From: an uncultured Rhodospirillales bacterium
Lineage (GTDB): Bacteria; Pseudomonadota; Alphaproteobacteria; Azospirillales; Azospirillaceae
Direction of reading: 5' to 3'
Assembly: GCA_903927615.1 (NCBI GenBank)
Contig: CAIYNU010000026.1
Location: 1 to 35,999 of the forward strand
Length of the DNA: 35,999 nt
The notes under the pieces were generated by a model. The model worked only from the letters and a program-made list of their open reading frames with translations. It did not search any database and was not told where the DNA came from. The translations under genes were made by a program, and so were the position numbers. Positions 1-35,999 of this stretch are shown piece by piece. Every line of letters begins with the position of its first letter. Position 1 is the first letter of the stretch.

Positions 1-355
1 AGATTTTGCCTTCGGCGTTACGGCTGAACGGCAGGCCGTAATGCTCGAGTTCGATGATCGCCTCGGGCGCGCTGCGGCACATATATTCGATGGCGTCCTG
101 GTCACCCAGCCAGTCCGACCCCTTAACGGTGTCGTACATGTGCCAGCGCCAGTCGTCCTCGCCCATGTTGCCGAGAGCGGCGGAAATGCCGCCTTGGGCC
201 GCCACGGTGTGGCTGCGGGTCGGGAAGACCTTCGTGATGCACGCCGTCTTCAAGCCGCGCTCTGCCATACCGAAGGTGGCGCGCAGACCGGCGCCACCGG
301 CGCCGACGACGACGACGTCATACTTATGTTCGGTAATCGGATAGGCGTTCGCCAT
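1..355 (-). CDS. sdhA: Succinate dehydrogenase flavoprotein subunit (N-terminal part)
   Basis: This is the FAD-carrying catalytic subunit of complex II, which oxidises succinate to fumarate on the inner face of the cytoplasmic membrane. Only the first 118 or so residues lie in the window, because the gene runs off the left edge. Reading the minus strand from ATG at 355 gives [20 protein letters not shown], the dinucleotide-binding glycine motif GAGGAGLRA, and the [10 protein letters not shown] segment whose histidine carries the covalently bound FAD in this family. It starts 10 bp after sdhD ends and follows sdhC-sdhD, so the usual sdhCDA(B) operon is expected to continue beyond position 1. 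Confidence 0.96.
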
Positions 356-365
356 GATCTTTACC

Positions 366-764
366 TCAGCCTCCCAGGGCAAGCTTCAGCACGGACAGGA
401 TGCAGATCACCGCACCCAGGACGGCTACGAACTTGATGGCGATGATCGCCGTCAGCTTCGCGCATTTGGTGTGGATGTAGTCTTCGAAGATGACTTCCAT
501 CCCGGCCACGGCGTGATGGAAGGTCACCGCCACCAGAATGATCGCCAGCGTCGCGGAAAGCGGTTGCTGCAACCAGGCCTTGACCGTCGCGTAATCGGCG
601 CCGGCCAGACTCGCGATGGAGAAGATGAACCACAGGGTCAGCGGCACCAGCGCGATGGAGGTCAGGCGCTGCTCCCACCAATGTTCGGTTCCGGTGTGAG
701 AAGCACCGAGGCCGCGGGCGCGGGCAAGATCGGTGACCAGGGAAGTCCCTTGTTTACTCGACAT
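366..764 (-). CDS. sdhD: Succinate dehydrogenase membrane anchor subunit D
   Basis: This is the small hydrophobic anchor of complex II, which with SdhC binds haem b and ubiquinone. The product is 132 residues. After a soluble N-terminus with the family-like segment [19 protein letters not shown] come three membrane segments. The second contains [17 protein letters not shown], with the histidine expected for haem ligation and the downstream quinone-site region. I chose ATG at 764 rather than TTG at 770 because a GAGGT ribosome site sits 7 bases before it and only 1-2 bases before the TTG. It lies between sdhC (21 bp upstream) and sdhA. Confidence 0.93.
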
Positions 765-785
765 GGGCAATACCTCACTTCGCGC

Positions 786-1172
786 TCAGGCGATGAAAGC
801 GATGATCCAGGCCACGATGGTCAGGCCCACGGCTGCCACCACCACGGTCCAGCCGCTGCTGACGATCCCGTCCTTGGTCAGACACCGTCCGGTGTCGAAG
901 GCAAGGTGACGCAGGCCGGTGCCAAGATGGTAGAAAATGCTGAAGGTCCAGCCGAACAGGGCCAGTTTGCCGATCCAGGTGCCAAGAAGTCCCTGAATGA
1001 CCGCGAAATAATCGGGACCGGCCGCGGCAGCGACCAACCACCAAGTCAACAGCACGAGACCAATGGTCAGGGCGAAACCGGTGATGCGATGGAGACCGGA
1101 CATAATCATGCTCGGTTCCAGCTTATAAACGGATAGAAACGGCGAAAGCGGCCGACTGCTGCTGTTTGACAT
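786..1172 (-). CDS. sdhC: Succinate dehydrogenase cytochrome b556 subunit
   Basis: This is the other membrane anchor of complex II and the first gene of the operon. The product is 128 residues with three predicted membrane helices. It has the SdhC signature near the N-terminus (SPFLSVYKLEPSMIMSGLHR, then ITG) and the haem-ligand region FYHLGTGLRHLAFDTG in the second helix. The N-terminal SNSSSRPLSPFLSVY is typical of alphaproteobacterial SdhC. A well-formed sigma-70-like promoter lies about 100 bp upstream on the same strand, so transcription of sdhCDA probably begins there. Confidence 0.95.
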   Translation of the reverse strand: MSNSSSRPLSPFLSVYKLEPSMIMSGLHRITGFALTIGLVLLTWWLVAAAAGPDYFAVIQGLLGTWIGKLALFGWTFSIFYHLGTGLRHLAFDTGRCLTKDGIVSSGWTVVVAAVGLTIVAWIIAFIA

Positions 1173-1267
1173 GGGGTTTTCCTCGATTTTCTGCCGCGAG
1201 CGCGGCCAGCATAGGCCCCGGCGTTGCCAGCGGGTGGCACCGGAGAGGAATCTCGTCGAACGGACTT

Positions 1268-1296
1268 GACTTACCGCGATGCCGGCAAAGTGTCAA
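1268..1296 (-). promoter_or_regulatory. Probable sdhCDA promoter
   Basis: Read on the minus strand there is a perfect -35 TTGACA (plus coordinates 1291-1296), a 17-base spacer and a -10 TAAGTC (1268-1273). Initiation would fall near 1261, giving a leader of about 90 nt before the sdhC start at 1172. It is the best sigma-70 match in this divergent gap. The rest of 1173-1465 is GC-rich, and I see no gene in it. Confidence 0.65.
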
Positions 1297-1465
1297 TGTC
1301 GCCTGTGGTCCGAACCGGTATCACCCTTTGGGTTGTGGGGATTTGCCGCACCGTGACCGGGTGCGGCCGGGATCATCCGGGGCCGTGCGCCCCTTGGCAC
1401 GGGGGACCGCCCGGCCCATATCCCGGTCCTGCCGTCGGCCGACGGCGCTTCAGGAGGCGGCATGG

Positions 1466-2020
1466 ATGGCGGCGGAAACTCCCCCTTGTGATTTTGGCCG
1501 GCCGGCCCCGGACTTTCGCCTGCCCGGAGTCGATGGCCGCATCTGGTCGCTGGAGGACATCCGCGGCGGGCACGGGACGCTGATCATGTTCCTGTGCAAC
1601 CACTGCCCGTACGTCAAGGCGGTGATGGCGCGGCTGGTCGAGGATGTTCTGGTGCTGCGGGCGCAGGGAATCGGCGCTGCGGCCATCATGGCGAATGATA
1701 CGGTGGCGTATCCCGAAGACGGCTTTGACGCCATGAAAGAATTTGCGGCCCGGCATCACCTGCCGTTTCCGTATCTGATTGACGATCGTCAGGACGTCGC
1801 CCGGGCCTACGGCGCTGTGTGCACGCCCGACTTTTTTGGCTTCGACGCCGGCCTTCGCCTGCGCTACCGGGGTCGGTTGGACAGCGGGCGGCTTGAGCCG
1901 CCGCCGCCCGGTGCGCCGCGGGAACTGCGCGCCGCCATGCTCGCCATCGCCAGCACCGGTGTGGCGCCGAGTCATCAGGTCCCGAGTTCCGGCTGTTCCA
2001 TCAAATGGCGGGTCTTATAA
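1466..2020 (+). CDS. Thioredoxin-fold redoxin (AhpC/TSA-like)
   Basis: The product is a 184-residue protein of the thioredoxin-like superfamily. After an N-terminal FGRPAPDFRLPGVDG typical of AhpC/TSA and ResA-type redoxins, it has the motif FLCNHCPYVKAV. The CNHC pair occupies the place of the CxxC active site; the CNHCPYV form marks a family annotated only as thioredoxin-like. No signal peptide is visible, so it is probably cytoplasmic. ATG at 1466 is preferred because CAGGAGG lies 8 bases upstream; the reading frame is open further upstream but without recognisable homology. The C-terminus (SSGCSIKWRVL) carries another cysteine in the usual family position. Substrate unknown. Confidence 0.85.
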   Translation: MAAETPPCDFGRPAPDFRLPGVDGRIWSLEDIRGGHGTLIMFLCNHCPYVKAVMARLVEDVLVLRAQGIGAAAIMANDTVAYPEDGFDAMKEFAARHHLPFPYLIDDRQDVARAYGAVCTPDFFGFDAGLRLRYRGRLDSGRLEPPPPGAPRELRAAMLAIASTGVAPSHQVPSSGCSIKWRVL

Positions 2021-2050
2021 CCCCTAACTGGGGGGGCTGATACCCCGGAA

Positions 2051-2070
2051 CGGCGGCTGGAAAGCCGCCG
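2051..2070 (+). terminator. GC-rich hairpin after the redoxin gene
   Basis: CGGCGGCT (2051-2058), loop GGAA, AGCCGCCG (2063-2070) form a perfect 8-bp stem 30 bp after the stop codon. No T-run follows, so intrinsic termination is uncertain; it may instead stabilise the 3' end. The rest of 2021-2236 holds no gene that I can support. Confidence 0.35.
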
Positions 2071-2236
2071 GCGCCGGCGTCCCGCGCCGTGGGGCGGGGG
2101 CTTGTGGGCCGGGACGCGACGCCGGCCTTGACCGGACCGGCCCGGCTCTGGTATTCGGCCCCATCGTCACGGCTGCAACAGGCTGGCTTGCTTCGATCGT
2201 CAGCGTCAGGCGAAGGCGGCGTCAGCGAAAGAGATC

Positions 2237-2911
2237 ATGGCCGACATTTTTCAGGAAATTGAGGAAGATCTTCGCCACGACCGCTATCAGCGGTTGGCGA
2301 GGGTGTATGGTGGCTATGTGATTGCCGCCATGCTCCTGGCGATTGCCGGCACCATGGGCTTCGTGCTTTGGAAAAGCTGGCGGGAGGCTCAAGCCCAGAC
2401 GGCAACCCTGCACCTTGCCGAGGCGGTCGATCAGGCCCGGCTAGCCGGGCAGGCAGCCGGGGGCAATGCGGGCGCCCAGGCGGCGGCGGTTGCGGCGCTC
2501 GACCGGGTCCTGGCCGGAAGCGCGTCGGGCCCCGGGAGTCTGGCACGGTTTTACGAAGCCGGGCTCAAGGTGCAAAGCGGCGATCGGCCGGCCGCGGTTA
2601 CGATCTATGATGGTTTGGCCGGGGACCCGTCCATCGCCGCCCTCTACCGGAACTTGGCGGCCCTGCTGGCGGTGCAACTTCAGATTAATGATGGCGATCC
2701 CAAAGTGCTGGCGGAGCGGTTGGTGCCGCTAAGCGCCGACACCAGCCCCTGGCGCTTTACGGCATTGGAACTGAGCGGCCTGCTGGCCGCCCGGACCGGT
2801 GACGCCGAGCGCGCCAGGACCGTGTTCCAACAGCTCGCGGACGACAATGGCGCCCCCGCCGGATTGCGGGCTCGGGCTGCTGAACTCGCCGCCTTTTACG
2901 GCAAAAGCTGA
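2237..2911 (+). CDS. YfgM-like membrane-anchored TPR protein
   Basis: The product is 224 residues, with a short cytoplasmic N-terminus (ADIFQEIEEDLRHDRYQRLA), one membrane helix at about residues 27-48 (GGYVIAAMLLAIAGTMGFVLW) and a helical periplasmic domain with TPR-like repeats. This is the layout of the YfgM/TPR_21 family. In Escherichia coli YfgM is a SecYEG and periplasmic-chaperone partner encoded just upstream of bamB and der. The same order occurs here: the bamB start codon overlaps this stop codon (ATGA), which suggests translational coupling. Family assignment is firm from sequence and context; the exact role in this organism is inferred. Confidence 0.88.
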   Translation: MADIFQEIEEDLRHDRYQRLARVYGGYVIAAMLLAIAGTMGFVLWKSWREAQAQTATLHLAEAVDQARLAGQAAGGNAGAQAAAVAALDRVLAGSASGPGSLARFYEAGLKVQSGDRPAAVTIYDGLAGDPSIAALYRNLAALLAVQLQINDGDPKVLAERLVPLSADTSPWRFTALELSGLLAARTGDAERARTVFQQLADDNGAPAGLRARAAELAAFYGKS

Positions 2912-4251
2912 TGACCCAAAAAACCATTCCCTTGCGGTCCGCCGCCTCGATCGTGACATTGGCCCTGGCCGCCGCGGCGCTGGGAGGCTGTGACTGGTTC
3001 GGCGATGCCGACAAGCCACCCTTGCCGGGCCAGCGCATTTCGGTGCTCCAGATGGAGAGCAAGCTGGCGCCGGATCCGGCCCTCGCCGGGCAGCCGGTTT
3101 CGCTGCCTGCCGCGGAGCGTAATGCCGGCTGGCCCCAGGCCGGCGGCTCGGCCGATCATGCCATGGGTCATCTGGCGTTGTCAGACAACCCGCAACAGGT
3201 TTGGCGCAGCAGCATCGGCGATGGCTCCGGCGGTCGCTTGCGCCTGTTGGGTCGCCCGGTGGTGGCGAACGGCCGCATCTTTGCCCTTGATGCCTCAAGT
3301 CAGGTCGGCGCGCTGGATGAAGCCACCGGCAACCGGCTGTGGCAGGTGGACCTGACGCCGGCCGATACCCGCGGCAGCTCGTTCGGGGGTGGCGTCGCCG
3401 TCGGCGATGATCTGGTGTTCGCTGCAACCGGCTACGCCGAGGTCGTGGCGCTTAACCCGGCCGATGGCACGGTGGTCTGGCGCAAGCACATTCCCGCGCC
3501 GGCACGGGGCGCGCCCACGGTGATCAAGGGCCGGGTGTTCGCCCAGTCCCTGGACAACCAGACCTTCGCCTTCTCGGCCAAGGATGGCGAGCTGTTGTGG
3601 AGCCACACCGGAATCCTCGAGAGCGCCGGGCTGTTGGGTGCGGTCAGCCCCGCCGCCGATGCCAGTATCGTGGTCGTGCCGTACTCCTCGGGTGAACTGT
3701 TCGCGTTGCGACTCGACAATGGCCGCTCGGCCTGGCAGGACAACCTCACGGCCATTCGTCGGGCCGGCGCCCTGTCCGGTCTTTCGGACATTCGCGGTCT
3801 GCCGGTGATCGATCACGGCCTGGTGTTTGCGGTCAGCCACAGCGGTCGTACCGTCGCCATCGACGAACGCACCGGCGTTCGGGTCTGGGAACAGGAAATC
3901 GGCGGTGTCGATACCCCTTGGCCGGCGGGCGACGTGGTTTTCGCGCTGACCAATAACAACGAACTGGTGGCGCTGTTGCGCCGGGATGGGCGCATTCGTT
4001 GGACCACGCCCCTGAGCCGGTTCGAGGACCCGTCCGACAAATCGTCGGTGGTGATTTGGAGCGGGCCGGTTCTGGCCGGTGATCGCCTGTGGCTGAGCGG
4101 ATCCACCGGGGAACTGATCGGCGTCTCTCCGACCACCGGGGAAATCGTCACCCGCATCACCCTGCCGGCTCCGGGCCTGCTGGCGCCGGTGGTGGCCAAT
4201 GGGACGCTTTATGTGCTGACCGACGACGGTGGCGTGGTGGCCTACCGGTGA
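2911..4251 (+). CDS. bamB: Outer-membrane assembly lipoprotein BamB
   Basis: BamB is the beta-propeller lipoprotein of the BAM complex, which inserts beta-barrel proteins into the outer membrane. The 446-residue product has a lipoprotein signal ending in LGGC (Cys27 would be lipidated). Repeated PQQ/WD-type blades follow, with recurring patterns such as VFALDASSQVGALDEATGNRLW, VVALNPADGTVVWRK, and AIDERTGVRVWEQ. The last blade ends at the C-terminus (LYVLTDDGGVVAYR). It overlaps the YfgM-like gene by 1 bp and is followed 15 bp later by der, matching the common yfgM-bamB-der cluster. Confidence 0.96.
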   Translation: MTQKTIPLRSAASIVTLALAAAALGGCDWFGDADKPPLPGQRISVLQMESKLAPDPALAGQPVSLPAAERNAGWPQAGGSADHAMGHLALSDNPQQVWRSSIGDGSGGRLRLLGRPVVANGRIFALDASSQVGALDEATGNRLWQVDLTPADTRGSSFGGGVAVGDDLVFAATGYAEVVALNPADGTVVWRKHIPAPARGAPTVIKGRVFAQSLDNQTFAFSAKDGELLWSHTGILESAGLLGAVSPAADASIVVVPYSSGELFALRLDNGRSAWQDNLTAIRRAGALSGLSDIRGLPVIDHGLVFAVSHSGRTVAIDERTGVRVWEQEIGGVDTPWPAGDVVFALTNNNELVALLRRDGRIRWTTPLSRFEDPSDKSSVVIWSGPVLAGDRLWLSGSTGELIGVSPTTGEIVTRITLPAPGLLAPVVANGTLYVLTDDGGVVAYR

Positions 4252-4266
4252 GAATTTCAGGTCGGT

Positions 4267-5730
4267 ATGGAGACTGAGTCAGTGCCCGTCACCGTCGCCA
4301 TCGTCGGGCGACCGAATGTTGGCAAGTCAACCTTGTTCAACCGTTTGGTGGGCAAGAAACTGGCTCTGGTCGACGACACACCCGGCGTCACCCGCGATTG
4401 GCGGGCCGCCGAGGCCCGGGTTGGCGGGATCGACTTCGTCGCGGTCGATACCGCCGGTCTGGAGGAAGCCGAAGTCGGGAGTCTGGAAGCGCGGATGCGC
4501 CGACAGACCGAGCAGGCGATCGAGCGGGCCACCGTGGTGCTGCTGGTGATAGACGCACGCGCCGGCATCACCCCCATGGACCGCCATTTCTCCCAGTGGT
4601 TGCGCAAGTCCGGCCGCCCGGTAATTTTGGTGGCCAACAAGTGCGAGGGTCGGGCCGGCCAGCCTGGACTGCTGGAAGCCTATGAGCTGGGGCTGGGGGC
4701 GCCGATCCCGCTGTCGGCAGAGCATGGCGAGGGACTGGCCGATCTGGTGGAGGCGCTGCTGCCGTTTCTGCCGCCGGAGGCTCCGGAAGCCGGGGGCGAA
4801 GCAGAAGCCGAAGCCGTGACCATCAGCGGGGCCGAAGCCAGCCTAGCGTCCGGGCGTGTGATCGGCGCCGAAGGCGATGAGGCGGAGGGGGCCGAAGGCC
4901 TCGAGGACCCGGATGCGGGACGGCCGTTGCAGCTGGCCATCGTCGGTCGGCCCAACGTCGGGAAATCGACGCTGCTCAACGCCCTGATCGGGGAAGAGCG
5001 CGTCCTGACCGGTCCCGAAGCGGGGATGACCCGCGACGCCATCACCGTTGAGTGGCAGTGGCGCGACCAGCGGTTCCGGTTGGTGGACACCGCCGGACTG
5101 CGCCGTCGGGCGCGAATCGACGATAAGCTCGAGAAACTGGCGGTGGCCGACGCCTTGCGCGTGATTCGCCTGGCCCAGGTCGTGGTGCTGGTGGTGGATG
5201 CCGAGGCGATTCTGGACCGTCAGGACCTGACCATTGCCCGCCTGGTGCTGGACGAGGGGCGTGGGCTGGTGATTGCCATCAACAAGTGGGATGCCGTCGC
5301 GGATCGCGGCGCCGCCCTGGTGCATCTGCGCGAGCGGTTGGAGGCCTCTTTGCCCCAGGCCCGGGGCGTGGCCACCGTGACGCTGTCGGCCCTGCGCCGG
5401 CAAGGGCTGGAGCCGCTGCTGGACACCGTCCTGCGCGTCTATGGCCTGTGGACCCGACGGATCGGGACCGCCAAGATCAATCAATGGCTGCAAGAGGTCA
5501 CCGATCGCCATCCACCGCCGCTGGTCGAAGGCCGCCGGGTCAAGCTGCGGTACGGAACCCAGGTCAAAAGCCGGCCGCCAACCATCGCGTTGTGGGTCAG
5601 CCGGCCCACCGAACTTCCGGAATCGTACAGTCGCTATTTGATTCAAAGCCTGCGCGACACATTTGAATTGCCTGGGGTGCCCATCCGGTTGCTCCTGCGC
5701 AAGGGCCGGAACCCTTATGCCGACCGCTAG
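4267..5730 (+). CDS. der: Ribosome-assembly GTPase Der (EngA)
   Basis: Der is an essential tandem-domain GTPase needed for maturation of the large ribosomal subunit. The 487-residue product has G-domain 1 with [16 protein letters not shown] and NKCEGR motifs. A long acidic, alanine-rich linker follows at about residues 177-218. G-domain 2 has [16 protein letters not shown] and NKWD, and there is a C-terminal KH-like domain ending in [12 protein letters not shown] at 4267 is used; GTG at 4282 would put the first motif nearer the start, as in many orthologues, so the exact start is open. The interdomain linker is longer than in E. coli Der. Confidence 0.97.
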
Positions 5731-5875
5731 GTCGGCGTTCGTTGGGGGCCGGCTGTGACGCGGCATCCTGGTGAAAACACGCCGTTATTCTCTTTGGATA
5801 CCGACGAGCCTTGCCACCATGGGGCAGGTTGGGCCACGATGGCGGCGTTTTTTTGTCGGATCCCTTCAGGCCATC

Positions 5876-7243
5876 ATGACCATGACCAAGGTAGCGCCGG
5901 CATCGAGCGACGAGCTTGATATCGGGCGGAAGAAGATCACCCAAGCGGATTTGGATCGGATTCTGGAACTTCATGACGCCTTTCTCAAGCGGCGGAGTGG
6001 CGGGGTCCGGGCGAGTCTGAAGTTGCTTGACCTGTCTTACCTTGACCTCGCTGGCCGTGATCTTTCCGAAGCCGACCTCAGCGGCTGCAAGATGTTCGGG
6101 TGCGCCCTGAGCGGCGCCAAGTTCAGCAACGCCAATCTGTTTGCGGCGGACTTGCGCTCGGCGGTGATGGAGCGTGCCGAATTTCGGCGGGCGGATCTGC
6201 GCGGCGCCTGCCTGCGGGGCGCGCGGATGAACGACTCCATTTTCGTCGAGGCGGATCTGCGCGGCGGCGTGATGCTCAGGCCGGGCCGGGATGGCGAACT
6301 CAAGCAGATTGCAGCCGGTGACGGCATCGGTGCCGAGCTGGGGTCGGCGAGCGCCCAACGCGCGGACATGAGCCGCGCCAAGATGAGCAATGCCTTCATT
6401 CTGCAAACGGATCTGACCGACGCGGTGTTGTGCAATGTTCGCTTTATCCGTGCCGATCTCAGCAATTCCAATTTGACCGGTGCCACCCTGGAGGGCGCCG
6501 ACCTGACCGAGGCGAACCTGACCGGCGCGATGCTGCAAGGCACGGTGCTGTCAAAAGCGTGCATGATGTACACCAATCTGACCGATGCGAACCTGATCGG
6601 GGCGATTCTGGACGCGGTTGATCTGTCCATGGCCGACCTGACCAACGCCAGCGTGGTGCGGCGGCTTAGCGACCTGGACACGTCGTTGCGGGAGATCGTC
6701 AGCGCCCATATCGAGTGGGTCGGTTCGGCCGGCCATTCGGGCCGCCGGGCCGATCTCTCTAAGCAAGACCTGACCGGAACGGACCTCAGCGGATTAAAGC
6801 TTTCAGCGAGTAATCTCAGCTATTCGGTCCTCAAGGGCGTCGACCTGTCAAAGATTTGCCTGGTGATGTCGGATCTGTCGTTCGTTGACCTGCGCGACGC
6901 CAATCTGGCCAATTCCGATCTGCGGGGAATCAACCTGTACCGGGCAACACTGACGGGCGCCCAATTGGTCGGCGCGCGTTTGGGACCGGTGGAGATTTCC
7001 GGAACCTCGGTGACCAATTGGCCGTCGAACCTGGAGAATGCCCGTCTGAACCGTGCCAATCTGAATGGCGCCGACTTGCGGGGCGTGCGACTCGCCCGGA
7101 CCGACTTGAGCCATGCGGATCTGCGCGATGCCGACCTGAGGAAAGCGGTGCTGGAGGATGCCACGCTGACCAACGCCGATCTGCGCGGCGCCAGACTCGA
7201 GGGCGCCAACCTGCGGGGCGTGATGGGCTATGACGGTGACTGA
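5876..7243 (+). CDS. Two-module pentapeptide-repeat protein
   Basis: The product is 455 residues, mostly A(D/N)LxX pentapeptide repeats that build a right-handed quadrilateral beta-helix. The N-terminus (about residues 20-60) is a helical cap: DLDRILELHDAFLKRRSGG followed by RASLKLLDLSYLDLAGRDL. A second, similar cap appears mid-protein at about residues 262-302 (LREIVSAHIEW then GHSGRRADLSKQDLTG), followed by a second run of repeats. The protein therefore looks like an internal duplication of a cap-plus-solenoid unit. No signal peptide or catalytic motif is visible. ATG at 5876 is chosen for an AGG five bases upstream; GTG at 5771 would add 35 residues without family resemblance. Function unknown. 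Confidence 0.8.
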   Translation: MTMTKVAPASSDELDIGRKKITQADLDRILELHDAFLKRRSGGVRASLKLLDLSYLDLAGRDLSEADLSGCKMFGCALSGAKFSNANLFAADLRSAVMERAEFRRADLRGACLRGARMNDSIFVEADLRGGVMLRPGRDGELKQIAAGDGIGAELGSASAQRADMSRAKMSNAFILQTDLTDAVLCNVRFIRADLSNSNLTGATLEGADLTEANLTGAMLQGTVLSKACMMYTNLTDANLIGAILDAVDLSMADLTNASVVRRLSDLDTSLREIVSAHIEWVGSAGHSGRRADLSKQDLTGTDLSGLKLSASNLSYSVLKGVDLSKICLVMSDLSFVDLRDANLANSDLRGINLYRATLTGAQLVGARLGPVEISGTSVTNWPSNLENARLNRANLNGADLRGVRLARTDLSHADLRDADLRKAVLEDATLTNADLRGARLEGANLRGVMGYDGD

Positions 7244-7253
7244 TGTCGGCGGC

Positions 7254-7271
7254 GTCCGCGTCCGCGTCCGC
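7254..7271 (+). repeat. GTCCGC hexanucleotide repeat, three copies
   Basis: Three perfect copies of GTCCGC lie just after the pentapeptide-repeat gene. The surrounding gap, 7244-7440, contains no gene that I recognise. Confidence 0.8.
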
Positions 7272-7440
7272 CTCGAGTCGGGACCCAGCCGGCCCAAGGA
7301 CAGTCGGGGGACAGCCAGGTGTCGGCCGGCAAGTGCCTGCGGTCTTTGGTTGATACGTGATGTCTGGCAATAATGCCACAGCTTGGCAGTGAAAAGCCGA
7401 TAGGGCCGTGACTGCCCGATTTGCCTTTTGATTGTAACGA

Positions 7441-7469
7441 TTGGTGCGATAAATTCCCTGTGCTATGAG
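7441..7469 (+). promoter_or_regulatory. Probable promoter of the OmpA-like lipoprotein gene
   Basis: TTGGTG at 7441-7446, a 17-base spacer and TATGAG at 7464-7469 match a sigma-70-type promoter in a locally AT-richer stretch. Transcription would start near 7476, 37 bases before the ATG, with an AGGGAGAG ribosome site in the leader. Confidence 0.5.
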
Positions 7470-7512
7470 ATTATCCCAATTCATCCGTAGCAGGTAGGGA
7501 GAGACATCGACT

Positions 7513-7971
7513 ATGAAGTTTTCCAAGTTGTCCTTAGCGGCACTCGGCCTGCTGGCCCTGTCTGCCTGTTCACAACCGCCGGCTCCGCCGGCCTATGTGG
7601 AAGTTCCGTGGAAGGGAACGATCGCTCCGGCAACCGTGTTTGCGCCGGTCACGTTTACGATTCCTTTCCGGTCGGGTAGCGTCAATCTGTCGCACGCCGA
7701 CCTGAAGACCATTCGCGAAGCGGCCGACGCCTATCAAAAGGGCGCCAGCGCCGTAAAGGTCACCGGATTTACCGACACCGTCGGCAAGGATAAGGCCAAC
7801 CAGCGCCTGTCCGAGCGTCGTGCGAAGGTGGTGGCCCATGCCCTGATGAAGGACGGCGTTCCCGCCGGTGCCCTGACCGTGGCCGGCGTCGGCGAGACTC
7901 AGTTGGCGGTGCCGACTGGTGATCACGTTGCCGAGAAGGCCAATCGTCGGGTTGTGATCGACGTCCACTAA
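7513..7971 (+). CDS. OmpA-domain outer-membrane lipoprotein
   Basis: The product is a 152-residue lipoprotein. Its signal peptide KFSKLSLAALGLLALSAC ends in an LSAC lipobox with Cys19 as the lipidation site. It then has a proline-rich linker and a C-terminal OmpA/MotB peptidoglycan-binding domain. The hallmark helix TGFTDTVGKDKANQRLSERR contains the Asp and Arg that bind diaminopimelate in this fold. It resembles a short Pal-like tether between outer membrane and peptidoglycan, but it is not beside tol genes, so I do not call it Pal. It has its own promoter and a strong terminator, so it is probably monocistronic. Confidence 0.9.
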   Translation: MKFSKLSLAALGLLALSACSQPPAPPAYVEVPWKGTIAPATVFAPVTFTIPFRSGSVNLSHADLKTIREAADAYQKGASAVKVTGFTDTVGKDKANQRLSERRAKVVAHALMKDGVPAGALTVAGVGETQLAVPTGDHVAEKANRRVVIDVH

Positions 7972-8048
7972 ACCGGTTCCGTCGATACCGTAAGGTCTTG
8001 GCGGTGACGCCGTTACTGTATCGACCGGACGGGATCAGTGTTTGTCGG

Positions 8049-8099
8049 AAACCCACCGGCCGGATGGTCCCGAGCGGACCCTCCGGCCGGTGTTGGTTT
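8049..8099 (+). terminator. Strong terminator after the lipoprotein gene
   Basis: An 11-bp perfect stem CACCGGCCGGA/TCCGGCCGGTG (8054-8064 with 8082-8092) encloses a second 5-bp stem GGTCC/GGACC. It is extended outward by AAACC/GGTTT (8049-8053 with 8095-8099). The outer A/T-rich arm supplies the T-rich 3' end expected of an intrinsic terminator. Confidence 0.7.
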
Positions 8100-8242
8100 G
8101 GCCACCGGGGTTTGGCGGGTGGGACCTCGGTGGGGATGCATTTCCGGGTGCGGAACGCTATTATTGTTTCCATCGGGTTCGTCTGAACCGGCCTCGGCCG
8201 TCGGTAAGGGCGGTTCCTTAGCCCCTAGCCGAGGATTCGGCG

Positions 8243-8707
8243 ATGACCAGTTCCCGCCCGTTCAAACATGCCGTTGACCTTTTGACCCAATCGGGATTGC
8301 GGCCGACCCGGCAACGGGTCGGTTTGGCGCGACTGCTGTTCGAGGCCGGCGATCGTCACGTCACGGCCGAACAATTGCACGCCGAAGCGATGGCCGATAA
8401 TCTCAAGGTTTCGTTGGCGACGATTTATAATACGCTTCATCAGCTTACCGCCGCGGGTCTGCTGCGCGAGGTGGTGGTTGATCCCAGTCGCTCGTATTTT
8501 GACACGAACAATACGCTTCATCATCACTTTTTTCATGAGGGTTTGGGCTGGCTGGTGGATGTCCCGGGCAGCAAAGTGGTGGTTGAGGCGTTGCTGCAAC
8601 CGCCGCCGGGAACCCGGGTGACTCGGGTTGATGTGATCATTCGGCTGGCCGATGCCCCCGAAGGCGAGCCCGAGGTTGGGGCGGGCGGCAACCGACGGTT
8701 GGAGTGA
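8243..8707 (+). CDS. irr: Iron response regulator Irr (Fur family)
   Basis: Irr is the alphaproteobacterial Fur-family regulator that senses haem status and controls iron, haem and Fe-S genes through ICE boxes. The 154-residue product has the Irr-type DNA-binding domain (LRPTRQRVGLARLLFEAGDRH, then VSLATIYNTLHQLTAAGLLRE) and the family hallmark DTNNTLHHHFF. The histidine cluster lies where Irr binds haem or metal. The dimerisation region ends with VDVIIRLAD. It lacks the CxxC pairs of zinc-structured Fur proteins. A GAGG site lies 7-8 bases before ATG 8243. The next gene, rubrerythrin, is preceded by an ICE-like palindrome, which supports the call. Confidence 0.92.
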   Translation: MTSSRPFKHAVDLLTQSGLRPTRQRVGLARLLFEAGDRHVTAEQLHAEAMADNLKVSLATIYNTLHQLTAAGLLREVVVDPSRSYFDTNNTLHHHFFHEGLGWLVDVPGSKVVVEALLQPPPGTRVTRVDVIIRLADAPEGEPEVGAGGNRRLE

Positions 8708-8830
8708 CGGCCCCGACACCCTGTCCCGTGCGCCTGTGCGCGCGAAGCCACGGTGTCTGAGGACAGTCTTGAGGTGGCAACATCAAGGCGCGATGACAGG
8801 AGATCAGGCGGCGGTTTTCGGGGGTATTAG

Positions 8831-8847
8831 TTTGGAATAACTCCAAA
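8831..8847. promoter_or_regulatory. ICE-like Irr operator
   Basis: TTTGGAATAACTCCAAA is a 17-bp palindrome (6-bp perfect arms, 5-bp centre; nearly 7-3-7). It resembles the iron control element recognised by Irr, an inverted repeat of the form TTTAGAA-N3-TTCTAAA. It ends 4 bp upstream of a -35 element, directly downstream of irr itself. Binding by Irr is inferred. Confidence 0.6.
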
Positions 8848-8851
8848 TTAC

Positions 8852-8880
8852 TTGACCCGAGGGTCGCGCGGTGCAATACT
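8852..8880 (+). promoter_or_regulatory. Rubrerythrin operon promoter
   Basis: TTGACC at 8852-8857, a 17-base spacer and AATACT at 8875-8880 form a good sigma-70 promoter. The predicted start site near 8887 gives a leader of about 120 nt before the rubrerythrin ATG. The ICE-like palindrome is centred about 48 bp upstream of this start, a position compatible with either activation or repression. Confidence 0.65.
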
Positions 8881-9006
8881 GGGGGCATGGTGAACGGCTG
8901 CGTCAGGCATAGCGCCATCGGCGGTCAACCGTCGAGTCGTCGTCACCGACGCGCGATCGGCAGTCCAAACCATCTCGGAAACCACCCTCGAAGGAGGAAC
9001 CATTCC

Positions 9007-9423
9007 ATGGCGTTGAAGGGCAGCAAGACCGAAGACAATCTCAAGGCGGCTTTTGCCGGTGAGAGCCAGGCCAACCGCCGGTACCTCTATTTTGCTCAGA
9101 AGGCCGACATTGAAGGCTACAATGACGTGGCTGCTGTGTTCCGCTCCACCGCAGAAGGCGAGACCGGCCACGCCCATGGCCATCTGGAGTATCTCGAAGA
9201 AACAGGCGACCCGGCCACCGGCGAGCCCATCGGCCCCACGGGCCTGAACCTCAAGGCCGCCATCGCCGGTGAGACTCACGAGTACACCGACATGTACCCC
9301 GGCATGGCCCGGACCGCGCGCGAAGAAGGCTTTGCCGAAATCGCAGACTGGTTCGAGACCCTGGCCAAGGCCGAGAAGTCACACGCCGGACGGTTCCAGA
9401 AGGCGCTCGATACCCTGGCCTGA
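9007..9423 (+). CDS. Rubrerythrin without rubredoxin domain
   Basis: The product is a 138-residue four-helix ferritin-like diiron protein. Rubrerythrins reduce hydrogen peroxide at a diiron site. Ligand motifs are visible: E19 in [16 protein letters not shown]52xxH55 in [14 protein letters not shown]89/E92 in [15 protein letters not shown], and E123xxH126 in AEKSHAGRF. The C-terminal rubredoxin domain (two CxxC pairs) of classical rubrerythrin is absent, so an external electron donor is needed. ATG 9007 is set by AAGGAGG nine bases upstream; the frame is open further upstream but reads into the leader. The Fe-S protein that follows is the obvious candidate partner (inference). Confidence 0.93.
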
Positions 9424-9587
9424 CCGGCCGGTTTTCCGCACCCGGTCGGCACGAGTCCAAAACTCCGCCGGCCGGGGTGTCGCCGGACGGACTCGACCGC
9501 CGCCCGACCCGATGACCGCCGTTGTCCCTTGTCCAACGCTCAGTCAATGCCGTAGCCAATGCCATAGCCATAGCCAATGAGGACAGC

Positions 9588-10967
9588 ATGCGTGAAGGCA
9601 GCCTGGAAGCCCCGACCCGCCATCCCGTGGAGTGGCAGAGTCCCGACTTTTATGACGAAGCCAAGCTCGATGCCGAGTTGCGGCGGGTGTTCGATATTTG
9701 CCATGGTTGCCGCCGTTGCTTTAATCTGTGTGATAGTTTTCCCCGATTGTTTAGTCTGATCGATAACACCCCTTCCGAGGAGTTGAGCGCGGTTCCGTCG
9801 GCATCCCTTAAGTCGGTGGCCGATGCCTGCACGTTATGCGACATGTGTTATATGACCAAGTGTCCTTACGTCCCGCCCCATGAGTTCAATCTGGATTTCC
9901 CGCACCTGATGTTACGCTATCGGGCGGTGGAGTTCCGCAAGGGGTTGGTGCCGCGCGCCGCGCGCGAGTTGAACCGGACCGATCGCAACGGCCGTCTGGC
10001 CGGGCTGGTGGCCCCCATCGCCAACTGGGCCACCGACCGGCACAACGAGTTGACCCGGCCGGTGATGGAGGCGGTTGCCGGCATCCACCACGATGCGGCG
10101 GTGCCGAAATTCCAGGGCCGGACCTTCATGATGCGGGCCAAGGCCGAGTCGGCTTTTGCCGATTGCCAGGCGCCGGCCTTTGGCCGCAAGGCGGTGATCT
10201 TTGCCACCTGCTTCGTCAACTACAACAATCCGGCCATCGGCATGGCGGCCCGGGCCGTCCTGGCCCGGAACGGCGTCGCCGTGACCGAGCGTTACCCGGG
10301 ATGCTGCGGCATGCCCCAGTTGGAGCAGGGCGACCTGGAGACGGTGGTGGCCCGCGCCGGCCGTGTGGCCCGCGCCCTGGAACCGCTGATCGATTCCGGT
10401 CACGATGTGGTGGCGCTGGTGCCCAGTTGCGCCCTGATGATGAAAAGCGAGTGGCCCCTGCTGGTGCCCCGGTCGTCGCCCGACTTTCCGCTGGTGCAAA
10501 AGCTGGCCGCCGCGACCTACGACATCAGCGAGTATATGGTCGATATCGCGCGCAAGGAAGGATTAACGCCTGGGCTTAAGCCCATTGAGGGTGGCGTTAC
10601 CGTACACATCGCCTGTCACGCCCGGGCCCAGAATGTTGGCCAGAAGGCCGCCGAGATGCTCCGCCGGATTCCCGGGCTGGACCTCAAGGTGATTGAGCGT
10701 TGCTCGGGTCACGGCGGTTCCTGGGGACTGGGCAAGGACAACTTCGAAACCGCCCTCAAAGTCGGCGCCCCGGTGGCCCAGCAGGCCGTCGGCGCCAATA
10801 AAGGCTGTGTCGCCTCGGAATGTCCGCTGGCTGGCGCCCATATTCTTCAGGGGATGGAGCGGATCGAGGGTGCCCGGGTGCCGGCCGAAGCCTTGCACCC
10901 GATCCAGATTATGGCGCGGGCCTACGGCCTTGACGGTTCCGCCGTCACGCCTTCGCCGCAACCCTAG
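9588..10967 (+). CDS. GlpC/HdrD-like Fe-S oxidoreductase subunit
   Basis: The product is a 459-residue protein. Its N-terminal ferredoxin-like domain has two 4Fe-4S motifs: C38xxC41xxC44xxxC48 (CHGCRRCFNLC) and C81xxC84xxC87xxxxC92 (CTLCDMCYMTKCP). Two CCG-type domains follow. The first has the canonical RYPGCCGMPQLEQGD. The second reads ERCSGHGGSWGLGKDNF with an upstream CHARAQN, a variant in which the CCG pair is altered, and ends with CVASECPLAG. This resembles GlpC and the heterodisulfide reductase D subunit, but it belongs to a subfamily found with rubrerythrin and DUF3501. ATG 9588 has GAGG five bases upstream; an in-frame start at 9522 is possible. Probably an electron carrier to the rubrerythrin (inference). 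Confidence 0.88.
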   Translation: MREGSLEAPTRHPVEWQSPDFYDEAKLDAELRRVFDICHGCRRCFNLCDSFPRLFSLIDNTPSEELSAVPSASLKSVADACTLCDMCYMTKCPYVPPHEFNLDFPHLMLRYRAVEFRKGLVPRAARELNRTDRNGRLAGLVAPIANWATDRHNELTRPVMEAVAGIHHDAAVPKFQGRTFMMRAKAESAFADCQAPAFGRKAVIFATCFVNYNNPAIGMAARAVLARNGVAVTERYPGCCGMPQLEQGDLETVVARAGRVARALEPLIDSGHDVVALVPSCALMMKSEWPLLVPRSSPDFPLVQKLAAATYDISEYMVDIARKEGLTPGLKPIEGGVTVHIACHARAQNVGQKAAEMLRRIPGLDLKVIERCSGHGGSWGLGKDNFETALKVGAPVAQQAVGANKGCVASECPLAGAHILQGMERIEGARVPAEALHPIQIMARAYGLDGSAVTPSPQP

Positions 10968-11032
10968 TGTTGTGAACGAGACGCTTCGTTCCTGACGATC
11001 GTGTCGAGGGCACAACACAACACATTGAACCA

Positions 11033-11087
11033 GCTCGTGTTCCGGCCCAACGGGGTAGGAATGGTCCGTCGGCGTCGGAACACGAGC
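11033..11087. repeat. 12-bp perfect inverted repeat between Fe-S and DUF3501 genes
   Basis: GCTCGTGTTCCG (11033-11044) pairs exactly with CGGAACACGAGC (11076-11087) across a 31-nt loop. It lies in the 163-bp gap inside the presumed operon and has no T-run, so a regulator site or mRNA-processing hairpin is as likely as a terminator. Confidence 0.6.
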
Positions 11088-11130
11088 GGCTGATCCGGTT
11101 TCGTCGGAACACTCAGCAAGGACGGGGATC

Positions 11131-11730
11131 ATGACCGCCGCATCCGCCAAACGCCGAATTACCCGTGACGATATCCTCGATATGACCGAATACGCCGGCA
11201 TTCGGGCCGCCCGGCGGCAGGCGTTGGTCGGCATCAAGGCCGCCCGGCGGTTGGCGGTCGGACCGGCGGCGACCTTTTATTTTGAAAATTATGACACCAT
11301 GTGGCTGCAAATCCACGAGATGCTCCGCATTGAGCGGGGCGGCGAGGCGCAGATCGCCGACGAACTGGCGGCCTACAACCCGCTGGTGCCCAACGGGGGG
11401 GAACTGGTGGCGACGGTGATGTTCGAAATCGATGATCCGGGACGTCGGGATCGGATTCTCCGGGCACTCGGCGGCGTCGAGCGTACCCTGATGATCCAGG
11501 TTGGTTCCGAGCAGGTCATGGGCCGGCCGGAGGCGGACCTGGAGCGCACCAACAGGCAGGGCAAGACCTCGGCCGTCCATTTTATCCACTTTCCGTTCAC
11601 GCCGGCCCAGATCGATCTGTTCAAGGCCCCCGGACAGCCGGTTGTCGCCGGAATCACGCATCCCAATTACGGTCACATGGCCATCATGCCCGAGGCCATG
11701 CGCGTCGCCCTGGCTGCCGACTTTGACTAG
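11131..11730 (+). CDS. DUF3501 family protein
   Basis: The product is a 199-residue soluble protein with no signal peptide. The N-terminus ITRDDILDMTEYAGIRAARR and the core FYFENYDTMWLQIHEMLRIER are features I associate with DUF3501. The C-terminal half includes HFIHFPFTPAQIDLFK and GITHPNYGHMAIMPEAMR. The function of the family is not established. Its genes recur beside rubrerythrin and the GlpC-like Fe-S protein, as here, so a role with them is a reasonable inference. A possible TTG start for the next gene overlaps the end of this one. Confidence 0.85.
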   Translation: MTAASAKRRITRDDILDMTEYAGIRAARRQALVGIKAARRLAVGPAATFYFENYDTMWLQIHEMLRIERGGEAQIADELAAYNPLVPNGGELVATVMFEIDDPGRRDRILRALGGVERTLMIQVGSEQVMGRPEADLERTNRQGKTSAVHFIHFPFTPAQIDLFKAPGQPVVAGITHPNYGHMAIMPEAMRVALAADFD

Positions 11731-12580
11731 CCGCGCCGGTTCGGCCCCGCTCTGCCGCTTTGTTGGTTGGTTGCCGGCCGTGTTGTTGGTGGCCGTGCTG
11801 TTGGTGGTGACGCTGGCGGCCGGCGAGGCGCTGGCCGGGACGCCCCAGCAGTTGCCCTCTGGCGGGACCGCCTTGGTCAAGGCGGTGATGTCGGGCGACA
11901 CGGTGATCCTGGGGGATGGCCGGGTGCTGCGGCTTTCCGGCATTCAAGCCCCCCGCATCGTCCAGAGCCGCGCCCGGCCCCACGCCTGGCCGCTGGCCTC
12001 GGACGCCAAGGCGGCGCTGGAACGGCTGGTGCTGGGGCGGACCGTCACGCTCTATGTCGCGGGCGCCCGTCAGGACCGTCACGACCATCTGCTGGGCCAA
12101 CTGGTCCGTGACGACGGCCTGTGGCTTCAGGGCGAAATGCTGAGCTTGGGTTGGGCCAGAGTCACCGCCGCGCCGGATTTGCGGGAATTGGGTGTAGAAA
12201 TGTACGCGCTGGAGCAGGCCGCCCGGGACGCCCGCCGCGGCATCTGGGATAACCGGTTCTATGCCATCCGGGAGTCCGGCAGCCTGGGGGGCCACGATCT
12301 GGACAGTTTTCAGGTGGTGGAAGGCCGGGTGGCGAGTGTAACCCTCGGTAAGGGGCAGCTCTACCTGAACTTCGGCCCGAACTGGCACACCGACTTCTCG
12401 GTCCGGGTGCCCCGCCGGAGCCTGAAGCCGTTCCGGCAGTTGCATGGCGATCCCCGCCAGTTCCAGGGTCAACGGGTCCGGGTGCGCGGATGGGTGTTCC
12501 GCCACGGCGGGCCGGAAATCGAGGTGACCATTCCAGAACAGCTTGAGCTGGTGGAGGCGGCGCCAGGGCCTTCACCTTGA
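11723..12580 (+). CDS. Secreted thermonuclease-like (SNase-fold) protein
   Basis: The product, about 285 residues, begins with a hydrophobic signal segment (WLPAVLLVAVLLVVTLAAGEALA). It then has a staphylococcal-nuclease-like domain: VKAVMSGDTVILGDGRVLRL, SGIQAP, and the later DRHDHLLGQLVRDDGLWLQ and MLSLGWARV. The Asp of SGDTV sits at the family's calcium-ligand position. The other catalytic Arg/Glu residues are not clearly conserved, so nuclease activity is uncertain. A C-terminal OB-like region ([10 protein letters not shown] ... GQRVRVRGWVF) follows, as in related alphaproteobacterial proteins. The start is the weakest point: TTG 11723 precedes the whole signal segment and overlaps the DUF3501 stop, but no strong ribosome site is seen. 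Confidence 0.78.
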   Translation: MTSRAGSAPLCRFVGWLPAVLLVAVLLVVTLAAGEALAGTPQQLPSGGTALVKAVMSGDTVILGDGRVLRLSGIQAPRIVQSRARPHAWPLASDAKAALERLVLGRTVTLYVAGARQDRHDHLLGQLVRDDGLWLQGEMLSLGWARVTAAPDLRELGVEMYALEQAARDARRGIWDNRFYAIRESGSLGGHDLDSFQVVEGRVASVTLGKGQLYLNFGPNWHTDFSVRVPRRSLKPFRQLHGDPRQFQGQRVRVRGWVFRHGGPEIEVTIPEQLELVEAAPGPSP

Positions 12581-12599
12581 TTTTGCAGGGTTCCGCGCC

Positions 12600-12631
12600 C
12601 CCCCCCTTTATCCCGCCCCCCCTTTATCCCG
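12600..12631. repeat. 16-bp tandem duplication at the nuclease/cyclase junction
   Basis: CCCCCCCTTTATCCCG occurs twice in direct tandem (12600-12615 and 12616-12631). The second copy contains the stop codon of the minus-strand cyclase gene, and the first repeats the same stop context outside the gene. Confidence 0.75.
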
Positions 12632-13823
12632 CCACCGTGAACACCTCCACCGGGTCTCGCAGACCCCGTAACGGCTGAAAGCCGCAGGACAGCAGCGGGG
12701 TGTCGCAGCTTTCGGCGAAGGCGGCGGAGGTCAGCAGCGGGCGGTCCAGGGTCTTACACAAACCCTCGAGGCGCGTGACCAGATTGACCGCGCGACCGAT
12801 CACCGTGAAGTCGAGTCGGTCGGGCGCGCCGATATTGCCGTACATGACGTCGCCCAGATGCAGAGCGATGCCGCAGTGCATGATGGGCTGACCCCAGGCG
12901 GCGCGTTCGGCGTTGAGACCGGCCAATCCCAGAATCGCGGCGCGTGCGGCGGCCAGCGCGAGACCGACGGCGGCGCGGTCGATCACCGGTTCGGGTTCGC
13001 CGTCGCCGAGCGGGAAGATGGCCAGCATCGCGTCGCCGATAAACTTAAGAATTTCGCCGCCATGGGACTGAACGGTGCTGCCCATCACCTCAAAGTAACC
13101 GTTGAGCAGCGCGATAACCTCTTCCCGGGGCAACCGGTCGGCGAGCGAGGTGAAGCCCCGAAGGTCGCAGTACCACAGCACCGCCCGCAGACTGGCATTG
13201 GTGCCGCGCCGGATATCGCCCGACAGAATCCGCGCGCCGGCATGGCGTCCGACATAGATATCCAGCAGACTGGCGGCCAGGCGCGAGAACTCCAGCTTTT
13301 CCAGCAACAATCCCAGGACCGCCAGCGTGCCGTCGAACAACGCCAGGTCGGCCACCGAGAAGCCGCCGGGCCGCCGCGTGGCGAAGGTGACGCAGGTCCG
13401 GCGCCCGCCCGAAAAGCGAACCGGCATCGCCGCGTAATCGGTGGCGCCCGCCGCCTTCAGTTCCCCCAGAATGTGGTAAGGCCAGGGCGGCTCCAGAACT
13501 TCCAGACGGTGGCGCAGGCCCTCGACCCCGTCCTCGATCACCGCCCGCAACGGACTCTGCCGATAGTCTTCGGTATGCTCGCTGCCATGGGGCCGCTCCA
13601 GCACCAGCACTTCGGGGCGGTCGCAGTGCCAGATTAAGGTGGTGCCGCGCAACTGGGGATGCAGCATCAGAATCTGCCAGTTGACCCGCCACACTGGCGC
13701 CCCGGCCGCCAGCAGGCGCCGACAGAAGGCATCCATCAACGCCGGAGTCTCGCGAATCTCCCGGCCTTCGGTCATCACCCAGTGGGTCAGCGTCGCTACG
13801 GAATGTTCGGCGTCGATGGTCAT
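12624..13823 (-). CDS. Class III adenylate cyclase
   Basis: The product is 399 residues: an N-terminal domain of about 200 residues that I do not recognise, then a class III nucleotide cyclase domain. Metal-binding aspartates are D220 (CDLRGFTS) and D264 (GGEILKFIGDAM). K260 and D338 (RLDFTVIG) are the Lys/Asp pair that selects ATP. N347 and R351 (AVNLVTRLE) are the transition-state residues. All catalytic residues are present, so it should make cAMP. The N-terminal region may sense a signal and has no membrane segments. ATG 13823 has GGAG five bases upstream, so I prefer it to the longer open frame. A Crp-like protein with a cNMP motif is encoded about 15 kb away. Confidence 0.9.
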   Translation of the reverse strand: MTIDAEHSVATLTHWVMTEGREIRETPALMDAFCRRLLAAGAPVWRVNWQILMLHPQLRGTTLIWHCDRPEVLVLERPHGSEHTEDYRQSPLRAVIEDGVEGLRHRLEVLEPPWPYHILGELKAAGATDYAAMPVRFSGGRRTCVTFATRRPGGFSVADLALFDGTLAVLGLLLEKLEFSRLAASLLDIYVGRHAGARILSGDIRRGTNASLRAVLWYCDLRGFTSLADRLPREEVIALLNGYFEVMGSTVQSHGGEILKFIGDAMLAIFPLGDGEPEPVIDRAAVGLALAAARAAILGLAGLNAERAAWGQPIMHCGIALHLGDVMYGNIGAPDRLDFTVIGRAVNLVTRLEGLCKTLDRPLLTSAAFAESCDTPLLSCGFQPLRGLRDPVEVFTVAG

Positions 13824-13981
13824 CCGGTCTCCGTTCGTGCATCCTGCCATCCGCGCCGGCCGGCGAAGGCCAGGCACCCCCGGGGGCATTAACCCCACAA
13901 AGCCTGTGCTTGATCCTTGCGGTGATTTTGCCCACTTTCGGTGGCAACCGCCAGTGTCGGCGGTCCCTTGGAGAGCTTGCA

Positions 13982-14536
13982 ATGTTTATCCAGACCGAAG
14001 AGACCCCGAATCCCGCGACCCTGAAATTCATCCCCGGCCGTCCCGTAACCGGCGGGGCTCCGGTTGATTTCCCGACCGTCGAGAGTTCCGTAGGCTCGCC
14101 ACTTGCGCGTGCCTTGTTTGCCGTGGATGGCGTCTCTGGCGTGTTCCTGGGCAGTGACTTCATCACCATCACCAATAATGGCGCCAAAGACTGGGCGGTG
14201 CTCAAGCCGGCCTTGCTCGGCACGATGATGGAGCACTTTGTCCACAATCGCCCGATTCTGGAACCCGCGGCGGCGGCCACGACCGGCGCCGGAACCGAAG
14301 AAGACAGCGAGATCGTGCTCCAGATCAAGGAGTTGCTCGATCAACGGGTTCGCCCGGTGGTGGCCAATGATGGCGGCGACATCACGTTCCACGGCTTCAG
14401 CAACGGCGTGGTTTATCTCCACATGAAAGGCTCATGCGCCGGATGCCCCAGTTCGACCGCCACCCTGAAATCCGGCATCGAAAACCTGCTGCGCCACTTC
14501 ATTCCCGAAGTCACCGAAGTCCGGGCGGTGCGGTAG
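13982..14536 (+). CDS. NifU-like Fe-S scaffold/carrier protein (NFU1-type)
   Basis: The product is 184 residues with two domains. The N-terminal Nfu_N domain starts MFIQTEETPNPATLKFIPGR and runs to about residue 90. The C-terminal NifU domain has DGGDITFHGF and the cluster-binding C152xxC155 (GSCAGCPSS). Proteins of this layout carry 4Fe-4S clusters to target enzymes such as lipoate synthase and respiratory complexes. It stands alone, diverging from the cyclase gene. The conserved N-terminal sequence fixes the start at 13982. Confidence 0.94.
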   Translation: MFIQTEETPNPATLKFIPGRPVTGGAPVDFPTVESSVGSPLARALFAVDGVSGVFLGSDFITITNNGAKDWAVLKPALLGTMMEHFVHNRPILEPAAAATTGAGTEEDSEIVLQIKELLDQRVRPVVANDGGDITFHGFSNGVVYLHMKGSCAGCPSSTATLKSGIENLLRHFIPEVTEVRAVR

Positions 14537-14561
14537 ACGCCGTGCGGTAAACGCTGAGATC

Positions 14562-14616
14562 TGGGGTCTGTCATACCGGCAAGCGTACCCGCTGGGGCCG
14601 GCGGCCCCAGACCCCA
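14562..14616. terminator. Overlapping hairpins between convergent genes
   Basis: CTGGGGCC (14592-14599) and GGCCCCAG (14603-14610) form a tight 8-bp hairpin. An outer TGGGGTCTG (14562-14570) pairs perfectly with CAGACCCCA (14608-14616). The two stems share bases 14608-14610, so they compete at the base. The site lies after the NifU-like gene and faces the convergent NodB-fold gene, so a bidirectional terminator is likely, although the T-run (GTTTTG at 14621) is short. Confidence 0.45.
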
Positions 14617-14680
14617 TAACGTTTTGAAATCAACCGAGGGCAACCCGACCCGATGGGTTAAATCTCACCGGCCTCAAGCC

Positions 14681-15736
14681 TTACTCGCCCGGAATAAAGA
14701 ACTGCACCCCGAACCACCGCCACCGGTCATCGTCGGCGGGTAACGTGCAGTTAACCCGGGCGCGCCCCGCCGGAAACGGATCGGCGATCCGCACCTCAAT
14801 GCGGTTGGTGTCCAGGCGCTCGATGGCGGCCCGGCCTTGGCCGGTGGCAAAGCAGGCCAGCCGGTCAATATGGCCGATCCCCTCGGGAACGGTGAACCCA
14901 AGAATCGGTGGGTTGCGGGTCAGCACCGGATCCACCGGAGTCACGTCGGTCACGGGCAGCGGCAGCGCGTTGGCCGCAAGTTCGAATCGGTCGAGGCTGC
15001 CGAAGGCGTCATTCATCACGAATCGGGGCAGCGCGTAGGGATCGGCCCCGGCATAAGCAACCCCCGATTGCTGACCAAAGGCCGCCACGAACCCGGCCTG
15101 GGTGATTTGCTGGCGTACCGGCAGACTGTATTCCCCCCGGGGATAGGCGAACAAGGTCGGCACCGCGCCGAGTTCCGCCTGAAACCGCTCCTTCATGCGC
15201 GCCAGATCGTCCCGAAGCTCCACCGGCGACAAGGCGGCCATGGGCAGACCCGAGGCGGTCACGGCACCGATGGTGACACCGGCATTGGCCATTTCGCGGA
15301 CTTGGGCCCACGTCATGGCATTGGGCGGACCCCGGTCCAATGCATCGGTGGAAACGAACAGCGTGAATTGGATGCCGGCCGCCCGCAGCCGGGGATACGC
15401 CTCGCGATACGCCGACGGCGTGACATCGTCGATGGTAATGGCCACCGTGCGATCGGGCAGCACCGTACCACTACGGAGCGCCTCAACCACTTGGGGCAAT
15501 GGCACTATTTGATAGTCGCCGTCTTTGAGTTCGTCCAGGTGATCTTCGAACTGGTCGATGCTGATGCTGGAGCCCGTCCCCCGATCGTCGCCGATCCGGC
15601 CATAGGCAAAGATGACAGCCCCGCCGCCGCCAACCGCAGTCGCGCCCGGTGCCCCCGCCACCCCAGGCGCCGCCATCGACACCACGACCGCTACAGCCAG
15701 GGATATGAACAGACCTTGGATCGGACGAAACCCCAT
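14681..15736 (-). CDS. Degenerate NodB-fold (polysaccharide deacetylase-like) secreted protein
   Basis: The product is 351 residues with an N-terminal signal peptide (GLFISLAVAVVVSMAAPGVAGA). The NodB homology region includes TVAITIDDVTPSAYREAYP (D103, D104), the barrel segment FTLFVSTDALD, and FAYPRGEYS. Active carbohydrate-esterase-4 enzymes have an HxxxH zinc motif; here the equivalent stretch reads IGAVTASGLPM, with Val159 and Gly163 where the two histidines should be. It is therefore probably not a metal-dependent deacetylase. ATG 15736 lies right after a purine-rich GAGGGAGGGG; a longer frame to 15805 has no signal-like start. It lies 126 bp downstream of the VanX-type gene on the same strand. 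Confidence 0.82.
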   Translation of the reverse strand: MGFRPIQGLFISLAVAVVVSMAAPGVAGAPGATAVGGGGAVIFAYGRIGDDRGTGSSISIDQFEDHLDELKDGDYQIVPLPQVVEALRSGTVLPDRTVAITIDDVTPSAYREAYPRLRAAGIQFTLFVSTDALDRGPPNAMTWAQVREMANAGVTIGAVTASGLPMAALSPVELRDDLARMKERFQAELGAVPTLFAYPRGEYSLPVRQQITQAGFVAAFGQQSGVAYAGADPYALPRFVMNDAFGSLDRFELAANALPLPVTDVTPVDPVLTRNPPILGFTVPEGIGHIDRLACFATGQGRAAIERLDTNRIEVRIADPFPAGRARVNCTLPADDDRWRWFGVQFFIPGE

Positions 15737-15862
15737 CCCCTCCCTCGTAGGTTCGCATGTGCGTGCCGATGCGCCAGTGTGTCGCATCGGCACCGGCTTC
15801 AACAAGACCAGGCCGAGCGAGGAAACGCGATCTGGTCGGTCCGATGCCGTTGTGCAACAGCG

Positions 15863-16420
15863 TCACGTCGTCAGCAGTTTTCCCCCGGTGACACTGTCCG
15901 AAAGCAGCGGATAGCGCCCGGCTGCCGGAAGCTGGTAGTGCCACCATTCATAGGGATACGAGGTCCAGCCCGCCGCCACCATGATGCCCAGCAGACAGGC
16001 CCGGTGACGCTGAATCAGGGCCGGCAGGTCGGTACGGCCATGGTGAGACTGAGGCGTCATATCATCGAAGCCGGTTCCCATCTCCAGGGGCCGGTCCTCA
16101 GCGTCGAGCAGGGTCAGATCGACGGCGACACCGCGGGAATGGCTGGAGCCCTGCCGGGGATCCGCGATGAATTGGGGATCCGGCAAGACCTGCCACAATC
16201 GCCACTGGGCCTCGGCGGGGCGAAACCCATCATAAACCCGCAGCCGGCAGCCGATTCCCCGCGCCAGCACCACGGCCCGGGCCAAGGCCGAAGCGGCGTC
16301 GGGGTGCAGCAGGCACAAGGCCCGATGATAAATTGGGCGACCGGTCAGGTTATCGGCGGTCGCATAGCGCAAATCGAGATCGACATCGAAGCGCGGGGGT
16401 GCGATCTCAGTCAACAGCAT
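15863..16420 (-). CDS. D-alanyl-D-alanine dipeptidase (VanX/DdpX family)
   Basis: The product is a 185-residue zinc dipeptidase of the VanX/DdpX fold, which cleaves D-Ala-D-Ala. The zinc site is intact: H94 and D101 in SSHSRGVAVD, and E158 and H161 in YEWWHY. Arg67 in DGFRP matches the conserved substrate arginine. No signal peptide is visible, so it is likely cytoplasmic and suited to recycling peptidoglycan dipeptide rather than vancomycin resistance; no vanH or vanA homologues are nearby. ATG 16420 is chosen by homology, because no good ribosome site is visible. It diverges from tsaB. Confidence 0.88.
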   Translation of the reverse strand: MLLTEIAPPRFDVDLDLRYATADNLTGRPIYHRALCLLHPDAASALARAVVLARGIGCRLRVYDGFRPAEAQWRLWQVLPDPQFIADPRQGSSHSRGVAVDLTLLDAEDRPLEMGTGFDDMTPQSHHGRTDLPALIQRHRACLLGIMVAAGWTSYPYEWWHYQLPAAGRYPLLSDSVTGGKLLTT

Positions 16421-16498
16421 GGCGGGACCGATCAGCAGGAGGGAACGGCGTATGGGCAGCAAGCCGGCGCAGAGATACCTGGGAAGAGCGTCAAGGTC

Positions 16499-17176
16499 AT
16501 GAGAGTTCTGGCGTTGGAGACCGCCAGTTCGGCCTGTTCGGTGGCCTTGTGGTGCGACGGTGAGGTGGTGGTCAGGCGCTTCGAGGCCATGGTCAGGGGG
16601 CATGCCGAGCGGTTGGTGCCGATGATCGCCGAGGTGCTGGCCGAAGCCGGCCAACCCGCCGACGCCGTCGATCGGCTGGCGGTGACGGTGGGACCGGGCG
16701 CCTTCACCGGCCTGCGGGTGGGGCTGGCGACGGCGCGTGGCCTGGCTCTGGCCACCGGCCGGCCCCTGGTCGGCGTCACCACCTTTGAGGCGATCGGTCA
16801 CGCCCTGGGCCCGCGGCCGGGCTGCCGGCGATCGGTGCTGGTGGTGGTGGAGTCCCGACGCGCCGAACTGTTTCTTCAGCTTTTCGACGCCGGCCTGACG
16901 CCGCGGGGCGAACCCCGGCTGTTGTCGCCCGAGGCCTGCGCCCGCTGGTTGCCCGCCGGACCGCTGCTGGTGGCCGGTTGCGGCGCGGCGGCCCTGGGGC
17001 CGGTCCTGGTCGGGCGACCCGACGTCGCGTTCGCCGAGGGGCCGGGACTGCCCGATGCCGCCGCCGTCGCCGCATTGGCCGCCACCCGGACGCCCGAGGC
17101 CGGCGCGCTGCCGCCCCGCCCGTTCTATCTGCGTGCCCCCGACGCCACCTTGCCGGGCGAGGTCCGGCGCCCGTGA
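16499..17176 (+). CDS. tsaB: tRNA threonylcarbamoyladenosine protein TsaB
   Basis: TsaB is the scaffold partner of TsaD in making the universal t6A37 modification of ANN-decoding tRNAs. The 225-residue product starts MRVLALETASSACSVAL and contains the ASKHA-fold motif TVGPGAFTGLRVGLATARGLAL. The far longer open frame upstream is an artefact of the high GC content. The stop overlaps the GTG start of rimI by 4 bp (GTGA), the common tsaB-rimI pairing. Confidence 0.95.
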   Translation: MRVLALETASSACSVALWCDGEVVVRRFEAMVRGHAERLVPMIAEVLAEAGQPADAVDRLAVTVGPGAFTGLRVGLATARGLALATGRPLVGVTTFEAIGHALGPRPGCRRSVLVVVESRRAELFLQLFDAGLTPRGEPRLLSPEACARWLPAGPLLVAGCGAAALGPVLVGRPDVAFAEGPGLPDAAAVAALAATRTPEAGALPPRPFYLRAPDATLPGEVRRP

Positions 17177-17709
17177 GCCGAGTCCCCGGGCCTCGAATCG
17201 ATGACGGCGCCTTCACCCTGCGTCCGGCGACCGCGGCCGATGCCGCACGGCTGGCGGCGTTGCACGTCCCCTGCTTCCCCGAAGACCCCTGGCCGGCGAC
17301 GGCGATGTCGACGCTCCTCGAGTCGCCGGGCGTGCTCGGCCTGATCGCGGACGGCGATGGCGATGGCGATGGTGACGGTGACGGCGGCGGGCAGGCGCGG
17401 GGCTTCATCTTGTGCCGCCTGGCGGCCGATGAGGGGGAAGTGCTGACGCTCGCGGTGTTGCCTGCCGCCCGCCGCCGGGGCGTGGGCAGCCTGCTGCTGG
17501 GCGGCGCCCTGGCCTGGGCGCGCGGTTATGGGGTGGTCAAGCTGTTCCTGGAGGTCGCAGAAGACAATAGCGCGGCCCGGGCACTCTATGGCGCCGCCGG
17601 ATTTACCCCGGTCGGGCGCCGTCCGGGGTATTACCGCCGGGGCGTCACGGCCGTTGCCGCCCTGGTACTGGCCCGGTCCGTCACCGACGACATCAAGGCC
17701 ACGTTCTGA
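17173..17709 (+). CDS. rimI: Ribosomal protein alanine N-acetyltransferase RimI
   Basis: RimI is a GNAT enzyme that acetylates the N-terminal alanine of ribosomal protein S18. The 178-residue product has the acetyl-CoA loop LAVLPAARRRGVGSLLLGGAL, the helix LFLEVAEDNSAARALYGAAGF and a terminal GRRPGYYRR. GTG 17173 overlaps the tsaB stop, and the N-terminal FTLRPATAADAARLAALH fits GNAT strand 1. A run of six Asp-Gly pairs (residues 60-71) is inserted in the loop before the strand GFILCRL, where relatives have a short turn. Confidence 0.93.
   Translation: MSRVPGPRIDDGAFTLRPATAADAARLAALHVPCFPEDPWPATAMSTLLESPGVLGLIADGDGDGDGDGDGGGQARGFILCRLAADEGEVLTLAVLPAARRRGVGSLLLGGALAWARGYGVVKLFLEVAEDNSAARALYGAAGFTPVGRRPGYYRRGVTAVAALVLARSVTDDIKATF
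17350..17385 (+). repeat. (GAY-GGY)6 in-frame microsatellite inside rimI
   Basis: Six near-identical GAC/GAT-GGC/GGT hexamers encode six Asp-Gly pairs. Being a multiple of three, changes in copy number would keep the frame and only alter loop length. Confidence 0.85.
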
Positions 17710-17719
17710 CATCCCGTCG

Positions 17720-17754
17720 GGCCAGAACGTCAGCAAGACTGGCCGGACTTTCTT
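17720..17754. terminator. Possible terminator between rimI and the TusA-like gene
   Basis: GGCCAG (17720-17725) pairs with CTGGCC (17739-17744), followed by a short T-rich stretch. It lies between convergent genes; the stem is only 6 bp, so support is modest. Confidence 0.4.
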
Positions 17755-17780
17755 CGACCGCTTCGGATCGCGGTCCGACG

Positions 17781-18020
17781 CTATCCGTCCTTAGCCACCA
17801 TCAATCGATGCACCCCGGAGTCTCCGTCTTCGGCGATCACCGAAACCACCCGATATCCGAGCGCAGACAGCGAATGCGGCAGATTTTCCAGCGGTTCTCC
17901 GGCATTCAAGCGAATCTCCAGGATGGATCCGGGCGCCAGCCGTTCCAGCGCCAGCCTCGCTCTGACGAAGGTCAGGGGACAGACTTGGGTCGTGATATCC
18001 AACAAGTGCTTTTCAGCCAC
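17781..18020 (-). CDS. TusA-family sulfur-transfer-like protein
   Basis: The product is a 79-residue protein of the TusA/YedF/SirA fold. TusA relays persulfide sulfur, for example to tRNA thiolation or molybdenum-cofactor enzymes. The signature LDITTQVCPLTFVRARLALE holds the conserved Cys14 in a CPxT context. The strand LEIRLNAGEPLENLPHSLSALGY corresponds to the second conserved region. It stands alone and diverges from mucR. The exact sulfur acceptor cannot be told from context, so I give no gene symbol. Confidence 0.85.
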   Translation of the reverse strand: MAEKHLLDITTQVCPLTFVRARLALERLAPGSILEIRLNAGEPLENLPHSLSALGYRVVSVIAEDGDSGVHRLMVAKDG

Positions 18021-18064
18021 CGACGTTTCCCATCATTTCTCTACATGATATTTCGTGGATGGTA

Positions 18065-18093
18065 TTGCATCGCCGTCATTGATGCCATAAGAT
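18065..18093 (+). promoter_or_regulatory. Probable mucR promoter
   Basis: TTGCAT at 18065-18070, a 17-base spacer and TAAGAT at 18088-18093 are a good sigma-70 match. Initiation near 18100 would fall inside the palindrome at 18097-18114, about 60 bases before the mucR ATG. Confidence 0.55.
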
Positions 18094-18096
18094 CAA

Positions 18097-18114
18097 CAAT
18101 CCTTGAAAGGATTG
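18097..18114. promoter_or_regulatory. Operator-like palindrome at the mucR start site
   Basis: CAATCCTT-GA-AAGGATTG has perfect 8-bp arms with a 2-bp centre and overlaps the predicted transcription start of mucR. A repressor site is plausible. Ros/MucR proteins often repress their own genes, but they usually bind T-rich sites, so the binding protein is unknown. Confidence 0.45.
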
Positions 18115-18160
18115 GGCCGCCCCGACCGCGGCTCGACCATTCCCCTCGGAGACCGAGTCA

Positions 18161-18577
18161 ATGACCAGCGAGTCCTCTGCCATCACCCTCTTGTCTCTGA
18201 CGACAGAGGTTGTTGCGGCCCATGTCAGCAACAATACGGTACCTCTGACCGATCTGCCGAACTTGATCGATCAAGTATACAAGTCCCTGGCCAACGTCGG
18301 ACCGGAAACAACACCCGTGGCGGAGCGGCCGCAACCGGCCGTTGCGATCCGAAAGTCGGTGACGCCTGATTATCTGATCTGTCTTGAGGACGGCAAGAGG
18401 CTTAAGATGCTGAAGCGGCACCTGAAGACCTCTTACGACATGACCCCGGACGAGTATCGGGAACGCTGGCAGCTTCCTTCCGATTATCCGATGGTGGCTC
18501 CCAACTACGCCCGGCAACGCAGCGCGCTCGCCAAGGAAATCGGCCTTGGGACCCGGCCCCGGCGGGGGACCGACTGA
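18161..18577 (+). CDS. mucR: Ros/MucR-family transcriptional regulator
   Basis: The product is a 138-residue prokaryotic zinc-finger-type regulator. Ros/MucR proteins silence or tune exopolysaccharide, motility and cell-cycle genes in alphaproteobacteria. The DNA-binding core DYLICLEDGKRLKMLKRHL is followed by MTPDEYRERWQLPSDYPMVAP and NYARQRSALAKEIGLG, all typical. Of the four zinc ligands, C74, D77 and H87 are present, but the position of the last histidine is Ser91/Tyr92 (HLKTSYDM). Related proteins that lack full zinc ligation still fold and bind DNA. A promoter with an overlapping palindrome lies just upstream. Confidence 0.93.
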   Translation: MTSESSAITLLSLTTEVVAAHVSNNTVPLTDLPNLIDQVYKSLANVGPETTPVAERPQPAVAIRKSVTPDYLICLEDGKRLKMLKRHLKTSYDMTPDEYRERWQLPSDYPMVAPNYARQRSALAKEIGLGTRPRRGTD

Positions 18578-18681
18578 AGGGAAACCGGAACCGCGCCGGT
18601 ATTTGCCATCAGGGCAATTCGAGGCGGTTGACCGGACCCCGGGGAGTCATGGTATGCGTGGAAATTGGTAGCCTGACCGTC

Positions 18682-18697
18682 GGCAGGGCTGCCTGCC
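18682..18697. repeat. Small hairpin in the mucR-olsB gap
   Basis: GGCAGG-GCTG-CCTGCC forms a 6-bp stem about 105 bp after mucR. It may act as a weak terminator; no T-run follows. Confidence 0.35.
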
Positions 18698-18722
18698 CTA
18701 CCCGGCATCTACTGCCGTCATT

Positions 18723-18754
18723 CCCGCGCCACGCCTGGCCCGCGCCACGCCTGG
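18723..18754. repeat. 16-bp tandem duplication in the mucR-olsB gap
   Basis: CCCGCGCCACGCCTGG occurs twice back to back. The copies are flanked by GTCATTCCC and the roughly inverted GGAAATGAC, giving the look of a short REP-like palindromic element. No gene is visible in 18578-18839. Confidence 0.7.
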
Positions 18755-18839
18755 CATCGGAAATGACAGTGCCGGGTTGGGTGTGAGGCCAAGCCGCGTT
18801 TCAGCCGGGGTGAAAGCCGGCGGCGGAAGGCGAGACGAC

Positions 18840-19745
18840 GTGAGACGCCGAACGAACCAGAGCGGCACGAACCAGAGCGGCACGAACCAGAGCATGCCCG
18901 AAACAGAGACGGATGAAATGGATCAGGCCGGTCTGCGCCTTGGCAATCTCGGGGTCCGACTGGCCCGGACCGAGGCCGAGATCGACGCCGCCCAAAGGCT
19001 GCGCTACCAGATTTTTTATAACGAGATGGCTGCCAAGCCGACCTTGGAGATGGCGGCCCGCAGCCGGGACTTTGACCGGTTTGACGACCTTTGCGATCAC
19101 CTGCTGGTGATCGACCACGACCGTGGCGATGGTCCGGAGGGGGTGGTCGGGACCTACCGGTTGATCCGGCGGGCCGCCGCGATCCGGGCCGGGACCTTTT
19201 ACAGCGCCAGCGAATATGACATCAGCGCGCTGGAAGCCTATCCCGGCGAGATCCTGGAACTGGGCCGCAGTTGCGTCGATGTCGCCTATCGCACCCGGGG
19301 CACCATGCAATTGCTGTGGCGGGGCATCGCCGCCTATGTCTGGCAGCGCGGAATCGCCCTGATGTTCGGGTGCGGCAGTCTGCCCGGCACCGATCCCCAG
19401 GCGTTGGCGCTGCCGCTGTCTTATCTCTATTTCAATCACCTGGCGCCCGAGGGATTGCGTCCGACCGCTCTTCCCGGCCTTTATGCCGATATGCGGTTGA
19501 TGGCGCCCGACGACATCGACAAGCGCGCGGCCCTGAGCCAGTTGCCGCCGCTGATCAAGGGCTACCTGCGACTCGGCGGGTTTGTCGGTGACGGTGCCGT
19601 GATCGATCATCAGTTCAACACCACCGATGTGTGTATTGTGGTCAAGACCGACTTGGTCACGGACAAGTATTACCGCCATTACGACCGGCAAAACCGTGAC
19701 CCCCGCGGCGGTGCCGGCACCGGATCGGCAGATTCGGACCGGTGA
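18840..19745 (+). CDS. olsB: L-ornithine N-acyltransferase OlsB
   Basis: OlsB transfers a 3-hydroxyacyl chain from acyl carrier protein to ornithine, making lyso-ornithine lipid. The product matches the hemolysin-like GNAT family: VRLARTEAEIDAAQRLRYQIF near the N-terminus, the central ILELGRSCVDVAYRTRGTMQLLW, and LMFGCGSLPGTDPQALALPLSYL. The start is uncertain. GTG 18840 has GGAAGG nine bases upstream and gives 301 residues with a TNQSG repeat tail; ATG 18894 (283 residues) begins just after the repeats, closer to the conserved region. olsA follows 22 bp downstream, and the pair forms the ornithine-lipid pathway. Confidence 0.9.
   Translation: MRRRTNQSGTNQSGTNQSMPETETDEMDQAGLRLGNLGVRLARTEAEIDAAQRLRYQIFYNEMAAKPTLEMAARSRDFDRFDDLCDHLLVIDHDRGDGPEGVVGTYRLIRRAAAIRAGTFYSASEYDISALEAYPGEILELGRSCVDVAYRTRGTMQLLWRGIAAYVWQRGIALMFGCGSLPGTDPQALALPLSYLYFNHLAPEGLRPTALPGLYADMRLMAPDDIDKRAALSQLPPLIKGYLRLGGFVGDGAVIDHQFNTTDVCIVVKTDLVTDKYYRHYDRQNRDPRGGAGTGSADSDR
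18852..18893 (+). repeat. 15-bp tandem repeat at the 5' end of olsB
   Basis: ACGAACCAGAGCGGC occurs twice and then as a 12-bp partial copy. In the olsB frame it encodes TNQSG, TNQSG, TNQS. It either forms the N-terminal tail of OlsB or lies in its leader, depending on the true start. Confidence 0.85.
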
Positions 19746-19767
19746 CGGGTGGTAACAGGGGGCCGTC

Positions 19768-20553
19768 ATGGGATCGCCGACGCTGGGCATCGTCCGTTTG
19801 AGTCTCTACCTGAGTTGGACGGCCTTGCTGATCCCGGTGCAGGCGCTGGCGGTGGCGCTACGCCTGGGCTTGCGGCGGCGCCTGCCGGTCCTTTACCACC
19901 GGGGCTGCTTGTGGGTGTTTGATCTCAAGCTGCGGGTGATCGGCCGTCCGTCCACGGAACGCCCGACCCTGTTCGTCTCGAACCACACCTCATACCTGGA
20001 CATCGAGGTGCTGGGCTCGCTGATCGGGGGCTCGTTCGTGGCCAAAACCGACGTGGCCGACTGGCCACTGTTCGGGCTGCTGGCCAAGTTGCAAGAAACG
20101 GTGTTCGTGAATCGGGGCGTGCGTCAGGACGCCAAGCGTCAGGGCGAAACCCTGACCGGCCGACTTGCCGCCGGCGATTCGCTGATCCTGTTCCCCGAGG
20201 GCACCTCATCGGACGGCAACCGGGTGTTGCCATTTAAGACCGCTTTGTTCGGCGTGGCCTCCCAGCGGGTTAACAACCGGCCACTGGTGGTCCAACCGGT
20301 GTCGGTCACCGCGGTGGCGCTGGACGGCATTCCCTTGGGGCGGGACCTGCGGTCCCTGTATACATGGTTCGGCGACATGAGTCTGGCGCCGCATCTGTGG
20401 CAATTGGCGAAGCTTGGCGGAATCACCATTGTCGTCGAGTTTCACGCGCCCCTCACCGCCGAAGCCGTCGGCTCGCGCAAGGCCCTGGCCGAGGCCTGCT
20501 GGACCGAGATTCGCGGGGGCGTTGCCCGGGCCGTGGCCGGACGGTTGGCGTAA
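19768..20553 (+). CDS. olsA: Lyso-ornithine lipid acyltransferase OlsA (PlsC family)
   Basis: The product is a 261-residue membrane-associated acyltransferase with an N-terminal hydrophobic segment (SLYLSWTALLIPVQALAVAL). It has the PlsC motifs NHTSYLD (catalytic HX4D), FVNRG, FPEGTSSDGNRVLPFK (EGTS acyl-acceptor motif) and a later VVQPVSV. PlsC-type proteins acylate lysophosphatidate; adjacency to olsB points to lyso-ornithine lipid as the substrate, though phosphatidate synthesis cannot be excluded. It is 22 bp downstream of olsB. Confidence 0.88.
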   Translation: MGSPTLGIVRLSLYLSWTALLIPVQALAVALRLGLRRRLPVLYHRGCLWVFDLKLRVIGRPSTERPTLFVSNHTSYLDIEVLGSLIGGSFVAKTDVADWPLFGLLAKLQETVFVNRGVRQDAKRQGETLTGRLAAGDSLILFPEGTSSDGNRVLPFKTALFGVASQRVNNRPLVVQPVSVTAVALDGIPLGRDLRSLYTWFGDMSLAPHLWQLAKLGGITIVVEFHAPLTAEAVGSRKALAEACWTEIRGGVARAVAGRLA

Positions 20554-20592
20554 TCCGGGGTTCCCGGCCGGCGGGGCCCGGACGCTTTCCCC

Positions 20593-20621
20593 TGGACAAC
20601 GCCCGGCAAGCTCATGATAAA
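20593..20621 (+). promoter_or_regulatory. Candidate promoter of the miaB-lnt operon
   Basis: TGGACA at 20593-20598, a 17-base spacer and GATAAA at 20616-20621 lie in the 154-bp gap before miaB. The matches are fair, and no terminator is obvious after olsA, so read-through is possible. Confidence 0.4.
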
Positions 20622-20707
20622 GTTCCGCCATATCTTTCCGTGCGGAGCCTCGGCGCGCGAGGTGACCGGGATCGGCTGTCTTTGGGTGGTGGTTTGGCAG
20701 GCAGGAC

Positions 20708-22105
20708 TTGAGCAAGACACTGTTCATTAAAACCTGGGGTTGTCAGATGAATGTCTACGACTCCGCAAGGATGGCAGACGTTCTGGCTCCTCTGGGATAC
20801 CGGCCGGTGGACCGGCCGGACGATGCGGACATGGTGATTCTCAACACCTGCCACATCCGGGAAAAGGCGTCGGAGAAGGTGTTTTCCGAGTTGGGGCGGT
20901 TACGGGCGCTCAAGGCCCGGAAGGCCGCCGGCGGCGGGCGAATGGTCCTGGCGGTGGCCGGCTGCGTCGGCCAGGCCGAAGGCGCCGAGATCATGGCACG
21001 GGCGCCTTACGTGGATCTGGTGTTCGGTCCCCAGACTTTTCACCGGCTGCCCGAACTGGTGACGCGGGCGGACGGCCATCCGGGCGGGGTGCTGGATATC
21101 GAATTCCCGGCCGAATCGAAATTCGACTTTTTGCCCGAAGAGCAGACCGGGCAGGGGCTCAGCGCCTTCCTGGCGGTGCAGGAGGGCTGCGACAAGTTTT
21201 GCACCTTCTGTGTGGTGCCCTATACCCGCGGCGCCGAGTTCTCGCGTCCGGCCGGACCGATTCTGGCCGAGGCCCGCCGCCTGATCCACAGCGGCGCCCG
21301 GGAGATCACACTGCTTGGCCAGAACGTCAATGCCTGGCACGGCGAGGCCCCCGCAGGGGGTGGCCGGCACTGGGGACTGGGCCGGTTGGTGCGGGCCGTG
21401 GCCGAGTTGGACGGCTTGCTGCGGCTGCGCTACACCACCTCCCATCCCGGCGACATGGATGACGACCTGATGTCGGCCCATGGCGAGGTGCCGGGGCTGA
21501 TGCCGTTCGTGCATCTGCCGGTCCAAAGCGGGTCCGACGGCATCCTGGTCGCCATGAACCGGCGCCACACCGTCGACGACTATCGGCGGCGGGTCGATCG
21601 CCTGCGCCACTTCCGGGCCGATCTGGCCCTGTCGTCGGATTTCATCGTCGGCTTCCCGGGAGAGAGCGACGCCGACTTCGCCGCCACCCTTGGTCTGGTG
21701 GAACAGGTCGGCTACGCCCAGGCCTATTCCTTCAAATACAGCCCCCGCCCGGGCACGCCGGCCGCGGAGTTGGACCGACAGGTTCCCGAAACCGTCCGGG
21801 ACGAACGGCTGACCGCCCTCCAGGCGTTGCTCAACCGCCAGCAACTGGCCTTCAACCGGGCCGCCGTGGGTTCGGTGATGCCGGTGCTGTTCGATCGGCC
21901 CGGCCGCCGCCCCGGGCAGATGCTGGGCCGCAGCCCGTTCATGCAGGCGGTCCATGTCGCCGGTGACGACGCGCTGTCGGGCCGGTTGGCCGAGGTGCGG
22001 ATTCTGGCCGGGCACCCCAACAGCCTGTCCGGATGTCTGGTCGGCCGCGACGGCGCGCCGGTGGTCCCAGAGGACGCGCCCCGGGCGCCGGAGGTGATCG
22101 CTTGA
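20708..22105 (+). CDS. miaB: tRNA-2-methylthio-N6-isopentenyladenosine synthase MiaB
   Basis: MiaB is a radical-SAM methylthiotransferase that converts i6A37 to ms2i6A37 in tRNA. The 465-residue product has an N-terminal UPF0004 domain with three cluster cysteines ([21 protein letters not shown]). The radical-SAM motif is [15 protein letters not shown], and a C-terminal TRAM domain follows. The start is TTG at 20708, fixed by the conserved [14 protein letters not shown]; the ribosome site is weak. The stop overlaps the phoH start. Confidence 0.95.
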
Positions 22106-23154
22106 CGGGGGTGCCCGACCGGCGGATCGACCTTCACTTCGACGACAACCGGCTGGCCGCCGTGCTCTATGGCCAGCACGACAGTCATTTGGCCCGCATC
22201 GAATCCCAATTGGGGGTCTCGTTGATTTCCCGGGGCAACCGGTTGACCATCGCCGGCCCCAGCGAAAGCGCCGACGCCGCCCGCCTGGCCCTGGAGGCCC
22301 TGTGGGAGCGGCTGAAGCGCGGCATGGAGGTGGGGACCGGCGAGGTCGATGCCGCCCTGCGGATGGCGGTCAGCAGCCAGGACAGCGCCCAACGGGGGGC
22401 GGCCCTGGCCACGCTCAGCCGGCCCGACTTCAACGTCAAAACCCGCCGCCGTTCCATCACCCCCCGCTCGCCCACCCAGGCCCTCTACCTCCAGACGCTG
22501 CTCGACGACGAACTGGTGTTCGGGCTGGGTCCGGCCGGCACCGGGAAAACCTATCTGGCGGTGGCCCAGGCGGTGGCCATGCTCGCGGCCGGCCGGGTCG
22601 AGCGCATCGTGCTGTCCCGCCCCGCGGTCGAGGCCGGGGAAAAGCTGGGCTATCTGCCCGGTGATCTGCGCGAAAAGGTCGATCCCTACCTGCGGCCGCT
22701 GTATGACGCCCTGCACGACATGCTGCCCGCCGATCAGGTCGCCCGGCGTCTGAGCACCGGCGACATCGAGGTGGCGCCCCTGGCCTTCATGCGGGGCCGG
22801 ACCCTGGCCAATGCCTTCGTCATCCTGGACGAGGCCCAGAACACCACGCCGATGCAGATGAAAATGTTCCTGACCCGACTCGGCGAAGGCGGTCGCATGG
22901 CCATAACCGGTGACCTGACCCAGATCGATCTGCCCTCGGGTCAGCGGTCGGGCCTGCAGGACGCGCTGGAGATCGTCCGCGAGATCCCGGGCATCGGCGT
23001 CGTCACCTTCAGCGATGCCGACGTGGTCCGCCATCCCCTGGTCGGTCGCATCGTCCGGGCCTACGACCAGCGCGACCGCGACCGCGTCCGGCCTCGTCCT
23101 GATCCGCGTCCGGTTCCTGCCAACCCGCTCCCGGTTCCGGTGACCCATGATTGA
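22102..23154 (+). CDS. ybeZ: PhoH-like ATPase (YbeZ type)
   Basis: The product is a 350-residue PhoH-family NTPase, encoded next to ybeY as in most proteobacteria and thought to act with it in rRNA or RNA metabolism. It has an N-terminal KH-like region, Walker [40 protein letters not shown] (Walker B) and [13 protein letters not shown] 22102 is preferred over GTG 22111 because the near-perfect ribosome site GGAGGTGATC lies two bases upstream with its core at proper spacing, and the codon overlaps the miaB stop. The C-terminal 30 residues are a low-complexity Arg/Asp/Pro tail. Confidence 0.94.
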
Positions 23155-23686
23155 CATCATCATCAACCTGGAAGCCGAAGCCTGGGAGGCTGAATTCGAG
23201 GCCCAGGCCAGGCGCGCCGCCGAGGCCACCCTGGTCGCGATCCTGGGTGAGACGGTGACGACCTCCGCCGCCACGCTGGAACTGGGGATCACGCTATCGG
23301 ACGACGAGACGGTGCGGGCGCTCAACCGCGACCATCGTGGCCAGGACAAGCCCACCAACGTCCTGTCCTTTCCGCTGCTGGACGGCCCGCCCGGCGACGG
23401 CGCGCCGGTGTCGGCGATCCCCGGTGCGCCGGTCCTGCTGGGCGACGTGATCCTGGCCCGGGAAACCGTCGTCCGCGAGGCCCTGGAGCAAGGCAAAAGC
23501 CCGGCCGACCACGCCACTCATCTGGTGGTGCATGGCGTGCTGCATCTGCTGGGCCGTGATCACGAGACCGAGGCCGGGGCGGAGATCATGGAGCGATGCG
23601 AGATCGCGGTGCTCCGCGACCTGGGCCTCAAGGATCCCTACGCCGAGTCCAACCTTTCCCTCGCGTCCGCCCTGGAACCGCCATGA
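23147..23686 (+). CDS. ybeY: Endoribonuclease YbeY
   Basis: YbeY is a zinc metalloprotein needed for 16S rRNA 3'-end maturation and ribosome quality control. The 179-residue product has HGVLHLLGRDH, the HxxxHxxxxxH zinc motif, and the upstream RALNRDHRGQDKPTNVLSFPL. It overlaps the end of phoH by 8 bp and the start of corC by 4 bp, so translation of the cluster is probably coupled. Confidence 0.96.
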   Translation: MIDIIINLEAEAWEAEFEAQARRAAEATLVAILGETVTTSAATLELGITLSDDETVRALNRDHRGQDKPTNVLSFPLLDGPPGDGAPVSAIPGAPVLLGDVILARETVVREALEQGKSPADHATHLVVHGVLHLLGRDHETEAGAEIMERCEIAVLRDLGLKDPYAESNLSLASALEPP

Positions 23687-24594
23687 CCGACACCCCCGGC
23701 AATCGCTCCGGCCGCGACGAAGACGACGACCAGAACAGCCTGCCCCAACAATTCCGCGGCTGGCTGCGCGGCATCCTCCGCCGGCGCGGCGACAACACGT
23801 TGCGCGACGCCATTGAAGAACTGATCGAGGAGCAAGGCGACGGCGAAAGCTCCATCGATGCCGGCGAGCGGGTGCTGCTGGCCAATATCCTGAAGCTCCG
23901 CGACCGCACGGTGGTCGACGCCATGGTCCCGCGGGCGGACATCGTCGCGGTTGACCTCGACATCTCGGCCCAGGACCTGATCGCCCGCATGGTCCAGGTC
24001 GGCCACAGCCGCATCCCGGTCTATCGGGACACCCTGGATGACGTGGTCGGGATCGTTCACATCAAGGACGTCATGGCCTGCATCGCCGCGGGCAAGCCGG
24101 TGGCCTTGGCCGGCATCGTCCGCGAGGTTCAGATCGTCGCGCCGAGCATGCCGGTGCTGGACCTGCTGCTCCAGATGCGGCAGATCCGACAGCATATGGC
24201 ACTGGTGGTGGACGAGTTCGGCGGCATCGACGGTCTGGTCACCATCGAGGATCTGGTCGAGGAGATCGTCGGCGAAATCGAGGACGAGCACGACGACGAC
24301 TCCGAGCCCAATATGATCGAAAAGCCGGACGGCACCATGGTTGCCGACGCCCGGGTCCCGATCGAGGCCTTCGAAGAGCGGGTCGGTTGCCTGCTGGACG
24401 ACGACGAGCGGGCCGATATCGACACCCTGGGCGGCCTGGTCATGTCCATGGCCGGCCGGGTGCCGGGGCGGGGCGAGTTGCTGACCCACCCTTCGGGCCT
24501 GGAGTTCGAAGTTGTCGACGCCGATCCGCGCCGGGTCAAGCGGGTTCGGGTGCGTAAACTCCCCCCACGGATTGAGGGACAGGCCGATGCGTGA
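23683..24594 (+). CDS. corC: CBS-domain protein CorC (YbeX)
   Basis: The product is a 303-residue soluble protein with an acidic N-terminus, two CBS domains (about residues 70-210; RTVVDAMVPRADIVAVD, and HIKDVMACIAAG leading to the second) and a C-terminal CorC_HlyC domain ending near the conserved GRVPGRGELL and FEVVDADPRRVKRVRV. In enterobacteria CorC/YbeX is linked to magnesium and cobalt efflux and to ribosome-related functions. ATG 23683 overlaps the ybeY stop (ATGA). It ends 8 bp inside lnt. Confidence 0.94.
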   Translation: MTDTPGNRSGRDEDDDQNSLPQQFRGWLRGILRRRGDNTLRDAIEELIEEQGDGESSIDAGERVLLANILKLRDRTVVDAMVPRADIVAVDLDISAQDLIARMVQVGHSRIPVYRDTLDDVVGIVHIKDVMACIAAGKPVALAGIVREVQIVAPSMPVLDLLLQMRQIRQHMALVVDEFGGIDGLVTIEDLVEEIVGEIEDEHDDDSEPNMIEKPDGTMVADARVPIEAFEERVGCLLDDDERADIDTLGGLVMSMAGRVPGRGELLTHPSGLEFEVVDADPRRVKRVRVRKLPPRIEGQADA

Positions 24595-26194
24595 GTCCAT
24601 GGCGTGGCTTCACCCCCGAAGACTGGCTGAAGCCCTGGCCGCCGCCACCGGTTGGCGACGGCGCGGTCTGGCGGCGCTGTTCGGCGCCCTGGCCACCCTG
24701 GCCATGCCCCCGGCCTACGGCGTGCCGCTGCTGCTGGTGGCGGTGCCGGGGTTGCTGTGGCTGCTGGACGGCGTCACCAGCCGGCGTGCGGCCTTTGCGC
24801 TGGGCTGGTGGTTCGGGTTCTCTCATTTCGTGTTCGGCCTCTACTGGATTTCCTTCGCGTTGCTGGTGGACATCGACCGGTTCTGGTGGCTGATGCCGGT
24901 CGCCGTGGCCGGCCTGCCGGCGGGGCTGGCGCTGTTCGTCGGGCTGGCGACCCTGACGCTCTGGTCGCTGCCGCTTCGGGGCGTGGCCCGGGTGGTGGCG
25001 TTCGCCATGATCTGGACCGTGATGGAATGGCTGCGCGGGCATATCCTGACGGGCTTTCCCTGGTTGCTGGCCGGGTATGCCTGGGTCGCGGTGACGCCGG
25101 TGCTTCAGACCGTGGCGGTGACCGGGGTCTATGGCCTGAGTCTGTTGACCATGCTGGTGGCGGGGCTGCCGGCGCTGTTGGGCTGGCCCGCGGTGCCACG
25201 GCGCCTGGCCCAAGGCGCGCTTGCCGGCGGCGTTCTGCTGTTCGTCGGCCTGGCCGTCGCGGGGGGCGGGCGGTTGGCCGGGGCCGGACACGCGACGGTG
25301 CCGGATGTCCGGCTGCGCCTGGTCCAGGCCAACATCGAACAGACCGTCAAATGGGCGCCGGCGGTCAGAGAGGCCAATTTTAACCGGCATCTGGTGCTGA
25401 GCGTGGCGCCGCTCCAACACTCCGGCGACGCCCGGCCCACCGTGGTGATCTGGCCCGAAACCGCCATCCCCTTCTTTCTGGCCCAGGACCCCCAACATGC
25501 GCAGGCCGCGGCCGCGGCCGCGCCGCCCGGCGGCCTGCTGCTGACCGGCGCGCCGCGCGCCGCCCGTCAGGCCGACGGCAGCGTGCGCTTCTGGAACAGT
25601 CTGCTGGCGGTCAGCGATCGCGGGGGGCTGCTCGCCAATTATGATAAATTCCATCTGGTGCCCTTCGGCGAATACATGCCGGGACGGTCTTTGATTCCGT
25701 CCTGGCTGCCCATCGCCACCATTGCCGCCGGCAGCACCGATTTTACCGCCGGACCGGGGCCGCAAACCCTGTCGCTGCCGGGCCTGCCGCCGGTCAGTCC
25801 CCTGATCTGCTATGAAGTGATCTTCCCGGGGGCGGTGGTGGACGCGGGAAACCGGCCGCATTGGCTGCTCAACCTGACCAACGATGGCTGGTACGGCCTT
25901 TCGGCCGGTCCCCATCAGCATTTCGCCATTGCCCAGACCCGGGCGGTGGAGGAGGGCATCCCGCTGGTTCGGGTGGCCAACACCGGCATTTCCGGCGTGG
26001 TTGATGCCTATGGCCGGATTACCGCGTGGCTCGGCCTGGGGCGGACCGGCTTTCTTGACGCCGATCTGCCGGTCGCTCTGCCCGAGCCGACGCTGTACGG
26101 ACGGTTCGGCGACGGCATTCTCGGCCTGCTGTTCTTGAGTTGTGCGCTTATCGTGATGCTCACTCGAAAATCCGGTGGTCCGATGGTCCGGTGA
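24587..26194 (+). CDS. lnt: Apolipoprotein N-acyltransferase
   Basis: Lnt adds the third acyl chain to lipoproteins in the inner membrane, the last step before Lol export; BamB and the OmpA-like lipoprotein in this window would be substrates. The 535-residue product has about seven N-terminal membrane helices, then a nitrilase-like periplasmic domain with the catalytic triad E291 (WPETAIPFF), K354 (NYDKFHLVPFGEYMP) and C408 (ICYEVIFP). A final membrane helix sits near the C-terminus. ATG 24587 overlaps the end of corC. Confidence 0.96.
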   Translation: MRESMAWLHPRRLAEALAAATGWRRRGLAALFGALATLAMPPAYGVPLLLVAVPGLLWLLDGVTSRRAAFALGWWFGFSHFVFGLYWISFALLVDIDRFWWLMPVAVAGLPAGLALFVGLATLTLWSLPLRGVARVVAFAMIWTVMEWLRGHILTGFPWLLAGYAWVAVTPVLQTVAVTGVYGLSLLTMLVAGLPALLGWPAVPRRLAQGALAGGVLLFVGLAVAGGGRLAGAGHATVPDVRLRLVQANIEQTVKWAPAVREANFNRHLVLSVAPLQHSGDARPTVVIWPETAIPFFLAQDPQHAQAAAAAAPPGGLLLTGAPRAARQADGSVRFWNSLLAVSDRGGLLANYDKFHLVPFGEYMPGRSLIPSWLPIATIAAGSTDFTAGPGPQTLSLPGLPPVSPLICYEVIFPGAVVDAGNRPHWLLNLTNDGWYGLSAGPHQHFAIAQTRAVEEGIPLVRVANTGISGVVDAYGRITAWLGLGRTGFLDADLPVALPEPTLYGRFGDGILGLLFLSCALIVMLTRKSGGPMVR

Positions 26195-26340
26195 GGCTTT
26201 GCCCCGGCAGGCCGACGCCCGGCGCTTTCCTTAGGGCTTGACCCGGAGGGCCGAAGCTTGCAAAAAAGGCAAAGCGAGATCGCCCGCGCCGAGGGAGCGG
26301 TCGCACATTTTCTTCTCCCCGCAACGTACCGAGGCTGCCC

Positions 26341-27519
<1,179 letters not shown>

Positions 27520-27554
27520 TCGCACTGTCTGGGGCCACAGGGCTCCGGGTCCGG

Positions 27555-27591
27555 GTCCGGGGGGCGGTGCTCCCCGGACTTTTTCTTTTTT
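27555..27591 (+). terminator. Rho-independent terminator after metK
   Basis: GTCCGGGG (27555-27562) and CCCCGGAC (27572-27579) form a perfect 8-bp stem. A run TTTTTCTTTTTT starts at 27580. It ends 17 bp before the trmB start codon, so it probably separates the two genes. Confidence 0.88.
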
Positions 27592-27607
27592 GGCGAGGGG
27601 TTCTTCC

Positions 27608-28294
27608 GTGCATCTGCCGAAGCTCTATGGCCGCCGGCACGGCCGTCCGCTCCGCCGGCACAAGTCCGAATTGCTGGAAACCGCACTGCCCACGCTCCGG
27701 TTGGACCGGCCGGAACCGGGAACCCAAATCGATCCCCGCGGGTTGTTTACCCCGCCGGTCACCGCGGTGTGGCTGGAGGTCGGGTTTGGCGGCGGCGAGC
27801 ATCTGGCCACCCAAGCCGCCCAACATCCGGACATCGGCCTGATCGGCTGCGAGCCGTTCGTCAACGGTGTGGCCAGCCTGCTGGGCCATGTGGAGCGGGA
27901 TGGCCTGACCAACGTCCGCATCCTGGCCGACGACGCCCGGTTCCTGCTCGATGCCTTGCCCGATGCCGCCATCGACCGTTGTTTCGTGTTGTTCGCGGAT
28001 CCCTGGCCCAAGCGGCGCCACCATGAACGGCGCTTCATCGGTCCCCAGACCCTGGACCGGTTGGCCCGGGTGCTCGCCTGCGGCGCCGAACTCCGGCTGG
28101 CCAGCGATCATCCCGGCTTGATCCAATGGATGCTGGACCATACCTGGCGTCACCCGGCCTTCGAATGGCTGGCCCGCCGCGCCGAAGACTGGCGCAGCCG
28201 CCCTGCTGATTGGCCGGCCACCCGCTACGAACAAAAGGCCATCGCCGCCGGCCGGCGGCCGGTGTTTTTGCGGTTCAGACGGCGGAATCGCTGA
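27608..28294 (+). CDS. trmB: tRNA (guanine-N7-)-methyltransferase
   Basis: TrmB methylates G46 of tRNA with SAM. The 228-residue product contains KLYGRRHGRPLRRHK near the N-terminus, the SAM loop WLEVGFGGGEHLATQA, and the catalytic-site segment FADPWPKRRHHERRF. It ends with TRYEQKAIAAGRRPVFLRF. GTG 27608 has GAGGGG seven bases upstream; the much longer frame overlapping metK is spurious. Confidence 0.94.
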   Translation: MHLPKLYGRRHGRPLRRHKSELLETALPTLRLDRPEPGTQIDPRGLFTPPVTAVWLEVGFGGGEHLATQAAQHPDIGLIGCEPFVNGVASLLGHVERDGLTNVRILADDARFLLDALPDAAIDRCFVLFADPWPKRRHHERRFIGPQTLDRLARVLACGAELRLASDHPGLIQWMLDHTWRHPAFEWLARRAEDWRSRPADWPATRYEQKAIAAGRRPVFLRFRRRNR

Positions 28295-28312
28295 TCGTCG
28301 CTTCCGGCCGAT

Positions 28313-28352
28313 CCAGTCATTATGATCCCTCTTGACCGATCATAATGACTGG
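28313..28352. promoter_or_regulatory. Perfect 15-bp inverted repeat around a promoter
   Basis: CCAGTCATTATGATC (28313-28327) and GATCATAATGACTGG (28338-28352) are exact inverted copies separated by 10 bp. The -35 hexamer of the adjoining promoter lies in the centre. No T-run follows, so an operator for a dimeric regulator is more likely than a terminator. Confidence 0.65.
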
Positions 28353-28360
28353 CATAAGGT
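28332..28360 (+). promoter_or_regulatory. Promoter of the unknown gene at 28419
   Basis: TTGACC at 28332-28337, a 17-base spacer and TAAGGT at 28355-28360. The right arm of the inverted repeat fills the spacer, so a bound protein would block polymerase. Confidence 0.5.
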
Positions 28361-28418
28361 CACTCCGCGTCGGGTTTGGCGTCAGGCGCTGGCGCCCCGC
28401 GCATTAAGGAGTCCGGCC

Positions 28419-28928
28419 GTGAGCAAGAAGAACAAGCACGCCAACAATCAAGCCAAGTATATGGAGCGAAAGCGCGAATCCGGTCAGGAGTGGCTGACCG
28501 AATGGGTGCCGGCGCCCGCCTTCCCGGCGTTCAAGGCCATCGCCAAGGCGGCGCGCAAGGCCCATGGCCTTCCGAGCGAGGCGCATCTGGCCGAAGCGGC
28601 CGCTCTGGCGGCAACACACCAGTGTGAACTGCCCGATTGGGCGCGGGGTTCGGACGTCCTGCTGTCGGTCTGGGCCACGGCCACGATCGCCACCGCCGCC
28701 CTGGATCAACTCCACGCCGAGCGCGAGGAAACCAAAACCAAAAAAGCCGACGCCAAATCAGCCAAGGCCGCCAAGTCGGCCTCCCCATCGGAAAGTCCGG
28801 CAGACGACGTCAAGATTGAGGACTCAAAGGTCGAGGAGCCGAAGGCTGAGGAACCGCAGATCGAGGAACCGAAGGCTGGGGCACATCCCCCGGAGCAACC
28901 GGCGGCGGTTCCTGTCCCGGCGGTTTGA
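28419..28928 (+). CDS. Unrecognised charged protein with repetitive tail
   Basis: I do not recognise this 169-residue protein. GTG 28419 has TAAGGAG seven bases upstream. The first 20 residues are strongly basic (SKKNKHANNQAKYMERKRES). A predicted helical core (WVPAPAFPAFKAIAKAARKA, then HLAEAAALAATHQCELPDWA and VLLSVWATATIATAALDQLH) follows. From about residue 105 the chain is Lys/Ala- then Glu/Pro/Lys-rich, with repeats of the type EEPK/EEPQ. There is no signal peptide or clear membrane segment. It stands alone behind the operator-like inverted repeat, in the place where alphaproteobacteria often have rimP-nusA after trmB. Codon use is normal for the window. Confidence 0.7.
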   Translation: MSKKNKHANNQAKYMERKRESGQEWLTEWVPAPAFPAFKAIAKAARKAHGLPSEAHLAEAAALAATHQCELPDWARGSDVLLSVWATATIATAALDQLHAEREETKTKKADAKSAKAAKSASPSESPADDVKIEDSKVEEPKAEEPQIEEPKAGAHPPEQPAAVPVPAV

Positions 28929-28944
28929 TTTCAAAGGCTAAAGC

Positions 28945-29751
28945 TTACCGGTGTTCATCATCGCCGGTCGACGGGGTCTGCTCCCGGCCCCCGCCCGGGG
29001 GCGACCCCGGGGACCCCGGGACGGTGCCGGGTTCCCGGGCCATGATCTCCAGCCGGCGCCGGTTGTGGATGACCAGGGCGCCCCCGCGCCGCTGTACCAG
29101 CCCGGCCTTCATCAGGTGACCCAGGGCCCGGCCGACCACATCGGTGCCGGTGGCGGCCCAGCCGGCAATGTCCTTGTGCAGCGGCGCCGGCCGGACCACC
29201 CAATTGCCGTCGCCCGACGGGTCGGGGTTGGCAAGTCGCAGCAGTTCCAGATACACGCGCTGAACGTCGGTCAGGGCGCTGAATTCGGCGATGCGCTGGC
29301 TGGAGTGCCGGATGACCGACGCGAGTCGAATCAGCAGGCGCAGGCTGAGTCCGGGGTAACGGCTAAGAAACTCCAGGAACACCGGGCGGGGGCAGGCGGC
29401 CAGCACCGAGTCGGTCACGGTGATGATGTCGGCCGAACGCTCGCGTCCGTCGATGGCGGCCAACTCGCCGAACATGTCACCGGGTCCGAACTGGGCATAA
29501 TTGACGTCCAGTCCATCGACCGGCAGGAAGGCCCGGACCCACCCGGCGGCGACGAAATAGACCGCATCCGGTGGGTCATCATGGCGAAACAGGACATGTC
29601 CGGCGGGCAGGCGCAACCACCGGCAGGCGCGTTCCACCGTGTGCCGCTGTTCGGCCGTCAGGTCCTTGAGGACGTCACACATCGCAAGGCCGATTCCGCT
29701 TTCGGCATCGGCTGCGTCTTCGGGGCCGCCCGTGGTTGCCTTATCACCCAT
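28945..29751 (-). CDS. Crp/Fnr-family regulator with cNMP-binding motif
   Basis: The product is 268 residues with an N-terminal cyclic-nucleotide-binding fold. The phosphate-binding cassette FGELAAIDGRERSADI (Gly-Glu-Leu and Arg-Ser-Ala) matches that of cAMP-binding members. A C-terminal winged helix follows (KDIAGWAATGTDVVGRALGH with LVQRRGGALVIHNRRRLE). There is no FNR-type N-terminal cysteine set. The final 25 residues are a Gly/Pro-rich tail, absent from typical Crp proteins. The intact cassette and the adenylate cyclase in this window make cAMP a likely ligand (inference). It ends 16 bp from the convergent unknown gene; the start could also be an internal Met24. Confidence 0.86.
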   Translation of the reverse strand: MGDKATTGGPEDAADAESGIGLAMCDVLKDLTAEQRHTVERACRWLRLPAGHVLFRHDDPPDAVYFVAAGWVRAFLPVDGLDVNYAQFGPGDMFGELAAIDGRERSADIITVTDSVLAACPRPVFLEFLSRYPGLSLRLLIRLASVIRHSSQRIAEFSALTDVQRVYLELLRLANPDPSGDGNWVVRPAPLHKDIAGWAATGTDVVGRALGHLMKAGLVQRRGGALVIHNRRRLEIMAREPGTVPGSPGSPPGGGREQTPSTGDDEHR

Positions 29752-29913
29752 GCGGGACTCCGTCCGGTCCGGGTCACCAAGGGACCGCCCGCTATCCTAA
29801 GCCGGGCGACCGCCGCCGCCAAGAACTGAAGCGCAGGCTTGTCGAGCATGCGCATTTCGCAGACTGTATGCCAAGCCGGAGCGCCGGCCGTCGTAACCGG
29901 CAGTCGTACCTGA

Positions 29914-29942
29914 TTGAATAAGTCGTCCGGGGTCCTTACATT
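29914..29942 (+). promoter_or_regulatory. Candidate hrcA-grpE promoter
   Basis: TTGAAT at 29914-29919, a 17-base spacer and TACATT at 29937-29942, 35 bp before hrcA. The match is to sigma-70. I see no CIRCE inverted repeat here and no convincing heat-shock-sigma site. Confidence 0.45.
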
Positions 29943-29977
29943 CCCATCGCACCGACCGCCTGAAGGCGCCGCCAACC

Positions 29978-31015
29978 ATGATTTCCGAACTGAACCAGCG
30001 TTCGCGGGAGATTTTTCGACAGATCGTCGATGCTTATGTGACCACCGGCGAACCGGTGGGCTCGCGCACCATCGCCCGGCGGCTGGGTCAAACCGTGTCG
30101 CCGGCGACGGTGCGCAACGTCATGGCCCAGTTGGAGGGCCAGGGGTTGCTCTATGCGCCGCATACCTCGGCTGGCCGCATCCCCACCGAGGCCGGATTGC
30201 GCCTGTTCGTCCATGGCCTGCTCGAGATCGGCGCGTTGAGCGAGGACGAGCGCGGAACCATCGAAAGCCGCTGTGCCGCGGGCGGCCGCTCGCTGCCCGA
30301 GGTCTTGGGAGAAGCCAGCCGCCTGCTGTCGGGCCTGTCCCGGTGCGCCGGCCTGGTGGTGGCGCCCAAGACCGACCGGCCGTTGCGTCATATCGAGTTT
30401 GTCAATCTTGGCCAGGGCCGGGCGCTGGTGGTGCTGGTGACCGAGGATGGTCTGGTCGAAAACCGGGTGATCGAAGTTCCGCTGGGGGTGCCGGCCTCGA
30501 CTTTGGTCATGGCCACCAATTTCCTGAGCGCCCGGCTGGTTGGCCGTACCCTGGACGAGGCGCGCCAGGAAGTCGTGCTGGAGATCGAGGAGCAGCGCAG
30601 CGAACTGGACGAGCTGTCGTCCCGGGTGGTCGGGGCCGGCCTGGCCACCTGGGCCGGCGGCACCCGCAGCACCGGTCAGTTGATCGTCCGTGGCCAGGCC
30701 AAGCTGTTGGACGACGTGACCGCCCTGTCCGACCTGGAACGGATCCGGGCCCTGTTCGAGGTGTTGGAGACCCGGGAGGCCATGGCCACGCTGCTGGAGG
30801 AAACCGGCCGCGGCGCCGGCGTTCAGATTTTCATCGGTTCCGAAAACCCGCTGTTCCAGCACAGCGGCTGTTCCATGGTGGTGTCTCCCTACATGAACAG
30901 CAAGGAGCAGATCATCGGGGCGATCGGCGTGATCGGTCCGACCCGAATCAATTACGCGCACATCATCCCTCTTGTGGATTATACTGCCAAGGTGATTGGC
31001 CGGTTGCTCGGCTGA
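29978..31015 (+). CDS. hrcA: Heat-inducible transcription repressor HrcA
   Basis: HrcA represses heat-shock operons through the CIRCE element and needs GroEL for activity. The 345-residue product begins with the winged helix LNQRSREIFRQIVDAYVTTGEPVGSRTIARRLG and SPATVRNVMAQLEGQGLL, then HTSAGRIPTEAGLRLFV. The C-terminal regulatory domain includes GTRSTGQ-type residues near 30655 and IFIGSENPLFQHSGCSMVVSPY. No CIRCE is visible in the window, so its targets (probably groESL) lie elsewhere. grpE follows 51 bp downstream. Confidence 0.96.
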   Translation: MISELNQRSREIFRQIVDAYVTTGEPVGSRTIARRLGQTVSPATVRNVMAQLEGQGLLYAPHTSAGRIPTEAGLRLFVHGLLEIGALSEDERGTIESRCAAGGRSLPEVLGEASRLLSGLSRCAGLVVAPKTDRPLRHIEFVNLGQGRALVVLVTEDGLVENRVIEVPLGVPASTLVMATNFLSARLVGRTLDEARQEVVLEIEEQRSELDELSSRVVGAGLATWAGGTRSTGQLIVRGQAKLLDDVTALSDLERIRALFEVLETREAMATLLEETGRGAGVQIFIGSENPLFQHSGCSMVVSPYMNSKEQIIGAIGVIGPTRINYAHIIPLVDYTAKVIGRLLG

Positions 31016-31066
31016 ACCAGGCGGACGACCCCAGGAGAACACTTCCCGATAGGAGAGCCTTTCCCC

Positions 31067-31717
31067 ATGAGTGATCCGTTGAACAAGCCTGATCCCACCG
31101 AGAGCGCCCCCTGGACCGCGCCGACCCAGGAGGCCGAGGGCGGTCCGCCGGCCGACGGTGCCGAACCGGTGTCGGCGGTGCCCGGCGGAACGGGTGCGAA
31201 GCCCGACCCGAGCCGGGTCATGACCCTCGAACAGGAAGTCTCGACCTTGAAGGACCAACTGCTGCGGGCTTTGGCCGAGGTGGAAAACATCCGGCGTCGC
31301 GCCCAGCGTGAACGCGAAGACCTGTCGAAATACGCCGTCTCGAACTTCGCCAAGGATTTGCTTCCGGTCGCGGACAATCTGCGCCGCGCCCTGGAGGCGG
31401 CGCCGGCCGAAGCCCGCGACGGCAGCGATATGCTGAAGACGCTGGCCATCGGCGTCGAAGCCACCGAACGTCAGTTGGCCGCCGCCTTCGATCGGGTGGG
31501 GATCCGCAAGCAAGAACCGTTGGGCGAAAGCTTTGACCCGAACTTCCATCAGGTGATGTTCGAAGTCGAGAACACCGGTCGTCCCGCCGGGACCGTGGTC
31601 CAGGTTCTGCAAGCCGGTTACACCATTCACGGCCGCTTGCTGCGGGAAGCGATGGTCGGCGTTGCCAAACGCGGCGCCGATGAGGCCACCCAGCAGCACA
31701 TCGACACCAAGGCGTGA
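31067..31717 (+). CDS. grpE: Nucleotide exchange factor GrpE
   Basis: GrpE releases ADP from DnaK. The 216-residue product has a disordered acidic N-terminus, a long coiled coil (LEQEVSTLKDQLLRALAEVENIRRR) and the C-terminal beta domain with FDPNFHQVMFEVENTGRPAGTV and GYTIHGRLLREAMVGVAK. A GGAG ribosome site lies about a dozen bases before ATG 31067. The stop overlaps the GTG start of the ribbon-helix-helix gene, a tight coupling worth noting. Confidence 0.97.
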   Translation: MSDPLNKPDPTESAPWTAPTQEAEGGPPADGAEPVSAVPGGTGAKPDPSRVMTLEQEVSTLKDQLLRALAEVENIRRRAQREREDLSKYAVSNFAKDLLPVADNLRRALEAAPAEARDGSDMLKTLAIGVEATERQLAAAFDRVGIRKQEPLGESFDPNFHQVMFEVENTGRPAGTVVQVLQAGYTIHGRLLREAMVGVAKRGADEATQQHIDTKA

Positions 31718-31983
31718 GCGGCCGGTCGACCGGCCCGACCCCGCGGCCGGTCGAACCGGGGGCCGTGCAGAAGCGGTCGGTGCTGATTGCCGGCCACGCC
31801 ACCAGCGTTTCGCTGGAGGCGGCGTTTTGGGATGCCCTGCGGGGCATTGCCGCCGCCCGGGGCTGTTCGGTGAACGCGGTGGTCGAGGCGGTCGACCGTG
31901 AGCGGACCGGCAATCTGTCGAGTGCGCTGCGGGTGTTCGTGCTCCGGCACTGCCGGGGCGAAGCCCCATCGGCCCCGGGATAG
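31714..31983 (+). CDS. Ribbon-helix-helix domain protein
   Basis: The product is an 89-residue protein with the pattern KRSVLIAGHATSVSLEAAFWD followed by ALRGIAAARGCSVNAVVEAVD and NLSSALRVFVLRH. This matches the small RHH_4-type DNA-binding family common in alphaproteobacteria; partners and targets are generally unknown. GTG 31714 overlaps the grpE stop (GTGA), so it is made from the hrcA-grpE mRNA. No toxin gene is beside it, so I do not read it as an antitoxin. Confidence 0.85.
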   Translation: MSGRSTGPTPRPVEPGAVQKRSVLIAGHATSVSLEAAFWDALRGIAAARGCSVNAVVEAVDRERTGNLSSALRVFVLRHCRGEAPSAPG

Positions 31984-31998
31984 GCCGGTGCTGGGAGC

Positions 31999-32026
31999 GC
32001 GGGCATCCTGCCCGCCCTTTCTTTTG
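31999..32026 (+). terminator. Terminator of the hrcA-grpE-RHH operon
   Basis: GCGGGCA (31999-32005), loop TCC, TGCCCGC (32009-32015) followed by CCTTTCTTTT. The stem is perfect and the T-rich tail is present, 16 bp after the RHH stop. Confidence 0.7.
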
Positions 32027-32087
32027 GGTCCGCGGTCAAAAAGCCCGCCGCCGCCCGCGTTGCCCCCCGTCTTTTTGCCCCCTGTCT

Positions 32088-32104
32088 TTTATCATTCTTT
32101 TACG
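32088..32104 (+). promoter_or_regulatory. KdpE-box-like site upstream of kdp
   Basis: TTTATCATTCTTTTACG agrees at 13 of 17 positions with the E. coli KdpE site as I remember it (TTTATACTTTTTTTACA), and like it is followed by a C/G-rich run. It lies 114 bp before the first kdp small ORF. kdpDE are not in the window, so the regulator is assumed. The rest of 32027-32217 shows no other clear signal. Confidence 0.5.
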
Positions 32105-32217
32105 TCCCGGCGCCGTTAGCGGTCTCGAACCTTTACGGCGATCGGTGGGAGACTCCCGGTCAGGCCAAGCGGCGGTCGGAGCGATCGCGGCGGTTTGATG
32201 AGGCGGGAGCGTCGTTC

Positions 32218-32301
32218 ATGTTCGATCTGATGCTGGTGCTGGCGGGAATCGGCTTTTTCGGCATAATGCTGATTTATGCCGGCGTCTGCGAGAGACTGTG
32301 A
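32218..32301 (+). CDS. 27-residue membrane microprotein upstream of kdpF
   Basis: ATG at 32218 opens a 27-codon frame: MFDLMLVLAGIGFFGIMLIY followed by AGVCERL. It is one membrane helix with a charged C-terminal end. A GGGAG ribosome site lies 8 bases upstream, and the kdpF ribosome site begins at its stop codon. Similar short hydrophobic frames ending in a (C/D)xRL-like tail are, from memory, common before kdpF in other bacteria and often left unannotated. It is probably co-translated with the Kdp pump; its role is unknown. Confidence 0.65.
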   Translation: MFDLMLVLAGIGFFGIMLIYAGVCERL

Positions 32302-32310
32302 GGAATAACC

Positions 32311-32400
32311 ATGAGTCTCGACTTCATTCTGGGCAGCGTCGTCAGCGTTATGCTGTTCGGCTACCTAATCTATGCTTTGGTTCGGCCGGAAAAGTTCTAA
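32311..32400 (+). CDS. kdpF: Potassium-transporting ATPase subunit F
   Basis: The product is 29 residues, [20 protein letters not shown] followed by YALVRPEKF. It is a single helix ending in the KdpF hallmark YLxYALxRPExF. KdpF stabilises the KdpABC complex. An AGGA site lies 6 bases before ATG 32311, and kdpA starts 31 bp later. Confidence 0.92.
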
Positions 32401-32431
32401 TCCCGCCGCCTCTTTGCTGGGAGTAACCCCC

Positions 32432-34159
32432 TTGACCTTCAATGGCTGGCTTCAGATTGCGCTGTTTTGCGCGATTGTGCTGTTGCTCACCCGGCCGCTG
32501 GGCGGCTATTTGACCCGCCTGTTCGCCGGCGAGCGCACCCTGCTTTCGCCGGTGCTGCGGCCCCTGGAAGTCGGGCTGTATCGCCTGAGCGGCATCGACG
32601 AACGGACCGAACAGCATTGGCTGACCTACACCCTGGCCATGCTCGCCTTCAATCTGGTCTGTTTCCTGCTGCTTTATGCCTTTCTGCGCCTTCAGGGTTG
32701 GTTGCCGCTCAATCCCCAGGGAATGACGGCGTTGACCCCGGACCTGGCGCTGAATACGGCGGTCAGCTTTGTCACCAACACCAACTGGCAGAATTACGGC
32801 GGCGAGACCACGCTCTCCTATCTGGTGCAGATGGCGGGTCTCACCGTTCATAACTTCGTGTCGGCGGCCACCGGCATTGCGTTGGCGTTGGCGCTGGTGC
32901 GGGGCTTTGTCCGCCGGAACGCCAAAACGGTTGGCAATTTCTGGGTGGATCTGGTCCGCGGCACCCTTTATCTGCTGCTGCCGCTGGCCATCCTCGGTGC
33001 GCTGTTCTTCGTCTGGCAGGGCGTGCCCCAGAACCTCGGCACCTATACCGAGGCGACCACGGTGGAAGGGGCCAAGCAGGTGATCGCCCAGGGGCCGGTG
33101 GCCTCCCAGGAGGTGATCAAGTTGCTGGGGACCAACGGCGGCGGCTTCTTCAACGCCAATTCGGCTCATCCCTTCGAAAATCCGACCGGGCTCAGCAATC
33201 TGGTGACGCTGGTCCTGATCTTCCTGATCGGCGCCGGGCTGACCAACGTCTTCGGCCGGATGGTCGGCGACGAGCGCCAGGGTTGGGCGATCTTTGCCAC
33301 CATGGGCCTGTTGTTCCTGGCCGGCATCGCAATCTGCTATTGGGCCGAAGCCGCGGGCAACCCGGCCTTTGTGCCGCTGGGGGTCGATCAGATCGCTTCG
33401 GCCGCCCAGTCGGGCGGCAATATGGAGGGCAAGGAGGTCCGGTTCGGCATCGCCAACTCGGCGTTGTTCACCACCGTCACCACCGATACCTCGTGCGGCG
33501 CCGTCAACACCATGCACGACAGCCTGATGCCGCTGGGCGGGATGGTTCCGCTCACCAACATCCTGTTGGGCGAAACCATTTTCGGCGGTGTCGGCTCCGG
33601 GCTTTACGGCATGCTGCTCTATGTCATCATCGCCATGTTCGTGGCCGGGCTGATGGTCGGCCGGACCCCCGAATATGTCGGCAAGAAGCTGGAGGCCAAG
33701 GACGTCAAGATGACCATGCTGGCGCTGTTGTGCGTGCCGTTGGTCAATCTGGGCTTTACGTCCATCGCGGCGGCGATACCGATGGGCGTTGCCGCAGTCT
33801 CGAACAATGGTCCCCACGGCTTCTCCGAGATTTTCTACGCCTTCGTGTCCCAGGCCGGCAACAACGGCAGCGCCTTTGCCGGGCTTAACGGCAACACGCC
33901 CTTCTACAACCTGACCGGGGCGCTGACCATGCTGGTCGGGCGCTTTGCCCTGATCGTGCCGATGATGGCGGTGGCCGGGTCGCTGGCTGCCAAGAAGCGG
34001 CTGCCGCCGTCCCTTGGTACCTTCCCGACCCATGGGCCGCTGTTCGTGCTGCTGCTGACCGGCACCATTCTGATCATGGTCGGTCTCACCTACTTCCCGG
34101 CGCTGGCGCTGGGACCGGTGGCCGAGCACCTGCTGATGCAGGGTGGCGCGCTGTACTGA
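32432..34159 (+). CDS. kdpA: Potassium-transporting ATPase subunit A
   Basis: KdpA is the channel-like subunit that selects and carries K+. The 575-residue product has about ten membrane helices and the four selectivity-filter loops of the family, recognisable at [58 protein letters not shown] and the late [21 protein letters not shown] 32432 ([12 protein letters not shown]) has GGGAG eight bases upstream and fits the family start; an in-frame ATG at 32372 would overlap kdpF and add unrelated residues. Confidence 0.96.
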
Positions 34160-34193
34160 GCTTGGGACCCCTTCTATCCTTTTGGGTGAACCG

Positions 34194-35999
34194 ATGAAAT
34201 CCGATCTTCCCACCTCGATGTTCGCGCCGGGCATTCTCGGTCCGGCGATTCCCGAGGCCTTTCGCAAGCTGGATCCCCGCGCCCTGATCCGTAACCCCGT
34301 GATGTTCGCGGTGGCGGTGGTGGCGACCCTGGTGACGGTGCTGTTTGTCCGTGACTTGAGCACCGGGGCGCCGCAACTGGGCTTTACCGGCCAGATTGCG
34401 CTGTGGCTGTGGTTTACCGTGCTGTTTGCGACCTTTGCCGAAGCGGTGGCCGAAGGCCGCGGCAAAGCCCAGGCGGCCTTTCTGCGGCAGGCGCGCACCG
34501 AGACCACGGCCCGGCGTCTGATCGGCCCCGGCAACCGTTTCGAGCCGGTCAGCGCCCTTGATCTCAAGGTCGGTGATCTGGTGCTGGTGGAGGCGGGCGA
34601 GGTGATCCCCGGCGACGGCGAAGTGATCGAGGGCATTGCCTCGGTCAACGAAAGTGCCATCACCGGGGAATCGGCGCCGGTGATCCGGGAGAGCGGCGGT
34701 GACCGCTCGGCCGTGACCGGCGGGACGCTGGTGTTGTCCGACTGGATCAAGGTCCGGATCACCGCCGGCCGGGGCTCGACCTTTCTCGACCGCATGATCG
34801 CGCTGATCGAAGGGGCCGAACGCCAGAAAACCCCCAACGAAATCGCCCTCAATATCCTGCTAGCCGGAATGTCCCTGATCTTCATTCTGGCCACCGTCAC
34901 CATTCCGGGTTTTGCCCGCTATGCCGGTGGTGCCGTCTCTGTAACGGTGCTGGTGGCGCTGTTCGTGACCCTGATCCCGACCACCATCGGGGCGTTGCTG
35001 TCGGCCATCGGCATTGCCGGCATGGACCGGCTGGTCCGGTTCAACGTGCTGGCCATGTCGGGGCGGGCGGTGGAGGCGGCTGGGGATGTCGATACCCTGC
35101 TGCTCGACAAGACCGGGACGATCACGCTCGGCAACCGGGTGGCCACCGAACTGATCCCGGTGGACGGTGTCGCCGAGGCGGATCTGGCCGAGGCCGCTTA
35201 CCTGGCCTCCCTGGCCGACGAGACTCCGGAAGGCCGCTCGATCGTGGTGCTGGGGCGGGAAAAGTACGGGATGCGGGAAATTCATCCGGCGTTCCAGGCC
35301 GCCCATGCCGTGCCCTTCACCGCCCAGACCCGGATGAGCGGGGTTGATCTGCCCGAAGGTCCGATCCGGAAAGGCGCGGTGGACAGCATCGTGGCCTTTG
35401 CGGCCCACCAGGCCGGCGTCGGCGCGCCGGTGCGGTCACGGGACCTGGATCTGGCGGTCGAACGGATCGCCGCCAGCGGCGGGACGCCGCTGGCGGTGGC
35501 GGCGGGCGGGCGGGTTTTGGGCGTGATCCATCTGAAGGACATCGTCAAGGGCGGCATCCGCGAACGCTTTGCCGAATTGCGCCAGATGGGCATTCGGACC
35601 GTGATGATCACCGGTGACAATCCCCTGACCGCCGCGGCCATCGCGGCCGAGGCCGGTGTCGATGACTTCCTGGCCCAGGCCACGCCCGAGGACAAGCTGA
35701 AGCTGATCCGGCAGGAACAGGCCGGCGGCAAACTGGTGGCCATGTGCGGTGACGGCACCAACGACGCCCCGGCTCTGGCCCAGGCCGATGTCGGCGTCGC
35801 CATGAACACCGGCACGGTGGCGGCCCGCGAGGCCGGCAACATGGTCGACCTCGACAGCGACCCGACCAAGCTCATCGAGATCGTCGGCATCGGCAAGCAG
35901 CTGCTGATGACCCGCGGTGCGCTGACGACCTTCTCCATCGCCAACGACGTCGCGAAGTACTTCGCGATCATTCCGGCGATGTTCCTCGGGCTCTATCCG
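34194..35999 (+). CDS. kdpB: Potassium-transporting ATPase subunit B (truncated by the window)
   Basis: KdpB is the P-type ATPase subunit that energises K+ uptake. The first 602 codons are present, and the frame is still open at the right edge. It has [12 protein letters not shown] (TGES dephosphorylation motif), the phosphorylation site D305 in [27 protein letters not shown] and [20 protein letters not shown]. The last residues, [20 protein letters not shown], belong to a C-terminal membrane helix. kdpC is expected next. The start ATG 34194 follows kdpA by 34 bp. Confidence 0.96.

Follow-up and report, generated by a model that had tools for sequence, protein, structure and literature searches.

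The closest described counterpart of the locus studied here is the aerobic-type rubrerythrin system, a putative peroxide-clearing gene set of oxygen-using microbes that Cardenas et al. named in 2016; that paper already proposes an electron relay in which an Fe-S oxidoreductase (RFO) replaces the lost rubredoxin (PMC5114695). Single-domain rubrerythrins like the one considered below (RBR) include sulerythrin and ferriperoxin of Hydrogenobacter thermophilus, an NADPH/FNR-dependent peroxidase whose mutant loses aerobic growth (PMC3317640). The Sulfolobus rbr neighbors SSO2643-SSO2645 are induced after H2O2 (PMC2739297), Pelagibacter rbr, called a putative ferroxidase, is up 1.57-fold under iron limitation (PMC2864753), and a further study argues that the aerobic-type system belonged to early mitochondria (PMC7050145).

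We analyzed a window of 35,999 nucleotides from an uncultured Rhodospirillales bacterium, in which the genes for RBR, RFO, and a DUF3501 protein lie intact on the + strand between positions 9007 and 11,730 (Table 1). A sequence-only reading had placed a rubrerythrin, an Fe-S protein, and a DUF3501 protein in succession, and the three genes were recovered as such with Pfam matches. The COG0247-like RFO gene and the DUF3501 gene adjoin that of RBR, and the trio represents the published system in an alphaproteobacterium; it is not new.

Table 1. Features of the rubrerythrin locus, in window coordinates.
Feature	Position	Strand	Basis or remark
irr, Fur-family iron response regulator, 154 aa	8243-8707	+	NCBIfam IrrA, Irr
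Irr-box (ICE)-like palindrome TTTGGAATAACTCCAAA	8831-8847	.	window's best such site; 11/14 consensus matches
sigma-70-like promoter TTGACC-17-AATACT	8852-8880	+	9/12 matches
RBR, single-domain rubrerythrin, 138 aa, without rubredoxin domain	9007-9423	+	Pfam PF02915
RFO, Fe-S oxidoreductase, 459 aa	9588-10967	+	alternative TTG start 9522; profiles, model, fold matches
First ferredoxin-type motif, RFO C38/C41/C44/C48	9699-9731	+	76/76 rows
Second ferredoxin-type motif, RFO C81/C84/C87/C92, CX2CX2CX4CP	9828-9863	+	76/76 rows
CCG1 ligand region, RFO C208/C239/C240/C281	10209-10430	+	76/76 rows; E. coli GlpC has the same four Cys
CCG2 ligand region, RFO C343/C372/C412 and invariant H344, H375	10614-10823	+	76/76 rows
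DUF3501 protein, 199 aa	11131-11730	+	Pfam PF12007; 3fjv

The suggested co-occurrence of these families was borne out in 289 alphaproteobacterial genomes, where all three were present in 131 and none in 140; DUF3501 was found in 138, and the system is thus common in Alphaproteobacteria. RFO never occurred without DUF3501 among these genomes, RBR lacked DUF3501 in 11, and DUF3501 lacked RFO in 5, several of these being fragmentary drafts. The Fisher p value for RFO versus DUF3501 was 2e-77, a figure that is descriptive only and ignores shared ancestry. In all 31 loci inspected for gene order (the locus of the window and the 30 best-scoring loci of the search), the RFO gene immediately precedes that of DUF3501 on a common strand, and six genomes (G141, G152, G185, G279, G132, and G234) kept all three genes though not all linked. 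The DUF3501 neighborhood survey that had been suggested therefore gave a nonrandom association. A chance neighborhood is contradicted by both co-occurrence and gene order, we found no point in its support, and we regard its probability as negligible. No recurring electron-donor gene was recognized near the trio among the top 40 neighbor clusters, which include many antisense ORFs and were inspected without a family search. The recurrent neighbors are what we take to be FabA/FabB, an SH3-type protein, a hydroxyacid dehydrogenase, a ThiF/MoeB protein, and a cysteine synthase.

RBR lacks a rubredoxin domain, as the sequence-only reading had recognized: its 138 residues include no cysteine, and it scored 103.9 bits against Pfam Rubrerythrin (cut-off 22.8). 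Its two ExxH motifs, E52xxH55 and E123xxH126, are those of a ferritin-like diiron rubrerythrin domain. A PDB search returned sulerythrin and other single-domain rubrerythrins, with sulerythrin matching over the full length (residues 3-136, E 6.4e-52), and on our reading of the aligned ranges E52 and E123 probably correspond to sulerythrin E53 and E126. By analogy with the published activity of ferriperoxin, RBR would be a single-domain diiron peroxidase, with H2O2 as substrate and organic peroxides as possible further ones. The ferriperoxin assays used FNR and NADPH rather than RFO (PMC3317640), and since these alone sustain turnover in vitro, RFO may be dispensable.

The RFO open reading frame opens at the TTG, but because relatives begin near 'MREGSLEAPxRHP', the start is better placed at the ATG. 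The protein had been credited with two 4Fe-4S motifs and two CCG domains. Eight ferredoxin-type and seven CCG cysteines are invariant in all 76 rows of the alignment. The second motif takes the CX2CX2CX4CP form. Pfam registered CCG only once, at 40.8 bits, and Fer4_17 below threshold (21.3 against a cut-off of 22.2); the second CCG domain escaped detection by Pfam and is predicted from alignment with GlpC and a fold match of the modeled structure (pLDDT 93.0). The invariance of the cysteines is established within Pseudomonadota, because the 80 loci of the contig scan were titled as alphaproteobacterial taxa or just as Proteobacteria/Pseudomonadota, with one Ectothiorhodospiraceae MAG. The sequence CSGHGG at positions 10,701 to 10,718 had been correctly read, but a peculiarity of this copy is not supported. 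Although it differs from GlpC, all 76 rows share its C372 and H375, and 74 of them its S373, so that CSGHGG is a rule of the RFO family, and a mutation of this copy was rejected. A415 was present in 73 of the 76 rows, and cysteine at position 373 or 415 in none. A plasmid search found RFO on four Burkholderia replicons, at ∼43% identity.

The DUF3501 protein scored 197.2 bits against its Pfam family (cut-off 25). Its predicted structure (pLDDT 94.4) matched that of 3fjv, a DUF3501 protein of unknown function with 35% identity (Z 25.2, 1.4 Å over 187 residues; sequence match E 2.7e-25), and beyond 3fjv the fold search returned just matches at Z ≤7.0, many of them Ig-like sandwiches, from which no function and no more than a tentative fold resemblance follows. 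The DUF3501 family was also recovered in Sulfolobus acidocaldarius, which served as a control genome. No cysteine or histidine was invariant in the 76 rows, so a metal relay through DUF3501 appears unlikely; this finding and the fold matches weaken the case for DUF3501 as a catalytic or redox partner. RBR and DUF3501 are adjacent without RFO in L074 and G112, and because DUF3501 can thus accompany RBR in the absence of RFO, we take it as an RBR partner, probably a non-redox adaptor or stability factor. The same two cases, together with the turnover of ferriperoxin with FNR and NADPH, would also suit a scheme in which RFO and DUF3501 mature or repair RBR, by iron loading or by re-reduction of an over-oxidised site, and another reductase supplies the catalytic electrons. 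The invariant ferredoxin-type and CCG cysteines of RFO are nonetheless more in keeping with a standing route for electrons than with repair from time to time, and we consider such a maturation role rather unlikely.

Upstream of the trio are three features that the sequence-only reading did not include, the adjacent irr gene, an Irr-box-like site, and a promoter-like site. The irr product passed both equivalog cut-offs (IrrA NF045678, 197 bits against 150; Irr NF045677, 174.8 bits against 170), and irr was located upstream of the trio in 61 of the 80 fetched loci, although at a distance of ∼2.5 kb in one of them (L109). Scored against the ICE consensus, 55 of 74 loci have an Irr-box-like site (score 11 or more) in front of rbr and 19 have none there; such sites occur in 0 of 219 other cluster stretches, and before irr in 10 of 62 loci. 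In the window, the box is centered ∼48 bp before the predicted start and adjoins a near-consensus -35; the region held two sigma-70-like sites against 0.8 expected in shuffles. Of the 55 loci with a box, 39 keep the -35 at an equal spacing from it, as counted without shuffle control. This layout suggests a putative Irr box and promoter in front of rbr, with the cluster under Irr control. Simple Irr repression at low iron fits poorly, because Pelagibacter rbr rises under iron limitation (PMC2864753). That response, the adjacent irr gene, and the box could also be expected of a cluster that handles iron and not peroxide, with RBR as ferroxidase or iron buffer and RFO reducing iron for release. 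Against this are the peroxidase activity and the aerobic-growth defect reported for ferriperoxin, the induction of the Sulfolobus cluster by H2O2, and the control by Irr of peroxide-defense genes such as ccpA (PMC3413700), and we judge an iron-handling function improbable.

The explanation that we favor, and hold as a whole to be somewhat probable, is an aerobic-type rubrerythrin peroxidase system with RFO as relay, DUF3501 as non-redox partner, and Irr control. RFO would hold two ferredoxin-type Fe-S clusters and one or two more in its CCG domains, arranged as a chain, and would take over from the absent rubredoxin the re-reduction of RBR. Such a relay to the diiron site was the central proposal of the sequence-only reading and is also the published one (PMC5114695); it stands with the co-travel of the families, whereas the peculiarity of CSGHGG does not and a catalytic or redox role of DUF3501 is weakened. 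Irr may bind the box, as repressor or as activator, and its control would tie this iron-rich system to heme/iron status. The three genes would be co-transcribed from the promoter before rbr, although the gaps of ∼160 bp between them leave room for internal promoters. The RFO ligand pattern points to S373, H375, and A415 as residues to change and to a cofactor to seek, and the box and promoter layout names heme/iron as the signal to vary. Both leads would make the electron donor and the roles of RFO and DUF3501 testable.

Comparison with known proteins bears on how RFO would work. E. coli GlpC (25% identity) also has two CCG domains and the identical four cysteines in CCG1, but its CCG2 reads CCGI...CETC in place of CSGH...CPLA; RFO has lost the cysteines that GlpC carries at the positions of S373 and A415 and has gained one invariant histidine. 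Equivalog scores of 179.6 and 111.7 bits, below the cut-offs of 278 and 279.9, rejected RFO as GlpC proper. The predicted fold matches LutA, EtfD, and HdrB. The HdrB match (Z 19.9; sequence E 6.7e-5 to 0.0055) would allow RFO to be an HdrB/HdrD-like disulfide or persulfide reductase, with RBR and DUF3501 in the same thiol-repair pathway. However, A415 aligns with the bridging cysteine of HdrB and S373 with the second cysteine of its CC pair, and in place of the five cysteines in each of two CCG domains that mark catalytic HdrB/HdrD, the 76 rows have four in CCG1 and three in CCG2, which makes a reductase of this kind very unlikely. The unannotated Helicobacter pylori protein 3kwl also matches RFO through its HdrB-like fold (Z 17.1). 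The degenerate CCG2 site and the modeled fold favor RFO as an electron wire, comparable to EtfD or GlpC, over RFO as a disulfide reductase.

EtfD of Mycobacterium smegmatis (9ojn; Z 22.1, 4.4 Å over 378 residues) resembles RFO in combining two 4Fe-4S domains with a pair of CCG domains whose ligands are altered; its linear cluster sits in the first CCG domain (PMC13083937), whereas RFO is altered in the second. By a plain 19-residue hydropathy scan, no membrane part like the heme-carrying one of EtfD is evident in RFO, although an anchor may exist (peak 1.29 in the window's 459-residue protein; 1.6 reached in 18 of 76 rows). A speculative and fairly doubtful extension is that RFO is an anchor-less EtfD cousin that supplies rubrerythrin with electrons drawn from the quinol pool or from ETF, with a new sort of His-ligated CCG2 cluster (three Cys and His375), which might be a [2Fe-2S] or a linear [3Fe-4S]. 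If so, the trio would work as a peroxidase coupled to the respiratory chain and controlled by heme via Irr, and early mitochondria would have carried one of this kind too. Returning to the favored relay, the three families are identical to those of the cluster of Cardenas et al. and adjacent as there, and here they are preceded by irr and an Irr-box-like site, neither mentioned in the consulted part of PMC5114695. We conclude that the trio itself is known, but that the build of RFO and the apparent Irr-linked control point to clear experiments.

The three genes are intact and co-directional in the window, and the gene upstream of them is irr. Because the rubrerythrin (RBR) contains no cysteine, it has no rubredoxin domain, as the sequence-only reading had proposed; it fell below the cut-off of the two-domain rubrerythrin model of NCBIfam (134.7 of 200 bits), and its closest solved relatives are 9onm, 4di0, and 8fuh, which have 140–169 residues and are named rubrerythrin, together with sulerythrin. 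For the Fe-S oxidoreductase (RFO), a start at 9588 is preferable to one at 9522. The DUF3501 protein scored 197.2 bits against Pfam and has a solved relative, 3fjv (E 2.7e-25 with a one-protein query and 8e-70 with a family-profile query). A second rubrerythrin-like gene, whose product is 48% identical to RBR over residues 7–135, was seen in genome G000 (L159, contig C61:16030–16389); at 76.1 bits it stays under the 200-bit threshold set by NCBIfam for rubrerythrin.

Features of the window at and around the three-gene locus
Feature	Position	Strand	Remark
Putative ORF	354-1136	+	260 aa, no Pfam match
AhpC/TSA-family (peroxiredoxin-like) domain protein	1166-2020	+	~7 kb 5' of the trio
Pentapeptide-repeat protein	5771-7243	+	490 aa, mostly repeats (Pfam 241.4 bits)
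irr	8243-8707	+	Fur-family iron response regulator
Irr-box-like palindrome	8831-8847		best such site in the window
Promoter-like pair	8852-8880		TTGACC-17-AATACT
RBR	9007-9423	+	rubrerythrin, 138 aa, 0 Cys
RFO	9588-10967	+	Fe-S oxidoreductase
DUF3501 protein	11131-11730	+	
Staphylococcal-nuclease-like domain ORF	11501-12580	+	immediately 3' of DUF3501
Nfu-type Fe-S scaffold protein	13979-14536	+	Nfu_N + NifU domains, ~2.2 kb 3' of the trio
Putative ORF	32348-34903	-	851 aa, no Pfam match

The aerobic-type RBR was defined and RFO named by Cardenas et al. (2016), who counted 185 genomes with triple co-occurrence and 25 with RBR and DUF3501 alone (PMC5114695). The account has been repeated or extended for Andalucia mitochondria (PMC7050145), Acidihalobacter (PMC7760498), and hyperthermophiles (PMC7465337), an operon of the system was described from a metagenome, with OxyR close by in Sideroxydans (PMC7852563), and the system was described as absent from euglenozoans (PMC12699882). 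In Sulfolobus solfataricus, rbr is SSO2642 and the adjoining genes were induced by H2O2, the glpC-like SSO2643 5.2-fold, SSO2644 6.7-fold, and SSO2645 4.3-fold (PMC2739297); we infer that either SSO2644 or SSO2645 encodes DUF3501. The window locus is an ordinary, complete member of this published system.

The sequence-only reading gave the families as co-occurring, and the genome counts agree. One set of 289 alphaproteobacterial genomes was searched for DUF3501, RFO (E 1e-60 or better), and RBR (E 1e-35 or better) in turn, with 138, 133, and 144 genomes positive, respectively; the trio was complete in 131 and wholly missing in 140. RFO without DUF3501 occurred in none of the 289, DUF3501 without RFO in five (G007, G112, G127, G181, and G220), DUF3501 without RBR in five (G007, G027, G081, G127, and G181), and RBR without DUF3501 in 11, several misses being affected by fragmented or contig-end matches in drafts (G127, G181, G220, G081, and G027). 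In G027 (contig C1:96036–97561), DUF3501 is in pieces, RFO is represented by its second half only, and RBR was not found, so that the entire cluster appears to be in decay. Distribution of the system is patchy, since 25 of 398 genomes of a phylum-level survey carried DUF3501, as did one of the 14 control genomes.

Gene neighborhoods of DUF3501 were also non-random, with RFO immediately 5' of it in 31/31 loci (the window's own and the best-scoring 30 of 138 DUF3501 loci). Among 80 named loci, which are the best 80 of at least 594 matches and over-represent close relatives, the order was irr-rbr-rfo-duf3501 in 61, rbr-rfo-duf3501 in 13, and rfo-duf3501 at a contig start in 4; one (L074) reads irr-rbr-duf3501 with RFO missing, and one (L084) is a lone DUF3501 at a contig start. 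The trio was together in 19 of 20 further regions, hand-picked from class- and phylum-level DUF3501 matches; the region L155 lacks rbr, and its genome (G132) has RBR on a different contig. The trio is likewise kept where DUF3501 lies ~52 kb from RFO (G141), where DUF3501 or RFO is on a separate contig (G152, G185, and G279), and where RBR is (G132 and G234). Retention of the incompletely linked trio argues for a joint function beyond operon order, more weakly for some of these genomes given their draft contigs. In two regions from the window's class, L138 (G376) and L143 (G459), RFO and DUF3501 score against the window proteins in the phylum-level range (RFO, 384 and 391 bits; other same-class further regions, 501–624, except L155 at 353), which suggests horizontal transfer.

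RBR adjoins DUF3501 without an intervening RFO in L074 and G112, and a full RFO was not found in G112 (no match; 81% complete) or in the genome of L074 (at best 79 bits); this adjacency points to RBR as the partner of DUF3501. The predicted DUF3501 model (pLDDT 94.4) has the 3fjv fold, other matches having Z of 7.0 or less and many being Ig-like. Across 76 rows, no Cys or His was found among fourteen invariant positions, so a metal or Fe-S relay by DUF3501 is unlikely. Glu52, Glu63, and Glu117 are invariant and His177 nearly so (90% or more), and an organic cofactor or carboxylate site is possible.

Upstream sites were scored against a background Irr-box consensus. The window and the 80 named loci gave 81 candidates, of which seven were excluded because they had no usable sequence upstream of rbr; with this non-blind consensus, 55 of the remaining 74 had a site of at least 11 of 14 no more than 250 bp from rbr. 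Such sites were found upstream of irr in 10/62 loci, upstream of RFO in 0/73, upstream of DUF3501 in 0/74, downstream of DUF3501 in 0/72, and in 1.1% of 3700 dinucleotide shuffles; at 12 or more of 14, the values were 41/74 for rbr, 0 for all four controls, and 0.1% for shuffles. The best promoter-like pair starts its −35 hexamer 20 or 21 bases past the box start in 39 of the 55 box loci. Where irr does not adjoin, the box is kept in L052, L056, L098, and L105 and missing in L047, L048, L081, and L094. Irr can repress or activate depending on box position (PMC7762939), that of Rhodobacter sphaeroides binds the ccpA and mbfA promoters (PMC3413700), and Pelagibacter rbr is up 1.57-fold under iron limitation (PMC2864753). 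Irr control of the trio is not reported in the portions consulted of these three papers, although it may be described elsewhere; the putative Irr-box/promoter layout in front of the trio is added here.

Cardenas et al. suggested that RFO compensates for the lost rubredoxin (PMC5114695), as did the sequence-only reading in proposing an electron relay to RBR. Ferriperoxin, a single-domain relative of RBR, is an FNR- and NADPH-dependent peroxidase whose mutant showed no aerobic growth (PMC3317640); because it worked without RFO, a strict RFO requirement is disfavored. A relay is the likeliest mechanism, and we hold the explanatory statement as a whole with moderate confidence.

Fifteen Cys of RFO are invariant in an alignment of 76 rows, all from Pseudomonadota: the two ferredoxin-type quartets, matching the two 4Fe-4S motifs noticed earlier, Cys208/Cys239/Cys240/Cys281 in the first CCG domain (CCG1), and Cys343/Cys372/Cys412 in the second (CCG2). 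His98, His344, His375, and His418 are also invariant. The four CCG1 Cys are identical in Escherichia coli GlpC, whereas in CCG2 GlpC has CCGI...CETC and RFO has CSGH...CPLA. CSGHGG had been flagged as altered; it does differ from GlpC but is not peculiar to the window copy, being a family feature, since Cys372 and His375 are invariant and Ser373 occurs in 74/76 rows (Ala in 2). Ala415 occurs in 73/76 (Gly in 3). The predicted CCG2 ligand set, remodeled throughout the RFO family, is likewise an addition of this analysis. RFO would serve as an electron wire and is probably not a disulfide reductase.

The predicted RFO model (pLDDT 93.0) matched LutA (Z 24.6, 2.2 Å, 233 residues), EtfD (Z 22.1, 4.4 Å, 378 residues), and HdrB 5odc (Z 19.9, 3.0 Å, 244 residues). 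Aligned with HdrB, Ala415 falls at the bridging Cys and Ser373 at the second Cys of CC; in CCG1, Cys281 falls at the second Cys of CXXC, a placement made uncertain by a gap close by. The CCG domains of EtfD hold a linear [3Fe-4S] cluster, with Thr in place of one Hdr Cys, and a noncubane [4Fe-4S] cluster completed by His, the full ligation being, according to its authors, a possible adaptation to air (PMC13083937). The changes in RFO are comparable, yet they lie in the second domain, whereas the linear cluster of EtfD is in the first.
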